Source: Leptospirales bacterium (GTDB lineage: Bacteria; Spirochaetota; Leptospiria; Leptospirales; Leptonemataceae). Taken from it: DNA of 64,000 nucleotides. Made by a program: the position numbers and the translations under genes. Location of the stretch: contig JAIBBN010000002.1 in the NCBI GenBank assembly GCA_019694655.1, positions 496,001-560,000 of the forward strand, given 5' to 3'. Every line of letters begins with the position of its first letter. Within the stretch, counting starts at the first letter, position 1. Below the pieces are notes generated by a model. That model worked only from the letters and a program-made list of their open reading frames with translations, searched no databases and had not been told where the DNA came from. Shown here one piece after another: positions 1 through 64,000 of this stretch.

Positions 1-30
1 CGCTGCTACTTGAGAATTCTGAGGTTTCCC

Positions 31-363
31 ATGTCCCGCAAGCTGTTCGTCGGCGGATTGAGTTGGAATACCAACAACGATGGATTACGCCGTAGCTTTG
101 AACAATTTGGCGCCGTCGAAGAGGCGAAGGTCATCCTGGATCGAGATACCGGCCGCTCGCGCGGTTTTGGCTTTGTAACCTTCAGCCAGGAGGAAGATGC
201 AGCCAGGGCAATGGCGGAAATGGACGGGCAGAACCTTGATGGGCGAACGATTCGCGTGAACCAGGCTGAGGACAATCGCGGTCCGCGCGGGGGCGGCGGC
301 CGCGGCGAGCGCGGGGGCGATCGTGGCGATCGAGGAGATCGCGGCGGACGCCACCACGGCTGA
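31..363 (+). CDS. RRM-domain RNA-binding protein with Gly/Arg-rich tail
   Basis: A 110-aa protein with one RNA recognition motif. RNP2 is seen as KLFVGGLSW (residues 3-11) and RNP1 as RGFGFVTF (about residues 46-53), the two strands whose aromatic residues stack on RNA. After the roughly 80-residue RRM comes a low-complexity tail of Gly, Arg and Asp (GERGGDRGDRGDRGGRHHG). This is the layout of the small bacterial and cyanobacterial Rbp-type proteins, which bind single-stranded RNA in the cytoplasm. The ATG at 31 is preferred over an in-frame TTG at 10 because it places the start two residues before RNP2. The RNA targets cannot be read from the sequence. Confidence 0.92.
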   Translation: MSRKLFVGGLSWNTNNDGLRRSFEQFGAVEEAKVILDRDTGRSRGFGFVTFSQEEDAARAMAEMDGQNLDGRTIRVNQAEDNRGPRGGGGRGERGGDRGDRGDRGGRHHG

Positions 364-386
364 TTCAGTCCGAGAGAATTGGAACG

Positions 387-959
387 CTAGCGGGCCCCGG
401 ACTCAATGGGGGCCTGCCAGCGTGGAACGCCGCTAAGGGCGCCACTTCGAAATTCGGCATTCAGGCTGCCTGATGGGGTGCGTAAACTGGCGCGGAAAAC
501 CTCCGCGTCGGCGGTTGGCATCCAGGTCGCTTCCTCGAATCGATAAAAATGCCCGCCAGATTGAACCTGGATATCGCGTACCGGTAGGCCATTGATCCAG
601 ATTGCGCTCAGGCTGGCGCCATCTGACCATCGCAGGACCCCCTGGCCATCCAGAACGCCGCCCTTGAATTGGCCCTCATACTGTGCCGCTAACAAGTCGC
701 CGTTACAATAGCCGCGCAGGCCAGCGCCAGCCGGACTCAGTCCCTCCCAGGCGCCCAGATAGAAGCCGCCGCTGGCGAAGTAGTTCAATCGCGCCTCAGC
801 CAGTTCCGATCTGCCAGCGACGCAAAGCGGCGGTGCGCCTGCGGCGGAGGCCGGTTGCGGAGCGGAATCCCCGCGCAGCGACAGCCATGGCAAGCAGCCG
901 ACAGCGGCCAGCATCATACACAGGCTCAAGATTGTTCGAAGTAAGGTTGTAAGAGTCAC
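387..959 (-). CDS. Putative lipoprotein with MORN-like repeat
   Basis: A 190-aa protein with a GTG start. It has a signal peptide ending in LAAVGC, which fits the relaxed spirochaetal lipobox and would place the lipidated Cys at residue 22. The middle of the protein carries a MORN-type motif, YEGQFKGGVLDGQGVLRWSDG-like (near residues 93-113), preceded by weaker Gly/Trp-rich repeats. MORN repeats form short beta-hairpins found in membrane-associated and scaffold proteins; no enzymatic motif is visible. It converges on the RRM gene and lies 12 bases downstream of the next minus-strand gene, so the two may be co-transcribed. Function unknown. Confidence 0.75.
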   Translation of the reverse strand: MTLTTLLRTILSLCMMLAAVGCLPWLSLRGDSAPQPASAAGAPPLCVAGRSELAEARLNYFASGGFYLGAWEGLSPAGAGLRGYCNGDLLAAQYEGQFKGGVLDGQGVLRWSDGASLSAIWINGLPVRDIQVQSGGHFYRFEEATWMPTADAEVFRASLRTPSGSLNAEFRSGALSGVPRWQAPIESGAR

Positions 960-971
960 TCTATTTTGGCC

Positions 972-1652
972 TCAAACAAATTCTACCTGGATCGACGAAT
1001 AGCGGTCGCGATACGATTGCAGAGCTGCCTTTATCGCACTCAACTGTGGCTGCGAACGCAACATATGGATAATGCAATGTTCAGAATCATATACGTATGC
1101 GATGTATCTTGAAAATGTAATTAGATACTGATTCTTTTCAATGATGTCGTCCTTCCAGCTGCGACCCTGCGGCTTTCGGTGGAAGGCCGCCAAAATACCA
1201 TCCTCCCCCAACCGGCCATGCAATGACTTCAAATCGACGAGGCTGACATAGCGCACATCGGCCTGCCCCTGAACGCGGATGCCAGAAATCGGGTCAATCA
1301 AGAGATAGGCATTTTTCAGCCGCGGCCCCGCGAGGTCGCTAAAGTACTGTTGCGACTTCTTTTCGACGCCATAGCTCTTTCGTGTTATGTATGGATCGAA
1401 AGGTATGGACTCGCGGCCAAAATATTCCTGCAATTCCTGCAGGCGTCGCGATGGTTCAGCGACAAGGCGATCGACATATTCGCGCAGCAACTGATTCTTT
1501 TCGCCAGCCGCGCCTCGTTCCAGCGGACCAGAGGGCAACTCCTCAACTCCCTCCGGTTGCAATCTGGCATACACCAGGCTCTGCAGCCAGGGCGTGGTCG
1601 AAATTACATGCCGTGCGACGTCGTATCGAAATAGTTCGCGAGCAACGCTCAT
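972..1652 (-). CDS. Hypothetical protein, 226 aa
   Basis: I do not recognise this protein. It is 226 aa, has no signal peptide or membrane segment, and looks cytoplasmic. It has a mixed alpha/beta composition, with an acidic/charged middle and a C-terminal part rich in Tyr and Ile (KNQYLITFSRYIAYVYDSE). The codon pattern matches the neighbouring genes and the reading frame is clean over 680 bases. It lies 12 bases upstream of the MORN-motif lipoprotein gene and 70 bases downstream of another unrecognised minus-strand gene. Confidence 0.65.
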   Translation of the reverse strand: MSVARELFRYDVARHVISTTPWLQSLVYARLQPEGVEELPSGPLERGAAGEKNQLLREYVDRLVAEPSRRLQELQEYFGRESIPFDPYITRKSYGVEKKSQQYFSDLAGPRLKNAYLLIDPISGIRVQGQADVRYVSLVDLKSLHGRLGEDGILAAFHRKPQGRSWKDDIIEKNQYLITFSRYIAYVYDSEHCIIHMLRSQPQLSAIKAALQSYRDRYSSIQVEFV

Positions 1653-1722
1653 GCCTTCTGACTCCAGGGTTCACTTTCTGGCGCAGCACAATGCGGTCAA
1701 CTGAAGCGATGACCGGCGGCGC

Positions 1723-2178
1723 TCAGGAAGGCGATGGATTTTGCATTTCGTCTTCGGCAATGACCTCAAGGTTGCGCAGGTCGCTCAAGAGCTGGACCAA
1801 TTCGCTTCGTGCCGAATTCGGATCCACTGCGGCATCCCTGCGAACACGAATGAGTTGCTTTAGAGCGTGGTGAATAACCTCGACTGCTGCAGTCCGTTGA
1901 CGGGCATCGCCGGCATCGAGCAGGAGAACAACCGCTTCAATCAACTTGATCGTGACATGGTCTATGACCGCCAGCGCATCGGAGCGCGCATCCCCTGGAC
2001 TCTGCACACTCGACTGTAGCGCGTCCTGCGCCTCGTCCAGCAGCCGGATGCGTATGATGTGCGGGTCGCCCGTCCGACTGAGTACGGCACGGAATGGACG
2101 TCGCAGCGCAAAGAGCGACGCGCCCTCGGCCGGAACAAAGCGCACTTGCTGGCTGCGAGCCCCTGGGCGGCGTGACAT
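1723..2178 (-). CDS. Hypothetical alpha-helical protein, 151 aa
   Basis: Not recognised. The first 45 residues are Arg-rich. The rest looks like two or three amphipathic helices rich in Ala, Leu, Val and acidic residues (for example DHVTIKLIEAVVLLLDAGDA), which suggests a small helical bundle. FlaF/FlbT-like or PilZ-like N-terminal features were considered but nothing decisive is visible. There is no signal peptide. A TTG immediately precedes the chosen ATG. No clear ribosome-binding site is seen, so the start is uncertain. Confidence 0.5.
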   Translation of the reverse strand: MSRRPGARSQQVRFVPAEGASLFALRRPFRAVLSRTGDPHIIRIRLLDEAQDALQSSVQSPGDARSDALAVIDHVTIKLIEAVVLLLDAGDARQRTAAVEVIHHALKQLIRVRRDAAVDPNSARSELVQLLSDLRNLEVIAEDEMQNPSPS

Positions 2179-2456
2179 CAAGAAAGAGCGCAGCAGTGCG
2201 CCGCGACAGGGTCAATTCCCTTTCCGTCCCGGGGCTCGCAGAAGCCTTCCGACAGGGCTTATGGCTTAGGGGCAGTCGACCGAAGGAGTATAGTAAGACC
2301 ATCAAAGCAGCAGGAATTCGAGGCCAGAAATCGCCCCTGTTCGTCTAAGTATATATACGAGCGGAATTCGGGGCTGAACTGAAAAGGCCTTGCGCTTTTA
2401 GTGCAGTGCAAAACAATGTGTCGCTGCGCTTCATGAGGAATGGAGGCTCTCGAAAT

Positions 2457-2630
2457 ATGGAGTTCAAATTGCTCTATTTTACCTGCCCACGATGCAGCCA
2501 CTATCCGGTGGCTGCCCGCCCAGGCAGCATCGGCATCTGCCAGAATTGCAAGGAACGCCTTGATGAGAGCGGCAAGTCGCTGGAAGCAAGTATTCAGCAA
2601 AAGGTAGCCGCCTACTCTGGACTGATCTGA
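2457..2630 (+). CDS. Small zinc-ribbon protein
   Basis: A 57-aa protein beginning MEFKLLYFTCPRC. Two CxxC knuckles, CPRC (about residues 10-13) and CQNC (about 29-32), are 15 residues apart, as in a zinc ribbon binding one Zn(II). The C-terminal third is a short charged helix. The ATG at 2457 is supported by GGAGG at 2442-2446. An upstream in-frame start at 2406 would add a poor N-terminus before the strand leading to the first knuckle. Such mini zinc ribbons are often nucleic-acid or protein adaptors. The specific role is unknown. Confidence 0.7.
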   Translation: MEFKLLYFTCPRCSHYPVAARPGSIGICQNCKERLDESGKSLEASIQQKVAAYSGLI

Positions 2631-2720
2631 TTGCTGGCGCCGCACCGCGCCCGGCGACGCAAATATTCTTCCAGTTTGCTGGCAAGGAAATCCAGCCTCA
2701 GAAAAAAGCAGTCCGCGATT

Positions 2721-2751
2721 TTGACATTAGAGTTAACTCTAACGTTATAAT
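2721..2751 (+). promoter_or_regulatory. MerR-type promoter: -35, 19-bp spacer with palindrome, -10
   Basis: TTGACA at 2721-2726 and TATAAT at 2746-2751 are both perfect consensus elements, but they are separated by 19 bp instead of 17. The spacer region holds a 16-bp perfect palindrome, TTAGAGTTAACTCTAA (2727-2742), centred on GTTAAC. An over-long spacer containing a dyad is the hallmark of promoters activated by MerR-family regulators, which underwind the DNA to realign the two elements. It lies 35 bases upstream of the SDR gene. No merR-like gene is visible nearby. The elements are seen directly; the regulator family is inferred. Confidence 0.7.
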
Positions 2752-2786
2752 AAAACCCACTCCTTCACCGGGGAAAGGTCTGGGTA

Positions 2787-3527
2787 ATGAAATCGATTTT
2801 GATCACCGGGGCAAGCTCCGGAATTGGCCATCAACTTGCGCTGGAATTTGGAGCGCGAGGCTATGATCTGGCGCTCTGCTCGCGCCGCATGGATGCGCTG
2901 CAATCACTGCGCAGTGAAATCAAGGCGCGCCATCCCGAACGTCGCGTAGAAATCTACGCGCTGGACGTAACGGACTACGACGAGTTGCCGCGTCACATTG
3001 AAGAAGCAGCTCGAGCCCTCGGAAAGCTGGATATCATCGTTGCCGGCGCTGGGCTTGGCAGCGCCGGACGAGTTGGCGGCGGTAATTTCGCCGCAGATCG
3101 CGCCGTCATCGAAGCGAACGTGATCGGCGCAATGGCGACTCTTGATGCCGCTGTCACTTTTTTCCGCCGCCAGGGATTCGGTCAGGCGGTTGCAATATCC
3201 TCCGTAGCCGCGTTTCGAGGCCTTCCTGGCAGCGCTTCCTACAGCGCTTCCAAAGCCGCCATCGCCGTCTATGCCGAGGCAATGCGCGCCGAGCTCTATA
3301 ATTCTCCCATCAAAGTCACCACCCTTTTCCCCGGATACATTGACACGCCACTGAATCGCAAGATCAAGAATCGGCCCTTTTTGGTTTCGGTTGAAAAAGG
3401 TTGTCGGATCATCGCTGACCTGATCGAGCGCGAAGTTCAAGAGTCCACGGTCCCGGTCTTTCCCTGGAATATCATGAAGTATATTCTGCGCCTTCTGCCA
3501 GTTTCTCGCGTCGCCCGTCTCGGCTGA
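2787..3527 (+). CDS. Short-chain dehydrogenase/reductase (SDR)
   Basis: A 246-aa classical SDR. The Rossmann nucleotide-binding motif is TGASSGIG (residues 7-14). The structural motif is NVIG near residue 111. The catalytic Ser is in ISSV (138-139), followed by YSASK with Tyr152 and Lys156. CSRR after beta-2 puts basic residues where NADP-preferring SDRs contact the 2'-phosphate. The C-terminus is hydrophobic and basic (ILRLLPVSRVARLG), as in SDRs acting on lipid-like substrates at membranes. It follows a MerR-type promoter, so expression is probably induced by a redox or electrophile-like signal. The substrate cannot be assigned. The start is a clear ATG. Confidence 0.92.
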   Translation: MKSILITGASSGIGHQLALEFGARGYDLALCSRRMDALQSLRSEIKARHPERRVEIYALDVTDYDELPRHIEEAARALGKLDIIVAGAGLGSAGRVGGGNFAADRAVIEANVIGAMATLDAAVTFFRRQGFGQAVAISSVAAFRGLPGSASYSASKAAIAVYAEAMRAELYNSPIKVTTLFPGYIDTPLNRKIKNRPFLVSVEKGCRIIADLIEREVQESTVPVFPWNIMKYILRLLPVSRVARLG

Positions 3528-3557
3528 GTCGCCCGATCGACGAAAGAGGACAGTGCG

Positions 3558-6494
3558 ATGGGTCCGATCTACATCAACTTCTTTGGGCTTTCGATTGTCA
3601 TCGGCGCCTTGTTCTATCTGCTGGTTTGCGCTTTTGTGTTCCTTTCCATACCGGATCGATCGCGAAGCACCCTGCACCTGGGGCTTGGCTACCTCTACTC
3701 CGGATTATTCATACTGGCATTTTTGCCTGCGCACGCCTGGTACGACTCGCATGCCGCATTTCACCGTTGGTTAAGCGTACCCGCCGCGCTGCTTGTTCAT
3801 CCCCACTATGCGCAGATTTTCTTCCACTTTCCTGACACAAAATACCGGCGAACTGCGTACATCTCTCTGCTTGTCCAGTATGCTGCGGCGCTGGGTCTGA
3901 GTGTATTCTTCTACGTAGAAACCTTTCATGCGTCACGAATCTATTCATTTCGCGGGCACCTCTGGGATTTCGACGCCGAAGGTCCTACGCGGCTGGTCGC
4001 TCTGCTGGTCGCACTGAATAGCGTCTACCTTATTGTGGTCGGCGGGCGCCATATCGCTGTTCGCAAACAAAAGCGCATCGCGATCGCAGCTATTCTGCTG
4101 TGTATGATTTTCGCTGGCGTTGTACCCGCGGCTACAAACATACTGAGTCGCAATGGTACGATCAGTCGCGACGTTCACCAGACTTTTCTGGTATTGATGT
4201 CGTTGCTCGGTCTCTTCAGCGCACTCCTGATCTACTTCAACAATACAACTGATCGCACTACATTCATGGGCAAAATCGTAGGCGTCAGCCTGGTGACGTT
4301 GATGGTGGTAATGGTCTTCGTGACTTACCATTCCTTCCAGGAGCAAGAAATTGCTTACGATCAGGTGCGCCGCGAGCAAACATCGCGCCTTACTGTAGAT
4401 CGCGACTATCCAATCGAAGACCTTGAGTATCTTGCCTGTTACGATCTCAATGAGGGGACGTTTCAGGTCCAACGCGGCGAAACTCAGATGCAACAAACGG
4501 ACCTTGCACGCCGGCACCGGGAATTTGTCGACACTGCTGCGGCGGAGGAAATCGAGAGACTGCCGACTGTCGACTTCCGCCCAGCGATCAGCAAATATGC
4601 GCTCTCCCTCCCCCTTGGTCTGACTGTCGCCCGTACAATGATTCAGCAGCATTTGCAAAACGGCCTGCCGTCTGGGGATGCCGATTTAAGATCCCGCATT
4701 CTGAATGTCTTTGCCTATCGCCATATCCGCGGCGCGCGTTACTACCGCAGCGCCGGCGACCGACGCTATGTTGTCTTCATGGAATACAGCCCTTCTGGCC
4801 GGGTTTACGAGGCCGGGTTTTCGTATGCCGCCTATCGCCAGCAGATCCATCAGACAGGCTTGATCCTGGGGCTGATTTTCCTGGGCGTCGTTCTGGCAGT
4901 GCTGGTCGGCTTCCGCTTCTTCTTCCTGGGCAGCCTGGTTCGACCGCTGGATCGATTGCTGGAAGGCGTCCGACAGGTCAACGATGGCAGAATGGACATT
5001 GAAGTGCCCGTTGCCGTTTCCGACGAGATCGGATTTTTGACCCGCTCGTTTAACGGAATGGTAGCATCGATCCGCGAGGCGCGAGTGCGATTGCAACAGT
5101 ATGCCGAAAATCTCGAGAGCAGAGTGCGCGAGCGAACCGCCGAGTTGCAGAACACGTTGACGCGAGTGCAAGAGCTGAAGCACCAGCAAGATGCAGACTA
5201 CTTTTTAACTTTGCTCCTGATCAAGCCCCTGACTGCCAACGATTCCACCAGCGACACAGTGGACGTTGAATATCTGATGCGTCAGAAAAAGCGCTTCGCT
5301 TTTCGAAAGTGGAAGGAGGAGATTGGCGGCGACTTTTGCAGCTCCCACAGCATTCTACTGCGCGGTCGTCCGCACACTGTATTCCTCAATGCCGATGCCA
5401 TGGGCAAATCTCTACAGGGCGCCGGCGGCGCCCTGGTGCTTGGGGCTGTGTTCGAATCATTGATGGAACGAAGCAAGAACATGCCTGTGCTGAAGGAGCA
5501 AACGCCGGAACGCTGGATCAAAAATGCTTTTCAGGAACTACAGGGCGTCTTCGAAAGTTTCGATGGCAGTATGCTTTGCTCCATGGCGCTGGGCGTAATC
5601 GATGACGCCAGCGGTTTATTGTACTATGTGAATGTAGAGCACCCTTTTGGAGTGCTCTACCGCAATGGCAAGGCTGGGTTCTTTGAGGACGAAGTCATGT
5701 TTCGCAAACTGGGGATCGCTGGTCTGCGCAGCCAATTGCGCGTACTGACGCTGCAACTGATTCCGGGGGACGTACTGATACTCGGTTCCGACGGCCGCGA
5801 TGATATCGCAATCCAACCCGAGGCGCCCGGAAAACGATACATCAATGAGGATGAGACTCTGTTTCCGCGCGTCGTAGAGGAAGCCGGGGCGCAACTGGAC
5901 GAAATCGCTCGGCGCCTGCAGGAAATTGGCGAGCTGACGGACGATCTCTCGCTGATGCGTATTGTCTATCGAGCCGAAGCCGCAACAGAGGCAGGCAACA
6001 TGGACCAGAAGCAAGCCAGTGCCATGCGCAGAGAATCTCTGGTCTTGATCAGCCAGGGAAAAATCGACGAGGCTGAAGAGAATTTGAACAAGGCGCTAGA
6101 GCTTGATCCGAATTACCTGCCCGCTCTTCGGTCCATCATTCGACTGCATCTCGATCGCAGAGAATATCAGAGCGCCCTTCGCTTTGTCGAACAACTCATA
6201 GCTCAGCAGCCAGGCGACACTCAGATGATTGCGCTGGCCGCGGCGCTATGCAAGCGACTTAAGCGTTACGAAGAAGCTATTGACCATGGCGAACGCGTCC
6301 GCTTGCGCGAACCCTGTTTAGTACGTAATTTGATCACGCTGGGCGAGGCCTACGCGGCTGTGGAGAACTATTCGCGGGCTACTAAAATGCTGGATCGTGC
6401 GCTGGATCTGGAAAATACAGGAAGCGGCAGTGATCGCGCCCGGAAGCTACATTTAAAGGTGGCCGCAGTAAGCAAGCGCTTGTACTGCCCCTGA
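3558..6494 (+). CDS. 7TM-HAMP-SpoIIE (PP2C) phosphatase with TPR tail
   Basis: A 978-aa membrane signalling protein. Residues 1-235 hold about seven transmembrane helices. Another helix (about 238-258) precedes an extracytoplasmic sensor region (about 260-430) and a further membrane span (433-455). A HAMP domain with coiled coil (455-540) leads to a SpoIIE-type PP2C phosphatase (about 555-800). Metal-binding aspartates are kept in GGDFC, ADAMGKS, GSDGRDD and DDLSL. The last about 150 residues are TPR-like repeats. SpoIIE phosphatases usually dephosphorylate anti-anti-sigma (STAS) proteins; none is encoded nearby. AGAGGA at 3548 supports the ATG. Followed by a second SpoIIE protein 116 bases downstream. 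Confidence 0.9.
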   Translation: MGPIYINFFGLSIVIGALFYLLVCAFVFLSIPDRSRSTLHLGLGYLYSGLFILAFLPAHAWYDSHAAFHRWLSVPAALLVHPHYAQIFFHFPDTKYRRTAYISLLVQYAAALGLSVFFYVETFHASRIYSFRGHLWDFDAEGPTRLVALLVALNSVYLIVVGGRHIAVRKQKRIAIAAILLCMIFAGVVPAATNILSRNGTISRDVHQTFLVLMSLLGLFSALLIYFNNTTDRTTFMGKIVGVSLVTLMVVMVFVTYHSFQEQEIAYDQVRREQTSRLTVDRDYPIEDLEYLACYDLNEGTFQVQRGETQMQQTDLARRHREFVDTAAAEEIERLPTVDFRPAISKYALSLPLGLTVARTMIQQHLQNGLPSGDADLRSRILNVFAYRHIRGARYYRSAGDRRYVVFMEYSPSGRVYEAGFSYAAYRQQIHQTGLILGLIFLGVVLAVLVGFRFFFLGSLVRPLDRLLEGVRQVNDGRMDIEVPVAVSDEIGFLTRSFNGMVASIREARVRLQQYAENLESRVRERTAELQNTLTRVQELKHQQDADYFLTLLLIKPLTANDSTSDTVDVEYLMRQKKRFAFRKWKEEIGGDFCSSHSILLRGRPHTVFLNADAMGKSLQGAGGALVLGAVFESLMERSKNMPVLKEQTPERWIKNAFQELQGVFESFDGSMLCSMALGVIDDASGLLYYVNVEHPFGVLYRNGKAGFFEDEVMFRKLGIAGLRSQLRVLTLQLIPGDVLILGSDGRDDIAIQPEAPGKRYINEDETLFPRVVEEAGAQLDEIARRLQEIGELTDDLSLMRIVYRAEAATEAGNMDQKQASAMRRESLVLISQGKIDEAEENLNKALELDPNYLPALRSIIRLHLDRREYQSALRFVEQLIAQQPGDTQMIALAAALCKRLKRYEEAIDHGERVRLREPCLVRNLITLGEAYAAVENYSRATKMLDRALDLENTGSGSDRARKLHLKVAAVSKRLYCP

Positions 6495-6610
6495 CTTCGG
6501 ACGCAGTCGGTTTTAGGCGCATAACCGGACTCTTGACGCTGGTCTCAGGTTGTCGTTGCCGGCGCCTGCTGTACTTGACCAATGCCGCAGCGCCCTCAAT
6601 ATCGATCAAA

Positions 6611-9600
6611 ATGCCAGAATTGGTGTTAGGCGCGCTGCGATGGTGCGGACGATTCCTCTGTGCAATAGGCGTCCTCGTACTTTGTACGCTTTGCGGCGAT
6701 TCGACTCGATGGCCCGATAATTCAGCTGCGCTCCATCTTGACGACAGCTGGCAATATCGCTGGGGCGACTCGCCGCGAAATGCCGCGAATCAGTTTGCAT
6801 GGTTGGAGGACAGCAGTCCGACGCACTGGCGCACCCTGCCTGCCGGAATGCAACCGGAGGGTCGCGGCGAACAGGATCACCTCTGGCAACGCGTGCAACT
6901 GGGTCACGGGGCGTGGCGTGATCCAACGTTATTCTTGTTCAGCGTAGACTACGCCTTCGAGGCTTATCTCGATGGTCAGCTGATCTATCACTTTGGAAAG
7001 ATCAGGACCGACGGCAAGGCTGAATTCCCGGGATGGCGCAAGCACTTCATTGCCCTGCCGCCGAATTACCAGGGAAAGTTCATCTATTTGCGAATTTATT
7101 CGGACTACCACGATATTGGCGTCTTTGGATCTAGCCTGCTTGGTTCGCGCGCTGAACTGCAGCAGGATATGCTGCAACGAGATTTACATGTACTCCTGCT
7201 GTCTATCGTCGCAATGCTCTTTTCGCTCTATCCGATTTTGGTCTTTCTGCGTAACCGCAATGAGTGGGCTTACCTTTTCCTGGGACTATTTTGTGCAGCT
7301 ATGGGGATAGCCTACTTTCAAGATGCCGGACTTCGCCAGCTAATTTTTGATGCGCCAGCTCTGCTGGTTGTCCTGTCGGCAATTGCCGACATCGTAGCCT
7401 GTATTGCGATCCTATCCTTTTTTGCTGCGGTGCTGGGGGGTATTCATCGGCGCATCTTGAGCTACGTACTTATCCCGCATTTCCTTTACGGCGTATTTGC
7501 CCTTGCAACAGCCCCATTCGACTTTCCTTTCTTTGCCGACGCCTTTCCCTATTTCAATGTCGTCGAAGCGCTGGATCTTTGTTTGCTGATAGGACTCAGT
7601 TTACACGCTGGTCTCGGCGGGAATTCCGATGCGCGAATTCTGACTCTTGGATTTCTTCTGGCGCTTCCGCTTATCTTGCATGATCTGATTGCCGGACCGT
7701 TGGCGCCGCGCCTGATGCCCGCCAGCGTAGTCATTCTAATATTGGCGCAAGGCGCCCTCCTGTGGCGACGTCAGCGAGAGACGCAACGTCGCGTTCTGGC
7801 ATATTCGGCCGAACTTGAATTTAAGAATGCCGAACTATCGCGTCTGGACCGTCTGAAAGATGAGTTTCTGACAAATACATCGCACGAACTCAAGACGCCG
7901 TTGAACGGCATCATTGGGCTGGCTGACTCCTTGATGGAAGGGGCGGAAGGGCCGGTGGCTCCAGGTGTGGGCAATAATCTGCAATTGATATCCGCCAGCG
8001 GACGACGACTGAACAGCTTAATCAATGATATCCTTGACTTTTCGCGGCTAAAGCAACGTGATATTCTGCTCCACCGCCGTTCCGTTGACCTGCGCGCCGT
8101 TGCTGAGCTGTGCGTCCAATTGTGCACTCCCTTGCTCGACGGCCGACCAATCAAACTTGAGAATCAGTGCCCCGACGGATTGCCGCGAGCGCTGGCGGAC
8201 GAGGATCGATTGCTGCAGATACTTCTGAATCTGCTTGGAAATGCGCTGAAATTCACTGACCTTGGAGTTGTAAGGATAGATGCAGAGATAGCAAATGATG
8301 GCATGCTGGAACTTTCGGTCGCGGATACAGGCATCGGAATTTCAGTCGAAAAGCAATTGAGGATTTTTGAGAGCTTCGAGCAGGTCGACGGATCAAGCGC
8401 TCGACGGCATGGAGGCGCCGGTCTTGGCCTGGCCATTGCCAATCATCTTGCCGATTTGCATGGCGGCAAGTTGCGAGTGGAGTCGGAACTCGGGCGCGGC
8501 AGTCGCTTCACTCTTAGTCTGCCTTGCGCTGTACATGAGGACACGGAAAGCAGCGTCGAATGGGTGCAGCACGGCACGCGCGCCACGGAAACTTCTTCGA
8601 GTCTTAATGTCCGAACGCCGGCTACGCCCGAATCAACTTACAGATTGCAAGGTGTGACCAAAGAGGATTGGCAAGCTCACGTCCTGGTAGTGGACGATGA
8701 ACCGGTCAATGTCCAGGTAATTGCCAACTATTTGAGCGTAATCAAAGTCAGGGTGAGTTCCGCACGCAGTAGCGAGGGGGTCTTCGCCTTACTGAATGCT
8801 GATCAGGCGGCGCCTCCGGATCTGCTGCTTCTTGATGTCATGCTGCCAGGGATGAATGGCCTTGAAATTTGCCGAAGGCTTCGACAGCGCTATTCGCTGG
8901 CCGAATTGCCGGTGCTGATGCTGACTGCTCGAAGTCAGTCTCAAGATTTGCTCAACGGCTTCGCAGCTGGCGCCAACGACTACCTTCCCAAGCCAGTAGA
9001 AAAGGCGCCGTTGCTGGCGCGCGTGAACGCCCTTCTGAACATGAAGCGAGCAGCGCGCGAACAGCGCGAATTGGCTACATTGCAACAGGAGATTCGCCTT
9101 GCCACGCAACTGCAGCGCTCGATCTTGCCCGACCCATTACCCGTAGATCCTCGCATCGAAATTCAAGTATTTTATTTGCCTAAACAATCTATAGGAGGCG
9201 ACTTTTACGATTTCCAGCATCCCGGGGAAGGACGCCTTGGGGTTATTATCGCCGATGTCTGTGGACACGGCATTCCGGCCGCTATTGGCGCCGCGATGCT
9301 GAAGATTGCCTTTGGCGGAACTGCCGCCCTGGCCGATCAGCCGGCGGAGGTGCTCAATCAAATTCGGAGCACGCTTGCCAAACGGCTTGCCGGACAGTTT
9401 ATTACGGCAGCCTACGCTTTCGTGGATTTGCCAGACTCAAGTCTTTCTGTCTCTTTCGCCGGCCATCCGCCGCTGATGCTTCTAAAGGCCGGATCGAAAG
9501 AACCATTGCTGCTTAAGCCTCCTGGACCGGTGCTCGCGGAGCTTCCATGGTCGGGGGACTACAACACCCTGCGAACGCCTTTGCATTCAGGCGACAGGAT

Positions 9601-9808
9601 CTTCATGTATACTGATGGGATTACAGAAGCCGGCGGATTGCGAGGCGAGGAATTTGGACGGGAACGCTTGATTGAATTTCTTGTCGAACAGCGCGACCGG
9701 CCGCTGCGCCAGTTTGCAGACGATTTGCTGGCGAGGCTGCGCTCATGGAGCGGACAGGATATCTTCGAAGACGACGTGACTTTCGTGGTAATGGACGTTT
9801 CAGACTAG
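6611..9808 (+). CDS. 7TMR-DISM hybrid histidine kinase / receiver / SpoIIE phosphatase
   Basis: A 1065-aa multidomain sensor. An N-terminal membrane anchor is followed by a beta-rich extracytoplasmic domain (about 60-190) and seven transmembrane helices (about 200-400), as in 7TMR-DISM receptors. A HisKA domain has its phospho-accepting His in TSHELKTP (His425). The HATPase_c domain follows, with LLNLLGNALKFTD (N box) and DTGIGI and GGAGLGL (G boxes). A receiver domain (about 692-810) has LLLLDVMLPG (Asp near 741) and ends in the KP motif. A SpoIIE/PP2C phosphatase (about 830-1065) keeps GGDFYDF, IADVCGHG and YTDGITEA. All key residues appear intact. The ATG at 6611 is chosen over a TTG at 6533 because it gives a compact signal anchor. 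Confidence 0.92.
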   Translation: MPELVLGALRWCGRFLCAIGVLVLCTLCGDSTRWPDNSAALHLDDSWQYRWGDSPRNAANQFAWLEDSSPTHWRTLPAGMQPEGRGEQDHLWQRVQLGHGAWRDPTLFLFSVDYAFEAYLDGQLIYHFGKIRTDGKAEFPGWRKHFIALPPNYQGKFIYLRIYSDYHDIGVFGSSLLGSRAELQQDMLQRDLHVLLLSIVAMLFSLYPILVFLRNRNEWAYLFLGLFCAAMGIAYFQDAGLRQLIFDAPALLVVLSAIADIVACIAILSFFAAVLGGIHRRILSYVLIPHFLYGVFALATAPFDFPFFADAFPYFNVVEALDLCLLIGLSLHAGLGGNSDARILTLGFLLALPLILHDLIAGPLAPRLMPASVVILILAQGALLWRRQRETQRRVLAYSAELEFKNAELSRLDRLKDEFLTNTSHELKTPLNGIIGLADSLMEGAEGPVAPGVGNNLQLISASGRRLNSLINDILDFSRLKQRDILLHRRSVDLRAVAELCVQLCTPLLDGRPIKLENQCPDGLPRALADEDRLLQILLNLLGNALKFTDLGVVRIDAEIANDGMLELSVADTGIGISVEKQLRIFESFEQVDGSSARRHGGAGLGLAIANHLADLHGGKLRVESELGRGSRFTLSLPCAVHEDTESSVEWVQHGTRATETSSSLNVRTPATPESTYRLQGVTKEDWQAHVLVVDDEPVNVQVIANYLSVIKVRVSSARSSEGVFALLNADQAAPPDLLLLDVMLPGMNGLEICRRLRQRYSLAELPVLMLTARSQSQDLLNGFAAGANDYLPKPVEKAPLLARVNALLNMKRAAREQRELATLQQEIRLATQLQRSILPDPLPVDPRIEIQVFYLPKQSIGGDFYDFQHPGEGRLGVIIADVCGHGIPAAIGAAMLKIAFGGTAALADQPAEVLNQIRSTLAKRLAGQFITAAYAFVDLPDSSLSVSFAGHPPLMLLKAGSKEPLLLKPPGPVLAELPWSGDYNTLRTPLHSGDRIFMYTDGITEAGGLRGEEFGRERLIEFLVEQRDRPLRQFADDLLARLRSWSGQDIFEDDVTFVVMDVSD

Positions 9809-9862
9809 AAGCGTCAGCGCTGCAAAGGGCCGACGCTATCGATTTCTCTCGCCAGGCGATGG

Positions 9863-10414
9863 CTACTCCGTCAGCAAATCAAAAGATTCAAAGTAATTGT
9901 TGATATCCGCTGGTATTTCCGGCCCCGAGGCGCGAAAGCCAAGTATGATCATCCGATTGTCAACCAGTACCAGCCGCATCTGTCCGTACTTGCGCTGCCC
10001 TTGGTGGAGGGCCAGAAATTCTACCTTTCGCGCCGGATGATTGCGAATTTGAATCTCCTCGCTGCCCTGCAATTCAGCATTGATTTTTTCCAGGGGGGCG
10101 CGCTGCGAATCGTCATAGACGAGCTTGATTTCGCGATTGGCGAAATGCGGTTCTATCCGGTAGCACACGGCAAAGTATTCGCGATCATTCTTAGCAGTCA
10201 GAAAATACCGGAAGAGGTAGTTATCGCCGCGCTCGGAATGGCTGAGCAGCTGTTTGCTAACTTCCGGCGCCGCGGGCATGGTTATCTTGAATCCACAATC
10301 CTCGGCTCTGAATTCGACAGGGGCGCCAGACCCGCAGTCCAAGAATAGCAGACAGCTCGCCAGAACTGGTGCAAAAAGCAAATGTATCCATCGAGTTGAT
10401 TGCATAGTTATCAT
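9863..10414 (-). CDS. Hypothetical exported (lipo)protein
   Basis: A 183-aa protein with an N-terminal signal sequence of about 25 residues ending LLFLDCGSG, which fits a relaxed spirochaetal lipobox. The mature part begins with a Cys-containing strand (EDCGFKITMPAAPE), then alternates strands and helices, and contains one long segment (GQMRLVLVDNRMIILGF) typical of a beta-sheet core. The start of the mature part recalls periplasmic proteins that open with a FKI.MP.AP pattern. No catalytic motif is seen. Its ATG overlaps the stop of the upstream SnoaL-like gene (ATGA at 10411-10414), so translation is probably coupled. Confidence 0.75.
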   Translation of the reverse strand: MITMQSTRWIHLLFAPVLASCLLFLDCGSGAPVEFRAEDCGFKITMPAAPEVSKQLLSHSERGDNYLFRYFLTAKNDREYFAVCYRIEPHFANREIKLVYDDSQRAPLEKINAELQGSEEIQIRNHPARKVEFLALHQGQRKYGQMRLVLVDNRMIILGFRASGPEIPADINNYFESFDLLTE

Positions 10415-10839
10415 CGGTTTACCGGCGTAGCCAGCATTGCAATGACACTTTGCAAATTGTTAGCGCCCCAGTGTTCCACGTATTTGCCATCCCGAACTCT
10501 GACAATATCAATCACTTCGATGGTTGTCTTCTTGCCGCTGGCCGGAATTCCCATAAAGGGCCCCAGATGCGTTCCGTGGATGCTCTTTCGTGTTACGACG
10601 CGGTCCCCTTCGGCAACTTGATCGTGGATCTCCACCCGCAGATCCGGAAAAGCTGGACGCAGTATCTCAGTGAAAAAGTGCAGCAGACTTTCCGCTCCCC
10701 TGGCAGCGCCAGGCGGGGCAGTTTGGTTGATGAAGTCATCGGCCACCAGCGTCTGAAAGCTCTCGACCCTGCCCTCTTCGATCACCTCCAGGTTGAACCG
10801 ACGAACCAGATTTTTGTTTTGCTCAAGCGAAGAAGTCAT
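10411..10839 (-). CDS. SnoaL-like polyketide cyclase-fold protein
   Basis: A 142-aa SnoaL-like/ester cyclase family protein (NTF2 fold). It shows the family pattern of an N-terminal helix (NKNLVRRFNLEVIEEG), then DDFINQTAPPGAARG, FPDLRVEIHDQVAEGDRV, the TRKSIHGTHLGPFMGIPASG stretch and a closing strand with KYVEHWG. Members form a cone-shaped pocket and include cyclases, hydrolases and many proteins of unknown role. The ATG at 10839 is preferred over an upstream start that would add 12 unrelated residues. Translationally coupled to the exported protein downstream. The substrate is unknown. Confidence 0.87.
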   Translation of the reverse strand: MTSSLEQNKNLVRRFNLEVIEEGRVESFQTLVADDFINQTAPPGAARGAESLLHFFTEILRPAFPDLRVEIHDQVAEGDRVVTRKSIHGTHLGPFMGIPASGKKTTIEVIDIVRVRDGKYVEHWGANNLQSVIAMLATPVNR

Positions 10840-10932
10840 CCCATTGCAGCGATCCAGACCGACCTGCAAACGCAAGTGGGATTTCTGAGTCCGAACCGCA
10901 TTGAGGGTTGTATTTCCGCCGTCGCCTGCCGG

Positions 10933-11466
10933 CTATTCGGGAAGGAAGGCAAAGAAGGCGCCGTTGTCGTCCGTCCAGCGCAGCGCCCCCCCCGGCTGAA
11001 GCTGCAAATATCCGCTTCCTGAACCATAGCGAATGGCCTCCGGCTGGGCCAACAGCACGTAGCCATCATCGGTAATTGCGTATCGCCAGGCGCACGACCG
11101 GGTGTGATAGCAGGCGAAGTTTTCTGGACTTTCAAATTGGAATTCAGCCATTCCGTCAGTGCGAAGCAGAATTTCGGCCTGCAACTCGCTGCTGGCGTAG
11201 CGCTGATTGAGGGCGACCAAGTGTGTGTCCGGTCGCAGGAACATATCGATACCCCAGATCATCAACGCCATGAGACCATAGGTCCAGCCAAGGGCGACCA
11301 GACCGGGTTTCGAGGACTCAATGGCCAAGGCCGCCAGGCCGCTATCGGCAAGCAAAGCGACGCTCGTCCGAAGCGGGCGCCGCGCCTGAATGCCCGGAGA
11401 CACTGCAGCGGTAATGCACGAAACAAAAAGGCAAATGCTGAGCAGTGAAGCAAGAAGTCTATGCAA
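10933..11466 (-). CDS. Hypothetical membrane or lipoprotein, 177 aa
   Basis: Not recognised. TTG start with GAAGG about nine bases upstream. The N-terminus is a signal-like segment (LLASLLSICLFVSC) that could be a lipobox ending at Cys17. A second hydrophobic stretch (LVALGWTYGLMALMIWGIDMF, about residues 55-75) may be a membrane span. The C-terminal 100 residues are soluble and beta-rich, with repeated short strands (YAITDDGYVLLAQPEAIRYG). It lies between fliG and the SnoaL-like gene on the same strand, but nothing in it suggests a flagellar role. Confidence 0.6.
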   Translation of the reverse strand: MHRLLASLLSICLFVSCITAAVSPGIQARRPLRTSVALLADSGLAALAIESSKPGLVALGWTYGLMALMIWGIDMFLRPDTHLVALNQRYASSELQAEILLRTDGMAEFQFESPENFACYHTRSCAWRYAITDDGYVLLAQPEAIRYGSGSGYLQLQPGGALRWTDDNGAFFAFLPE

Positions 11467-11518
11467 TGCAGGCAGCCTTCATAGAAACTGTGGAGACGAT
11501 CGTCCTTTGGTTAGCCCA

Positions 11519-12535
11519 TCAAACCACCAGTTCTTCTTCTCCGTGGCGGGCGACGACGATCTCGCCAGCATCTTCCAGCTTGCGGATGATGTTTACAATC
11601 TTTTGCTGGCAGTCCTCGACGTCCTTCAAGCGCACCGGGCCCATAAAGTCCATATCCTCGCGCAGCAACGCCGCGGCGCGTTTGGACATGTTCTTGAATA
11701 TCTTTTCCTGTACTTCGGCGTCGACGGATTTGAGAGCCTTGGCCAGTTCCTGGTTATCCACTTCACGGAGTACCCGCTGAATCGCGCGGTCGTCGAGCAG
11801 TACGATGTCTTCGAAGACGAACATCTTCTTCTTGATCTCTTCGGCCAATTCGGGGTCTTCTTCTTCCAGCGCCTCGATGATCGTCTTTTCCGTTCCGCGG
11901 TCGACCAGGTTGAGCACCTCTACGACCGCGTCGATGCCGCCGGCCGAGGTGTAGTCCTCCGAGGCCAGGGTAGATAGCTTGCGTTCCAGCACGCGTTCGA
12001 CCTCGCGCAACACGTCGGGACTGACTCGCTCCATAGTGGCAATGCGCTTGGCTACGTCGGCCTGAATCTGGTGTGGCAAGCTGGACAGGATCAAGGCCGC
12101 CTTTTGCGGTTCCAGATAGCAGAGGATCAGTGCAATGGTCTGCGGGTGCTCGTTTTGAATGAAGTTCAAAAGATGCTGCGGGTCCGTGCGGCGGATAAAA
12201 TCGAAGGGCCGCACTTGCAGGCTGGAAGTCAGGCGGTTGATGATATCAATCGCCTTCTGCGTGCCCAGCGCTCTTTCCAGCACTTCGCGCGCATAGTCGA
12301 TACCGCCGTTGGTAATGAACTCCTGTGCCATCATGAGTTCATTGAACTCATGGAGTACGGACTCTTTGTCTTCCGGCGTGATCTTATCGATCCGCGCCAT
12401 TTCGAAGGTCAAAGTCTCAACTTCGTCCTCGCGCAGATGCTTAAAGATTTCGGCGGCAATTTCCGGTCCCAGCGTGATCAGAAAGATCGCCGCCTTCTGG
12501 CGGCCGGATAAGTTCGATTTCTTGGACTGCAGCAT
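11519..12535 (-). CDS. fliG: Flagellar motor switch protein FliG
   Basis: A 338-aa FliG, full family length. The N-terminal domain (1-100) binds FliF. The middle domain has the signature EHPQTIALIL (around residue 128) that contacts FliM. The C-terminal domain carries the charged torque helix, DDRAIQRVLREVDNQELAKALK, that interacts with MotA. It sits on the cytoplasmic face of the MS ring. A TAAGG motif precedes the ATG. It is separated from fliF by about 200 bases holding a terminator and a sigma-28-like promoter, so it may be transcribed on its own. Leptospira species carry several fliG paralogues; this one is in the position of the canonical gene. Confidence 0.97.
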   Translation of the reverse strand: MLQSKKSNLSGRQKAAIFLITLGPEIAAEIFKHLREDEVETLTFEMARIDKITPEDKESVLHEFNELMMAQEFITNGGIDYAREVLERALGTQKAIDIINRLTSSLQVRPFDFIRRTDPQHLLNFIQNEHPQTIALILCYLEPQKAALILSSLPHQIQADVAKRIATMERVSPDVLREVERVLERKLSTLASEDYTSAGGIDAVVEVLNLVDRGTEKTIIEALEEEDPELAEEIKKKMFVFEDIVLLDDRAIQRVLREVDNQELAKALKSVDAEVQEKIFKNMSKRAAALLREDMDFMGPVRLKDVEDCQQKIVNIIRKLEDAGEIVVARHGEEELVV

Positions 12536-12598
12536 GACGCCTTAATGGACGCGACCGGACCTCAAAAAGGAGGCCGCCTGCCACAAAAGCGGCAAGCA

Positions 12599-12625
12599 AA
12601 TTCGGCGGGACGTCCCTGGTCTTTA
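12599..12625 (-). promoter_or_regulatory. Sigma-28 (FliA)-like promoter for fliG
   Basis: Read on the minus strand: TAAA (12625-12622), a spacer of exactly 15 bases, then GCCGAATT (12606-12599). This matches the FliA consensus TAAA-N15-GCCGATAA at nearly every position. It lies 64 bases upstream of the fliG ATG and downstream of the terminator that follows fliF. The spacer includes the perfect palindrome GGGACGTCCC (12607-12616). Pattern seen directly; use by FliA is inferred. Confidence 0.6.
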
Positions 12626-12676
12626 GTTTCGGCGCAATCGCAGCAGCAACGCCGTCTTTTCGGCGCCGCGCCAGAG

Positions 12677-12707
12677 AAAAAAAAGGCGGCGCCTGAACGA
12701 CGCCGCC
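12677..12707 (-). terminator. Intrinsic terminator after fliF
   Basis: On the minus strand a GC-rich hairpin (GGCGGCG, 9-base loop, CGCCGCC; 12707-12685) is followed directly by eight T residues (12684-12677). It starts 31 bases after the fliF stop codon, so it would end or attenuate the flgB-flgC-fliE-fliF transcript before fliG. Confidence 0.75.
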
Positions 12708-12737
12708 GAGCGACCAGAAAGGGATGTCAATAGGTCC

Positions 12738-14435
12738 TTATTCTTCAGCCAGCCATGTGCGCAGCAGCTTGGCCACCATGTCCGGCTTTTCTCTCGCAAG
12801 GTTCATTGCGTTCTCCAGCATCTCACGGCGCGCCTTTTCATCGACGGAGAGTTCAACCTCGGCGGAACCCTCGTCGGCCACGCGCAGAGCGGCCTCGCGC
12901 ATCAACTGCTGCTGGGCGGCCAGTTCTTCCTCGCGCAGGCGTCGCCGGCGGGCGATCTCCTTCTTGATGGCGCGATAGAGCAGATAAACCAGCAAGAAGG
13001 CGGCCAGCGAGATCGCCGAGACAATCAGCAGCTGACGGATCATGCGCTCGCGGGTTAGTTCGGCGTCTTCGGCCGCAAAGTCGGCGCTGCGGTCTTTCTG
13101 CAGGTGGCTGACCTCAATCTGGTCGCCGCGCGAGGACTTGAAAAGCAGCGAGGCCTTCAGCAGGCGCTGCAGCGTTTTCAGTTCTTCCTCGGAGGGCGCC
13201 GTATATTCGCGAGTGTACTCCCAGCCGCCGTCCGGCTTCTCGCGCATGCCGGTACGCTTCCAGGTGCCATCGACCGCTACGGCGATCGATCGCGATTGCT
13301 CTTCCCAGGGCTGACGGGTGATTTCCCTTTCAATACGATTGAATTCGTGATTGCGGATCGTATCAATGTTGCCGTATTCCGATCGCTGGTAATCCAGATC
13401 TCGGTAGCCGGGGGGCAGCTGTTGTTCGGTCCCCGTTGGCCCGCCAGGAGTAAAGCCGTTGCCGCGGAAGCGTTCATCGCGTGAATTTTCAGATACGACC
13501 AGCGTGCCATTGGGCATGATCTCGCGCTCCGAGTAGGGCGTATCCGGATTGTCCGGCGTCATTTCTACTGGCGAGACCAGCGACTGCTTTTCGTGCACCT
13601 CGTCCCAGTTGATCTGCAATGCAACACGAATGATCGAAATGCGGTCTGCAGGATAAAACTCGTTCAAGCGACCGGAGATTTCGCCCAACCAGCGGCGGCG
13701 CTCGCGTTCCTCGAACTCTTTCTTGCGCTCCACCAATTCCAGCTGTCGGTTTTGATCGTCGATCTCGTCCGGCTCGGCAAACTCCTTGCCGCTGGCGTCC
13801 ACAATCGAAATGTCCTCGCGCGCCAGTCGGGGCACAGCACGGTAGATCAGGTTTTTGATTCCTTGCACCTGCTTGCGCGTGATCGTCTCTACGCCGGGTC
13901 GCAGCGTCAGAACGACGGAAGCTTTGACCGGTTCGCTGTCTGTGAGGAAGTTGTTGCGCTCCGGGATGGAAAGTTGCACCTGCGCGCTCTTGATAAAGTC
14001 CAGAGTCATCAACATCTGCTCCAGGGATCCCTGGATGGCGCGATGCAACTTGATGTTCTTGTCGAAGGTCGTCTCGTCCCAGCGCGACATGTCGAAAATC
14101 TCCCAGCCTTCTACGCCGGCGGGGATCAAATCGTCCTGCGCCAGTCGCGTGATGATCTCCTGACGCTTTGCGGGGTCGACGTAGATGGCGCTGGTGCCCG
14201 AACCGGTCCAGGCGTAGCCCATCGCATCGAGAGCCTTGGTAATGTTGGCATAGTCCTCGGCGCGCAAGCCGTCGTAGAGGGCGACCTTTGAAGGCTCGGA
14301 GGAGAAGCCGGCCAGCGCCACAAAGACGATGATCGCCGCCGCCAGCACGCCGCCGACGGTGATCTTCTTGGTGTTATCCAGCTTGCCCCAAAGGTCTCGA
14401 GCGCGATTGAGCAAGTTCTGCAGTATTTCTGGCAT
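12738..14435 (-). CDS. fliF: Flagellar M-ring protein FliF
   Basis: A 565-aa FliF, normal length. A transmembrane helix near residues 24-44 is followed by the YscJ/FliF ring-building domains, a disordered proline-rich periplasmic region, a second transmembrane helix (LIVSAISLAAFLLVYLLYRA, about 465-485) and an acidic C-terminal tail (about 510-565) that binds FliG. It forms the MS ring in the inner membrane, the base on which the export gate and rotor assemble. The ATG at 14435 is preceded by GGGAG at good spacing, so the upstream in-frame extension is rejected. The 234-base gap upstream holds repeats and a possible promoter. Confidence 0.97.
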   Translation of the reverse strand: MPEILQNLLNRARDLWGKLDNTKKITVGGVLAAAIIVFVALAGFSSEPSKVALYDGLRAEDYANITKALDAMGYAWTGSGTSAIYVDPAKRQEIITRLAQDDLIPAGVEGWEIFDMSRWDETTFDKNIKLHRAIQGSLEQMLMTLDFIKSAQVQLSIPERNNFLTDSEPVKASVVLTLRPGVETITRKQVQGIKNLIYRAVPRLAREDISIVDASGKEFAEPDEIDDQNRQLELVERKKEFEERERRRWLGEISGRLNEFYPADRISIIRVALQINWDEVHEKQSLVSPVEMTPDNPDTPYSEREIMPNGTLVVSENSRDERFRGNGFTPGGPTGTEQQLPPGYRDLDYQRSEYGNIDTIRNHEFNRIEREITRQPWEEQSRSIAVAVDGTWKRTGMREKPDGGWEYTREYTAPSEEELKTLQRLLKASLLFKSSRGDQIEVSHLQKDRSADFAAEDAELTRERMIRQLLIVSAISLAAFLLVYLLYRAIKKEIARRRRLREEELAAQQQLMREAALRVADEGSAEVELSVDEKARREMLENAMNLAREKPDMVAKLLRTWLAEE

Positions 14436-14464
14436 TTCGGACTCCCTTTCCCGGATGTATCCAG

Positions 14465-14499
14465 GCCCTGTTATTATGTCGCTACGCGCCGAGTACAAG
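14465..14499 (-). promoter_or_regulatory. Possible promoter upstream of fliF
   Basis: Read on the minus strand, TTGTAC is followed after 16 bases by TAATAA, about 30 bases upstream of the fliF start. Both hexamers match the sigma-70 consensus only in part. The placement, in the unusually long fliE-fliF gap, makes a local promoter plausible. Low confidence; boundaries are approximate. Confidence 0.25.
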
Positions 14500-14555
14500 A
14501 AAAATCAGAGGCGAGGCCAAAAAAAAGCGAAGGGCGGATTGGCCTGGACCTGGAA

Positions 14556-14599
14556 AGTACTAAACGGGCGTTCATCTGTAGTACTAAACAAGTACTACA
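14556..14599. repeat. AGTACT repeats: inverted repeat plus extra half-site
   Basis: A perfect 9-bp inverted repeat, TGTAGTACT (14577-14585) / AGTACTACA (14591-14599), is separated by 5 bases. The sequence AGTACTAAAC occurs at 14556-14565 and again at 14580-14589, so AGTACT is present three times in 44 bp. It lies in the fliE-fliF gap, 120-165 bases upstream of fliF. It could be an operator for a dimeric regulator or an RNA hairpin. No T-run follows, so it is not a terminator. Confidence 0.5.
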
Positions 14600-14630
14600 T
14601 GCCCTTGCGGCGAGTCGGCGCGCGCTGCGA

Positions 14631-14654
14631 CGGCGACGACCACAGTCGTCGCCG
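14631..14654. other. Strong hairpin just downstream of fliE
   Basis: A perfect 10-bp inverted repeat, CGGCGACGAC-caca-GTCGTCGCCG, begins 16 bases after the fliE stop codon. The four-base loop and high GC make a very stable RNA stem. There is no following T-run on either strand, so it is not a standard intrinsic terminator. It might stabilise the 3' end of a processed flgB-flgC-fliE mRNA. Confidence 0.5.
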
Positions 14655-14669
14655 CCCCGGCCGCCTGGC

Positions 14670-15056
14670 TTAGCGCGGATTGGTCAGATCACGGAAGGTG
14701 CGCACAAAACCGTCAGCCAGACTCTTCGTGAGATTCAGAGCGAAGGCGCTCTTCTGGAAGGCCAGCATGACCTCGTGAACATCGACGGAATCCGGTTCGT
14801 AAATCGAACGACGGGTCAGCTCATCAGAGCGCACGCTCAGATCTTCCACACGGCGCAGCGCCTCGCCCAGCGCCGCTGCAAAACCCTCGGTTACGCGCTC
14901 CGAATCGGCGGGGCGCGTTCCGGGAGTCATATGCCGATCGTTGGAAACATGCATCGGAATATTGGCGCGGCCCGCAATCGGTTCGCGACCTTCGTTATGC
15001 CAGAGTCGCGGCTGACCGTTGGGAAAGCCGACTCCGCGTGTACTGTAAATTTCCAT
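14670..15056 (-). CDS. fliE: Flagellar hook-basal body complex protein FliE
   Basis: A 128-aa FliE. The C-terminal two thirds match the family: GFAAALGEALRRVEDL, then LTRRSIYEPDSVDVHEVMLA, and a helix KSAFALNLTKSLADGFVRTFRDLTNPR-like at the end. FliE joins the MS ring to the proximal rod. The N-terminus is longer and more polar than usual (about 45 residues before the conserved core). The ATG at 15056 is chosen; a TTG-type extension to 15083 is less likely. It lies 41 bases downstream of flgC and ahead of a strong hairpin. Confidence 0.95.
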   Translation of the reverse strand: MEIYSTRGVGFPNGQPRLWHNEGREPIAGRANIPMHVSNDRHMTPGTRPADSERVTEGFAAALGEALRRVEDLSVRSDELTRRSIYEPDSVDVHEVMLAFQKSAFALNLTKSLADGFVRTFRDLTNPR

Positions 15057-15097
15057 TCGTGTGATCCTATATATTATTTGCAATCTCGCAGCGCGCC

Positions 15098-15559
15098 TTA
15101 GACGCGGCCCAGCTCCAGGGCCTTGTTAAACATCTGGCGGGCGCCCATGACAACCTGAGCGTTGGCCTCATAAGAGCGAGAGGCCGAGATCATATCGGTC
15201 ATCTCTTGCACGATGTCGACGTTCGGATAATACACATAGCCGCGCATCTCTCCGTACTGGATCGCGTCAGGATGCGAGGGATCGTAAACCGGACGCAGCG
15301 GGCTCATGTCCTTCTCGATGCGCATTACGCGCACTCCTTCGCCCAGTCCGGTCTCCAGACCATTCGGGTATACCGGCGAGCGCCAGACATTGCGCAGGTT
15401 GATGGGCGTCATCACCACCCGGTCGCGACGGAATGGACCGTCGCCCTGCGGATTGCGCGTCGTATTAACGTTGGCAATATTGTTTGCAATGACGTCCAAT
15501 CGCAAGCGCTGGGCGGACAGCCCGGTGGCGGCGATATTCATCGAAGTATACATTCCCAT
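15098..15559 (-). CDS. flgC: Flagellar basal-body rod protein FlgC
   Basis: A 153-aa FlgC, normal length. It has the N-terminal rod signature MNIAATGLSAQRLRLDVIAN followed by NIANVNTTR, and the C-terminal YPNVDIVQEMTDMISASRSYEANAQV motif. These terminal helices form the coiled-coil core of the rod, which in spirochaetes drives periplasmic flagella. It lies 23 bases downstream of flgB in the operon order flgB-flgC-fliE-fliF. Confidence 0.97.
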   Translation of the reverse strand: MGMYTSMNIAATGLSAQRLRLDVIANNIANVNTTRNPQGDGPFRRDRVVMTPINLRNVWRSPVYPNGLETGLGEGVRVMRIEKDMSPLRPVYDPSHPDAIQYGEMRGYVYYPNVDIVQEMTDMISASRSYEANAQVVMGARQMFNKALELGRV

Positions 15560-15582
15560 CGTTCTTTCCTCGAAGTACCCGA

Positions 15583-16011
15583 TCAGGCCAATCGTGTGAA
15601 GGCGTTTAGCTGCCGAAATTGTCCGGCCAGCCGTTCGATCATCAAATTGTACTGCAGTTCGTTCTTGTTCCGATCGGTGACCTCTTGCTCGATGTCGACA
15701 TTGTTACCGTCATTGCGCATAGAGCTGGAGTACTCGATGCTCTCGCGCGGATTCACATCGCGCCAGTCACGGTGCAGCTGGGTCTGGAAATGCCGCGGAT
15801 CGCTGGTACGCAGCTGCACGGGCGCGGAGTGCGCGACTCGCTCCGAGTCGATGGCCCGACTGAGCTCTGATTCAAAGATGACGCCGGAGCGTTTGAAATG
15901 CGGGACGTCGACGTTGCTGATGTTGTTGGCCAGCACGCGCTCGCGCAATACCGCGGCATCCAGACCGCGGCCAAGCATGTCAATGGTAGGCGAAGAATCA
16001 AATAAGGACAT
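15583..16011 (-). CDS. flgB: Flagellar basal-body rod protein FlgB
   Basis: A 142-aa FlgB. It shows AAVLRERVLANNISNVDVPH near the N-terminus, FKRSGVIFESEL, a central variable loop, and the C-terminal NNVDIEQEVTDRNKNELQYN motif. FlgB is the most proximal rod protein. The ATG at 16011 gives the expected family N-terminus; a longer in-frame extension reaching 16122 does not resemble FlgB. It is first in the flagellar operon and lies back to back with an O-antigen ligase-like gene, 120 bases apart. Confidence 0.96.
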   Translation of the reverse strand: MSLFDSSPTIDMLGRGLDAAVLRERVLANNISNVDVPHFKRSGVIFESELSRAIDSERVAHSAPVQLRTSDPRHFQTQLHRDWRDVNPRESIEYSSSMRNDGNNVDIEQEVTDRNKNELQYNLMIERLAGQFRQLNAFTRLA

Positions 16012-16031
16012 GGGCAAGGCTCCCCATCTCC

Positions 16032-16058
16032 AGGTCGGCTGAAACAGGGAATCGCTTA
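16032..16058 (-). promoter_or_regulatory. Weak sigma-28-like motif upstream of flgB
   Basis: On the minus strand TAAG (16058-16055) is followed after 15 bases by GCCGACCT (16039-16032), 21 bases ahead of the flgB ATG. The -35 element and the first five bases of the -10 element agree with the FliA consensus; the last three do not. The short leader also weakens it. The near-identical spacing to the stronger motif before fliG is the reason for listing it. Confidence 0.3.
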
Positions 16059-16131
16059 ACGTTTTTTTCCGGCCGCCGACGGGCAGAGTTGCCTTTGACA
16101 GCAGAGGGCGGCCTGTCAGCACTGAAGTTCC

Positions 16132-17544
16132 ATGCTTGCCGCCGCCACAATTGCACGTCGTACAAGCGATTTTGGCGGCGGGCTGGCAATCATCACATAT
16201 CCGATCTCCGTCAGCCTTTCACAGTTTGGCCTGATGCTGGCGCTTGTGGCCTGGTTGGTCGAGGCCCTGCTGCAGCGACGGATCCCGGCTGGCGGCAGGT
16301 CCGATCTGGCGGAAAAACCCCCGGCGGCGGCCTGGCGCAGTGCGCTGCTTGCGACAGGGGCGGCGATCTATTCCTTTGAACTGCTCTCGCTGATGGTCAA
16401 CAGCCTGCTGGCAGAGAATTCATTGGACTTTTTCCTCCGCGGCGCCGGAACAGAATTCAAAGATTTTTGGCTGATGGGAATGGCCCTCTGGGTAATTGAC
16501 CGCGGCCTGCGCCGGGATGGTCTGCGGCGCATCGAATCCTGGCTGCAAGTCTCCGTCTGGATCTTGGTAATTACGGGATTTGTATCAATCTTCAGCAAGT
16601 ACAGATTAAGCAAGATTCCCTACCATCTGATGCACGGATGGGCGCCTTCCGCAGCGGCGCGCTACCAGCACCTGCAGGCCACGCTCTTTCCCGACAGCGC
16701 CGCCTGGCATGGCGATCTGTTCATGCCCATTGGCTTTCAAAATACTCACCTGACCTTTGCCGCCATGCTCTGTCTGGCAATCCCCTGGCTCTTGATGCGC
16801 TGCCTGGATCCGCTGCTGATCGAAAAGCGCCCCCCCTGGAAATCGATTCTGCTGCGCGCCGCGCCGCTGCCTGCGGCCATTCTGGTACTGGCGCTGAACA
16901 ACGGCCGATCCGCGCTCATCGGATTGGTCGTCGTTCTTGCAATGATGATTCTCTTTTACGGAGCAGCGCGCTGGAAGACGCGCAGTTGGCGGCTGCTGCC
17001 GGCATTGGTACTGGCAGCCGCAACCATTGCCCTGCTCGATCGTTCGTCCGGGGCCTTCCATGACCGCTTTGCCCGCGTGCTTGATGCACTCAACGGTCAC
17101 GCCAAACACACCGACTCCCAGCGCACACTGGTCTGGAACGGGGCCTTGCGCCTTTCCGCCGCGCACCCGGTCTTTGGCATTGGACCGGGCGCCTTTGAAG
17201 ACGCGATTCGACAGGATATCCTGAGCTACGGCGCCAGATTTCCGCGACTCTGGCCGGACTATGAACTGGCGCAGCGCGGACACGCTCACAACGATATATT
17301 GCATCTGCTTACGATCGCAGGACCGGGGGCGGTTCTAGCCTACCTGGCAATGTTTGGTGTGCTGGCCTGGCTGGCGCTGCGCGATCCTGGCGGTCAATAC
17401 AACCGCTTTGCGCCGTTGATTCTGCTCTTTGCCGGCCTGTTTCAGTGCTATTTTCAGGACGACGAGACGCTGATGGCCTTCTGGATCTATGCCGGACTCA
17501 GCTGCGTACAGGACCGGCTGGCCGGACGCCAGGCTGCACAATGA
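16132..17544 (+). CDS. O-antigen ligase/polymerase-like membrane protein (Wzy_C family)
   Basis: A 470-aa integral membrane protein with about 10-12 hydrophobic helices and one large periplasmic loop. The Wzy_C features are NNGRSALIGLVV in a helix, TLVWNGALRLSAAHPVFGIG with GPGAFE, and a loop ending RGHAHNDILHLLTIAGPGA, the positions where WaaL and Wzy proteins keep Arg and His. These enzymes join or polymerise undecaprenyl-linked glycans at the periplasmic face. It ends AGLFQCYFQDDETLMAFWIY, a pattern shared with the paralogue at 56326. The stop overlaps the next ATG (ATGA), coupling it to an SGNH protein. Ligase versus polymerase cannot be decided. Confidence 0.87.
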   Translation: MLAAATIARRTSDFGGGLAIITYPISVSLSQFGLMLALVAWLVEALLQRRIPAGGRSDLAEKPPAAAWRSALLATGAAIYSFELLSLMVNSLLAENSLDFFLRGAGTEFKDFWLMGMALWVIDRGLRRDGLRRIESWLQVSVWILVITGFVSIFSKYRLSKIPYHLMHGWAPSAAARYQHLQATLFPDSAAWHGDLFMPIGFQNTHLTFAAMLCLAIPWLLMRCLDPLLIEKRPPWKSILLRAAPLPAAILVLALNNGRSALIGLVVVLAMMILFYGAARWKTRSWRLLPALVLAAATIALLDRSSGAFHDRFARVLDALNGHAKHTDSQRTLVWNGALRLSAAHPVFGIGPGAFEDAIRQDILSYGARFPRLWPDYELAQRGHAHNDILHLLTIAGPGAVLAYLAMFGVLAWLALRDPGGQYNRFAPLILLFAGLFQCYFQDDETLMAFWIYAGLSCVQDRLAGRQAAQ

Positions 17545-18554
17545 AAGCAAGTCTGCGCGGCCCGGCGCTCATTACTCTGGCCGGAACGCTGCTGCTTCTG
17601 GCGCTTGGCGAAACCGCAGCCCGACTTAGCTCAGAACCGGAACTCCTGTTTCAGCGCCGGCAACGCCAACTGCACTACTATGACACAAAGATTCGCGCAG
17701 TACTGCTGCGTCCCCTGCAGAACATCGCACTTTACAATCCGGATGGTTTTTCCTTTACGGTTGTGACTGACGCGCGCGGTGAACGAGACGCCTACTGGCC
17801 CCGGTTTCCATCCCCCGCCGGCGATACGCCAGAAATCTGGCTGATTGGCGATTCCATCATGATGGGCTACGGCGTGGATCAACGCGATCATTTTGCGGCT
17901 TTGCTCGCCGACACAATCGGCGACTATCGCATCCGCAACCTGGCAGTAGACTCGCTTGGCGCACGCTCCATCTATCGCTTGCTGCAACGCGAACTGGAAC
18001 TCAGCCCGACAACGCCGCAGCTTGTCGTCTGGAACTTTCATGCTTCCGATTTCCTGGACGATCCGCGCGACCTGGTTCAGACGCAAAGCGCTCGCAGCTC
18101 ATGGCGGGCCTGGCTGATTTACGAGGCCCAGCACTACAGCGCCCTGCTCCTGTGGCTGCGGCTGCAACTGGCGCCTCCCGAAGAAAACCAGCTGGCTGCC
18201 TACGAAGAAGAGCAGAAGGTCGCCGACGCTCACCCCACGCTGCTGGCGATCGACCAGATCTGCGCTCTGCTGCGCCGACGCGGGGCGCCGCTCCTGTTTT
18301 TCACCTACCCGGAGATTGATCGACGTAGCGGCCTGCCTGGCGATGGCGGCGTACTCAAACGCCAGGCCAGCGAACGCGCCGCTCAAGGCGGCGCTGTTAT
18401 CCTTGATTTGCAGGCGGCCTTTCAGCAGTACGGAGACGGCAAGTCGCTCTACCTTCCTGTCGACGGTCATCCCTCGGCTGCGGCGCAGACGCTGATGCTG
18501 CTGCACGTTGGCCCAGAAATCCGCCGGCTGGCCAGCTTCCGGCGCCAATCATGA
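17541..18554 (+). CDS. Membrane-anchored SGNH/GDSL-hydrolase-like protein
   Basis: A 337-aa protein with an N-terminal signal anchor (ALITLAGTLLLLALGETAAR). Block I is IGDSIMMGYGVD with the nucleophile Ser. Block V is VDGHPSAAA with the Asp/His pair. An aspartate-rich middle (NFHASDFLDD) sits near the block III position. Periplasmic SGNH proteins of this kind often add or remove acetyl groups on cell-surface glycans. The ATG at 17541 overlaps the stop of the O-antigen ligase-like gene, and the 3' end overlaps the CbiX-like start, so all three are probably one operon. Confidence 0.82.
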   Translation: MKASLRGPALITLAGTLLLLALGETAARLSSEPELLFQRRQRQLHYYDTKIRAVLLRPLQNIALYNPDGFSFTVVTDARGERDAYWPRFPSPAGDTPEIWLIGDSIMMGYGVDQRDHFAALLADTIGDYRIRNLAVDSLGARSIYRLLQRELELSPTTPQLVVWNFHASDFLDDPRDLVQTQSARSSWRAWLIYEAQHYSALLLWLRLQLAPPEENQLAAYEEEQKVADAHPTLLAIDQICALLRRRGAPLLFFTYPEIDRRSGLPGDGGVLKRQASERAAQGGAVILDLQAAFQQYGDGKSLYLPVDGHPSAAAQTLMLLHVGPEIRRLASFRRQS

Positions 18555-18961
18555 ATGATTCAAAGCTTGCCCTGTTGATTGTCGATCACGGCTCGCACAA
18601 TCCTGCGGCGCACGCCTCCCTGATAAAAGTGGCTGAGCTGGTGCAACAACGCGCGCCGCAGATCAGCGTCCGCATCGCCCATCTGGAGCTTGCAGCGCCG
18701 AACATTGCCGAGGCCCTCCAGCAATGCGCGGCGGACGGCATAGGGGAAATAGTAATCCATCCCTATTTGCTGGCGCCCGGACGCCATGTGCAACAAGACA
18801 TTCCGGCTGCGGTGGCTGCTGCACTGAAACCCTACCCCGACATCCGCTGGCGCTTGACCGAGGCCCTGGGCGTTCATCCGCTGCTGGCCAGCATCATTCT
18901 GGAACGCGCAGGATTGCCTGGCAATGGCGAGGCTCCGCATCCTGATCAGAATTGGAAATAG
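18551..18961 (+). CDS. CbiX/SirB-like sirohydrochlorin chelatase
   Basis: A 136-aa single-domain protein of the CbiX family. It begins LALLIVDHGSHNPAAHASL, with the metal-binding His after Asp, and has a second conserved His in IHPYLLAPGRHVQQDIP, followed by the PDIRWRLTEALGVHP pattern that ends these domains. Short CbiX proteins insert Co(II) or Fe(II) into sirohydrochlorin for cobalamin or siroheme synthesis. No other cobalamin or siroheme gene is nearby. Its ATG overlaps the stop of the SGNH gene. Its 3' end overlaps the converging MBOAT gene by 16 bases. Confidence 0.87.
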   Translation: MNDSKLALLIVDHGSHNPAAHASLIKVAELVQQRAPQISVRIAHLELAAPNIAEALQQCAADGIGEIVIHPYLLAPGRHVQQDIPAAVAAALKPYPDIRWRLTEALGVHPLLASIILERAGLPGNGEAPHPDQNWK

Positions 18962-20388
18962 ACAAAGGGAGCGCTGTCGCTGGCAGCATAGACCAGAATG
19001 CAGTAGCCCAGCACAGAAAGGCAGAGCGGCCAGAATATCAGATCGCGCTTGAAAATGGCGGGCAGCAGATTCGGACGACGTTCGTGCAGATATTCGCCAA
19101 ACAACAGAACAGCAATGGCCGCCAGAACATATTCTGGAACAACGATCGACTTAGCGCCGGCGCTCCAGACCAAGGCGCGCTCCAGCATATGCCAGCCGGT
19201 TTCAGCGGCAGTCTGCAGTCCCTGATCGGGCAAGGGCCTCGCCCGGAAAAAGAATAAGAGCAGCGAAAAAGACAAGAAAGAATAGGCCAGCCGCAAGGGC
19301 CGCACGGCAAGCCACGCCAATCGCTCACGCCACAAATGGCTGCCGCCGATAAAGCGTTCCACCAGCATCAGAGCGGCATGTCCAAGGCCCCAGAGGATGT
19401 AGTTCAAGCCAGCGCCGTGCCAGACGCCGCTGATAAACATGGTTACAAACAAGTTGAAATAAGTGCGCAGCGCTCCGACGCGATTCCCGCCCAGCGGTAT
19501 ATAGATGTAGTCGCGCAGCCAGGTAGAGAGCGAAATGTGCCAGCGTCCCCAGAATTCCGTCATGCTGCCCGAGAGAAACGGTCGTCGAAAGTTGTCGGGA
19601 ATTCGAAAGCCCATGGCCCGACCGGCGCCAATGGCTATGTCAGTGTAGCCCGAGAAGTCGCCATAAATCTGCAGGGCATGCAGGCAGGCCGCCAGCCACA
19701 TCGCGCCTGAGGAGTAGCTGTCCGGCAGGCCATAGATCTGGTCCACTATACGCCCGCAGGGATCGGCGACGATGGTCTTTTTGAAAAAGCCAAGCACCAT
19801 CAATCCAAGACCGGCGCGCAAATCGCCGAATCGAAACCGGTGTTGCTCTTCAAACTGGTGCAGCAAATCGCGGGCGCGCATGATGGGCCCGGCTACCAGT
19901 TGCGGATAAAAAGACTCAAAAAGAGCAAAACGAGCAATGCCGCCATCCGTGGGGATGTCGCGACGGTAGATGTCCACGGCGTAGCCGATAGCCTGCAGAG
20001 TAAAAAAGGATATGCCCAGCGGCAGGATCAATCCAGCGGCCGCGACGTGGTGAGCGTCGCCTGGCTTCAGGCCCAGCAGGCGATTGTAGCTATCGAGCGT
20101 AAAGTCCAGGAATTTGAAAACGAATAGCAGTAGCAGATTGGATAAAATTGCGCCGGTCAACAGAACCTTGCGGCCGCGCTCCGTGCTGGAGCGCTCCATC
20201 AGCCAGACAAAAGCGAAGGTAACGACTACGGAAAAGAGCAGCAACAAAGTGAAGGGCGGATTGAAAGCAGCGTAAAAGTAGAAACTGGCGACAAGGAGCC
20301 AGAGCTTTTGCCAGCGCAAGGGCAACTGGAAGTAGACAACTGCTACGACTGGCGCAAAGACAAAAAAGTGCAGCGAATTAAAGAGCAT
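18946..20388 (-). CDS. MBOAT family membrane-bound O-acyltransferase (AlgI-like)
   Basis: A 480-aa polytopic membrane protein. It starts MLFNSLHFFVFAPVVAVVYF, the classical AlgI/PatA N-terminus, and has GYTDIAIGAGRAMGFRIPDN, FWGRWHISLSTWLRDYIYIP and GVWHGAGLNYILWG, which holds the catalytic His. Such proteins pass acyl groups from the cytoplasm to periplasmic or surface glycans, usually with a periplasmic SGNH partner. The gene immediately upstream encodes an SGNH protein and overlaps it by 11 bases, so the two probably act together, as in the AlgI/AlgJ or PatA/PatB pairs. The glycan is unknown; the O-antigen-related neighbours make a surface polysaccharide likely. Confidence 0.95.
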   Translation of the reverse strand: MLFNSLHFFVFAPVVAVVYFQLPLRWQKLWLLVASFYFYAAFNPPFTLLLLFSVVVTFAFVWLMERSSTERGRKVLLTGAILSNLLLLFVFKFLDFTLDSYNRLLGLKPGDAHHVAAAGLILPLGISFFTLQAIGYAVDIYRRDIPTDGGIARFALFESFYPQLVAGPIMRARDLLHQFEEQHRFRFGDLRAGLGLMVLGFFKKTIVADPCGRIVDQIYGLPDSYSSGAMWLAACLHALQIYGDFSGYTDIAIGAGRAMGFRIPDNFRRPFLSGSMTEFWGRWHISLSTWLRDYIYIPLGGNRVGALRTYFNLFVTMFISGVWHGAGLNYILWGLGHAALMLVERFIGGSHLWRERLAWLAVRPLRLAYSFLSFSLLLFFFRARPLPDQGLQTAAETGWHMLERALVWSAGAKSIVVPEYVLAAIAVLLFGEYLHERRPNLLPAIFKRDLIFWPLCLSVLGYCILVYAASDSAPFVYFQF

Positions 20389-21667
20389 GCGCGGCGGCCA
20401 TCCTCTGCAATTCCGCACGCAAAATGCGCGCCGCCCAGCGGTTGCCGGCGACAGTCAAATGCCCATCGCCGGGGATGATATAGTCCTCGGGAATGGACGG
20501 TCGCGCCGGCGTCGTCAGAGTTTCGCCACACAGTTCCTTCGCATAGGATCGAAGGTCCATAATCGCGGCGCCCTCGGCGCGTAAGAACAGCTCGGCCCGT
20601 AAGATAAAATCGGAAAAGGGACTGTAGCGGCCATTCTGCGTGCAATACAGCTCTTCCAGCTGCACCGGCAAGAAGACAAAGACGAGCCTGTAACCGCCGG
20701 TTTCAGCATCAGCGATCATCTGGCGGTAGGCTCGCCGCGTAATCTCAGGCAGCGGCGGCAAGAGGCGCGGATCGGGGGCCTGCGCCAGACACTGAAAGCG
20801 AGGCGGAATGGGCGCAGGACAGCTTACAACCGGAATTGCGTCCGCAGTCCGCTGCGCGGCCTGCGGACTGACCGTCGGCGCAAAGGTCTCTTGCAAGTAG
20901 CGCACCAAACCGATGGGCGCCGGTCCCTGTGCGGCGGCCGGCAACCAGCCGACCTCGCGCAATCCCTGCTGCAGCTGGCTCAGACTCAGCTGGAAATTGA
21001 TGCGCGCTTGCTGCTGGCCAATCGCTGCGGCGTGCAAGACGTAGGAATAGCGCGTCAGGGAAAACTGCAGACGGAAGATGCGATCCATCTGCGGATGCTG
21101 CAGACGGATCTCATCGTTTTCATCATCGCTCAAAATACCGCGGTCGCGCAGCTCCTGGGGCAGCGTAAAATCGTTGGGAGATACAAAGAATAAAGCAATG
21201 CGCAGGTTTTTCAGTTGGTGCGCGGCCTCGCGCAGCCGGGCGGCATTGCCCATCGATCCAAATGCATCCACTCCAAGATTTTGCGTCTGGTAACGCAGGC
21301 CGCCTATCGTAAGGCCGTCGAGCAGACTGCAAAAGGCATCTTCGTCAGAAACGCCAAAGCCCATCACCAGGCTGTCGCCCTGGCAGACGATTTTGGGCAT
21401 GGCAGCAACCGGTTCGGCGCTGCCGCGATAGCCCAGGGAGTTAGTGCGAAAGCGCCCTTCCCATCGACCGGAATTGTGTTTCAGGTAAATGTCTGCGTTC
21501 GGCGCCAGTCCGACCAGGTAGTCGGGGCTCAGGCGATGCAACAACTTCATGTTGCGATAGTAGTTGAGCGCCGGCGGCTGCAAGAAGCGCAGCAACAACT
21601 CGGCGCCGGCGAAGGCCAGGACTAGATAGAGAGCGATTCTGGCCAATTGCCTGATCAGAGCGCGCAC
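20378..21667 (-). CDS. Membrane-anchored SGNH protein, MBOAT partner
   Basis: About 429 aa with a GTG start at 21667; an in-frame TTG at 21733 is also possible. An N-terminal anchor (IALYLVLAFAGAELLLRFL) is followed by a periplasmic SGNH domain: CQGDSLVMGFGVSDEDAF (block I), VSPNDFTLP (Asn/Asp around block III), and GDGHLTVAGNRWAA (block V, Asp and His). A long alpha-helical insertion and a Cys-containing region separate the blocks. It overlaps the MBOAT acyltransferase gene downstream. The likely role is final O-acyl transfer to a surface glycan, inferred from the pairing. Confidence 0.85.
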   Translation of the reverse strand: MRALIRQLARIALYLVLAFAGAELLLRFLQPPALNYYRNMKLLHRLSPDYLVGLAPNADIYLKHNSGRWEGRFRTNSLGYRGSAEPVAAMPKIVCQGDSLVMGFGVSDEDAFCSLLDGLTIGGLRYQTQNLGVDAFGSMGNAARLREAAHQLKNLRIALFFVSPNDFTLPQELRDRGILSDDENDEIRLQHPQMDRIFRLQFSLTRYSYVLHAAAIGQQQARINFQLSLSQLQQGLREVGWLPAAAQGPAPIGLVRYLQETFAPTVSPQAAQRTADAIPVVSCPAPIPPRFQCLAQAPDPRLLPPLPEITRRAYRQMIADAETGGYRLVFVFLPVQLEELYCTQNGRYSPFSDFILRAELFLRAEGAAIMDLRSYAKELCGETLTTPARPSIPEDYIIPGDGHLTVAGNRWAARILRAELQRMAAAHAL

Positions 21668-21722
21668 AAATCCAGTTTGCCAGAGCCGCTTCGACTGTAA
21701 AGCCGGAAGAGGCGCTCCGACG

Positions 21723-22706
21723 CTACTGCACAAGCAATCGGGAAAGCTGCTCGAGAATGGCGTTACGCTCTGGGCCCTCAGGATGTTGCCGGAGATAGAG
21801 CATCAAAGCGTGGATTTCGCTTTCGATTTCTTCGGCCAGCTTCTTTTGCAGTCTGGTCTCGCGAATCCATTCGAGCAACAGCGTACGGCCGGCCTCGCTA
21901 TTGCGACGCTCTGCGGAACGCCAGAGCTGATCAAATTGTCGTCTACGCAGAGCGCCCATGCGCGCGCGCAACGCCAGCGCCGGCTGGGTCATCAGTCCGC
22001 GCGAAAAGTCCTGCAGCGAATCTTTTCCCTCATCCGAGCCAAAGTAATCCAGAAAATCGTCGCGAATTTGAAAGACGCGACCCATCCGCTCGCCAAAGTT
22101 TCGCGCGCGCAGCCGATCGGCGCGAGCTGTCGCTCCGCTGCTAGAAGATTGACGCGCCAGGATCCAGCTCGATTCAGTCATGGCGCCAAACAGCGAAGCG
22201 GTTTTTCCGGCAATAATCTGTTCGTATTTTTGTAGCGGCAGGTCTGGACGATTCTCGCCTTCCATCTGAATCAATTCGCCCACCGCCAGGGCGCGAATGA
22301 CGCGCGTAAAAATGGGCAATAGTAGCTGCGAATGCTCCAGCGTGGAAAGGTGCTGTAGCCCGCAGGCCAACACAAAGTCCCCGGACAGAATGGCCTGCTT
22401 GTTGCCGTAAAGCGCATTGGCCGACGGACGGCCGCGCCGCGTGCCGGCTTCGTCAATTACGTCGTCGTGCAATAGGGACGCGGCATGGATCAACTCTCCG
22501 ATTGCACCGACGTCGATCCACTCCTGGCTTTCGCCGCCCAGGGTGCGCAACAGGAAGTAATGGGTCAGCGGTCGAATGCGCTTGCCGCCGCTCTTCACCA
22601 CAAATTTGCGGATCTTGCCCAGCACCGGCAGATCGCGGCCAATGATCTGGCCGAGTCTCGCATCGACGCGCGCCGTTACCTCGCGCCGGGCCAAAGAGCG
22701 CGCCAT
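21723..22706 (-). CDS. Polyprenyl diphosphate synthase
   Basis: A 327-aa trans-prenyltransferase. The first Asp-rich motif is HDDVIDEAGTRRGRPS. The second is RDDFLDYFGSDEGKD. The N-terminal GGKRIRP motif for IPP binding is also present, as are the helix residues expected after ELIQMEGE. It condenses IPP onto an allylic primer to make long-chain prenyl diphosphates, probably the side chain of menaquinone or ubiquinone. Chain length cannot be read reliably. The ATG at 22706 directly follows the stop of the SirB1-like gene (TGAGATG), suggesting coupling; a TTG start at 22733 would overlap it. Confidence 0.95.
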   Translation of the reverse strand: MARSLARREVTARVDARLGQIIGRDLPVLGKIRKFVVKSGGKRIRPLTHYFLLRTLGGESQEWIDVGAIGELIHAASLLHDDVIDEAGTRRGRPSANALYGNKQAILSGDFVLACGLQHLSTLEHSQLLLPIFTRVIRALAVGELIQMEGENRPDLPLQKYEQIIAGKTASLFGAMTESSWILARQSSSSGATARADRLRARNFGERMGRVFQIRDDFLDYFGSDEGKDSLQDFSRGLMTQPALALRARMGALRRRQFDQLWRSAERRNSEAGRTLLLEWIRETRLQKKLAEEIESEIHALMLYLRQHPEGPERNAILEQLSRLLVQ

Positions 22707-22707
22707 C

Positions 22708-23592
22708 TCAGGATGCAATCGAGCAATTCTCAAGGATCGAGAAATGCTGCCGGAGTAGCTTTTCGGTGCGGGCGTTGCCCGTGGCGGAATGGTAGTTGAT
22801 AAGATTTCGGTACATACGCTTGAGTATGGTAAGCGCCGTGGCGCGCGACAGATAGCTCAATGAGGGCTCCAATCCCTGCCGGGAGAGAAAATTCAAACAG
22901 TCATTCTCAGTCAGCAAATTTCCTTCGTTGAAGGCGTCCATGTACATGGTGTAGGCGCCCGACTGGAATTTCAGGATAAAGTGACCCGGCAGGTTGACGC
23001 CAGAAAGACCGAGGCCGACGCGGCGAGCCAGGAGAAGGCACAACACAGATAGCGATACTGGAATGCCGGTCTTACGCGCCAGAACGGCGGTAAGATAAGA
23101 ATTCTCCGGCTCGTAGTAGTTCTCCGAATTGCCGCGAAAACCAAGTTCTTCAAACACGTAGGTGCGAAAAGCTTCCAGTTCAGCTGCTGCCCCTTCGGCC
23201 GAGACGCCCGGCAGGCGATCGCGCAGCGGCCGCGCCAGTGCATCGAGTTGCTCGCGAAAGGAATTGAAGTTTAGATCCGGATCATCGCTGAGCCGGGCGA
23301 TCAAATAGGCGCCGGATTCCAGATCGACATCGGCGGCGACGCCCTGCACAAGGTTTTGCAGGTCGCGCCGGAGCGTCGCTTCGTTCAGCGCCCCCAGATA
23401 GCGACTGCGCAGGGCGGCGCGCGACGCTGGATCAACCACCAACTCCACGTAACGTGCAGGGTGATCGCCAAAGGAAAAACGATTCAATAGACGCTCCACT
23501 ACTGCGGAGCGCACATCGGGCTCCTCAGTATCGAGCAGGCACGTCAGCAAGAATTCTATCTCCTGCTGTCGGATGCTATCCTCCGTCGCCAT
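22708..23592 (-). CDS. SirB1-like transglutaminase-fold protein
   Basis: A 294-aa protein. The central part matches the SirB1/transglutaminase-like 2 family: ENSYLTAVLARKTGIPVSLS, then LLARRVGLGLSGVNLPGHFI and MYMDAFNEGNLLT. In place of the Cys of true transglutaminases the family has a Ser/Pro-type residue, so enzymatic activity is doubtful. The C-terminal TPR-like segment (LKRMYRNLINYHSATGNART) is also typical. E. coli SirB1 is of unknown function. The ATG at 23592 lies inside the end of the upstream gene (37-base overlap). Confidence 0.85.
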   Translation of the reverse strand: MATEDSIRQQEIEFLLTCLLDTEEPDVRSAVVERLLNRFSFGDHPARYVELVVDPASRAALRSRYLGALNEATLRRDLQNLVQGVAADVDLESGAYLIARLSDDPDLNFNSFREQLDALARPLRDRLPGVSAEGAAAELEAFRTYVFEELGFRGNSENYYEPENSYLTAVLARKTGIPVSLSVLCLLLARRVGLGLSGVNLPGHFILKFQSGAYTMYMDAFNEGNLLTENDCLNFLSRQGLEPSLSYLSRATALTILKRMYRNLINYHSATGNARTEKLLRQHFSILENCSIAS

Positions 23593-24989
23593 ATGCGCTG
23601 AAACCAGGCCCTGGCCGTTGAAGATGTCAACAAGTTCCCGAGTAACACCGCAGCAACGATCACGACATAAAAGGACCGCATATCCCAGCCGAGGCCGGCG
23701 CGATAATCGGCAAGCGGCAGATAAAATGCGCTCAGGGATCCGCCGATAATGCGCAACGCACGGCGGGCGCGGCACAGCTGCAGCGCAGGCAAAAGCCAGG
23801 CAAAATACCAAGGATTCCAGGCCCCGCGCAGCAAGATGCCCCCGGCCAGGCTCATGACCAGCCCGGCGGGCACAAGGCGCTGCAACGCGCCCAGAAACTC
23901 TCTCCAGCGCAGCCCGCTATTCTCGTCGAGGACGACCCGTTGCAGCTGAGCGGAGAGCAAGAGCGGCAAACTGAGACCGCCAAAGAGCAGCGCTGCGCAA
24001 ACTTGATGGCGCCATTCGATCAAGCTCTCCGGACGTTGCGCCATCCAGAACGCTTCACGCCAGGCTACGACTGGGTTGTAGGCGACAAAATAATTGGCGA
24101 AGATCTGCAGGGTATAGAGAAAGCTTGTCCAGCTTTCCGGCCAGGCAAAAATCCAGCGCCAGGCAGCGCAGGCGACCAGCGCTAGAGCCAGAACATAGCT
24201 CAAGGTAGCGACAGAAAGGTTTAAGATCGATCGACCCGGGGACCGATTGGCGGCTGGAAACCAAAGCATAGCAAGCAGCGCCCCACTCCACAGCCAGCCC
24301 TCTGGCTTCAAGCTGGCTGCGCCAGCCAGTGCGAGGCCGCCAACGAGGCCAGCGCCCCAACGCGAACCGCGCAGCATCAAGATTGCAAAACCGAGCAGCA
24401 AGAAACCCAGATAGTCGCCGTGTCTGGCGGCCCCAAAAATCAGCATCGCCGGCATTGCCACAAGACCAAGCAGATCGCGTCGTTCGCGCCAGCTGGCCCG
24501 CCGCAGGCTGGCGGCAAGCAGGCCAAAGGCCAGCAGGTCATAGAGTGCAAAGTAGCCGTAGCGTGGCGAAAGCCAGGCGCCAAGCATCGCCAGCAGATGA
24601 GTGCCGGGAAAGTAGACAGAACCAAAATGATCGTGGTTGGCGCGCAAGCCATCCACCGACGGCAGCAAAATCGGCGGGATCGTGAAAACGTCGATGCGCT
24701 GCAGAAGATAGTAGCCTTCAATTAAGTGTCGCTTTGCATCATCCGAGAAGTAAAAGCCTTGATCAAAGGATAGCAGATGCAGGGCGCCGAGGACCGCCAG
24801 AAACCAGGGCCAGCGACGGGCCAGCAGGCCCGGGGCGCGATCGCTGCCGATGCCCAAAAATGCCAGCGCGGCAAAGCTGCCGGCGGCCAGCCCCGGCAGA
24901 CCGGGCAACTGGCGGGCAAACAGAATCAACAGCAAAGCAGCGACGGGCGCTAGAAACCAGAAGATAAGAATTACACTTCGGCGCCGCAA
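23556..24989 (-). CDS. GT-C-like integral membrane glycosyltransferase (putative)
   Basis: A 477-aa protein with about 11-12 hydrophobic helices. The first extracytoplasmic loop carries FYFSDDAKRHLIEGYYLL, where the paired Asp residues fit the catalytic position of GT-C polyprenyl-phosphate-sugar transferases. A second feature is the loop HDHFGSVYFPGTHLLA. The C-terminal basic tail (FQRIWRRRIASDSRR) is cytoplasmic. GT-C enzymes move sugars from lipid carriers onto glycans or proteins outside the membrane. TTG start after a weak AGCAGG. It is 11 bases downstream of the transketolase subunit. Specific activity unknown. Confidence 0.7.
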   Translation of the reverse strand: MRRRSVILIFWFLAPVAALLLILFARQLPGLPGLAAGSFAALAFLGIGSDRAPGLLARRWPWFLAVLGALHLLSFDQGFYFSDDAKRHLIEGYYLLQRIDVFTIPPILLPSVDGLRANHDHFGSVYFPGTHLLAMLGAWLSPRYGYFALYDLLAFGLLAASLRRASWRERRDLLGLVAMPAMLIFGAARHGDYLGFLLLGFAILMLRGSRWGAGLVGGLALAGAASLKPEGWLWSGALLAMLWFPAANRSPGRSILNLSVATLSYVLALALVACAAWRWIFAWPESWTSFLYTLQIFANYFVAYNPVVAWREAFWMAQRPESLIEWRHQVCAALLFGGLSLPLLLSAQLQRVVLDENSGLRWREFLGALQRLVPAGLVMSLAGGILLRGAWNPWYFAWLLPALQLCRARRALRIIGGSLSAFYLPLADYRAGLGWDMRSFYVVIVAAVLLGNLLTSSTARAWFQRIWRRRIASDSRR

Positions 24990-25000
24990 TGCAAGCCTGC

Positions 25001-25828
25001 TCAGGCCAGCTCGGCAAGCGCCTGCTGCGCCTCCTGGTCATTGGGCGCCTTGCCGTGCCATTTGAAGTTGTCTTCCATAAACGATACGCCTTTGCCAAGG
25101 ATTGTATCGAAAACGATCATCTGCGGCCCATCTTCATATTCGCGAGCGTCTTCAAAAACGCTGCGGATCTTGCGAATGTCATGACCGTCCTCGCGCCGGG
25201 TGCGCCAGCCGTAGGCCTTGAACTTTGCGGCCAGATCGCCCAGATCGCAGACATCGCGGGTCTTTCCATCGATCTGGATGCCATTGTGATCCATGAAGCC
25301 AATCACCGGCGCACGATTGGCGGCGGCCATTGTAGCTGCTTCCCATGTCATTCCTTCGCCGCACTCTCCGTCGGAAATGCAGCAGTAGACGCGGTAGGAA
25401 CTTTGCTGTACGCGGGCGCCGAGCGCCAGACCGACAGCATTGGAGAGTCCCTGCCCCAGCGATCCGGATGAATTCTCAAGCTCCGGCAAATAGCGCGTCG
25501 ACGGATGTCCCTGTAACGGCGAACCCAGCTTTCGGAAACTCAATAGATCAAGATCCTTAAAGAAGCCGCGCGCCTTCATTGCGGCGTAGCGAATGGCCCC
25601 GGTGTGACCGTTGGAGAGAATGAGGCGATCCCGTTCCGGCCAATCCGGCCGTTCTGGATCCAAGCGAAGCGCATCGAAATAGAGGACTGAAAAAATATCG
25701 GCCAGTCCAAGCGGGCCGCCTGGGTGACCGCAGGCGGCGGCATGCACCATGGAAATGATGTCGCGTCGTATATGCCTGGCGCGCTCGGCCAGTTGCTCGT
25801 TACTCAATCTGGAACTGCTTGCATTCAT
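25001..25828 (-). CDS. Transketolase, N-terminal (TPP-binding) subunit
   Basis: A 275-aa stand-alone N-terminal half of transketolase. It shows ACGHPGGPLGLADI, LILSNGHTGAIRYA, ENSSGSLGQGLSNAVG and the TPP/Mg motif SDGECGEGMTWEAA followed by DHNGIQIDG. The TPP diphosphate and metal ligands are intact. In split transketolases a separate C-terminal subunit supplies the pyrimidine-binding and C-terminal domains; no such gene is present in this window. It acts in the non-oxidative pentose phosphate pathway. The start codon follows the DUF420-like stop by seven bases, suggesting one transcript. Confidence 0.92.
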   Translation of the reverse strand: MNASSSRLSNEQLAERARHIRRDIISMVHAAACGHPGGPLGLADIFSVLYFDALRLDPERPDWPERDRLILSNGHTGAIRYAAMKARGFFKDLDLLSFRKLGSPLQGHPSTRYLPELENSSGSLGQGLSNAVGLALGARVQQSSYRVYCCISDGECGEGMTWEAATMAAANRAPVIGFMDHNGIQIDGKTRDVCDLGDLAAKFKAYGWRTRREDGHDIRKIRSVFEDAREYEDGPQMIVFDTILGKGVSFMEDNFKWHGKAPNDQEAQQALAELA

Positions 25829-25835
25829 TTCAGTT

Positions 25836-26222
25836 TCACGCCTGCCCGAACAAAAATAAACCGGAGATGTACACTGCCAGGTAGAGAGGCAAAAACACGC
25901 GCTGCAAACGCAAATGCCAGAGCCGATGGCGGCGCAATCCGGCGGTCACAGTCGCCAGCATCAGCAAAAAGGCCGCGCTTGCTGCAATGCGGTGCGCCAG
26001 GATCGCCCAGGCCGGCGCCTGTGGCAGAAAGCCCGCCGACTGACTATCGCCGCCATGAAACAGATGTACCGCAGCCAGCAGCCAGACGGCGCTCAGCAGC
26101 ACCAGGCTCACGCCGGCCATCATCCAGCGCCGGTGCCGCGCCGTTTGCCGACGTAACAGATAGCCGATTGTAAAGCAAAGCGTGGCCAGACTCATGCCAA
26201 GGTTGACTGCCAGATAGCTCAT
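25836..26222 (-). CDS. DUF420-like four-helix membrane protein
   Basis: A 128-aa protein with four hydrophobic helices. Conserved His are spread as in the DUF420/CtaM (YozB) family: TARHRRWMMAGVSLVL after helix 1, AVHLFHGG after helix 2, LAHRIAA at the start of helix 3, and RRHRLWHLRLQRVFLPLYLA before helix 4. CtaM-like proteins help mature haem-copper oxidases, and similar His patterns suggest haem binding. No oxidase genes are nearby. It precedes the transketolase subunit gene by seven bases. Confidence 0.65.
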   Translation of the reverse strand: MSYLAVNLGMSLATLCFTIGYLLRRQTARHRRWMMAGVSLVLLSAVWLLAAVHLFHGGDSQSAGFLPQAPAWAILAHRIAASAAFLLMLATVTAGLRRHRLWHLRLQRVFLPLYLAVYISGLFLFGQA

Positions 26223-26257
26223 TGCCGTCGGTCAAGTTTGGACGTCGGTCGCAGCTG

Positions 26258-27070
26258 TTAAGCGCTTTTCCACTGCCGATGCGTTCGGAAATGACGCCAG
26301 AGAATCTTCAGACCGCGCAAAGTCAAAAGCGGGTCGACAACATCGAAGAGTTCCGGCGCCGCCGCCTGGAGGGTAGCAGACAGTCCGCCAGTCGCGATGA
26401 CTCGCGCTGTCTCGGGATGGATGCTGTCTTTCATCCGCTGCGTAATCTCGCGCACCAATCCTACCCAGCCATAAAAAAAACCGGCCTGCAGCGCATGAAC
26501 GGTAGTATCGCCAACCACTCCGCATTCGGGGCTGCGAAATTCAATCGGCGGCAGTTGGGCCGTCCGCTGTGAAAGCGTATCAATGCTGATCTTCAATCCC
26601 GGGGCAATGGCCCCGCCGCAGAAGGCCCCTGCTTGCACCAAACAGAAAGTAGTAGCCGTCCCCAGGTCGACGATGATCAGATTGCCCGGATAAAGCGCCG
26701 CCCCGGCCACCGCATTTACCAGACGATCGGCGCCGATCTCCGCCGGGGCCGGGTAGCATAATCCGATAGGCAATCCCATGTCGTGCGTCACCCGTAGCGC
26801 ATCGCATTGGAAGTAATCGTGTGCCATGCGCTCAACAATAGGATTGAAAGATGGCACGACGCTGGAATAGAGGAAGGCCTCCACGGATTGCGGCGACACG
26901 CCTGCCGTTTCCAGAAAACCAAGCAAGAAGATGCCAAGTTCGTCGGAGGTTCGGTCGCGCCGGGTAACAGCGCGCCAGCTGCGCACGACCTCAAAGCCTT
27001 CGTCGGGCAGCAGCAATCCAAACACTGTATTGGAATTGCCAATATCAACGGCTAGAATGTACTGATTCAT
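26258..27070 (-). CDS. coaX: Type III pantothenate kinase
   Basis: A 270-aa CoaX. The phosphate 1 motif is DIGNSNTVFG at the N-terminus, GADRLVNAVAGA follows in the middle, and the second phosphate motif is VDLGTATTF. It phosphorylates pantothenate in the first step of coenzyme A synthesis. Type III enzymes are not inhibited by CoA and need a monovalent cation. The ATG at 27070 overlaps the stop of birA (ATGA). The same order, biotin ligase followed by CoaX, is common in bacteria, where a fused BirA-CoaX also exists. A long upstream in-frame extension inside birA is rejected. Confidence 0.97.
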   Translation of the reverse strand: MNQYILAVDIGNSNTVFGLLLPDEGFEVVRSWRAVTRRDRTSDELGIFLLGFLETAGVSPQSVEAFLYSSVVPSFNPIVERMAHDYFQCDALRVTHDMGLPIGLCYPAPAEIGADRLVNAVAGAALYPGNLIIVDLGTATTFCLVQAGAFCGGAIAPGLKISIDTLSQRTAQLPPIEFRSPECGVVGDTTVHALQAGFFYGWVGLVREITQRMKDSIHPETARVIATGGLSATLQAAAPELFDVVDPLLTLRGLKILWRHFRTHRQWKSA

Positions 27071-27831
27071 ACCATGCTCGCGGCCGTTTGCTCCGGCCAG
27101 TCGAAAAGTTTCAACAGCCGTCCGTCGCTCAGGCGTTCCGCCAGCAGCGCGCCATCGTCGCCAATGCCGCAAACCATGGCGGGGCCCTGCTCCGTTTGGA
27201 TCGTATGTGAATCTAAGTAATTCGCCTGGCGCAGTTCGCTCAGCCAGACTTCTTCGCCGGTCAGGCTCCCGCCAAGGATTTCGTTCAACTGACGCGCAAA
27301 GCCGGCGACACATTCATCCAGGGGCAGCGGCGCCCCGTCGGGAAAGAGGCTGAAGGCCGGCGTCTCCGGTCGCTCGTTGTCGGCAAGAATCGGCGCCTGG
27401 CCCTGCCAGTTAAGGCCAAGCCCCAGAATGACTCGCTGCAGGTCCTGCCCGCCCTCAGCCTCGGCCAGCAGTCCGGCCAGTTTGCCCCATTGGCCCTCGT
27501 GGTGCAGATAGAGATCGTTGGGCCACTTGATCGCCAGCCGACGCAACTGCGCGCCAGGCAGCTGCTGCAAGCTGCGATACAGCGCCACGCCCGCCATCAG
27601 CGGCAGTAGCGGCAGTGAAAAACGCGGCGGCAAATCCAGCGCAACAGACAGGATCAGGCTGTCGCCGGGTCGCGACTGCCAGCTTCGACCGCGACGTCCG
27701 CGCCCTCTGGTTTGCATGCGGGCCAGCACAACGACGCCAGCATTGGTTTTGCTGCGACGCAAATAGTCGTTGGTGGAATCGACCTCGTCAAGACGCAGCC
27801 ACGTTTCTGGCCGGCAATCGATCCAGCTCAT
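27067..27831 (-). CDS. birA: Biotin--[acetyl-CoA-carboxylase] ligase
   Basis: A 254-aa monofunctional biotin protein ligase. It has the family start LDEVDSTNDYLRR, the flexible loop GRGRRGRSWQS that closes over biotinyl-AMP, and the motif LAIKWPNDLYL with the catalytic Lys. There is no N-terminal helix-turn-helix, so it does not repress transcription. It attaches biotin to the carboxyl carrier protein of acyl-CoA carboxylases. It lies between an HtrA-like protease and coaX with four-base overlaps on both sides. Confidence 0.95.
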   Translation of the reverse strand: MSWIDCRPETWLRLDEVDSTNDYLRRSKTNAGVVVLARMQTRGRGRRGRSWQSRPGDSLILSVALDLPPRFSLPLLPLMAGVALYRSLQQLPGAQLRRLAIKWPNDLYLHHEGQWGKLAGLLAEAEGGQDLQRVILGLGLNWQGQAPILADNERPETPAFSLFPDGAPLPLDECVAGFARQLNEILGGSLTGEEVWLSELRQANYLDSHTIQTEQGPAMVCGIGDDGALLAERLSDGRLLKLFDWPEQTAASMV

Positions 27832-28937
27832 TCGTCGAGGCTCTCGCCGACAGTAGCCTGCAGCGTCAGGTCGTGTTTGTTGCGCATGATCTTCAGTTCC
27901 AGTTTACCGTCGACGCCAACGCGCTGCACTTCGCCAACCAGGTCTTCCGGACTCCGCACCGGCTTGTTGTTTACGCTGTAGATGAAGTCGTATTCCTGCA
28001 GTCCGGCATCCGCCGCCGCAGAACCTGGCAGCACCTGAATCACAATGACGCCCTCGCGCTGACCGACGCCCAGATCCTGCCGCAACGCAGCCGCCGGCGC
28101 GCCAACCTGAACGCCTAATGTCGGCGTACCGATGACACGCTGTTCGCGCTTCAGGCGTTCGATTACGCTCTTGGCTTCGTTAATAGGAATGGCAAAGCCA
28201 ATGCCCACATTGCCGCCGCTGGTCGAGTAGATCGACTGGTTGATGCCGATAACCTGCCCAAAGACATTTAGCAAGGGACCGCCGGAATTGCCGGGATTGA
28301 TTGAGGCGTCAGTCTGAATACGCGAAAACTGGGTGCTGTCAATACGGCGCGCCTTAGCTGAAATCGAGCCGACCGTAAAGGTGCGGTCCAGACCGAAGGG
28401 AGCGCCCAGTGCAAATGCCAGCTGGCCAACTTCAACCTTATCGGAATCGCCCAGCAGCGCCGGCACCAATCGCTCCGAAGCCGCCACACGAATGACGGCG
28501 ACGTCGCTGGCTTCATCGCGACCGACCAGCCGGGCTGTCTGCGTGGAATTGTCGCTGAAGATCACCTCAATTTTGCGCGCGCCGGCTACTACGTGGTTGT
28601 TGGTGACGATGTGTCCCTCACGATCGATCACAAAGCCGGAGCCAGCTTGCTCTTGCTGGCGGTAAAGATCCAGCCAGAAGCCGGAGCGCACCAGGACATT
28701 GGTTTTGATAAAGACCACGGAGGGCGAGGCTTTCTTATAGATATTGATAAAGGATTGCTGCAGCTCCAGTGCGGCGTGCTGGTCGTTGGCCGAGAGCGGA
28801 TCGGCTTGCGTCTGGCTGACGCCGCTGATTGCATCGCGAATCCCGCTGTAGATCAGGGGACTGAAAATCATCCCCGCCACCAATGCGGCCAGGATGGAAT
28901 TGATCAGCGTCAATCGAGAGATTCGTATTTGGGCCAT
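27828..28937 (-). CDS. HtrA/Deg-type serine protease with PDZ domain
   Basis: A 369-aa periplasmic protease. An N-terminal signal anchor (LINSILAALVAGMIFSPLIY) is followed by a trypsin-like domain with the complete triad: His115 in VTNNHVVAG, Asp145 in ASDVAVIR and Ser218 in NPGNSGGPL. One PDZ domain follows (about 275-365), which binds C-terminal peptides of substrates and controls activity, as in DegS and HhoB. One PDZ and a retained anchor make it closest in layout to DegS. The stop overlaps the birA start (ATGA). The ATG at 28937 is clear. Confidence 0.95.
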   Translation of the reverse strand: MAQIRISRLTLINSILAALVAGMIFSPLIYSGIRDAISGVSQTQADPLSANDQHAALELQQSFINIYKKASPSVVFIKTNVLVRSGFWLDLYRQQEQAGSGFVIDREGHIVTNNHVVAGARKIEVIFSDNSTQTARLVGRDEASDVAVIRVAASERLVPALLGDSDKVEVGQLAFALGAPFGLDRTFTVGSISAKARRIDSTQFSRIQTDASINPGNSGGPLLNVFGQVIGINQSIYSTSGGNVGIGFAIPINEAKSVIERLKREQRVIGTPTLGVQVGAPAAALRQDLGVGQREGVIVIQVLPGSAAADAGLQEYDFIYSVNNKPVRSPEDLVGEVQRVGVDGKLELKIMRNKHDLTLQATVGESLDE

Positions 28938-28979
28938 GAAACTTCCTCAATGCAAGTGCATTTTCCAGGCAATCGCCGC

Positions 28980-30176
28980 TCAGCCTCTGACGCCCAGACT
29001 GGCGCCCTCCAGCTTCTGATTGCGCGGCAGGTCCGCAGGCAAACGTCCGTCATGAGTGTTTGCGGCCACGCGGAGTAAATGATCGCCATAGTGCTGGAGC
29101 TTCCAGCGGCTGAGCAGATCCATAGCCTGCAATTCGGCCAGACTTGCCGGCTGCGCTTCGGCGATCGCTTGCAGCGCGCGGTTGTTTACGACCATCGACG
29201 GATCCATGCCGCGCAGCTCCGCAATCCGCGTGCGCCAGCGCTTCAGCCGCTTCAGCGCCGCGATGGCCGAAGACGAGAGTTCTTCGCGCCGCGGCAATTC
29301 CTCATCCTTGATAATCGCATCGCCTTGAAAGGCCTGCAGCAGACGACGTCCGTCCTTGCGCAGCAAGGCCGGATGCAAGCCGCGCACTCGCTCCAGCTCC
29401 TGCTGAGCCGCGGGCTGCAGCTGCAGCAGCTGCAGCAATACGTCGTTGGTAGCAATGCGAAAGACCGCCAGATTTTCCTGACGCGCACGATGCTCGCGCA
29501 CCGCTGCCAGCTCGCGGAGTATGGCGCGTTGGCGCGGAGCAAGATCCAGCGCGCCCGGGAGGCGCAACCATGCGTCGCTTTCCTCTCGGCGTTCCTCTGG
29601 AAGCAAGGCGGCGCTGCACAGTCGCTCCAATTCTTGATTCATTTCTTCGCGGACGCCGGATGATTCAATCTCCGGAGCCAGCCGCTGCATCAATTCGTGA
29701 AGGTAAATAGTATCGGTGTGCGCATAGTCCAGCTGCGAACGAGTCAGAGGTCGTCGCTTCCAGTTGGACTTCTGCTCCTTTTTTTCCAGAGCAAGGCCTA
29801 GATAGCGCTGCACAAGGCTGCTGAGCGAACAGGACTCCAGTCCAAGCATGCGGCAGGCAATCATCGTATCGAAAAGACAACAGAACTCAAAGGGATGCGC
29901 CCGCCGCAATTCAACCATGTCGCTGGCGGCGGCGTGAAAGATCTTCGTAATCGCAGGAGAGGCAAAGATTGGCGCCAGCGGGGCCAGATTCAAAGCCGCC
30001 AGCGGATCGATCAGGTAGTGGCCGCCAGGACTGGAGATTTGGACAAGGCAGAGCTCGGGCTGGTAGGTGAAGTAACCAGAGGATTCCGTATCCACCGCAA
30101 TCCACTGGCCCTGCCCCAGCTGCGTCGCCGCCAGTTCCAGCTGGTGCTGGCGCTCTATGTAGAGGTAGTCAGCCAC
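28980..30176 (-). CDS. rnd: Ribonuclease D-like 3'-5' exonuclease
   Basis: A 398-aa RNase D. The DEDDy exonuclease signature is complete: VDTES (Asp29, Glu31), FHAAASDMVELRR with the second Asp, and YAHTDTIYLHEL with Tyr and Asp. The C-terminal half carries HRDC-like helical repeats (LRELAAVREHRARQENLAVF). RNase D trims the 3' ends of tRNA precursors and other small RNAs. It is divergent from the signal peptidase-like gene, with only 71 bases between them. Confidence 0.92.
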   Translation of the reverse strand: MADYLYIERQHQLELAATQLGQGQWIAVDTESSGYFTYQPELCLVQISSPGGHYLIDPLAALNLAPLAPIFASPAITKIFHAAASDMVELRRAHPFEFCCLFDTMIACRMLGLESCSLSSLVQRYLGLALEKKEQKSNWKRRPLTRSQLDYAHTDTIYLHELMQRLAPEIESSGVREEMNQELERLCSAALLPEERREESDAWLRLPGALDLAPRQRAILRELAAVREHRARQENLAVFRIATNDVLLQLLQLQPAAQQELERVRGLHPALLRKDGRRLLQAFQGDAIIKDEELPRREELSSSAIAALKRLKRWRTRIAELRGMDPSMVVNNRALQAIAEAQPASLAELQAMDLLSRWKLQHYGDHLLRVAANTHDGRLPADLPRNQKLEGASLGVRG

Positions 30177-30247
30177 GGCTGAGGACCAGGCTCTGCCGCC
30201 AAGCGGCTGACGCGACTGTATTTTCTATTCGAATCGCTTGACCGGGA

Positions 30248-30886
30248 GTGGCAGCAGCGGCGCCTTTCGCTGTGCTCATCCGCGATCGCGACCTGGCGCC
30301 GCCGCGCAAGAAGGGAATCAGCCGCCAGCAGGCCCTGATTGGAGCGGTCGGCGGCCTGGCGCTTGGATTCCTGTCGCGCTTTGCCATCCATGCCTGGCTG
30401 GTTTTTCCGTTCAGCCCGCAGAGTGCAGCAATGGCCCCGGCCCTGCCGGCAGGACATCGCGTTTATGTCTGGCGCAATTTTGATCGCAATGAGCTGCAGC
30501 GCGGCACGATTGTACTCTATCGACACCCGCAACAATCGGATCGTTTCCTGATTGGCCGCATTATTGGGCTGCCAGGCGAGCAAGTGCAACTGCATGAGCG
30601 CCGGGTCTATATCAACAACCAGCTTCTTGGCCAGGCCATTGCAGCTCCCTGGGAGGCGGCTGCCGAGCGCAACGCCCTTTATCGCGAACCGCCCGATCCG
30701 GAAAATAGCGCGCACCGCGACTTTTTTCCTCCGCGCATATTGAAAGAGAACGAGGTCTTTGTCCTTGGCGACAATCGTCCCGAAGCCTTTGATTCGCGAA
30801 TTCTTGGTCCAATTGACAGACAGTTGCTAGATGGAGTCATCCACGCCGATCAAGCCCCAAACCAGGTATTCGCTACCAGTCGATGA
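30248..30886 (+). CDS. Signal peptidase I homologue lacking catalytic Ser and Lys
   Basis: A 212-aa S26 (LepB) family protein with one N-terminal membrane helix. The family framework is clear: a SxxM-P box (SAAMAPALPAG), LIGRIIGLPGEQV, RRVYINNQ and the structural box FVLGDNRPEAFDSR with LGPID. However, the nucleophile position directly before Met62 is Ala61 instead of Ser, and the general-base position in the IxRxIGLPG box is Gly103 instead of Lys. Both were checked on the DNA (gcagcaatg and attggccgc). A classical Ser/Lys signal peptidase activity is therefore not expected. GTG start; a second GTG at 30272 is possible. It may be a regulatory or scaffold paralogue. Confidence 0.85.
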   Translation: MAAAAPFAVLIRDRDLAPPRKKGISRQQALIGAVGGLALGFLSRFAIHAWLVFPFSPQSAAMAPALPAGHRVYVWRNFDRNELQRGTIVLYRHPQQSDRFLIGRIIGLPGEQVQLHERRVYINNQLLGQAIAAPWEAAAERNALYREPPDPENSAHRDFFPPRILKENEVFVLGDNRPEAFDSRILGPIDRQLLDGVIHADQAPNQVFATSR

Positions 30887-32558
30887 TCGCCTGCATGCGC
30901 TCGGCATCGGCAAACAATCCGCCGCGCTCACAGGCTCCCATGCGACCGCGACGCACGATCTCAGCAAATCCCAGCGCCAGCTCAATATAGACTCCGCCCT
31001 TGCGGCCGGCCTGGCGAATCAGTTCCGCCAGAGCCAGAGATTGATACAAGGTATCACACAATACCAGACCGTTGCTCGCCAACCAGGCGGAATCCTTGCA
31101 CATCGCTTGGGCGCGCTGAAAATCGGCGCGCGCCTGTTGCGCTGCAGAGTCCAGCGAAGCAGGCGCCGCTGTAAGCATTAGCTCCAGTTCCGCTGCCAGC
31201 GCGGCCTGCACGCGCGATCGTTGGAAGGCCTTGTGCGTATGCTCGGCAATAATCTGATGCGTGCCCTCCCAGGTCTCATTGATGATCGAATCATTGTGCA
31301 GGCGCGGAAGGATGGAGAAGTCGCCCAGGATGCCGTTGCCGCCGTGGAGTAGAATAGCCTGGTGGGTTAGCCAGGTGCTGAGGGCAGAACCTGTGTACTT
31401 GAGCAGCGGTGAGAGCGCCAGTGCGCTGGCCGCACCACGCTCCGCCAAATTCAGATTTCGAAAACACAGCAGAGTTTGCGCCTGGTGCAGGCATTGCATC
31501 TCAGCGAGGGTTCGCTGGCTGGAGGGAAAGTCCTTGATCTTTCTGCCGTAAGCTTCGCGGGCCCGGGAATAAGCGCGGGCCTCCAGAAATGCGCGCCGGC
31601 TAATGCCCGCGCCGGAAACGGCAACGTGCAGACGCGATGTCTGAATTACATACTTGATCAAGTTGGCCAATCCATGGGCCGGGCGGCCTAGCTCTTCCGC
31701 CTCGCAGTCCTCGTAGACTACTTCGACGGTGATCTTGCCCCGCGAGCCAATGATATCTTTCTTGCGCAGAATGCGCGCGCCGTTGAGCTCGCCATTGCGT
31801 TTCAGGCGGGGAACAAGAAACAGGCCGATGGTCGAACCGCCATTGACGCGCGCCGTCGTTACCCACAGATCGCCGGGATTGGAACAGAACCACTTCTCGC
31901 CGTTGAGCGTCCAGCTGCCATCGGCGCGTCGTTCCGCCACCGTCCGATTCTGAGCAACATTCGACCCGCCCACACGTTCCGTTACATACTGTCCGCACAT
32001 GAAGTGCGATGCGGATCCCCTGGCCGCAACAAGTTGTAGATAACGCTGCTGCTGCTCTTCGGCGCCGAGGGCCTTCAGGGCGCGGATCATGCCGTCGGTC
32101 ATGGCCAGAGGACAGGTAAAGCCTGCCTCGCCATTGAGATTGGCCAGGTAAGCCAGGGCCATGCGATGGAACATACTGAAGCGATGTTTCCAATCGGGGT
32201 GAAAGTCAAGGTTGCAGATTCCGTACTCGTAGGAGATGCGTCTCAACTCCAATTGTTCCGTGCAGTAGACCACGCGATCAATACGATTGCCGGCGCGATC
32301 AAATTGTTCCACGTATCCGTACTTTCCCTCCTTGTGCGCCGCCTCCGCCAGGTCGTTGAGGATGCCGCCACACAGGGCGCCGTATCCGGACAGGTGATGC
32401 TCGAGATCGGCGGCGTAAGGCGCGTCGCCCGCTGCGTTTTCCTCTGCAAGATCGCGCAACGCCGGATCAGAGTCGTAAAAATTCAGGCCGGCCACTCCTC
32501 TGTAGTCGCTGATATCGAAGGGGGCCAACCCCGGATTGGCGGAAGAATTCAGGCTCAT
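30873..32558 (-). CDS. AidB-like acyl-CoA dehydrogenase
   Basis: A 561-aa flavoprotein, longer than ordinary acyl-CoA dehydrogenases (about 380 aa) and in the AidB/long ACAD size range. It has MCGQYVTERVGGSNVAQN, WTLNGEKWFCSNPGDLWV, IKYVIQTSRLHVAVSGAG, LLHGGNGILGDFSILPR and NETWEGTHQIIAEHT, with the catalytic-type Glu in WEG. The C-terminal extension (about 455-561) matches AidB-type architecture. AidB proteins bind FAD and DNA and act in alkylation stress; others oxidise acyl-CoAs. The ATG at 32558 is preferred over an extension to 32597. The 3' end overlaps the converging signal peptidase-like gene by 14 bases. Confidence 0.9.
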   Translation of the reverse strand: MSLNSSANPGLAPFDISDYRGVAGLNFYDSDPALRDLAEENAAGDAPYAADLEHHLSGYGALCGGILNDLAEAAHKEGKYGYVEQFDRAGNRIDRVVYCTEQLELRRISYEYGICNLDFHPDWKHRFSMFHRMALAYLANLNGEAGFTCPLAMTDGMIRALKALGAEEQQQRYLQLVAARGSASHFMCGQYVTERVGGSNVAQNRTVAERRADGSWTLNGEKWFCSNPGDLWVTTARVNGGSTIGLFLVPRLKRNGELNGARILRKKDIIGSRGKITVEVVYEDCEAEELGRPAHGLANLIKYVIQTSRLHVAVSGAGISRRAFLEARAYSRAREAYGRKIKDFPSSQRTLAEMQCLHQAQTLLCFRNLNLAERGAASALALSPLLKYTGSALSTWLTHQAILLHGGNGILGDFSILPRLHNDSIINETWEGTHQIIAEHTHKAFQRSRVQAALAAELELMLTAAPASLDSAAQQARADFQRAQAMCKDSAWLASNGLVLCDTLYQSLALAELIRQAGRKGGVYIELALGFAEIVRRGRMGACERGGLFADAERMQAIIDW

Positions 32559-32675
32559 AGCAGCAGCGTAGCGGCCGATCGAGCGGCTGCCAACCAAAAG
32601 CTTGATGGAGCAAAGTGAAAGCAGCCCGCCCAGAAAATCGCTTGTTGACTGATCTAAGGCGCGAGACGAAGGTGT

Positions 32676-33422
32676 ATGACTGGATGGATCGATGTCGCGG
32701 CGCGACGCTGGCAGCAGACGCTCCTCGGCCTCTTAGCCGCGCTGGCTCTTCTGTCGGCTGCCAACTGCAAAGAGGAAGCGACGGATCTGCGTCTGATAGT
32801 TACCAAAGTAGAAGGCGACGTTCGCCTGCAGCGCGATAGTCAGGAGCGCCAATTGAAACTGGGCGATCTTCTGGAACGCAGGGATGTTATACTGACCGGC
32901 AAGGACTCGTGGGTCGATCTGCGCTCCGGGACAATCGGAGTCCTGCGTCTGAAGGCCGAATCGCGCATCGAAGTCGCCGATTTTGAACGGCGTCTCGACA
33001 TCCGCCAAACGGCCGGCCGTTCGCTTTTTGCTTTTGAAAAACTGGGCGGCCAAACGGAAGTATCGATTCAAACGCCTACGATCGTGGCCGCAGTGCGCGG
33101 TACAAGCTTTGGCGTCGCTGTTCAGGAAGAAGATGCTCGCGTGGCGGTTCTGTCCGGGGCCGTCGAGGTGCAGTCCGGCGAGCAAAGGCTGGCTGTCGCA
33201 GCCCTCAGCGAGGCGCGAAGCGGCGGCGACCGGCCGCTGCGCAGCGCGGCGCTGTCGCGCGAGGCGCGCAGCGATCTGCGCGAAATCATTGAAATTGAAA
33301 GCATCGGCGACCTCAGCGAGTTTGCTGAGATTCAAAGCCGACTCACCGATATGGAATTGAGCGAGTCCGGCGATGGCAGCGTGGACCAGTTGCCGCCGCG
33401 CAACATTCGGGAGGAACGATGA
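32676..33422 (+). CDS. FecR-domain lipoprotein
   Basis: A 248-aa protein. The signal peptide ends LLSAANC with the lipid-bearing Cys31. The mature part contains a FecR beta-domain: KVEGDVRLQRD, LKLGDLLERRDVILTGKDSW, LKAESRIEVADF, then TIVAAVRGTSFGVAV and VAVLSGAVEVQSG, the typical end of the FecR fold. FecR domains act as sensors linking outer-membrane or envelope signals to regulators. An acidic C-terminal helix (RSDLREIIEIESIGDLSEFA) follows. The stop overlaps the ATG of the TPR gene by four bases, and a membrane LuxR-type gene follows. This is probably one operon. Confidence 0.9.
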   Translation: MTGWIDVAARRWQQTLLGLLAALALLSAANCKEEATDLRLIVTKVEGDVRLQRDSQERQLKLGDLLERRDVILTGKDSWVDLRSGTIGVLRLKAESRIEVADFERRLDIRQTAGRSLFAFEKLGGQTEVSIQTPTIVAAVRGTSFGVAVQEEDARVAVLSGAVEVQSGEQRLAVAALSEARSGGDRPLRSAALSREARSDLREIIEIESIGDLSEFAEIQSRLTDMELSESGDGSVDQLPPRNIREER

Positions 33423-34375
33423 ACCGCCTGTCGATGCGAATTGCCATCCTGCCAGGTCTGTGTCTATGGATTCTGGGGGCCGTCTCGTGCGCTTCGGCGG
33501 AGTCCCTTTTCAGACGCGGGCTGGAAGCTGAGCGCGGCGAACGAAACAGCGAAGCGCTCGAATTTTATCGTGCGGCCGTGGAAGCAGATCCAGATTTTGT
33601 CAAAGCTTCCAACAATCGCGCTTTGCTCTTACTGAAAGCCGATCAGAAAGCGGAAGCGCTGGCTGAAATTGAACGCGCCCTGCAACGCCAGCCGCGATAC
33701 GCAGTCGGTCTTGTGACTCGTGGGAACATTCGCGAAGCGCTGGGGCAGAATGAATCAGCACTTGCCGACTACGCGGCAGCGCTTGAGGCGGCGCCGGAAC
33801 TGAATGAGGCTCTGTTCAATCGCGGCAACCTGCTGCTGAAAATGCGCCGCCCAGGCGAGGCGCTCACCTACCTCCGCCAGGCGCATCAGGCTCTGCCCGA
33901 TGCGCGCGATATAGCTGCGGCGCGGGCCACGGCAGAAAAATCGGCCGGCGATCCAGCCGTGGCCTTGCGCATTTTCCGCGAACTCCAACAGCAATCGCCA
34001 GGCAGCGAAAGTCTGGAGCGCCACATTGCCGAGTGCTTGCTGGCTCTAAAGGAATACCAGGCGGCCAGGGAATCCTTTGAACGCCTCTACGCACGCAGTG
34101 GTCGAAGCGCATATCTGTTTCAGGCTGCTGTGGCAGCCTACGCCGCCCAGGACCTCAATAATGCACGCAGCATGCTGCAGCAAGTGATTGAGAAAAAGCC
34201 CGACGAGGCCCGCGCCTATTACCTTCTTGGCATGCTGGACTTCAAAAACAACGCCAGAGCATCTGCCATTCAAAATCTGCAGAAGTATCTGGAATTGCAG
34301 CAAGGCGATGAGGAGACCGCCCGCCGCGTTCAGACTCTACTGCAGCACCTGCAGGGATCTCAAACCGCGCCGTAA
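33419..34375 (+). CDS. Exported TPR-repeat protein
   Basis: A 318-aa protein with an N-terminal signal sequence (IAILPGLCLWILGAVSCASA, possibly a lipobox at SCAS). About seven tetratricopeptide repeats follow from residue 28 to the end, for example RGLEAERGERNSEALEFYRA and ALVTRGN-like repeats with regular Gly/Ala at helix-packing positions. TPR arrays form a curved scaffold for protein contacts. It is translationally coupled to the FecR lipoprotein upstream, and its stop is 23 bases ahead of the membrane-bound LuxR-type gene. An envelope complex with the FecR protein is likely, by inference. Confidence 0.88.
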   Translation: MNRLSMRIAILPGLCLWILGAVSCASAESLFRRGLEAERGERNSEALEFYRAAVEADPDFVKASNNRALLLLKADQKAEALAEIERALQRQPRYAVGLVTRGNIREALGQNESALADYAAALEAAPELNEALFNRGNLLLKMRRPGEALTYLRQAHQALPDARDIAAARATAEKSAGDPAVALRIFRELQQQSPGSESLERHIAECLLALKEYQAARESFERLYARSGRSAYLFQAAVAAYAAQDLNNARSMLQQVIEKKPDEARAYYLLGMLDFKNNARASAIQNLQKYLELQQGDEETARRVQTLLQHLQGSQTAP

Positions 34376-34397
34376 CGTCGCCCCGCATGGACCCGCT

Positions 34398-34919
34398 GTG
34401 ATTGACGAAGCCCCGCCCTTTCCCTGGCGATCACTGCTCGCCCTGCTCAGCCTGGTTTTGGTTGGCAGCATCGTCGATCTATCCATTGACTACCGGGAGA
34501 GCGGCGGTGCAAGCTGGCATATTCTGGCCAGGGCCATCGCGGCGCTTTTCTTGCTGGCCGGAATGCTGCTTCTAGCCCGCCAGCTCAGCTATCGTATGCA
34601 AATGGCGCGACGCAGCATTCTGGCATTGCAGGAAGAGAAAAGCCAGTTTGCCCGGGAGCATGCCGTTCTCGTCGAATCGATGCGAGTTGCAATACAGGAT
34701 CAATTCCGACGCTGGCAGTTGACGCCAGCCGAAACGCAATTGGCCGAAGACTTAATCCGCGGTTACAGCATCGAGCAGATTGCTGCGCTGCGTGGGAAAA
34801 GATCGAGCACCGTCCGCAACCAATCGGTTCGCCTCTATGCCCGGACGGGAATGACCGGCCGCCATGAACTGGCGGCCTTCTTCCTCGAAGATATATTGGG
34901 CGAGGATCAGAGTCTCTAG
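34398..34919 (+). CDS. Membrane-anchored LuxR-type HTH regulator
   Basis: A 173-aa protein with a GTG start. Two membrane helices (about residues 10-28 and 41-61) are followed by a coiled coil (QEEKSQFAREHAVLVESM). A C-terminal helix-turn-helix of the LuxR/GerE type follows: LTPAETQLAEDLIRGYSIEQ, IAALRGKRSSTVRNQSVRLY and ARTGMTGRHELAAF. There is no receiver or autoinducer domain, so input must come through the membrane or from partner proteins. Third gene of the FecR lipoprotein / TPR operon. Membrane-tethered one-component regulators of this design are uncommon. Targets unknown. Confidence 0.85.
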   Translation: MIDEAPPFPWRSLLALLSLVLVGSIVDLSIDYRESGGASWHILARAIAALFLLAGMLLLARQLSYRMQMARRSILALQEEKSQFAREHAVLVESMRVAIQDQFRRWQLTPAETQLAEDLIRGYSIEQIAALRGKRSSTVRNQSVRLYARTGMTGRHELAAFFLEDILGEDQSL

Positions 34920-34952
34920 TCTTCGCCAGCCTCAGTTTCGCGTTTGCGCTAT

Positions 34953-35507
34953 TCAATGCTCGCCCTGCTCTGCGCCTTCGTCCTCTTCCTCGTTCTCCTT
35001 GCCGCCAGGAGCCGGGAATTCCGCTCCGGCTGCGGCGCCTTCCAACGGCCGTGTTTCAGGATGGGCGATGCGTCCTCCGGTTTGACCGACGCGCGCCAGA
35101 ATGACGGATGAGAAGAGCGCCAGAGCGAGGGCTGCACCGCGCGCAGCTCCAAGGCCGGCATCCGGTCGACGCGCCAACCAGAACAGCAAGCCAACGCCCG
35201 CCAGGCCGCAAACGATGGAGGCGCCAAGACCGAATTTTGCCGCCTGCTCATGAGCCTCCAGCCAGACCTCGTTGTCCGGTTCGGACTGCTGAGGCGCGGA
35301 TTCGCTATGCTCGGCGCTCTCTTCCGCTTCTTCGCCGCTGAAGTAGGCCGGGGCGCCGCTGACGCCGGCAAAAACCAGTACAGCCAGAGCCGCTTGCAAG
35401 AAACCGCGCGTGCGCACCAGCAGCGAGGCCAGCAACAGGACAGTGGCCAGCAGTATGGCAACGATAGGCAAATGGTTCAGTATTAGATGCAAATGCACCG
35501 CATTCAT
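34953..35507 (-). CDS. Membrane protein with NHLPIV motif (DUF2231-like)
   Basis: A 184-aa protein with about four hydrophobic helices. It starts MNAVHLHLILNHLPIVAILL, the NHLP pattern seen at the beginning of DUF2231-like membrane proteins with His residues placed for haem or metal binding. A polar acidic loop (EEAEESAEHSESAPQQSEPD) lies between helices 2 and 3, and the C-terminal tail is highly acidic (GGKENEEEDEGAEQGEH). It converges on the LuxR-type gene and is divergent from ispG. Function unknown; an electron-transfer or metal role is only suggested by the His pattern. Confidence 0.7.
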   Translation of the reverse strand: MNAVHLHLILNHLPIVAILLATVLLLASLLVRTRGFLQAALAVLVFAGVSGAPAYFSGEEAEESAEHSESAPQQSEPDNEVWLEAHEQAAKFGLGASIVCGLAGVGLLFWLARRPDAGLGAARGAALALALFSSVILARVGQTGGRIAHPETRPLEGAAAGAEFPAPGGKENEEEDEGAEQGEH

Positions 35508-35712
35508 AGTTGTCTCTCCAGAGGAATAACTCCTGATCCAGAAATAATGGCACGTTCCAGCGACGCTGACAAGAGTACGGATGTACCTTCAGCCCGAAAG
35601 GGCGACGGCGCGCTCCATTGTGGAAGAGAGGGGCCTTTTTGAGCCCTCGCCCGAAATTTGGTCCATCATTGGTTTGACGGGCGCGCCGACTTTGCTCAGC
35701 CTTCCACTGTCC

Positions 35713-37758
35713 ATGCCTACCGTCCGCAGCGATTCCCCTGGCGCCCTCTATTGCTCTTCGCCGCTGGACTACCAGCGTTTCGCTACACGCGTCGTGATGG
35801 TTGGCGATGTTCCGGTCGGCGGAGCGCATCCCATTGTCCTGCAATCGATGTGCATTCAGGATACGATGCAGACCGAGGAGGTCATTGCTGAGGCCATAGA
35901 GCTGTATCGCGCCGGTTCGCAAATCGTGCGCATTACCGCGCCCGGACCGCGTGATGCGGAAAATCTGGGGCGCATCAAGGCTGGGCTTCGCAAGCGGGGC
36001 TTCCATTTTCCCATCGTCGCCGATATCCATTTTGCGCCAAAGGCCGCAATGATTGCCGCCGAGCATGTCGAAAAGGTCCGCATCAATCCAGGTAATTTCG
36101 CCGATCGTAAGCGCTTTGCCGTCCTGGAGTATTCCGACAGCGAGTATGCCGAAGAACTGCTGCGCGTCGAGGAAGTCTTCCTTCCCCTGGTGCAACGTTG
36201 CAAGGAGCTGGGCCGCGCCATGCGCATTGGCGCCAATCACGGTTCGCTCTCAGATCGAGTGATGAATCGCTATGGCGATACGCCGCTTGGCATGGTAGAG
36301 TCCGCCCTTGAATTCATTCGCATCGCGCGCAGCATCGACTATCACGAGATCATTGTCTCAATGAAAGCCTCCAACCCGCAGGTCATGGTTCAAGCATACC
36401 GATTGCTGACCGCCCGCTTTCGGGAGATGGGCTGGGACTATCCGCTGCACCTGGGAGTCACCGAAGCTGGCAGCGGCCAGGATGGACGCATCAAGTCTGC
36501 CATTGGCATTCGCTCCCTGCTGGATGACGGCATTGGCGACACGATTCGCGTTTCGCTGACAGAAGACGCCATTCATGAAATTCCTGCAGCCCGTCGGATT
36601 GCGGCCCCCTACCAGAGCGCCGCTCCGGCGACCGGGCCGACGCCAGCTGCCGATCGCAGGCTGGGTGATCGATTCAGAAACTCTATAACTCCTTATGAAT
36701 ATCGCCGCTTCCTTTCCGAAACTGCCCATGGCCGCGGGCTACATCTGGGCGCCAAGCATCAGCATCGAATTCTACTCGCACTTGACGACAGCGAGGCAGC
36801 GCGCCCGGAGCTTTTGCACGATTTGCGCCAACGCGGCGCAGATGCTTTTGTCGTCTCGCCCGCAACCAGTGGCATTGCACTTCAGGCCGATGCTGGACCC
36901 GTGCTTGTAAATTGCGAAACTCAGCTTGAACTTTGCGAAGCCTTGCCTCTGGATGCAAGCGGAGCGCTACTGCACGTGCAGGCTGGCGAGGGCGATCCGG
37001 CGCGCTTACTGCATGCACTCGCGGCGTTGCACGCTCGCGACCAAATGGCGATTTTGCGCCTGCGCGTGGGCGATCTTTCCGAATCAGCTCTCGATCATGT
37101 TCGCACCCTGTTGCGCGGTTGCTCCAGTCTGCCGGCTGAGATGATGGCGCTGCAACTGGAGACCTCGCCATCAGCGCACCCGTCTACGGTTCGGGCTGTG
37201 CGCGCCCTCGCCGCTCTGTTGCTTGAATTTGAAGAGACCTGGAATCGACCGCTCTCGCCGCTGGTTCTGGCGGCGAACTGCGCAAGCTTTGAAGAAGGCG
37301 CATTTGAGGCTTCGGCGGCCTTTGGTCCGCCGCTACTCGATGGTCTGGGCGACGCTCTCTTGCTTCATTGCCCGGGCTCGGCCCAGGATCGATTGAAGTT
37401 GCAACTGGATATTCTGCAGGCGGTGCGCTTACGCCTCAGTAAGACGGAATTCATTTCCTGTCCCAGCTGTGGACGCACTCTTTTCGATTTGCAAACGACT
37501 ACGGCGCGCATCCAGGCGCGGCTTGGTCATCTCAAAGGCGTCAAGATCGCTGTGATGGGTTGCATCGTGAATGGACCCGGCGAAATGGCTGATGCAGATT
37601 TTGGCTACGTAGGCGCCGGGCCTGGCAAGATTCATCTCTATCTGGGCAAGGAAATCGTGAAAGCCAATGTTGATGCAAGCATCGCCGACGAGGAGCTGGA
37701 GCGCTTGATTCGAGAACACGGCCGCTGGGCCCCGCCACAAGCGCCGGGCCAGCCATGA
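35713..37758 (+). CDS. ispG: 4-hydroxy-3-methylbut-2-enyl diphosphate synthase, long form
   Basis: A 681-aa long-type IspG (GcpE). Residues about 15-300 are the TIM barrel, starting with RVVMVGDVPVGGAHPIVLQS and including PIVADIHFAPKAA and VTEAGSGQDGRIKSAIGI. A large inserted domain (about 300-565) follows, as in Chlamydia, Bacteroidetes and plant enzymes. The C-terminal [4Fe-4S] domain has Cys583 and Cys586 (SCPSCGRTLFD), Cys617 (MGCIVNGPGE) and Glu624. It converts MEcPP to HMBPP in the MEP isoprenoid pathway. The start is uncertain: ATG 35713 gives a family-like N-terminus, ATG 35581 would add 44 residues. The stop overlaps the next ATG. Confidence 0.94.
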   Translation: MPTVRSDSPGALYCSSPLDYQRFATRVVMVGDVPVGGAHPIVLQSMCIQDTMQTEEVIAEAIELYRAGSQIVRITAPGPRDAENLGRIKAGLRKRGFHFPIVADIHFAPKAAMIAAEHVEKVRINPGNFADRKRFAVLEYSDSEYAEELLRVEEVFLPLVQRCKELGRAMRIGANHGSLSDRVMNRYGDTPLGMVESALEFIRIARSIDYHEIIVSMKASNPQVMVQAYRLLTARFREMGWDYPLHLGVTEAGSGQDGRIKSAIGIRSLLDDGIGDTIRVSLTEDAIHEIPAARRIAAPYQSAAPATGPTPAADRRLGDRFRNSITPYEYRRFLSETAHGRGLHLGAKHQHRILLALDDSEAARPELLHDLRQRGADAFVVSPATSGIALQADAGPVLVNCETQLELCEALPLDASGALLHVQAGEGDPARLLHALAALHARDQMAILRLRVGDLSESALDHVRTLLRGCSSLPAEMMALQLETSPSAHPSTVRAVRALAALLLEFEETWNRPLSPLVLAANCASFEEGAFEASAAFGPPLLDGLGDALLLHCPGSAQDRLKLQLDILQAVRLRLSKTEFISCPSCGRTLFDLQTTTARIQARLGHLKGVKIAVMGCIVNGPGEMADADFGYVGAGPGKIHLYLGKEIVKANVDASIADEELERLIREHGRWAPPQAPGQP

Positions 37759-38528
37759 CCGTGGCAGAGTTGCAAGGCTTGCTGGGCCGGAGCGAAGCAG
37801 GCAGCGCCCTCTATCGCGCGCTGGTTCAGTTTCCTGATTGGCTTGTCCCGGTGATTTCTGCGCAAGGCGATCCGCCAGAAGAGCGCTTTTTTTCGCTATC
37901 GATCGACGGACAATCAGCGCTGCCGCTCTTCAGCGAAACTTCGCTGGCGGAGCAATGGGCGCCCGACGCAGAAGGCGGCGTGGCGCGCATGCTGCGGCTC
38001 AATGGCGCTTTTCTTTTCAGCCGCGATCTGAGCGCCTTTGAAATGGTGATCCTTGATCCAGACGCCCCCTCCGAACGCCGGCTTGCATCGAAATGCTTTC
38101 TGGAGCTCGCCAGGATGGCAGCAAGCTGCGGCATCGAAGGATTGCTTCAAGAATTTGGCAGCGGCGATCCGCCGGATATTGTGCAAAGCGCCCGGCACCT
38201 GATAAACTACCGCGACTACCAGATCATGACGCTCGATGGAGAGCGTAGCTCGCAATTGGCCCTGGCCCCAGATGCTCGCGGTCGCAGGCTCGCTGCAGTC
38301 TTCACCTCGGAGGACCGACTGCAGCCTTTTGCCGATTGGCTCCAGAACATCGACGGCAGCAAAAAGTACGCGCGCGAACATCTCAGCGGCCGCGACTTAT
38401 TTGGCGCGCTGCGGAACATGCCGCTGGATGGCGTGGTCTTCAACTGCAACAGTCCCGATCCGCTGGCCTTTTCCGCCGATTTCTTCGATCTCCTTTTCGA
38501 TGTTGAGTTGCCCGAAGAACCCGACTGA
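37755..38528 (+). CDS. SseB-like protein, two-domain (putative)
   Basis: A 257-aa cytoplasmic protein. Two similar sections are visible: LFSLSID-QSALPLFSETSL-like residues around 48-65 followed by a conserved helix, and RLAAVFTSEDRLQPFADWLQ (about 175-195) followed by LFGALRNMPLDGVVFNCNS and a helix FSADFFDLLF. The second matches SseB N-terminal domains, which are of unknown biochemical function in bacteria. ATGA overlap with ispG indicates translational coupling, although no link to isoprenoid synthesis is obvious. The assignment rests on the pattern only. Confidence 0.55.
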   Translation: MTVAELQGLLGRSEAGSALYRALVQFPDWLVPVISAQGDPPEERFFSLSIDGQSALPLFSETSLAEQWAPDAEGGVARMLRLNGAFLFSRDLSAFEMVILDPDAPSERRLASKCFLELARMAASCGIEGLLQEFGSGDPPDIVQSARHLINYRDYQIMTLDGERSSQLALAPDARGRRLAAVFTSEDRLQPFADWLQNIDGSKKYAREHLSGRDLFGALRNMPLDGVVFNCNSPDPLAFSADFFDLLFDVELPEEPD

Positions 38529-38537
38529 GCTCCCGGT

Positions 38538-41500
38538 TCAGCGACGCCTTGTTCGTGATTCAGCGATCGGCAAGGCCTCCACAGCTTCGCTTACCGACTG
38601 CAGTTTTCGACGCTGCCACAGTTCGTACAACACTGGATAGATAAATAGTTCCAGCATGAAGGAGGTCGCCAGTCCGCCAATCATTGGCGCTGCAATGCGC
38701 TTCATCACATCTGCGCCGGCGCCAGTCGACCACATAATCGGCAGAAGACCGGCCATGCCGCTGGCCACTGTCATCAGCTTGGGTCGCAGGCGCTGCACAG
38801 CGCCGTGCAGCGTTGCCTCGCGCAAATCGTCCATGTTATTCAGCGCCCCGCGCCCGCGCCAGTCGTCCAGCGAGATATCGAGAAACAACAGCATGAAGGC
38901 GCCGGTCTCAGCGTCCAGCCCCAGCAATGCAATCATGCCGACCCAGACCGCTGGCGACAGGTTGTAGCCCAGTGCAAAAACCAGCCAGAAGGCCCCGATC
39001 AAACTGAAGGGTACAGCCGCCAGGATGATAAAGGTTCGCGCTGCCGAACGCGTGTTGAGATACAAAAGACCAATGATCAAGGCCAGAGTCAGCGGCACGA
39101 TCCAGCGCAAGCGCGCTGTCATTCGCTCGATGCTTTCGTACTGACCGCTCCAGCGAATCTGGTAGCCAGGCGGCAGCTGCACAGATTGGCGTAGCACATC
39201 GTCGGCAGCAGCGATGAAGGCGCCTACGCTCTGCCCGGAAACGTCGACGCTAACATAGGCGGTCAGTGCGCCGTCTTCGTCGCGAATCATGCCCGGACCG
39301 CTGCGTAATTGCAAGTCGGCAATTTGATTGAGGGGGATCTGAGCGCCCGAGGGGAGCATTACCAGCACGCGACGCAGCGCCGCCAGGTTATCACGGTATT
39401 CGCGGGCATAGCGAACGTTGATCGGATAGCGTTCGCGTCCTTCAATCGCCATGCTGACGTTTTCGCCGCCAATGGCCTGCGAAACTGCCATCTGGGCGTC
39501 CGCGGCGCTCAAACCGTAGCGCGCCAGCTCCTCGCGCCGCAGTTCTATGTCCAGGAAGTAGCCGCCGCCGGCGCGCTCGGCGACGACAGAGTCGACGCCT
39601 GGCATGTGCCGCAGGGCCGACTCGATCTGCAGGCCGACGCGCTCCAGCATCTGCAGATCAGGTCCGCTGATCTTCAGTCCAATAGGCGAGCGAATTCCAG
39701 TGGAGAGCATGAAGACGCGATTCTGGATCGGCATCGTCCAGACATTGCCCCATCCGGGCATCTGGATGGCGCGGTTCATTTCATCGCGCAGCTCGTTATG
39801 GCTGATGTGCTCGGGCCAGATCCAGTGGAAGGGAAAGCGCGCAAACTCCGGAAGAAAAGAATACCAGCGTTCCTTTTTTCGCCATTCCGATTCCGGCTTT
39901 AGCTCGACCATCGTTTCAATCATGTTCAGGCCGGCGGGATCCGTCGAAGTGTCAGCGCGACCGGCCTTGCCATGTACTGAAGCCACTTCCGGGAAGCTGC
40001 GCAAGATACGATCCTGTACCTGGAGACTGCGCTGCGCTTCGCTGATGGAGATACCGGGGACGGTCATTGGCATATACAGTATGGTTCCTTCATAGAGCGG
40101 CGGCATTGCCTCCGAATTGCGCATCAAATTCCAGGCTACGGGGATGGTAGCCACCAGCATGGCCGCCGCAATGCCCAGGATCAATCGCGGCCGCTGCAAC
40201 GCAAAGCGACAGAGCGGTTCGTATACCTTCAGTAGTCTTCTGTTCACCGGATGCTGCGACTCTGGATAGTAGCGGCCTACCAGCAGCGCGCTGGCAATTC
40301 TCGCCAGCCATGCGGGCCGAAAAGAAAAAGGATGCTCTCTGCTGAACAGCATGCGCACCGCGGGGTCCAGGGTAATGGCCAGCACAGCGGCAATGGCCAT
40401 GGCCAGATTCTTGGAATAAGCCAGCGGTCGAAACAGGCGGCCTTCCTGATCGGTCAATGCAAAGACAGGCAAGAAAGCGACGGCAATCACCAGCAGCGAA
40501 AAGAAAATACTGCCGCCGACTTCGGTCAAGGCGCGCAAACGGACGCTGCTCAGGCTTTCCTGGCGATCGCCTTCCATCCATTGCTGAACGCGGTGGTACA
40601 TGTTTTCCACCTGAACGATCGCGCCATCGACCAGCACGCCGATGGATATCGCAATGCCCGCCAGAGACATGATATTGGAAGTCACGCCCAGAAAGTACAG
40701 CGGCAAAAATGAGAGAAAGACAGATACCGGTATGGTGATGATCGCCGTGCTGGCCGAGGGCCAGTGCCATAGAAATAGCAGGATGACGGCGGCGACGATA
40801 ATCATCTCTTCGATCAGCGCGCTCTGCAGGGTCTTGATTGCCCGGCGAATCAATGAGCTGCGATCGTAGGTTGTGACGATCTCAACGCCCGAGGGCATGG
40901 ACTTCTGCAACTGTTCAAGACGCTGCTTGACTCGTTCGATAACGGCCAGCGCATTTTCGCCGTGCCGCATCACAACGATACCGCCGGGCGCATCGCCCTC
41001 GCCATCCAGGTCGGCTACGCCGCGGCGCAATTCCGGTCCAATCGATACGCTGCCCAGTTGCCTGAGCAAAACGGCGGCGCCGGTGCGCGGATCTGCGGTT
41101 ACGGCCGTTGACTCCAGATCGCCTACGCTACGTACGTAGCCGCGGCCGCGAATCATATACTCGCGGCCAGAGAGTTCCAACAGCCTTCCGCCGGTCTCGA
41201 CGTTGGCCCGACGCACCGCCTCGACCACCTGTTGCAGCGACAGTCCGTAGGCTGTCAGTGCATTTGGATTGAGCTGGACCTGATACTGCTTTACAAAGCC
41301 GCCAAAGCTGGCTACCTCCGCGACGCCCTCCACGCTTTGTAGCTGATAGCGAAGATACCAATCCTGCAGCGAACGCAATTCGGCCAGCGAGCGCTGCCCG
41401 CTTTGGTCGCGCAGTGCGTATTGAAATATCCAGCCGACGCTACTGGCATCCGGTCCCATTTCGAGGCGTACGCCTTCGGGCAAGGCGCCCTGGATTTTGG

Positions 41501-41867
41501 AGAGGTACTCCAGCACGCGGCTGCGCGCCCAGTAGAGATCCACGCCGTCTTCAAAGATCACATAAACATAGCTGTAGCCAAAATCTGTTACGCCGCGCAC
41601 CGTGCGCACGCCTGGCGCGCTGGCCAGAGCGCTAATGATCGGATAGGTTACCTGGTCCTCAATCAAATCCGGGCTTCGATCCCAGCGTGAATAGACAATC
41701 ACCTGCGTATCAGAAAGATCCGGCAGTGCGTCAAGAGGCACGCGTCGAATCGCATAGAAGGCTGCCAGCAATAGAGCGGCGATGGCGATCAGCACCAGTG
41801 AGCGCTGCTCTGCTGAAAAGCGAATGATACGTGCGATCAGGCCATGACGCTCGCTTTCAGTGGACAT
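38538..41867 (-). CDS. Heavy-metal RND efflux pump, inner membrane subunit (CusA/CzcA)
   Basis: A 1109-aa HME-type RND transporter. It begins IIRFSAEQRSLVLIAIAALL and PLDALPDLSDTQVIVYSRWD, a strong CusA signature, and has 12 membrane helices with two large periplasmic loops. Family motifs include GVTDFGYSYVYVIFEDG, MSLAGIAISIGVLVDGAIVQ in helix 4, RSEGV-like pore segments, and SPAVWVGMIALLGLDAETGA towards the C-terminus. CusA pumps export Cu(I)/Ag(I). Substrate Met residues of the periplasmic entry were not individually confirmed. It is the last gene of the operon, overlapping the periplasmic adaptor gene by 11 bases. Confidence 0.96.
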   Translation of the reverse strand: MSTESERHGLIARIIRFSAEQRSLVLIAIAALLLAAFYAIRRVPLDALPDLSDTQVIVYSRWDRSPDLIEDQVTYPIISALASAPGVRTVRGVTDFGYSYVYVIFEDGVDLYWARSRVLEYLSKIQGALPEGVRLEMGPDASSVGWIFQYALRDQSGQRSLAELRSLQDWYLRYQLQSVEGVAEVASFGGFVKQYQVQLNPNALTAYGLSLQQVVEAVRRANVETGGRLLELSGREYMIRGRGYVRSVGDLESTAVTADPRTGAAVLLRQLGSVSIGPELRRGVADLDGEGDAPGGIVVMRHGENALAVIERVKQRLEQLQKSMPSGVEIVTTYDRSSLIRRAIKTLQSALIEEMIIVAAVILLFLWHWPSASTAIITIPVSVFLSFLPLYFLGVTSNIMSLAGIAISIGVLVDGAIVQVENMYHRVQQWMEGDRQESLSSVRLRALTEVGGSIFFSLLVIAVAFLPVFALTDQEGRLFRPLAYSKNLAMAIAAVLAITLDPAVRMLFSREHPFSFRPAWLARIASALLVGRYYPESQHPVNRRLLKVYEPLCRFALQRPRLILGIAAAMLVATIPVAWNLMRNSEAMPPLYEGTILYMPMTVPGISISEAQRSLQVQDRILRSFPEVASVHGKAGRADTSTDPAGLNMIETMVELKPESEWRKKERWYSFLPEFARFPFHWIWPEHISHNELRDEMNRAIQMPGWGNVWTMPIQNRVFMLSTGIRSPIGLKISGPDLQMLERVGLQIESALRHMPGVDSVVAERAGGGYFLDIELRREELARYGLSAADAQMAVSQAIGGENVSMAIEGRERYPINVRYAREYRDNLAALRRVLVMLPSGAQIPLNQIADLQLRSGPGMIRDEDGALTAYVSVDVSGQSVGAFIAAADDVLRQSVQLPPGYQIRWSGQYESIERMTARLRWIVPLTLALIIGLLYLNTRSAARTFIILAAVPFSLIGAFWLVFALGYNLSPAVWVGMIALLGLDAETGAFMLLFLDISLDDWRGRGALNNMDDLREATLHGAVQRLRPKLMTVASGMAGLLPIMWSTGAGADVMKRIAAPMIGGLATSFMLELFIYPVLYELWQRRKLQSVSEAVEALPIAESRTRRR

Positions 41868-42960
41868 GCTGCACCTCGCCTTCGGCGTTTGTCGGGTAGA
41901 TTGAATTCAGTTGGCCTTCAGCATCGATCAAGAATGCCCCATGACTGACGACCATTTCGCCTTCGTGCAGGCCATCGTAGACGACCAGTTCATTTTCGAC
42001 CGAGGGCCCAAGACGCACCTCGCGCAATTCAAATCGATTGGAGGGCTGAGCAACAAACACGGTCTGACGCACGCCAGTATCGAGCGACGCTTCCGCCGGG
42101 ATCAGCAACTGCGGGCCCAGATCGACGCGGATCACTGCGGTGATAAAGGAATCCGGACGCAGCTTGAGTTCTCCGGGCTGAACCTCGATACGCACGCGCA
42201 CGCTGCGCGTCATTGGATCCACCGTCGGCGAAAGAGAACGGACAACGCCGCGCAGAAACAGTCCAGGGGCATAGGGCGCCTGGACCTCCGTCGTCTGCCC
42301 TGGCCGGATCAGACTCATTTCACTTTCGTAGACGCTGGCGTACACCCATCGAACGTTTCCGCCAGGCGCCAGCAAGCTTTCATAGGCCGCGCGACGAGCG
42401 GCGAGGCTGCGAATTTCTTCCTGGCCCATGCCCAGCAGCTTCAATCGCGTTATGGCCGCGCTGCGCAAAGCCGGGTCGCCAGCCACACTGAGATATTCGC
42501 GGATGGCCACGCCAAGTTCCGGGTCAAAGGCCGCCAACCCGCTGGCGCGAACGGTCACCAAAGCACGGGCGCGATGTACTGGAGTGGTGCGAACGCCAAT
42601 CATCTGCTGACGCTCGGGGCTGATCGTTACGCCATTGACGCGCAAGGACCCATCGGAAGGCTCAGCGGCGCTGGCGGCGGCGCCATTTGCTGCGCTGTGC
42701 TGATGCAAGTAAACCGGCGTTAGAGGCATGCCGCAAATGGGACAGCTGCCCGGGCCGCTGCGACGAATTTGCGGATGCATGGGGCAGGTATAGTGACTGA
42801 TTTCGGCCTGGGCGCCAGAGGACGCAATTTCGCGCTGCTGCTGACGCCAGTTCAGGTAAAATCCGCCTCCCACGATTGAGATTGATATACAGAATACAAT
42901 GATCCAGAGTCGACGAGGCTTGCCGCCGTTGCGCCGAATGTTGCTTAGATGTAGATTCAT
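41857..42960 (-). CDS. RND periplasmic adaptor with heavy-metal-binding domain (CusB-like)
   Basis: A 367-aa membrane fusion protein. An N-terminal membrane segment (LWIIVFCISISIVGGGFYL) is followed by a small heavy-metal-binding domain YTCPMHPQIRRSGPGSCPIC plus GMPLTPVY (about 57-85), found fused to CusB-type adaptors and thought to pick up Cu(I) or Ag(I). The adaptor core follows, with the beta-barrel and membrane-proximal parts and SPTVDPMTRSVRVRIEVQPG. It bridges the CusA-like pump and the TolC-like channel. It overlaps both neighbours (four and 11 bases), indicating a tight operon. Confidence 0.94.
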   Translation of the reverse strand: MNLHLSNIRRNGGKPRRLWIIVFCISISIVGGGFYLNWRQQQREIASSGAQAEISHYTCPMHPQIRRSGPGSCPICGMPLTPVYLHQHSAANGAAASAAEPSDGSLRVNGVTISPERQQMIGVRTTPVHRARALVTVRASGLAAFDPELGVAIREYLSVAGDPALRSAAITRLKLLGMGQEEIRSLAARRAAYESLLAPGGNVRWVYASVYESEMSLIRPGQTTEVQAPYAPGLFLRGVVRSLSPTVDPMTRSVRVRIEVQPGELKLRPDSFITAVIRVDLGPQLLIPAEASLDTGVRQTVFVAQPSNRFELREVRLGPSVENELVVYDGLHEGEMVVSHGAFLIDAEGQLNSIYPTNAEGEVQHVH

Positions 42961-44342
42961 GGTTCGTTCTCCCGCCCCTCGCGAAGCCAGTTTTCAGGAA
43001 TCAAGACGTCCGCCAGCCCGGCCATGGCTATAACAGCGCTCTGTTCCCGCGCCCGAAGCTCAATCGCTTCGAGTTCAAATCGAAACAGCTCTTCCCATAA
43101 GGCCAGGACGCTTACAAATTCCATGCGCCCTGCCTCATAGGCCAGCATCGCTGAATCGCGCGCCGCCCGCGCCCGGGGCAGAAGTTCGCTGCGATAGATC
43201 GTTGCCTGCTCGCGCAAGGAGCGGCGCTCGGCCTGCAAGGCACGATAGGCGCTGATCACACGCAGTTCTGCGTCTTCCGCGCCGCTGCTGGCGGCTTGCT
43301 CAGCCGCACTGGCCGAAAGAATTTGATTGTGGTTCGACAATGCGCTCCACAGAGGTACACGAATGGTAACACCCACGGAATATTCCTGTTCCGTACCGCG
43401 CCGTAGCGACAGCCAATCACTCTGTCTCCTGATTCGTTCGTAGCCAGCAAAGACCGCAAAATCGGGAAGATAGTCCAGCCAGGCTCGAGATCTTCGCACT
43501 CCGCCTTCCACATGATCTACGCGTACGATAGCCGCTTCAATGCTGCGTTGGCGCAGCGCTGCCGCGTCGGTCGGCAAGCGCTCTTCGACTTGCGCAAGCA
43601 AACCCGGCAATTGATTGGCCGCAAGCAACCCGGCGACATCAAGATCATGGTCGTGTTCCACAGTCTGTGCGGGCGTCGGCGCAGCCAGCAAGTAGCGCAA
43701 CTGCTCCTGGTGAACGGCGTGTTCCAGCTCAATGGCCGTCAATCGCTGGCGGTAGGAATCGGCGCGAACCTGGGCTGAAGCGGCGTCCGCCAGCAAGCCC
43801 TGGCCGCCGGCATATCGCGCCCGCGCCGATGCCGCCAGCAGCCCGCCGCGATCGACGAAGGCCCGCGCCAGGCGCATTCCATCTTCGGTCCGCTGGTAGT
43901 CGACCAGGGTGCGCAGCAACTCGCCTACCAGGTTGTTTTGCTCCAGGCTAAGACGCAGAGTTTCGCGCTCCGCATCCAGGGCGCGGCGGCGAGCATCCAG
44001 ACTCAGCTTCCCCGGAAAGGGAATCTCCTGTTCGATGCGCAGCTCATTGCTGCGCATCGAACCTTCCATATAATCCGCGGATGGGTAGTAAGTTGTCTCA
44101 CGGGAGCTGGAACGCTTGCGCTCCAGCATCAAACGCGGATCTGGATACAGTCGCGCCGCAAGTGCTGCGCCTTCTTGGGCAGACCGGGCCTGCAGACGCT
44201 GGCGCACAATGCGCGGATGCTGCTGCAGGGCGCGCTGCAGTTGCATCTCCAGCACTCCGCCGCCCTGGGCCAGTAGCGTTTGCGGCAAAATGAGCGCAAG
44301 AAGGCCCACCAGAATCGATAGAATAACTTTGGTCTTGAACAT
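42957..44342 (-). CDS. Outer membrane efflux protein, TolC/CusC family
   Basis: A 461-aa TolC-family protein. A signal peptide (VILSILVGLLALILPQTLLA) is followed by two outer-membrane-efflux repeats of long heptad helices (LQRALQQHPRIVRQRLQA and later RVISAYRALQAERRSLREQA). These form the periplasmic tunnel and beta-barrel of a tripartite pump. First gene of the efflux operon as transcribed on the minus strand, overlapping the CusB-like start by four bases. The 3' part ends ADVLIPENWLREGRENEP. Confidence 0.93.
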   Translation of the reverse strand: MFKTKVILSILVGLLALILPQTLLAQGGGVLEMQLQRALQQHPRIVRQRLQARSAQEGAALAARLYPDPRLMLERKRSSSRETTYYPSADYMEGSMRSNELRIEQEIPFPGKLSLDARRRALDAERETLRLSLEQNNLVGELLRTLVDYQRTEDGMRLARAFVDRGGLLAASARARYAGGQGLLADAASAQVRADSYRQRLTAIELEHAVHQEQLRYLLAAPTPAQTVEHDHDLDVAGLLAANQLPGLLAQVEERLPTDAAALRQRSIEAAIVRVDHVEGGVRRSRAWLDYLPDFAVFAGYERIRRQSDWLSLRRGTEQEYSVGVTIRVPLWSALSNHNQILSASAAEQAASSGAEDAELRVISAYRALQAERRSLREQATIYRSELLPRARAARDSAMLAYEAGRMEFVSVLALWEELFRFELEAIELRAREQSAVIAMAGLADVLIPENWLREGRENEP

Positions 44343-44435
44343 TTAAATCTCCGGCGAGCCGTAGTCATACGGCTGCGCAGGCCATGCTCCACGGAACGGA
44401 GGAGCGCGGCGGCAGGCGCAGAAGCGCAGGAGATT

Positions 44436-44861
44436 CTAGACCAGTAGACGCAGGTTTTTGAGAAAAAGTCGATTGGGGGGCGGCGCAGGGCTGCCAGCTA
44501 AAAGGCGTGATCCGATCCAACCCATCTGGTTGGGCAACTGGGCCAATGCGACCTGCGCCTCACTGACCTGAATGGTCAGCGCATTCGCCGGGCCTTTTGC
44601 GGACTCCAACAGCCAAACCGTACGGCAACAAAGTCCATTGCAATGCGGCAGCTCTTGTGCCCAGCCGCGGTGCGAACCGAGCGGGGCCTGCCGATGACAG
44701 GGCGGCACTGCTTGCAGTGCTGCGGAATCCGCATTGCCGCGCAGGCCAGAGGATAACAGAGCCTGAAGCGGCGACTGGCAGCAAACAGCTGGCATAGCCA
44801 GGGCCGCGGCCAGGGCTGCCGTCGATACCGCGACGCGCCAATGTAGCTTTATGGCGAACAC
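44436..44861 (-). CDS. Small Cys/His-rich exported protein of the efflux locus
   Basis: A 141-aa protein not assigned to a family. A GTG start at 44861 with AAGG eight bases upstream gives a good signal peptide (AVSTAALAAALAMPAVCCQS). The mature part contains PPCHRQ and HCNGLCCR, a Cys/His cluster suitable for a thiophilic metal ion, reminiscent of DUF2946-type proteins found with copper efflux pumps. The C-terminal half resembles a non-specific soluble domain. It lies 93 bases upstream of the TolC-family gene on the same strand. A periplasmic metal chaperone or sensor is possible but inferred only from context. Confidence 0.6.
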   Translation of the reverse strand: MFAIKLHWRVAVSTAALAAALAMPAVCCQSPLQALLSSGLRGNADSAALQAVPPCHRQAPLGSHRGWAQELPHCNGLCCRTVWLLESAKGPANALTIQVSEAQVALAQLPNQMGWIGSRLLAGSPAPPPNRLFLKNLRLLV

Positions 44862-44902
44862 AAATCGAACCTTAAATTGACGTAAGGCCTGGCCCGGAGC
44901 GG

Positions 44903-46768
44903 TCAATTGTTTTCAGCCGCCGGCTCCAGGAATTCAAGGCGCCAGTCTCCGCGATTGCCGGCCAGATCAACCGCCTGGAGCGAAAGAATGGCCCCGCGCG
45001 CCGGAATCATGGCCCGAGGAATACGCAACACCAGCGCTCCCCGATCGGCAATCCATTCGGCGCTCAGCTGGCGGCCATCAAGCAGCGCCAGAGTCGCACG
45101 CGGATCAAAACCGGCGCCCTCCTCCAGCGGAGTGTACTCACGCACCAGAACGCCGGGTTCATCCAATTCACCCGGGGCCTGCCACAACCAGGCCGGAAGC
45201 AGGCGCGGCGGAGAATGATCCTCAAGCTGGGCGATCCAGCCGGTTCGCGGCAGATCAAAGCGGTAGTTGCATTGCGCCCCGCAATGTGCTACCGCTGCCA
45301 GCGGCGACCAGCGGCCAATCGCTTCGCTGTAGAGATAGATCGCGCCGCGGCCGCCCGGCGGCGCCGGGAAGCTGGCCAGGCCGTTCAACTGAGTGCGTAG
45401 ATAAAGATCCCGGGCCCGAAATTCGAAGATCGGACCGGCAAGAGCAAGTGCGCCATTGTGCAAGGCCGCTTTCGCCGCTTCCGGAAGTTGCTCCACCGGC
45501 ATCAGCAGGCCTTCCCCTGGCAAGAACAGCGATCCGGGCGCACTGCTGACATTCAAACGGGCGCCCCCGCTTGACGCTTGCAGGCCAGCTGCCCGACCTG
45601 CAGGAAGGGGCGTCCAGTGCACATCCTCCCCCTGGCTTGAGCCCGCCGGAATTGCTCCAGCCGCCTTCAATTCAAAATTCAATTCGCCGATGTTGCCTGC
45701 CTCGTCGGCCAATTCGATATGCAAGCGGCGCTGACCCTCGGCAGGTATGCGCAGCGCTACAGCGCCAGGCATTGCCAGATTGTAAACGTATTCCTTGCCA
45801 ACATTGGTGCGCGCGACGTCGTAGAATTCGCCGGAGCGCCCCAGATCCTGAGGAAGCAAACGATCCAGGCTTCGAAAGTAAAGTTGCCTCTCATTGTCGC
45901 TCAAGCGTACTGAGTAAACTCCATTGCGATTGCGCGAGGCCATGCGATCGAAGCCGCCAACAAACAGCCGCAACGGCTCGTCGGCCGGCAGCGGCGGTAA
46001 ATCGGCATCCAGGCGAAAGCGCTGGCGCACAGGCGTTCCACTATCCATGGGAAGCAAAGGCACGCTGATGGTCGAACCGTCGCTGCGCTGAATATAAAGC
46101 GTAGCCAGCGTTGGCGCTTCGTGATCTTCGATTTCGATGCCTGGAATGGTCAAAGGATCAACGTACTGCCCATCTCGCCAAATTTCAAAATGCAAATGCG
46201 GCGGCCCGCTGCCGCTCTCGCCGGTTCGCGCCAGGCAATCCCCCTGCTGGTAGCGAAAGGCGCCGCCCGTGGGAATACTGATCACGCTCTCAAAATACCG
46301 GCGACGACCCAGCAGCTCCAGCGCCTGGCGAAAATAGTCGAGATCGCTGGCAACATCGCAGCGATAATCCTGGAGATGTCCAAAGGTGAAATGCAAGCCG
46401 TTGTCCGCAGCAAAGAAGATGGCGTTGCCATAGCCGCGTTCGGACATGGAGATCCGTTCAACCCGACCGCTGGCCGGTGCGTGCACAGGCAGCCCGATGC
46501 GACCAAAGGTCTTGTAGTCGAGTCCCTGGTGGTAACGCCCAAGTTTTCGGTATTCGCCAAAGCTTCCCGAGACATAGACGCGTCCGCTAAGCGGATGGCG
46601 CAGAGCTTGCGGCGGCGCCTGAATGCCTGGCGCTTGCTGGCCGCCAGGCTCTGCGGCAACAGCAATAGCCGCAATGGCCAGTACGATCAGCGCAGCTCGA
46701 GATAGGAAGCCAGCTCGCGAATATCTTGCTGGTAGCGAGTCTCTTCGTTGTAGGTATCGAGAATCCAT
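44903..46768 (-). CDS. M23 family metallopeptidase with long C-terminal region
   Basis: A 621-aa exported protein. A signal or anchor (AALIVLAIAAIAVAA, 25-39) is followed by an M23 (LytM-like) domain at about 57-215: GSFGEYRKLGRYHQGLDYK with His80 and Asp84, and PPHLHFEIWRDG with the H-x-H Zn ligand. M23 enzymes cut peptidoglycan cross-links; all four zinc or catalytic positions appear intact. The remaining about 400 residues are beta-rich, perhaps Ig-like repeats, and hold no recognised motif. The start overlaps the upstream double-CBM gene by 82 bases. An alternative later start was not found. Confidence 0.9.
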   Translation of the reverse strand: MDSRYLQRRDSLPARYSRAGFLSRAALIVLAIAAIAVAAEPGGQQAPGIQAPPQALRHPLSGRVYVSGSFGEYRKLGRYHQGLDYKTFGRIGLPVHAPASGRVERISMSERGYGNAIFFAADNGLHFTFGHLQDYRCDVASDLDYFRQALELLGRRRYFESVISIPTGGAFRYQQGDCLARTGESGSGPPHLHFEIWRDGQYVDPLTIPGIEIEDHEAPTLATLYIQRSDGSTISVPLLPMDSGTPVRQRFRLDADLPPLPADEPLRLFVGGFDRMASRNRNGVYSVRLSDNERQLYFRSLDRLLPQDLGRSGEFYDVARTNVGKEYVYNLAMPGAVALRIPAEGQRRLHIELADEAGNIGELNFELKAAGAIPAGSSQGEDVHWTPLPAGRAAGLQASSGGARLNVSSAPGSLFLPGEGLLMPVEQLPEAAKAALHNGALALAGPIFEFRARDLYLRTQLNGLASFPAPPGGRGAIYLYSEAIGRWSPLAAVAHCGAQCNYRFDLPRTGWIAQLEDHSPPRLLPAWLWQAPGELDEPGVLVREYTPLEEGAGFDPRATLALLDGRQLSAEWIADRGALVLRIPRAMIPARGAILSLQAVDLAGNRGDWRLEFLEPAAENN

Positions 46769-47541
46769 CGCCCGTCCGCTACGAACTTGTAAAGGTAGGC
46801 GCCCGGCCGCAAGCGAAGTCGCAGCCGGAAGATGCCATCCGAACCTTTTTCCAGGATATCGTTTTCAGGGTTCCAGTTGTTGAAATCGCCGACCAGCGAG
46901 ATATTTCGCGCCGCCGGCTGATAGATCGCGAACTCGACAAGTCGCTCATCGCCCGGGCGCTCCTCGCGCAGAACGCGCACTGTGGCCTGTCGGTTTACAT
47001 CGGTCTGGCCCAGATAGAAGACGGATCGATATCCGCCGAGACCATCATCTTCATTGTTACGGTGTGTGGGATCGGCGGTCCAGATGTTATCGACCAGAAA
47101 CTTGTAACGATACCTCTGAACCTGCTGGCCAAGCTCCACCTCGCGAACCGGCAGCACCAGATAGTAGACTCCGTTGCGATTGCGATGCATCGGCAGTCGC
47201 TGCCAGTTGTTAAAGTCGCCGGCAATCAGCACATCCCGAGCTCGATAGCCGTAGTAGGTAAACAGAATACCCCGCAGCAAATAGTGGCCGGTCGCTGCAG
47301 CGTAGTTGGTGTCGATGATGCGCACATAGCGCGGCGCCACAGCGCGTCGCAGGGTCTGCAATTGATGCAGGGTGTGGACCAGACCGCCGCGGCCATCCTG
47401 TGCGATGTCCTCCAGGCCCGAATCGCTGGAATTGTAGCCTCCCTCCCAGCCTTCGGCGCGCAGTCCGCCGGGCCACGGCGCCAGCGAGCAGATCAACATT
47501 GCCAGGAAAAGCGCAGAAAAGAGGCGAAATCTGTAAGTCAT
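46687..47541 (-). CDS. Exported protein with two glycogen-binding (CBM48/AMPK-beta) domains
   Basis: A 284-aa protein. A signal peptide (FRLFSALFLAMLICSLAPWP) is followed by two related domains. Domain 1 has DVLIAGDFNNWQRLPMHRNR, GVYYLVLPVREVE and YRYKFLVDNIW. Domain 2 has ISLVGDFNNWNPENDILEKG, GIFRLRLRLRPGAYLYKFVA and DGRWILDTYNEE. The GDFNNW Trp/Asn pattern is the AMPK-beta/CBM48 carbohydrate-binding signature. With no catalytic domain, it is a periplasmic or surface carbohydrate- or glycan-binding protein. It may target the adjacent M23 peptidase. The ATG at 47541 gives the signal peptide; a longer start exists. Confidence 0.9.
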   Translation of the reverse strand: MTYRFRLFSALFLAMLICSLAPWPGGLRAEGWEGGYNSSDSGLEDIAQDGRGGLVHTLHQLQTLRRAVAPRYVRIIDTNYAAATGHYLLRGILFTYYGYRARDVLIAGDFNNWQRLPMHRNRNGVYYLVLPVREVELGQQVQRYRYKFLVDNIWTADPTHRNNEDDGLGGYRSVFYLGQTDVNRQATVRVLREERPGDERLVEFAIYQPAARNISLVGDFNNWNPENDILEKGSDGIFRLRLRLRPGAYLYKFVADGRWILDTYNEETRYQQDIRELASYLELR

Positions 47542-47648
47542 AGCCGATTGCGAAAAGTGGCCAGGCGGCCTGAAATGGCTGTACGCCGCCGGGCCTATCT
47601 TCAATAAGTGTCGATACTCTATTGAGGATCGCTTGAGCCAAAACTCGT

Positions 47649-50600
47649 ATGGCTGATCAAACGCAGTATAGCGCCGAGGAAAAACAGCAAATCCAGGAGT
47701 TGCTGACCCCGCTTTCCGAAGAGAACCAGGAAGAATCCTTCTCGCCCATGCTGCGACAGTATCGCGAGGATGTGCGCGATTTCAGTCCGCCACAAGAGGC
47801 GGCGGACCCCGGCCAGACCATGACAGGCGGCGGGCCAGACCTCAGCGGCCTGGAGTCGCTCTATGCCGATCAACCCGGCGACAGCCCTTCCCCCGCCGAC
47901 AGCGCTCCGGGCGATGCCGATTTCGACCTGGGCTACGCCGATACCGCCCTGGAACATGCAGCGGCAGACGAACCCTTGCTGCCTCCCGCCAGCGAATCCA
48001 GCTTCGATGGCGCAGAAAGCAGCCCTGACCTGGGCGCACAAGATTTTGGATTTGATACTTCCTCCGCTGCGGATGCGGGATTGGGAGGCGGCTTCGAGGC
48101 AGGAGACCTTGAAGCGCCGCTCGATACCGCCACCGATGTCGATGCAGACTTTCGGTTTGAGCCGGAAGGCAATGGCGGCCAGGCTGCAGATTTTGGCAGT
48201 GATCTGGGATTGACCTCAGACTTTGGCGGCGCTTCGGATCTGGATGCTGGCGCGCCAGCAAGCGACGCCGCTGATTTTGATTTTGGCGCGCTGGACAGCG
48301 CGGCGCCAACAGCGACGGCAGCTACGCCCGATGTTGACGCCTTTGCTCTGGAAGACGGAGGGGATCCTGGCATTCCAACGGGCTCGGCTTCGGGCGGAGG
48401 CGATGATTTTGGCCTCGATGATCTCGATCAGCTGGGCGGCGGTGCGACTGCGCTCGATGCCCCCGGTGAGGATTTATCCTTCGATGCGCCGCTTTCGGAC
48501 GAAAAAGTCCCGACCGCTGGCGGCGCCGATGATTTTGATTTTGGAGCGCCAGACTTGCCATCGACCGAGGTCAGCGGCGCCGCCGTTGGTTCGGATTTTG
48601 ACTTTGGCGCGCCGACGGAAACTCCGGTCGCCGGCGGCAGCGAAGGCGATCTGGAACTGGGCGGCGGCGGCGATGACGCCGCGGACTTTGGATTTGATGA
48701 CCTCAGCGGAGGATCGAGCGCTGCCGGCGAGTTCAGCGATGATTTCGGCGGCGGCCTTGGCGGCGAAGCGCTGGATAGCGGCGCCGCCCTGGACAGCGGA
48801 CTGGAATCCGATCTCAGCGTAGACGCCGGCGATCTGGCCGCCATGCACCAGCAGGCGCAACTGGACAGCGGCATTGGCGATGAATTTACAGATGAAGATC
48901 TGGCGCGCATCCGTTCTGCGCTAACCGATTATCCGCCCGGCGTCAAAAAGACGGTCATCGACGCCATCGTGAACGAAAAGATCAGTCAGCCTGACCAGCG
49001 GCTGCTGATCAACATGATCATCGACCAGGCGGAGTCGGAGCAGATTGCCGACTTCCTCGAAGCGCGCCTTGGCTATCGTCCGGATACAGCGCCATCGCAG
49101 GTTACCAAAGAAGGCGTTCAGATCATCTACACCGATGAGCTGAGTCCGGAATCTCTGGCCCGACGCCGTACGCGCAATCGACTGATTCTTATTGCTGCCG
49201 CCGCGGGGATCGCCCTCAGCGCACTGACCATTGGCGTTATTACTTTCTTTCGCTATTACAGTATTCAAGGGCGCTATGAAGCGGGTCTTGAGGAATGGAT
49301 CGCTGCCCAACGAACATTGAGCGACGCCGAACGCCTGGCGCACCGCGAGCGCGCTGAAAAGCTATACCAGGAAGCCCTGGCCGCTGCCGGCGGTAAACAC
49401 GACCCGGAGTGGCAGGGATTGTATGGCATGGCTGCAATGAAGGCCGGATTTTTTGACGATGCTTTTGTGAAGCTCTTTGGCGCCGTCGATCCAGACTATG
49501 GACAGGATCGCGCCGAAAGCGCCTGGAACTGGCCGGAGCGACGGGCGCCCCTGATTCGACCGGCCAGCGGCAGCCGCTGGCCCTCCGCTGCGGATTATGC
49601 TGCAGGCGATCGCGCGCTGTTGACTGATCGCGACAATATTCAACGCCGGGTGAGCATCCCCGGCGCCTACATTGTGGACCGGCTGCGCGACCAGGAAATG
49701 AACAAGATGACGCTGGTGCGCCTGGCGCGCTTTCATTCCAATACAGCGCGGAATTTCACGGACAGCGAACTTGGGCGCAAATACAAGAATGACGAACTGG
49801 CCATCGACTACTACCGTTTGATCCTGACCCTGATGAACCGTCCGGATGACGCGGACGCGATGGCCGGCATTGGCGACATTTACTACGCCCGGGGCGACTA
49901 TGCCGCCGCAGCTCGCGAGTACAACAACATCATCTCCCGCTTCCCCAAGGATGTGCGAGGCCACGCTGGATTGCTGAATACCTATATACAAATATGGCGA
50001 AGCAATCAAGACCCGCGCTTCGTGCTGGCCAAGCACCGCGAAATCCGAGCGCTTGGACTGGAAGAGGAATTGCCGCTTTATCTGACTGCAAAGTTGGCCG
50101 GTTTCTATATTGATCTTGATCCCGATCAGGTCCGCATCCGCTACCAGGTCGACCCGGTGGACGCACTCAGCGGGCTCGATATCCACGACAACGCCCAGCA
50201 TCTATTGCAGCTCGTATTTGACAAAGAGGAGAATCGCGACGGCGAAGAGGTCATCGGCGCTCGCTACGGAGAAGGCTTTTACCAGCGCGGTCGCTTTTTA
50301 CTCAAGGAGCGCGAAGCCCTGCAAGCGCTGCGCCAGTTTCAGAATGCCCACAATTTCGATCCCCGAAACTTCCTGGCCGTCAATGCGATGGGCGAGTACT
50401 ACCGCAGCGTCCGCGACTTCGATCGCGCCAGTCAGTATTTCTTGAAGGCGCTGGAAATTCAGCGCGACTGGGCTCGTTCAGCGGGCGCCAGGCCAGAAGA
50501 TGAAACTCTGCTGGCCGGGGACCTGGGCAAGATCTACTACAATCTGGGCAGCCTTATCTTCTTGCGCTACGCCGGTTTTCCCGGCGGCGATACCATTGGG

Positions 50601-51302
50601 TTTCCCGACTCGCGCATGTATCCGGATCGAGCGCACGATGAGCCGGATACACCGGAAATGCAGATGCGCCGCGAGCAGTTGCTGCGTGCACGCCAGTACC
50701 TGGAGGAAGCGATGCGCCAGCACCTGCGCGATTCTGCGGCGCTGGCCAATCTCGGCTACTGGATGGGTTGGATCGACTATATGAGTTCCGATTTTGAGGG
50801 CGCCTTGCAGGATTGGGATGGGATCGATCCGCAGTATGGCAACCAGGACGCGGCGCTTGCATTGGCGCGCGCCAACGCCTACTTCTATACTGACCAGTCG
50901 CGCGCTTCGCTGGGCGCCTACCTGAAGCTGAAGAACGATCTGGAGCGCGAACTGGCAGGCATCTCCGAGCCGGATCCAGCCAACCACCAGCAACTGGGAC
51001 TCTTCCGCAGCATGGCCTCAGTCTACAACAACATTGGCGCCATTTATGAAAAGGAATATGTTGAACTATATAGGCGCGGCGGCGCGCAGCAGGACCTCAG
51101 GCGACTGGAGCAGAATGCCCTGCTCTACTACACAAGGGCCGTCGATGTTTCCCATTCAGTGAATGAAGACAACGAAATTGCCCGAAACAATCTGGCGCTG
51201 GCCTTCAAGTACAGTCGCGATGCCCAGGGGCTGCAATTTCGGGAACCATTGATTGACGATTGGCTGCCGCCAATGCTGTCCTCGCTCAAGGACTCCCTAT
51301 AA
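47649..51302 (+). CDS. Very large TPR membrane protein, flagellar collar (FlcA)-like
   Basis: A 1217-aa protein. Residues about 90-395 are a low-complexity acidic region with many DFGFD/DFDFG repeats and Ala/Gly/Ser spacers. A conserved helical segment (about 415-505) then precedes a single membrane helix (LILIAAAAGIALSALTIGVI, about 512-531). The rest (about 550-1217) is a long TPR array in the periplasm. The order acidic cytoplasmic arm, one membrane span and periplasmic TPRs resembles Borrelia FlcA (BB0326), a collar protein of the spirochaetal motor. Equivalence is inferred from layout only. Convergent to the WecG-like gene. Confidence 0.88.
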   Translation: MADQTQYSAEEKQQIQELLTPLSEENQEESFSPMLRQYREDVRDFSPPQEAADPGQTMTGGGPDLSGLESLYADQPGDSPSPADSAPGDADFDLGYADTALEHAAADEPLLPPASESSFDGAESSPDLGAQDFGFDTSSAADAGLGGGFEAGDLEAPLDTATDVDADFRFEPEGNGGQAADFGSDLGLTSDFGGASDLDAGAPASDAADFDFGALDSAAPTATAATPDVDAFALEDGGDPGIPTGSASGGGDDFGLDDLDQLGGGATALDAPGEDLSFDAPLSDEKVPTAGGADDFDFGAPDLPSTEVSGAAVGSDFDFGAPTETPVAGGSEGDLELGGGGDDAADFGFDDLSGGSSAAGEFSDDFGGGLGGEALDSGAALDSGLESDLSVDAGDLAAMHQQAQLDSGIGDEFTDEDLARIRSALTDYPPGVKKTVIDAIVNEKISQPDQRLLINMIIDQAESEQIADFLEARLGYRPDTAPSQVTKEGVQIIYTDELSPESLARRRTRNRLILIAAAAGIALSALTIGVITFFRYYSIQGRYEAGLEEWIAAQRTLSDAERLAHRERAEKLYQEALAAAGGKHDPEWQGLYGMAAMKAGFFDDAFVKLFGAVDPDYGQDRAESAWNWPERRAPLIRPASGSRWPSAADYAAGDRALLTDRDNIQRRVSIPGAYIVDRLRDQEMNKMTLVRLARFHSNTARNFTDSELGRKYKNDELAIDYYRLILTLMNRPDDADAMAGIGDIYYARGDYAAAAREYNNIISRFPKDVRGHAGLLNTYIQIWRSNQDPRFVLAKHREIRALGLEEELPLYLTAKLAGFYIDLDPDQVRIRYQVDPVDALSGLDIHDNAQHLLQLVFDKEENRDGEEVIGARYGEGFYQRGRFLLKEREALQALRQFQNAHNFDPRNFLAVNAMGEYYRSVRDFDRASQYFLKALEIQRDWARSAGARPEDETLLAGDLGKIYYNLGSLIFLRYAGFPGGDTIGFPDSRMYPDRAHDEPDTPEMQMRREQLLRARQYLEEAMRQHLRDSAALANLGYWMGWIDYMSSDFEGALQDWDGIDPQYGNQDAALALARANAYFYTDQSRASLGAYLKLKNDLERELAGISEPDPANHQQLGLFRSMASVYNNIGAIYEKEYVELYRRGGAQQDLRRLEQNALLYYTRAVDVSHSVNEDNEIARNNLALAFKYSRDAQGLQFREPLIDDWLPPMLSSLKDSL

Positions 51303-51349
51303 GGCGCATTCGGCGGAAACGACGCTGAATTCTTGCTGAAGAACTTTGA

Positions 51350-52213
51350 CTACTTTCGGCGGCGCAGCGAACGCCAGATCGTCGCCATGTAGAAATAGAC
51401 CGTAGCAAAAACGCGATCCAGAAGCCAGGGACGTGAAATAGTTCGCCACAGCCAGGCGATTCCGCGCAATTGAAAGTAGTCCGGCGCTTTGCGCTCTTTG
51501 CCAGCCAACACATCGAAGGCGCCATCCACTCCCACAACAACGCCATGAGAAAGATACTGCCAGTTATCCCGAATCCACATCTCTTGAAAGGGGAAGCCCA
51601 TGCCAATCAGGATAATGTCTGGCGCTGATTTGCGCAGCGATTCCTTGATCAGCATCTCGCGCTCGCGAGTAAAGTAGCCCTCCTGCCGGCCAATGATGCG
51701 CACTCCGGGAAAGCTTCTGGTCAGGTTGAAGAAGACTCGTTCGAGGTTCTCCATCCGTGATCCAAGCAGGTAGATCGTCAGATTGTTTTTTGCCGCCAGT
51801 CGTACCAGATCCATCAGGAAAGCAATCATAGGTATGCGCTCTTTGAGCGGATGCCCCAGCTTTCGCGCCGCCCAGAGCAAACCGGCGCCATCGGGTAATA
51901 TCAATCGCGCTTGATCGAAGATGAAGCTCAGTTTGCGACTGGAGCGCAGACGCATCAGCTTGATCGGATCCAGGAAAAGGATATGGTGCGGCCCGCTCCG
52001 CTTTTCGATCATATCCAGCGCAGCGCCAATGGCCTCGTCGCGACTGACATTATCGATGGGCGCGTCCAGCAGGTCCTCGCGCCGCAGCGAGGTGAGGTCA
52101 ATGGACTTGTATTCCAGGAGATAATCCCGGTCCTCTTTGGCCGACTCAATCGACAAGACGCTTCCCTCGGTTGCCACGGGGCTCAGGATATTATGTCCCG
52201 CGCACCGCGTCAA
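51350..52213 (-). CDS. WecG/TagA/CpsF family glycosyltransferase
   Basis: A 287-aa cytoplasmic GT26 family enzyme. It has LFLDPIKLMRLRSSRKLSFI, ARLILPDGAGLLWAARKLG, IYLLGSRMENLERVFFNL, APDIILIGMGFPFQEMWIRD and VVVGVDGAFDVLAGKERKAP, the ordered motifs of the family. The C-terminal hydrophobic helix (FYMATIWRSL) lets it approach the membrane. WecG adds ManNAcA to the lipid I analogue of enterobacterial common antigen; TagA adds ManNAc to teichoic-acid linker lipids. Here it probably acts on a lipid-linked glycan intermediate. TTG start at the ThiE-like stop; a TTG at 52156 after GAGGGA is an alternative. Confidence 0.95.
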   Translation of the reverse strand: MTRCAGHNILSPVATEGSVLSIESAKEDRDYLLEYKSIDLTSLRREDLLDAPIDNVSRDEAIGAALDMIEKRSGPHHILFLDPIKLMRLRSSRKLSFIFDQARLILPDGAGLLWAARKLGHPLKERIPMIAFLMDLVRLAAKNNLTIYLLGSRMENLERVFFNLTRSFPGVRIIGRQEGYFTREREMLIKESLRKSAPDIILIGMGFPFQEMWIRDNWQYLSHGVVVGVDGAFDVLAGKERKAPDYFQLRGIAWLWRTISRPWLLDRVFATVYFYMATIWRSLRRRK

Positions 52214-52911
52214 TCAATGTAGGCAGCCAGCATCCGGCGCATCAGGGGTAGATCACCGCCAGGCAGTGCTGCCGCAATCATGGCCAGAATAGGACTGAAG
52301 CCGCCCCGCTTGAATTCAGGCAAGAGCGCAGACAGCCGTTTGGCGTCAATTCCTCCAATAAACACGATGGCTGGCAGAGGATGCCGACGCGGGGGCCGGA
52401 CCGCACGCAGCCCCGACAGAGCCGCGCTGAGGCCCGGCTGGCCCAGCAGCGGAGTCGTAGCGCCGGGCTTGCCCGAAAGCGAAAAGCATGGCCCCAGCGC
52501 CAGATAGCTCCAACGCTCATAGGCCAGCGCCTCCTGCAGTTGCCGAAAATTGTGGCAAGAAAGCCCGCTCAAAAAGCCGCAAGGCGGGTGGAGCAAGCGC
52601 CGGCGCAAGTCGGCGGATAGTTGCTGCCAGTCCTCCTGGCCCAGGTGCACGCCGCCAAATAGTAGCGGCTGATCCAGAGCAAGCGCCGCGTAATCATTGG
52701 CCAGCATAACCAACGCCGGCGCAGACTGTCGACAGCGGCGGGCAAGGTCCAGGTAGGCGTCTGACGAAAGTGATTTGGCGCGCAATTGATAGTGACTGAG
52801 TCCCAGCCTTTGCCAGTACTGCAGCACTTCCTCGCAGCGCAGACTCATGCGCTGGCAGAGGTCATAGTCCAGCAGCGGATAGATTCCGGAGCGAAAGAGC
52901 AGCCGTCCCAC
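52210..52911 (-). CDS. Thiamine phosphate synthase-like protein (ThiE/TenI)
   Basis: About 233 aa with a GTG start right after the thiS stop. The ThiE pattern is recognisable: HYQLRAKSLSSDAYLDLARR (phosphate-binding Lys-containing loop), VMLANDYAALALD in the ND position, GGVHLGQEDW, LSCHNFRQLQEA, ALGPCFSLSGKPG and FIGGIDAKR. Some usual residues, such as the Arg after ND, are changed. ThiE couples HMP-PP and thiazole phosphate to make thiamine phosphate; TenI is an aromatising isomerase. Placement after thiS supports a thiamine role. Which of the two activities it has is uncertain. Confidence 0.7.
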   Translation of the reverse strand: MGRLLFRSGIYPLLDYDLCQRMSLRCEEVLQYWQRLGLSHYQLRAKSLSSDAYLDLARRCRQSAPALVMLANDYAALALDQPLLFGGVHLGQEDWQQLSADLRRRLLHPPCGFLSGLSCHNFRQLQEALAYERWSYLALGPCFSLSGKPGATTPLLGQPGLSAALSGLRAVRPPRRHPLPAIVFIGGIDAKRLSALLPEFKRGGFSPILAMIAAALPGGDLPLMRRMLAAYID

Positions 52912-52916
52912 AAAAC

Positions 52917-53117
52917 CTAACCGCCGCCAACAAAACGAATCAACTCGACGCAATCGTCATTTTGCAATGCGGTATCAGCCCATGCGCCGCGCGGGATAAT
53001 GGCGCCATTCAGCTGTGCGGCGATCAGGCGCGGGTCGATGCCCAATGCCCGGACAAGATCGAGCAAATTGACGGCGCCCAGCTGGGCAAGATCGCGTTCC
53101 TCTCCATTGACCTGCAT
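52917..53117 (-). CDS. thiS: Sulfur carrier protein ThiS
   Basis: A 66-aa ubiquitin-fold protein ending VELIRFVGGG, with the C-terminal Gly-Gly that is adenylated and thiocarboxylated by ThiF/ThiI-type partners. The start MQVNGEERDLAQ is typical: a short beta hairpin and helix with a conserved hydrophobic patch (LDLVRALGIDPRLIAAQLNG). It delivers sulfur for the thiazole ring of thiamine. An upstream in-frame extension (to 53171) does not resemble ThiS. Followed within six bases by a ThiE-like gene. Confidence 0.9.
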   Translation of the reverse strand: MQVNGEERDLAQLGAVNLLDLVRALGIDPRLIAAQLNGAIIPRGAWADTALQNDDCVELIRFVGGG

Positions 53118-53230
53118 TGAACCTTCGCTTCCGCCAGACGCCAGCTGTTTGCGCCGCCAACGCCAGATCAATCAAGAATGTCGGGAAAGTGATTTACAGC
53201 GAAGCTCAGCCGTCGCGTCTGTACTTCAGG

Positions 53231-53250
53231 AATTAGTCGATGCACTAATT
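53231..53250. promoter_or_regulatory. Inverted repeat in exbB leader
   Basis: AATTAGT (53231-53237) and ACTAATT (53244-53250) form a 7-bp perfect inverted repeat with a 6-base spacer, about 20 bases ahead of the exbB start. AAGGAG at 53258-53263 is the likely ribosome-binding site. It does not match the Fur consensus. It may be an operator for the ExbB-ExbD-TonB operon, but the evidence is only positional. Confidence 0.4.
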
Positions 53251-53270
53251 TCTCGCCAAGGAGCAAAGAC

Positions 53271-54032
53271 ATGGCCTTACGCCGCCCCGCCATCTATTTG
53301 ATCGCGCTGCTCACGTTGTTGATCGCCTTTTACGTGGCCGGCGCGCAGTCGACGCCGCCGCCAGACGCAACGCCGTCGCCGTCAGCGCCGCTTTCCGCGC
53401 CAGCCGCAGCGCCGGAAACGCACAACGAGGAGACCATCTGGCAGGTAATAGTCAAAGGCGGCTGGACGATGGTCCCTCTGGCCTTGATCTCCACTCTAAT
53501 TGCCGGATTCTCTCTAGAACGCTACTTTTTCTTTCGGCGCCGCAAACTTGACGCCTCATTCTACCATGAGAAAGTGCAAGATGCTCTGCGCAAAGATGGC
53601 ATCAAAGGAGTCGAACAGCTTATTGCCGCGGACGACCGTTTGATTGCACGGATCCTGCGATCCGGATTGAGCTACAGCGAGCGCGGCGCCGCGCGGATGG
53701 AACGCGAATTGAGCGGCGTAGCTCAGGTCGAGATTGGCAATCTCGAACGCGGCCTCAATTTACTGGCCAATCTGGGCAATCTTGCGCCGCTGCTTGGGTT
53801 TCTGGGCACGGTCGTGGGTATGCGTCACAGCTTCCTCCAATTTGTTCTGCAGGCGGCGCCCACAGCGCAAGATCTTGCTGGCGGCGTGGAGGAAGCTTTG
53901 ATTACAACGGTAGCCGGGCTGATGATCGCCATCCCCACCTACCTGATCTACAACTTGTTCATCTTCAAGATCGACACCTTTACGAACGAGGTGGAGCGCT
54001 GCTCGCAATTGGTCCTTGCTCGCGTCGAGTAG
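53271..54032 (+). CDS. exbB: ExbB/TolQ/MotA family proton channel protein
   Basis: A 253-aa ExbB-like protein. A signal anchor (AIYLIALLTLLIAFYVAGAQ) and a Pro-rich linker (TPPPDATPSPSAPLSAP) precede three membrane helices: TMVPLALISTLIAGFSLER, LNLLANLGNLAPLLGFLGTV and LITTVAGLMIAIPTYLIYN. The conserved GLLGTVxGM-type segment is LGFLGTVVGMRHSF, and the proton-channel helix is LITTVAG. With ExbD it uses the proton gradient to energise TonB. First gene of an ExbB-ExbD-ExbD-TonB operon, with AAGGAG seven bases before the ATG. Confidence 0.94.
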   Translation: MALRRPAIYLIALLTLLIAFYVAGAQSTPPPDATPSPSAPLSAPAAAPETHNEETIWQVIVKGGWTMVPLALISTLIAGFSLERYFFFRRRKLDASFYHEKVQDALRKDGIKGVEQLIAADDRLIARILRSGLSYSERGAARMERELSGVAQVEIGNLERGLNLLANLGNLAPLLGFLGTVVGMRHSFLQFVLQAAPTAQDLAGGVEEALITTVAGLMIAIPTYLIYNLFIFKIDTFTNEVERCSQLVLARVE

Positions 54033-54047
54033 TCGGGAGCGACCGCA

Positions 54048-54452
54048 GTGCGACTGAAAAGCAAACGCCGATATCTGGAGGAAATTCCGCTGGCAAGCAC
54101 TGCCGATATTGCCTTCCTCCTGATCGTCTTCTACCTGGCGGCAAGTTCGCTGCTGGAATTCCGCGGCGTGATGCTGCCATTGCCTATCAAAGATGCGCCG
54201 CCAATGGAAATCCTGAAAAAGGATATCTTCCGAATTACGATCAATGGCGCCGGCCAATTGATTCGCGAGGGGGAGCGCGTTGAATGGTCGCAGCTGGAGC
54301 GCGAAGTGCGCGACCAACGCTCGCACAATAAGGACATCGCAGCAATCATCAGTGTTTCGGCGCAGGCCCCGGTGGAGGTTGTACCGCGCCTGATCCATTT
54401 GCTGCAGCAATGTCAGGTGCAGCGGCTTTCCATCGCCATGGAGGGACGCTGA
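54048..54452 (+). CDS. exbD: ExbD/TolR family protein 1
   Basis: A 134-aa protein with a GTG start. The N-terminal membrane helix IPLASTADIAFLLIVFYLAAS contains the conserved Asp (TADIAF) that takes part in proton transfer. The periplasmic domain follows with IFRITINGAGQLIREGERVE and SVSAQAPVEVVPRLIHLLQQ, typical for ExbD. It overlaps the second exbD by one base (TGATG). Confidence 0.92.
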   Translation: MRLKSKRRYLEEIPLASTADIAFLLIVFYLAASSLLEFRGVMLPLPIKDAPPMEILKKDIFRITINGAGQLIREGERVEWSQLEREVRDQRSHNKDIAAIISVSAQAPVEVVPRLIHLLQQCQVQRLSIAMEGR

Positions 54453-54874
54453 TGATTCAACGCAAACGCCGGCGCGCGGAGGGCATTCCGCTGAGCGCCA
54501 TGGGCGACATCGCCTTCCTGTTGATGATCTTTTACATGGCTACCACGCTGGTCACTGACCAGAAGCCGCGCGAGGTCGATAGCCCCCGTCTTGATGATGC
54601 CGCCAACATGTCATCGCCTTATCCGCTCGTCATCTATGTTGACCGCGAGATGGCCCAACAAGGGAAGGCCTACTTCTTCAATCAAGCGACGCCGCTCGAT
54701 GATCTTCCCGCAATGGTTCAGGAACGAGCGGCCCTCGCGCCGGCGGCCGTGCGCGTCTATTTGACTATTGAGCGCGGCCTTCCCTACCAGCACATGAACG
54801 CCGTCATACAAGCGTTGCGTGAAGCAGGCGTCAAAAACCTGGTAATTACAACGCGTCCGGAGGAAGGTCGCTGA
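54452..54874 (+). CDS. exbD: ExbD/TolR family protein 2
   Basis: A 140-aa paralogue of the preceding gene. The membrane helix with the conserved Asp is IPLSAMGDIAFLLMIFYMAT. The periplasmic part ends VYLTIERGLPYQHMNAVIQA and REAGVKNLVITTRPEE. Tandem, divergent exbD copies suggest that the energiser complex uses a mixed pair of ExbD subunits, which is known in several Gram-negative groups. ATG at 54452 is chosen; an earlier start would extend into exbD1. Confidence 0.92.
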   Translation: MIQRKRRRAEGIPLSAMGDIAFLLMIFYMATTLVTDQKPREVDSPRLDDAANMSSPYPLVIYVDREMAQQGKAYFFNQATPLDDLPAMVQERAALAPAAVRVYLTIERGLPYQHMNAVIQALREAGVKNLVITTRPEEGR

Positions 54875-54924
54875 AGGCATTCCTGACAGCCTTTCTTCAG
54901 CGCCTGACGCCGGTCCGGCGCGAG

Positions 54925-55551
54925 ATGGCGCGACGGCTGAACTGGATCGCGGCGCGCACGCGGCACTGGACGCTGCGCGAATGGTCAGCGATTGGAATTG
55001 CTTTGCAACTGTTGCTGACCTTGTTTTATCAGGTCGGCGTCTGGCTCTGGCCTCGCGGCGCGATTCATCCGGAAGCATTGCAACTCAGCGTGGATATGTC
55101 CTACGTTGAATTTCGGCCCCCGGAAGAAGTGCGTCCGGCAGACTCGCAGGAGCTATCTGATCGTATTCAGGAAGTAGATCAGACGCAAACGGAGGTGAAC
55201 TGGAATAACGCGGTCGATCCGGCGCTTGATGTCAATCAGCGCTACGTAGCCTTGCTCGATGTCAATCGCGATGCCAATGACTATCCCCGGGCCGCACGAC
55301 TCGCCAATCTTGGCCGCGTGACTGTGGCTGTTCGCCTCTATATTGACGGCAGCGGTCGCATTCGGGACGTTAAGATCCGCCGTATCAGCAGCGATGGCGA
55401 CGCCCACCGTCCCTTTCAGGCCGATTTTGCAGCCTCCGTGCGCAATGTATTGCTCAATAAAACGCGTGTAAAAAGCCGCCCCTACATCGTCGATGGACAG
55501 GCGCGCGATATTGTCTGGGACACGGTGATTGCCTTTACGCTCGATCAATAG
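54925..55551 (+). CDS. tonB: TonB-like energy transducer
   Basis: A 208-aa protein. A membrane helix near the N-terminus (IGIALQLLLTLFYQVGVWLW) is followed by a linker and a C-terminal TonB domain: RAARLANLGRVTVAVRLYID, SGRIRDVKIRRISSDGD and VRNVLLNKTRVKSRPYIVDG. The domain contacts TonB boxes of outer-membrane receptors. The linker is acidic rather than Pro/Lys-rich, which is unusual. Start chosen at ATG 54925; an earlier start is possible. Fourth gene of the ExbBD operon. Confidence 0.87.
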   Translation: MARRLNWIAARTRHWTLREWSAIGIALQLLLTLFYQVGVWLWPRGAIHPEALQLSVDMSYVEFRPPEEVRPADSQELSDRIQEVDQTQTEVNWNNAVDPALDVNQRYVALLDVNRDANDYPRAARLANLGRVTVAVRLYIDGSGRIRDVKIRRISSDGDAHRPFQADFAASVRNVLLNKTRVKSRPYIVDGQARDIVWDTVIAFTLDQ

Positions 55552-55567
55552 CGTACGCTCATCCAGC

Positions 55568-56329
55568 ATGAAACCACACTTGCTCAAATATATTTGCACA
55601 TTTATCAGGATTGCACTGCTTGCGACGGCGCCCTTAGCTTTCGTCTTGCATTGCAGCACTGAGGACCCCATCTACCAGCCGCCGCTTCGCGAGAATCGCA
55701 GCATTCGTATCGTCAGCGACAGTCGTGCTGCGCTCTTCAGCTTCGCAGTACGCAGTGCAGCAGGCGCCAACAGCCAGGGCCGCTTCTGGACGGCGCGACG
55801 CAATCTGGAGCAAGCAACTGTCTTGCAGAATGATCTGGCGGCAATGCTGGGCAGGACGCTGGGATTGCAATGGATCCCCGATGCTGAGATCAAAAGCCAC
55901 TCGCTCTACATCGATGGTCGCTTTCCAGTCCGCGCCCGGTACTTTCTGAATCCCTCAGCGCTGCCGCTGGTCCAAACGCCGGAGGAAGAAGACTTGATGC
56001 TGCGCACTTCGACCCGCCTGCAGGTGCGCTACTTTGCGAATGCCTTCTTTGATCACAGCGTCTCCAAGTTCTTTTTCTTTCCCGCCAGCGTCAAGAGTCG
56101 CCTGGTGATTCAGCTCTACAGCGCCGAAGGCGGCCTGCTTTTCAGGGAGGAGTGGGAAGAAGGGCAAGCAGTTGAACCATATGAGCGAACGCTCTGGGCC
56201 GGAAGCTATGCAACCACATATGAACCACGGATGAACGAAGCTCTGGCCGCTTGCGATGAACGTTTGTTGCAGCAGGCGGCCCGCGACCTTGCACCGCTCC
56301 GTCTGGAACCCTCCGGCGCGCTCCCGTGA
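55568..56329 (+). CDS. Hypothetical lipoprotein
   Basis: A 253-aa protein. The signal peptide is IRIALLATAPLAFVLHC, with a relaxed lipobox at Cys29. The mature part has alternating strands and helices; FFFFPASVKSRLVIQLYSAE is the core of a beta sheet. No catalytic motif is visible and I do not recognise the family. It lies 16 bases after tonB and overlaps the start of the O-antigen ligase-like gene (GTGA), so it belongs to the same transcription unit. The link to the ExbBD-TonB system is contextual. Confidence 0.75.
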   Translation: MKPHLLKYICTFIRIALLATAPLAFVLHCSTEDPIYQPPLRENRSIRIVSDSRAALFSFAVRSAAGANSQGRFWTARRNLEQATVLQNDLAAMLGRTLGLQWIPDAEIKSHSLYIDGRFPVRARYFLNPSALPLVQTPEEEDLMLRTSTRLQVRYFANAFFDHSVSKFFFFPASVKSRLVIQLYSAEGGLLFREEWEEGQAVEPYERTLWAGSYATTYEPRMNEALAACDERLLQQAARDLAPLRLEPSGALP

Positions 56330-57735
56330 ATCGGCGTCTGGACGAGGCCAGCGCTGTGGCAGCGACGGCGGCCATTTGCTGCATGGCCGTCTCCATCAGT
56401 TTTACGCAGATTTTTCTGTGGCTGGCGTTACTGCTGGGCGGTGCAGCAATGGCGCTTCGTCGACAGGCGCCGGGGACCGTTGCCGTTGCCGACCGGCAAA
56501 CGAAGAATACCAGAGCGCCGGCTTATCGGCTTTGGTTCAGCGAGGCAATTCCGCTATGTTTCGGCGCCGCACTTTATTTATTTCTGATTTTCAGCGCGCT
56601 GTTTGCCGGCCTGCGTCAGGAAGCGCTGCCGGAGGTCCTGCGTCATGCCTGGCGCCAGGAGTGGACGGACATTCCGCTCTATCTTTTTGGCTTATTGGTC
56701 TATCGACACGCCAGTGATCCGGTGCAAAGACGATGGTTGATGTGGGGCGCACTGGTCTTTGCCGCGTTGACGGCGCTCAGCGGATTTGCTGGCCTCTTTA
56801 GCGAGTATCGGCTGGCGCGTCTGGCCACCGGCCACGGCTTCAGCCCGAGCGCACACAATCGACCACAACACCCGCTGTTGACCCTTGGCCCGCTGACTGT
56901 GTATCGGACCATTGGCTTGATGAATACCAGACTGACCTTTGCCGGTCTGGCCATGCTGGCGTGGCCCATTCTGGCGATGGGCGGCGCCGGAGTCTGGCTG
57001 CTGCGCCGCACTGCAGCCCGCCTGTTCTGCACGACGCTGCTGCTTTTGCTGCTCCTCGCTCTAGCTGCAAACGGAACGCGCAGCGCGCTGATTGGAACGA
57101 TGAGCGCTATTGCCCTGCTCGCTTGCGCTTTGTTTATCGCTATTTGGCGCAACTTGTCCTTGCGGCTGCCAGGTTACTGGCGCAATACCCTTGCAGTCGG
57201 AATTGTCGTCGCTTCCCTGGGGTGCGCAACGTGGCTGTGGCTAGAGGGCGGTGAATTTGCGCACTCGATTTCGCTCCGCCATACTGACTTCTATCGGCCG
57301 ATTATCTGGCGCGGCGCTGGCCAAGCTATTCTCGACCATCCGTGGACGGGCGTCGGCGCCGGCCAATTTGAAGCTACTGCCTGGCGATGGCGAAACGCCT
57401 ACCTCTTGCTTCATCCGCAATTGCTCTATTACTTTCAAAACTCGCCAGCGATGCATGCCCACAATGACTTGTTGCACTTCAGCGCAGTGGGCGGAATTTC
57501 CGCCGGCCTCGCCTTTCTGTTCTTGTGCGCCAGCATCGCGGCACAGCTACCGCTGACAGGCCTGGTAGTCGAACAGTGGCGCCGGGCAGCGCCGCTTCTG
57601 GCGGCGTTGCTTGGCGTATTTCTGGCCGGACTGGCGCAGTGCTATATGCTGGATGATGAGAATGTCGTAGTATTCTGGAGTCTTTGCGCCCTTGCCCTGC
57701 GCCTGCGCTCTACATCGAGCATCAGCGCGGACTGA
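56326..57735 (+). CDS. O-antigen ligase/polymerase-like membrane protein, second copy
   Basis: A 469-aa polytopic protein with a GTG start overlapping the lipoprotein stop. It has ANGTRSALIGTMSAIALLA, RPIIWRGAGQAILDHPWTGV, a large periplasmic loop ending AMHAHNDLLHFSAVGGISAG, and AGLAQCYMLDDENVVVFWSL near the end. Order, spacing and these motifs match the protein at 16132, so the two are paralogues of the Wzy_C family. They join or polymerise lipid-linked glycans on the periplasmic face. The 3' end overlaps the converging lipoprotein gene by 14 bases. Confidence 0.85.
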   Translation: MNRRLDEASAVAATAAICCMAVSISFTQIFLWLALLLGGAAMALRRQAPGTVAVADRQTKNTRAPAYRLWFSEAIPLCFGAALYLFLIFSALFAGLRQEALPEVLRHAWRQEWTDIPLYLFGLLVYRHASDPVQRRWLMWGALVFAALTALSGFAGLFSEYRLARLATGHGFSPSAHNRPQHPLLTLGPLTVYRTIGLMNTRLTFAGLAMLAWPILAMGGAGVWLLRRTAARLFCTTLLLLLLLALAANGTRSALIGTMSAIALLACALFIAIWRNLSLRLPGYWRNTLAVGIVVASLGCATWLWLEGGEFAHSISLRHTDFYRPIIWRGAGQAILDHPWTGVGAGQFEATAWRWRNAYLLLHPQLLYYFQNSPAMHAHNDLLHFSAVGGISAGLAFLFLCASIAAQLPLTGLVVEQWRRAAPLLAALLGVFLAGLAQCYMLDDENVVVFWSLCALALRLRSTSSISAD

Positions 57736-58483
57736 ACTGCGATTCGCGGCACTCCGCCGCCGTATTGATCGAATCGAAACTTACTTCCAGAACTTCCGGA
57801 GGCAAACCGCGCGGACCGGACTCCAATCGGATCGAGGCTGGATAGGCCGTATCCCGGTAGCGACCGTTCATTGCAGCCTGGACTTCTACGCCGCCGCCTC
57901 CGGCGATATAGTTGATTCGACTCAAGCGTTGAGCGACAAATCGGTAGTTGAAATCGTCGCCATTGCGCTGCAGGGCGATGCTCACGCCTTCAGCGTCGCG
58001 CGCAACCCTGCGACGCGGTCCAAAGGCCTCCTCTGGCAAGCGCGCAAAGAGCAGATCCTGGAAGACCGAAAACGGCAACGCCACCTGATTGTAGCCCATA
58101 CCGCTTACGCGAAAGGCCTCCAGCGGCGCTGTCTGCAGGTCGCTGCGTGGATTGGAATAGAAGACTTCAGTATCGCGCACCACGATACGACTCAAAGTAA
58201 TGCCGATATAGGGGTCACGCAGGATAAGCAGCATGCGATGGTTCTGGTTGTCAGCGCGCAGCACTCCGCGAGCCGACTGTGCGCTCTGTCCAGGCGCCTG
58301 GGCCTTGATTCGAAAGGTGGCATAGAGGCAAGGCGGCGGCGTATAATTCTGTCGAATTCGATCCAGTTCTTCCGACACGCTGAGCGATCCTCCGCCCTGG
58401 TCGTCGATGGGCGCGGCGCTTTCACAGCCAAAGCCCCAGCCGGCGGTAGCGAGCAGCGCAGCGATCATTGCTTTGCGAATCAC
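57722..58483 (-). CDS. LolB-like outer membrane lipoprotein (putative)
   Basis: A 253-aa lipoprotein. GTG start with GGGAG in range. The signal peptide ends TAGWGFGC. The mature part follows the LolB/DUF4292 pattern: YATFRIKAQAPGQSAQSARG, MLLILRDPYIGITLSRIVVR and FSVFQDLLFARLPEEAFG, then strands ending in SIRLESGPRGLPPEVLEVSF. LolB-fold proteins receive lipoproteins at the outer membrane; DUF4292 proteins are related and uncharacterised. Assignment rests on the fold pattern only. It is convergent to the second O-antigen ligase-like gene. Confidence 0.6.
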   Translation of the reverse strand: MIRKAMIAALLATAGWGFGCESAAPIDDQGGGSLSVSEELDRIRQNYTPPPCLYATFRIKAQAPGQSAQSARGVLRADNQNHRMLLILRDPYIGITLSRIVVRDTEVFYSNPRSDLQTAPLEAFRVSGMGYNQVALPFSVFQDLLFARLPEEAFGPRRRVARDAEGVSIALQRNGDDFNYRFVAQRLSRINYIAGGGGVEVQAAMNGRYRDTAYPASIRLESGPRGLPPEVLEVSFDSINTAAECRESQFSPR

Positions 58484-58541
58484 AGATAGGTCTCCCTTGA
58501 AAATTTTGGACGCGCGATGCATCGAGCCCGGGCGAGAAAAT

Positions 58542-60536
58542 TTACAATCCAAGCTCGCGCCGCACTCTGCGTTCGACTCGAAACGAAGGTCCGCTGGTCC
58601 CCTCCAGCAAGAGCCTGGCCCGACGCTTCCACTCCTCTGCTGCTGCACCGCGGCCAAGGCCTTCTTCTGCTTTTGCGAGGTGCCAGAAGGCCTCGGCGCT
58701 GGTTTCGCCGCGTCGCTCCATCACCGCAATAGCTGCCGCCAGCGTCAGCCGCGCCCGCGGCAGCTGTCCCTCGCGATACTCCAGCCATCCAAGGCTGTCC
58801 AGGATATGCGGATCGTCGCCTTCATTTTGCAGCGCAAATTCCAGGTAGCGGCGCGCTTCAGGGAGTTCCAGATTCTCCTCGGCCAGCAGGTAGCCGGCGA
58901 AATTCTGAGCGTCGCTCATTTCGGGCGCTGCCGCAATGACCTGGCGAGCAACGGCCAGGGCCTCATCAGTACGACCCGCCTCGTACAGCAGTCGCGCTCG
59001 CAGCAGAGCGCCTTGTTTGGTGGCGACGACAGCAGGCGATTGCTCCAGCAGCGCAAGGCCGCGCTCCAGTATAGCTGGGTCGCCATTTGCGCTCCAGAAG
59101 TAAAGCGACGCTGTTTGCAAGACGGCCGATTCAGAGTCCGGCGTCAGGCTTCTTGCTTGCTCGCTGGCCTGCAAAGCCGAAGTCGCCCAGCTAAAGCCGG
59201 CCCGTCGCAAGGCCTCAGCGCGCGCCAGCAGTGCGCTGATCTGGTCCGGCATCGACTGCCGCATGGCAGCAAGTTCGGCGCTGCGGCGCCAGGCAAGCGC
59301 ACTGCGCAGGTTCTGGCCGTCATTCTCCAGGGCCATCGCACGCAGGCGATGCAAGACATCGGCCGGCGGCGCTTGATTGGCATCGACCGTCCGAATAGCA
59401 AACAATCGATCGATACGAGGCCACGCCAGCTCGCTGCGACCCAGACGAAGTTCAATCAACGCCAGATGCAGCAATTGCCTGGATTCCAGATCCAGTCGGC
59501 GGCTGCGCTCAATGATTCGCAAGATCCCTACCCATGCAGCGTACTCGCGCTCATACTGGCGCACGACAGCCAGCAGCAGCGGCAAAGCCTGTTCATCCTG
59601 TCCGCTACGCTCCAGCAACAAGCCCTGCTCCAGTGCATTCAGCTGGCCGCCATTGCGTAGTTCTCGCACCTCTTCCATAAAGGAGCTGCGATCGGCCAGA
59701 TAGTGCATGCGCAGCCGAAGCGAGCGCAGATAGCGTAGATCGACGTTTTGCTCGCGCAACCGCTCCGGCGGCAATTCCAGCAGCCGGTCGATCTCAAGAG
59801 CGGCCTCTGAGAATCTCCCCTGGCGGTAGGCAAACTGATCTGCATACCAGGACCGCGCATAAAGACGGTCGGGATTGCTTGCAACGTATTCAGCGAGGGC
59901 GGAACGCGCAAGCGCTGCCCGTCCGCGCTTATGATCATTCTCCGCCAGGCGCCACAAAGCGATGCTTCGGTATTCTGCTCCGCGACTGCCGGCATCCGCG
60001 GAAAGACGGAGCAAGTAAGCATAGTAGGCGGAAGCCAGGAGACTGCGATTGGTTTCCTGATAAAAGTCGGCCATTCCCAGCACTGGTTCGGCCTGATCGG
60101 GAAAACGCGTCGCGGCAAGCAGCAGAGTCTGTTCGGCTTCCGTAACACGCCCGTTGAGTCGCAGGGCCTGCGCCGCAAGACTGTAGTGGTCAGCATCCTC
60201 GGGCGTTTGAGCCAGAGCGGCGGCCGCGTGATCCATTGCCTGCGCAAAGCGCGATTGCCGAATCAGAAGTCGGGCGTAGCTGGCATGAGCATAGCCGCCC
60301 CCGCCGCCACGGTCGAAGAAATTCCGGTAGAGTTCGGCTGCGGTCTCCAACTCGCCGACAGCCTCTGCGGCGTAGGCGGCGCGCAGCTGTTCGTCAAGAT
60401 TCTGCGGCGGCGGGTTGGCTGCTGTATCAAAGGTCTCAGGCCGCTGTGCCAGGAGCGCTGTGCCCGGGCCAGACAACGCCAGGCACAAGCCCAGCAGTAA
60501 GGCCGACCTAGCCGGCTTTTTTATTGCGCAGCTCAC
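58542..60536 (-). CDS. Exported TPR-repeat protein, 664 aa
   Basis: A 664-aa protein with a signal peptide (ARSALLLGLCLALSGPGTAL). The rest consists of tetratricopeptide repeats from about residue 45 to 640: AELYRNFFDRGGGGGYAHAS, AAALAQTPEDADHYSLAAQA and RRYLEFALQNEGDDPHILDS are examples. Such long TPR solenoids in the periplasm usually scaffold envelope complexes. GTG start inside the tiny basic protein gene (29-base overlap). No catalytic motif seen. Confidence 0.88.
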   Translation of the reverse strand: MSCAIKKPARSALLLGLCLALSGPGTALLAQRPETFDTAANPPPQNLDEQLRAAYAAEAVGELETAAELYRNFFDRGGGGGYAHASYARLLIRQSRFAQAMDHAAAALAQTPEDADHYSLAAQALRLNGRVTEAEQTLLLAATRFPDQAEPVLGMADFYQETNRSLLASAYYAYLLRLSADAGSRGAEYRSIALWRLAENDHKRGRAALARSALAEYVASNPDRLYARSWYADQFAYRQGRFSEAALEIDRLLELPPERLREQNVDLRYLRSLRLRMHYLADRSSFMEEVRELRNGGQLNALEQGLLLERSGQDEQALPLLLAVVRQYEREYAAWVGILRIIERSRRLDLESRQLLHLALIELRLGRSELAWPRIDRLFAIRTVDANQAPPADVLHRLRAMALENDGQNLRSALAWRRSAELAAMRQSMPDQISALLARAEALRRAGFSWATSALQASEQARSLTPDSESAVLQTASLYFWSANGDPAILERGLALLEQSPAVVATKQGALLRARLLYEAGRTDEALAVARQVIAAAPEMSDAQNFAGYLLAEENLELPEARRYLEFALQNEGDDPHILDSLGWLEYREGQLPRARLTLAAAIAVMERRGETSAEAFWHLAKAEEGLGRGAAAEEWKRRARLLLEGTSGPSFRVERRVRRELGL

Positions 60537-60609
60537 GTCGCAACTGCTTCAGGCGCTGGACGCGCTTGCGGTGTTTCAGCTTGACTGCTTTTGCTTTGGA
60601 TGTGGCCAT
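60508..60609 (-). CDS. Tiny highly basic protein, 33 aa
   Basis: A 33-aa protein beginning MATSKAKAVKLKHRKRVQRL. Nearly half of the residues are Lys or Arg, arranged on a single helix. Length and composition recall small ribosome-associated basic proteins of the AURKAIP1/COX24-like group, but the match is only compositional. GGA lies eight bases before the ATG. Its 3' end overlaps the start of the TPR gene by 29 bases, and the start is 77 bases from the divergent TPR-like membrane protein gene. Confidence 0.5.
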   Translation of the reverse strand: MATSKAKAVKLKHRKRVQRLKQLRRELRNKKAG

Positions 60610-60685
60610 CTGGTTCCAGTCACCGTAAGGGCCCGCCAAAGCGAGCTTTTTTTCAGGGGTCCGGACTCCGACATAGAGAGTTATC

Positions 60686-61927
60686 ATGCTGCGTTTGATC
60701 TGGCGGCAGATCCTCCGACACAAGCTAGCACTAGGACTGGTGGCCTTACTCTGGATTGGAGCGGGCGCGCTGGTCTTTGGCAACCGTGACGCGTTTTTCG
60801 CCTGGTTGAGCGCCCTGTTTGTGAATCTGCCGCCGCCGGGCGAACAGCGACCGGAGGCGGCCTGGAGCTACTTCCAGCGTGCTGAGCAGCGCTTGCAGGA
60901 TGAGCACATCGATCTTGGAATCATGGAGCGATCCTGCGAGGACTATTTGCCCCGCCGTTTTAGCGGCGATGTGAACCGTTTCCGACCGGACTGGCTGGAG
61001 CGACTGCAGCACTGGAAAATTAGCGGCGCCGAAGCAGGCAGCGGTCTGGAATCAGCCATTGCCCAGCCGGATCAGTACTGGCAAGACAACATAGCGGCGA
61101 CCCTCGCTAGCCTCCGCGACACAGTAAATGCAGCTCAATTTGCGCAGGAGATTGCGCCCGACGTGCATGGTCAGCAGCAACGCGGCAGCATTCTGCTGGC
61201 CGAGCAAATCAGCCGCCTGGGCCGCGCCGTTTGCCGGCCAGAATTAGCGCTGCTGGCGTGGGGCGACTACGTCGCCTTCCAGGAAGAGCGAAGCTGGCGC
61301 AAGATTGTTGCCGATCTGCCGGAAGATGCGGAACGGGAGTACGGCCCTGGCGAACGCAGCCAGAAGATCGCCGAGGCGTTGCGCGGTGATGCTCTCTATG
61401 TTCGGGCGTTGTCCGAATATGCTGGCGGCGCGCCGCCCGACCCGCACGACAGCCAATCCTGTTCAGGCCCGGCGCGCTATTCACTGGCGTGTGCTGCTCC
61501 GGCGGAGGCTGTCAGCGTTTACGAACGACTGCTTGCCGCCGCACCCGCCGAGCGAGCGCCTGCCAATCATATCAATGCCGGCCTGGCGCTGCTGCACCTT
61601 TCGCAAACATCTGACGACAGCACGGCTCTGCGCCAGCGCGCAGTGGATCACTTTGCGGTTGCCGCCGCCGATCGCCAGAGCGAACAGGAAGCCCGCCTCG
61701 AGTTGGCCGATATCTATCTTTCAGAAGATAACGTTCAATCCGCATACGAAGAGTTGAAGGCCTTGCAATTGCTGGCTCGACGGCCTGGATTTCGCCAGCA
61801 TGATTTTCGTTCACTGGCAGCGCGCGTCCTGCGTCGAATGGGCCGGCTCGGCGACGCCGATTGCTTTTCGGCAATGAGCGATGCACTCTCCGGAACACGC
61901 ACTCACTGTCGAAACCTGCAGCTCTGA
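60686..61927 (+). CDS. Membrane-anchored helical/TPR-like protein
   Basis: A 413-aa protein. One N-terminal membrane helix (LALGLVALLWIGAGALVFGN) is followed by a large periplasmic or cytoplasmic domain. TPR-like units are visible in the last third (VSVYERLLAAAPAERAPANH and DIYLSEDNVQSAYEELKALQ). Several Cys residues are present (CEDYLPRRF, CRPELALLAW, CSGPARYSLACAAP). No enzymatic motif is recognised. It starts 77 bases from the tiny basic protein gene on the opposite strand. Confidence 0.78.
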   Translation: MLRLIWRQILRHKLALGLVALLWIGAGALVFGNRDAFFAWLSALFVNLPPPGEQRPEAAWSYFQRAEQRLQDEHIDLGIMERSCEDYLPRRFSGDVNRFRPDWLERLQHWKISGAEAGSGLESAIAQPDQYWQDNIAATLASLRDTVNAAQFAQEIAPDVHGQQQRGSILLAEQISRLGRAVCRPELALLAWGDYVAFQEERSWRKIVADLPEDAEREYGPGERSQKIAEALRGDALYVRALSEYAGGAPPDPHDSQSCSGPARYSLACAAPAEAVSVYERLLAAAPAERAPANHINAGLALLHLSQTSDDSTALRQRAVDHFAVAAADRQSEQEARLELADIYLSEDNVQSAYEELKALQLLARRPGFRQHDFRSLAARVLRRMGRLGDADCFSAMSDALSGTRTHCRNLQL

Positions 61928-61941
61928 GCGCGCACCGGAAT

Positions 61942-61973
61942 AAAAAAAGGACGCGCATAGGTGCGCGCCCTTT
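61942..61973 (-). terminator. Intrinsic terminator for the SurA-N-like lipoprotein gene
   Basis: An 11-bp stem with one mismatch (AAAGGGCGCGC / GCGCGTCCTTT read on the minus strand) and a 6-base loop, followed by a run of seven T residues on the minus strand. It starts 24 bases after the stop of the lipoprotein gene at 61997. Its A-rich plus-strand flank could also act weakly for the converging gene. Confidence 0.8.
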
Positions 61974-61996
61974 CCGTCAAATCGCCAGCTATTCTA

Positions 61997-62773
61997 TCAG
62001 GGACCAACACGGGGCCCGCCTGGCGCCCCAGGAATCAGGCCGCCCGGCGGTGTTGAAGGCGCGGCGCCTGGCGCTCCCGGCGGTTGATCGCGACATCCGC
62101 CGCCTTCTTTGATTTGCTGATAGAGCTCAACGCCAGTATTGAAGTAGGCTTCGCGATCGAATTCCTCATTCTTCTCTACGCGCACACGCTCTTTGATTTC
62201 TTCGTACACTTCTCGTTGAATGCGCTCAAACTGGGAACGAATCAGAAAGCCTTCCGCCACCTTCAAACAATCGTCCAACGAAAGCGGACCGACCCGTTGC
62301 GGTTCGCGACGGCGCAGGTCTTCGCAGGTTTGCTGCTTCTCTGCTTCAGTAATCTTGATCTTTTCCCAGACCTTTTCGTGCAGGTAGAGTTGCACCAGAG
62401 CCAGCCGATTAGAATTCTCCAGAATCTTACGGACAATAGGGCGATCGGGGAAGCCTTCTTCACGCGCGACGCTTTCGATCATAAGCATGTCGCGGTAGCG
62501 CTGGTAGGCGTAACGCGGCTGCAATGAAATTGCCATATCCGCAGCAGACTCATTGGGGGCCAGCGAGGGATTACAGATCAATTTGTAGAGCGTTTCCTTC
62601 TCGGAATTGCCAAAGCGCGTAGCTGTCTCAATAGCCGTCGAGTAGTGATCCTCGAACTCCGCGGTTGTAACATTGTGGCCGCCAATCTCTTCGATGCGTT
62701 GACCCTTCTTACAGGCCCCGGCCAGGAGCAGCACGGCCGCCGCGGCAACGCCGCCCATTTTCAAATACTTCAT
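61997..62773 (-). CDS. SurA N-terminal-like lipoprotein
   Basis: A 258-aa protein. The signal peptide ends VLLLAGACKK, a good lipobox. The mature part opens IEEIGGHNVTTAEFEDHYST, the start of SurA/PrsA-type chaperone domains, with helices up to residue 215. The parvulin (PPIase) domain is missing. The C-terminus is Pro/Gly-rich (GGGCRDQPPGAPGAAPS). Such parvulin-less SurA-N lipoproteins probably help outer-membrane protein folding. It lies 148 bases downstream of mfd and ends at a good terminator. Confidence 0.8.
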   Translation of the reverse strand: MKYLKMGGVAAAAVLLLAGACKKGQRIEEIGGHNVTTAEFEDHYSTAIETATRFGNSEKETLYKLICNPSLAPNESAADMAISLQPRYAYQRYRDMLMIESVAREEGFPDRPIVRKILENSNRLALVQLYLHEKVWEKIKITEAEKQQTCEDLRRREPQRVGPLSLDDCLKVAEGFLIRSQFERIQREVYEEIKERVRVEKNEEFDREAYFNTGVELYQQIKEGGGCRDQPPGAPGAAPSTPPGGLIPGAPGGPRVGP

Positions 62774-62921
62774 AGGGAACCAAACCTGTCAGGTCCTGCC
62801 CGCCTTGACGATAAACGCCAGGACGTCGATCGCAGCAAACAGGGCGAGAATTTCGCGGGCAACGTGGGCGCACACTCTCGCCCGGCAACAGGAAAATTGA
62901 CCCTTATCGTTTGAATCGAAT

Positions 62922-64000
62922 TCAGGGTCGCCGAGCGCCGCTGGCGCCTGTGCGGCGCTTTGCCGGCGTCGCTTGCTTCGACTCGCGGGCAATAGCCGTC
63001 GAAGGCGGCGGCGGATTGCTGACCGGCGCCAGCAGAGATTGCAGTGCGCTATGCAATGAATCGAGCATCTCGCCTGCCGGCTGAAAATAAAGCGTATTAG
63101 GTTGGGCCGGATTGAGCGACATACCGGCTGTTCTCGCCAGACTGTGAATCAATTGCTCTGGCTTAATCCGGAAATGATCGCCGGCCTTCATCTGTATGCG
63201 ACCATCCTCCGTCTGGTAGACAGACTCAAAACCGATTGCGGAAGAAAGAGTACGGATCGCTTCTACTTTTACAAAGACCTGCGCCGCCGGCGGCGCTGCC
63301 CCAAAGCGATCCTGCATCTCGGCATCAATCGCCGCAACCTCGTCGGCGTCGCGTGCGGCCTCAAATCGCTTGTAAAATTCAATACGCTGCCGCGTGTCCG
63401 GGATGTATTCGGCCGGTAGATAAAAATCCGTGTTCAGATTCACTGAAGTGCGCACCTCAGCCTCGATCTCTTCGCCCTTCAGACGGTGGACGGCGTCTTC
63501 CAGCAATTTGACGTAGAGTTCGTAGCCCACATCCATGATGTTGCCGCTCTGCTCTTTGCCCAGGATATTGCCAGCCCCGCGAATTTCGAGATCGCGCATT
63601 GCTACCTTGAAACCAGAACCAAGATCCTGATACTCCAGCAGCGTGTTCAGGCGCTTCTGGGCCATCTCTGTGAGCGCACGGCCGGCTTGATAGAGAAAGT
63701 AGGCGTAGGCCTGTCGCCCTGCCCGACCGACGCGACCCCGAATCTGGTATAGCTGCGACAATCCAAAGGTATCGGCGCGGTCTACGATCAGCGTATTGAC
63801 GTTAGGCATGTCGATGCCATTTTCAATGATTGCAGTCGTTACCAGCACATCAAAGCGCCGTTCCACAAAGCGCAAGAGAATGTCTTCAATCTCCTCTTCC
63901 AGCATCTGACCGTGCATGACTGCAACGCGCGCATCGGGGACCAGTTCCAGCAAACGATCGGCGGCCGCCTGAATTGAATCGATGCGATTGTGCAAAAAGA
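62922..64000 (-). CDS. mfd: Transcription-repair coupling factor Mfd (C-terminal part)
   Basis: Incomplete: the gene runs past the end of the window. The visible 359 residues begin inside helicase domain 2 (FLHNRIDSIQAA). They include ATTAIIENGIDMPNVNTLIV-like VTTAIIENGIDMPN, ADTFGLSQLYQIRGRVGRAG and AMRDLEIRGAGNILGKEQSG, followed by the C-terminal D7 (TRCF) domain that auto-inhibits UvrA binding. Mfd removes stalled RNA polymerase and recruits UvrABC to the lesion. A Ser/Pro/Ala/Lys-rich tail of about 40 residues follows. Identification is secure from the helicase motifs. Confidence 0.96.
   Translation of the reverse strand, partial: FLHNRIDSIQAAADRLLELVPDARVAVMHGQMLEEEIEDILLRFVERRFDVLVTTAIIENGIDMPNVNTLIVDRADTFGLSQLYQIRGRVGRAGRQAYAYFLYQAGRALTEMAQKRLNTLLEYQDLGSGFKVAMRDLEIRGAGNILGKEQSGNIMDVGYELYVKLLEDAVHRLKGEEIEAEVRTSVNLNTDFYLPAEYIPDTRQRIEFYKRFEAARDADEVAAIDAEMQDRFGAAPPAAQVFVKVEAIRTLSSAIGFESVYQTEDGRIQMKAGDHFRIKPEQLIHSLARTAGMSLNPAQPNTLYFQPAGEMLDSLHSALQSLLAPVSNPPPPSTAIARESKQATPAKRRTGASGARRP

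What the first reader, a model, noticed from the sequence alone, without database searches (positions are those of the whole stretch)
30248..30886. Signal peptidase I homologue without catalytic Ser and Lys
The protein keeps the S26 framework, including VLGDNRPEAFDSR and IGLPGE, yet the residue before the conserved Met is Ala61 (gcagcaatg) and the general-base Lys is Gly103 (attggccgc). Both changes are in coding DNA without frameshift. In E. coli LepB, Ser90 and Lys145 occupy these positions. A preserved fold without the catalytic dyad suggests a pseudoenzyme, perhaps regulating an active signal peptidase or binding lipoprotein or exported-protein signals. It could also use a different mechanism.
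Basis: partly seen in the sequence, partly recalled or inferred. Interest (0 to 1): 0.62.

Follow-up and report, generated by a model that had tools for sequence, protein, structure and literature searches.

The report
Dead signal peptidase of spirochaetes
This gene encodes a membrane protein that looks like the enzyme which trims export tags off proteins but has lost its cutting residues; its counterparts in nearly all relatives examined have lost them too, so it is probably a conserved non-cutting helper of protein export rather than a broken gene.

Summary
Window 30248-30886 (+) encodes a type I signal peptidase (S26) homologue with Ala61 and Gly103 where E. coli LepB has Ser90 and Lys145. 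The domain fold is intact. The same genome carries two S26 genes with an intact Ser/Lys dyad.

It is not a private mutation. Of 48 genomes of the class (Leptospirales and relatives), 42 gave a relative; none keeps the Lys, 15 keep the Ser. The four positions whose conservation drops most against active relatives are the Ser90, Lys145, Gly272 and Ser278 equivalents; the framework stays conserved. dN/dS in closer pairs is about 0.07-0.20, so the gene is constrained. The lineage extends to other spirochaete families, where about half keep the Lys and the rest lost it several times.

Best reading: a membrane-anchored pseudo-signal-peptidase, like Streptococcus SipA and Staphylococcus SpsA but in a different context, probably binding exported polypeptides beside active LepB. 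Loss of the catalytic residues is well supported; the partner is unknown. Every genome with a confirmed member lacks the signal recognition particle protein Ffh, but one shared ancestor could explain that.

The parts
30248..30886 (+). S26-family pseudo-signal-peptidase CDS (GTG start as listed; likely true start GTG 30272)
   Evidence: orthologue N-termini
30272..30322 (+). predicted cytosolic N-terminal segment, motif LIRDRDLAPPRKKG conserved in family f1 as (I/L)RDRDLVPxRK
   Evidence: alignment A1
30323..30400 (+). single predicted membrane helix (residues 26-51)
   Evidence: AlphaFold2/DSSP helix 26-51
30371..30841 (+). Peptidase_S26 domain (residues 42-198)
   Evidence: PF10502 match 42-197; TIGR02227 match 42-198
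30428..30430 (+). Ala61 codon, position of catalytic Ser90 of LepB
30554..30556 (+). Gly103 codon, position of general-base Lys145 of LepB
30767..30769 (+). Gly174 codon, position of LepB Gly272 (kept here, changed in the other 41 class members)
30785..30787 (+). Ala180 codon, position of LepB Ser278
28980..30176 (-). divergent neighbour: RNase D-like (3'-5' exonuclease plus HRDC), syntenic in family f1
   Evidence: Pfam; synteny
27828..28937 (-). HtrA/DegP-like trypsin-PDZ protease, syntenic in family f1
   Evidence: Pfam; synteny
30873..32597 (-). convergent neighbour: acyl-CoA dehydrogenase (AidB-like), overlaps the 3' end by 14 bases
   Evidence: Pfam; synteny

Best explanation
The gene encodes a conserved, catalytically dead signal peptidase (pseudo-S26). 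An active short S26 paralogue of an early spirochaete lost the Lys general base, and in most lineages the Ser and the residues that pack against the Lys, while the membrane anchor and the S26 beta-barrel were kept under selection. SHOWN here: the missing dyad, the kept fold (as a confident model), the class-wide loss, the constraint, the intact paralogues. INFERRED: lack of proteolysis; that the remaining groove binds extended segments of translocated polypeptides on the outer face of the cytoplasmic membrane, as proposed for SipA, so that the protein works as a holding or adaptor factor beside LepB during export.
For: Ser and Lys positions are Ala and Gly. Fold: AF2 mean pLDDT 86.6; VIA Z 18.1 to SpsB 4wvi, 15.5 to the dead homologue SipA 4n31. 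42 class members in six families, 0 of 42 with Lys, 15 of 42 with Ser, 1 of 42 with Gly272. With the trait columns masked they separate from the other class S26 proteins with support 95/88, and the other-spirochaete short S26 join the same larger clade at 100/97. The largest conservation drops are positions 61, 180, 103 and 174 = Ser90, Ser278, Lys145, Gly272, while R104, D175, D182, S183, R184, G187, M62, P64 and G69 stay at 85-100%. dN/dS 0.07-0.20 in pairs where dS is measurable. Synteny is kept across family f1. S26 paralogues with intact Ser/Lys occur in the same genomes. Literature precedent: SipA has Asp48/Gly85 in place of the dyad, a kept cleft, no peptidase activity, and a needed role in pilus assembly (PMC4049620).
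Against: No binding partner or activity was tested. Neighbourhoods differ between families (rnd/htrA in f1; GT9/DUF4254 in some f2; an EpmB-like gene in f3-f5; two FlaA genes in f23), so genomic context names no partner. Genus g3 has lost the gene at this locus, so it is dispensable there. 15 of 42 keep Ser, and 17 have an invariant Cys at the Lys position, so another chemistry in those branches cannot be excluded.
Confidence: 0.6

Rival explanations
1. It is an accessory or regulatory subunit of active LepB (or of a second S26 enzyme): it forms a hetero-complex at the Sec exit and tunes cleavage, without holding substrates by itself.
For: S26 genes with intact Ser/Lys are present alongside it in the genomes examined. 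Same fold and membrane anchor. SipA crystals are octameric, so S26 domains can oligomerise (PMC4049620).
Against: No linkage to lepB in the neighbourhoods examined, apart from an S26 gene a few kb away in G036. In genus g3 LepB persists without it.
Confidence: 0.2
2. It is still a protease with a different catalytic set, for instance the kept Ser with a new base, or a Cys-based site in families f3-f6.
For: 15 of 42 keep the Ser; all 17 members of f3-f6 carry Cys at the Lys145 position and Cys at the Met270 position.
Against: The Lys position holds C, R, G, A, S or L and the Ser position 13 different residues; Gly272 and Ser278 are lost as well. The window protein has no Cys in the S26 domain, Ala at the Ser position and Gly at the Lys position.
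Confidence: 0.1
3. A decaying paralogue on the way to loss.
For: Lost in genus g3 together with rnd; rapid divergence (window at 43% or less to its nearest relatives).
Against: dN/dS 0.07-0.20; open frame, fold residues and, in f1, synteny kept through a whole class.
Confidence: 0.05
4. It serves export or assembly of the periplasmic flagellar sheath protein FlaA.
For: In family f23 the short S26 gene lies beside two tandem FlaA-cluster genes on the opposite strand in the neighbourhoods examined; FlaA genes are widespread in the class.
Against: In the class the gene is not next to flaA except about 4 kb away in one genome (G033); g3 keeps FlaA without it, and G036 has it with no FlaA found.
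Confidence: 0.05

Closest known systems
Streptococcus pyogenes SipA (pilus assembly factor; PDB 4n31, 4k8w)
   Same: S26 fold with both catalytic residues replaced (Asp48, Gly85) and the Gly272 equivalent changed to Asn140; peptide cleft kept; no peptidase activity (PMC4049620). VIA Z 15.5 to our model.
   Different: SipA is essential for sortase-built pilus polymerisation; the window gene lies beside rnd/htrA/acyl-CoA dehydrogenase and no sortase or pilin gene was seen among the neighbours examined. Sequence profile scores are higher to active SpsB than to SipA.
Staphylococcus aureus SpsA (inactive SPase I homologue)
   Same: Lacks two conserved catalytic residues beside an active, essential SpsB (PMC12445088).
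   Different: Reported from Staphylococcus, a Gram-positive; here the dead form is fixed through a class of spirochaetes. The SpsA sequence was not compared here.
Type I signal peptidase LepB/SpsB (Pfam PF10502, MEROPS S26A)
   Same: Whole-domain homology, TIGR02227 above cut-off, N-terminal membrane helix, S26 framework motifs.
   Different: No nucleophile Ser, no general-base Lys, no Ser278 equivalent.
Short S26 of other spirochaete families with intact dyad (f31, f39, f46 and part of f23)
   Same: Same gene-tree clade (100/97), same length (about 170-220 aa).
   Different: These keep Ser, Lys and mostly Gly272.

Membership tests
Peptidase S26 / signal peptidase I (as a homology family) | Sequence match over curated cut-off | tested here: met
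   PF10502 92.2 bits vs 22.9; TIGR02227 84.6 vs 47
Peptidase S26 / signal peptidase I (as a homology family) | S26 beta-barrel fold with N-terminal membrane helix | tested here: met
   AF2 pLDDT 86.6, helix 26-51; VIA Z 18.1 to 4wvi, 15.7 to 1b12
Active type I signal peptidase | Nucleophile Ser (LepB Ser90) | tested here: not met
   Ala61
Active type I signal peptidase | General-base Lys (LepB Lys145) | tested here: not met
   Gly103; 0 of 42 class members have Lys
Active type I signal peptidase | Ser278 next to the Lys | tested here: not met
   Ala180 here; strong loss of conservation in the class
Active type I signal peptidase | Gly272 next to the Lys | tested here: met
   Gly174 kept in the window protein, but changed in the other 41 class members
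Active type I signal peptidase | Cleaves preproteins | not testable with these tools
   needs an assay
SipA-type dead S26 | S26 fold without the Ser/Lys dyad | tested here: met
SipA-type dead S26 | Encoded in a sortase/pilus locus | tested here: not met
   neighbours are rnd, htrA, acyl-CoA dehydrogenase (Pfam) and, by reading, birA, coaX and ispG-like genes
SipA-type dead S26 | Common descent with SipA rather than parallel loss | tested here: inconclusive
   profile prefers active SpsB over SipA; other-spirochaete members of the same clade are intact, which favours parallel loss; no tree with SipA was built

The most novel reading that the evidence does not exclude
The spirochaete short-S26 lineage is a dedicated export component that arose in, or was kept by, spirochaetes that lost the signal recognition particle, and that became a non-catalytic polypeptide-binding subunit at the Sec exit, with the emptied active site rebuilt around cysteine pairs in some branches. 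All genomes with a sequence-confirmed member of the lineage lack Ffh, but a single common ancestor may explain the link.
Probability: 0.15. Interest if true: 0.8.

Novelty: new variant of a known kind. Interest (0 to 1): 0.52.

Why it matters
Dead signal peptidases are known from Gram-positive cases (SipA, SpsA). Here one is fixed through a whole class of spirochaetes, and its wider lineage has lost the catalytic Lys several times while other branches keep it. That gives a comparative system for asking what an S26 fold does without proteolysis. It also matters for annotation: the standard model TIGR02227 labels this protein 'signal peptidase I', which by its active-site residues should be wrong. 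The association with absence of Ffh makes a link to an altered export pathway testable in cultivable non-pathogenic relatives.

Tried and rejected
Sequencing error or private mutation: rejected, none of the other 41 class members has the Lys. Decaying gene: disfavoured by dN/dS. FlaA partner: attractive from the f23 neighbourhood, but g3 keeps FlaA without the gene and the class shows no such linkage. EpmB-like KamA partner in f3-f5: conserved adjacency, but absent from f1/f2 neighbourhoods, so not a general partner. First related-loci scan with the single protein found nothing; alignment A1 had no usable stretch; A2 named only f2-type relatives in the class (Leptospiraceae/Leptospirales MAGs), so presence in the genus Leptospira itself was not established. 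Strict monophyly of the class members is not resolved once other spirochaetes are added (paraphyletic in the best tree, not rejected by AU, p 0.50). Independent-pairs test of Lys loss against Gly272 loss is underpowered; plain Fisher p 0.027 ignores relatedness. Literature searches on spirochaete signal peptidases yielded nothing on this lineage. No atomic coordinates were available, so Cys-Cys distances could not be measured.

Full report
OBSERVATION. The ORF 30248-30886 (+) is intact and encodes an S26 homologue (PF10502 4.5e-26; TIGR02227 84.6 bits over a cut-off of 47). Alignment with solved signal peptidases and with active paralogues places Ala61 on LepB Ser90 and Gly103 on Lys145. The S26 framework (M62, P64, R104, D182-S183-R184, G187) is present. 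Orthologue N-termini suggest that translation starts at GTG 30272 rather than 30248. AlphaFold2 gives a confident model (mean pLDDT 86.6; helix 26-51 followed by the S26 domain), closest to S. aureus SpsB (VIA Z 18.1), E. coli LepB (Z up to 15.9) and S. pyogenes SipA (Z 15.5).

SAME GENOME. Two further S26 genes, at G000:C11:28942-29565 and G000:C4:265009-265842, keep Ser, Lys and Gly272. The cell therefore need not depend on this protein for signal peptide cleavage.

RELATIVES. A profile of the family finds it through the class: families f1-f6, with 42 members recovered from 48 genomes. Not one of the 42 has Lys at the general-base position: C 17, R 11, G 6, A 5, S 2, L 1. Ser is kept in 15; the others carry 12 different residues. 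Gly272 is kept only in the window protein. The four positions with the largest drop in conservation against active S26 are 61, 180, 103 and 174, which are Ser90, Ser278, Lys145 and Gly272; framework residues stay at 85-100% (the short active set was chosen by Ser and Lys, so only the Gly272 and Ser278 drops are free of circularity). In SipA the same Gly is Asn140, explained by relief of the clash with the absent Lys (PMC4049620). dN/dS between close pairs is 0.07-0.20 where dS is finite. In family f1 the gene is syntenic, divergent from rnd-htrA-birA-coaX and beside an acyl-CoA dehydrogenase in most genomes. Genus g3 has lost both rnd and this gene at the locus while keeping htrA, birA and coaX.

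WIDER LINEAGE. Short S26 proteins (about 170-220 aa) of spirochaete families f12, f23, f31, f35, f39, f41 and f46 join the same clade (100/97). Of 40 examined, 19 keep Lys and 21 have S, R, G, L, T or V. The class members are one side of a branch against the other class S26 proteins (95/88 with trait columns masked). With other spirochaetes added they are paraphyletic in the best tree, but monophyly is not rejected (AU p 0.50). So the enzyme died either once before the class radiated or twice, and several more times elsewhere.

REBUILT ACTIVE SITE. In all 17 members of f3-f6 the Lys145 and Met270 positions are both Cys; in genus g4, L029 and L099 the Gly272 and Ser278 positions are both Cys. 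From knowledge of LepB these positions surround the Lys, so the vacated pocket may hold a disulfide or a metal. That is inference: no coordinates were available. The model of an f3-type member is acceptable (pLDDT 81.1).

MECHANISM. The best-supported statement is a conserved pseudoenzyme: no nucleophile, no base, fold and anchor kept under selection. Its working is inferred: a groove that once held the signal peptide c-region can still bind extended polypeptide, so a holding or adaptor role at the Sec exit, as proposed for SipA, is the most economical reading. A subunit or regulator of LepB is the main rival. Neighbourhoods do not settle it: rnd/htrA in f1, GT9/DUF4254 in some f2, EpmB-like KamA in f3-f5, tandem FlaA-cluster genes in f23 and HEAT-repeat or aminotransferase genes in f12 and f31.

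SRP. No class genome has Ffh (0 of 48 over cut-off; only six weak partial matches of at most 81 bits), which extends the published absence in Leptospira (PMC4758666). In the phylum sample 228 of 345 genomes have Ffh; none of the 41 non-class genomes whose short S26 was read by sequence and lies in families f12, f23, f31, f35, f39, f41 or f46 is among them. The lineage and SRP therefore look mutually exclusive here. Since the families concerned may share one ancestor, this is a correlation with possibly one event behind it; families f19 and f26 have genomes without an Ffh match and no confirmed member of the lineage, and g3 lacks Ffh and the syntenic gene.

VERDICT. The exact role is open. Dead S26 proteins are known (SipA, SpsA); a class-wide fixed dead form with repeated parallel losses in its sister branches is a new variant of that kind.

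Noticed in passing
class-wide (48 genomes incl. G000) and other spirochaete families: Ffh (SRP54) is absent from every class genome and from every other spirochaete genome with a sequence-confirmed short-S26 lineage member, but present in 228 of 345 phylum genomes.
   Followed up: partly
L052:3940-4848, L123:8881-9810, L128:9858-10748 and other f3-f5 loci: In families f3-f5 the pseudo-S26 gene directly precedes (often overlapping) an EpmB/KamA-like radical SAM gene.
   Followed up: partly
L169, L170, L172, L174 and other family f23 loci: The short S26 gene lies beside two tandem FlaA-cluster (flagellar sheath) genes on the opposite strand in the f23 neighbourhoods examined.
   Followed up: partly
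L117 and L120 (G015:C102 and G015:C18): Two further S26 homologues in one f1 genome lack part or all of the dyad (Gly/Ser and Ser/Gly) outside the main clade: other degenerate S26 proteins.
   Followed up: no
L098 (G014:C9:55788-56243): A very divergent S26-like protein of 179 aa in genus g3, at another place, lacking recognisable Ser/Lys.
   Followed up: no
window 32676-34375: By eye, a FecR-like exported protein followed by a TPR protein with 4-base overlap, next to the acyl-CoA dehydrogenase; not searched against families.
   Followed up: no
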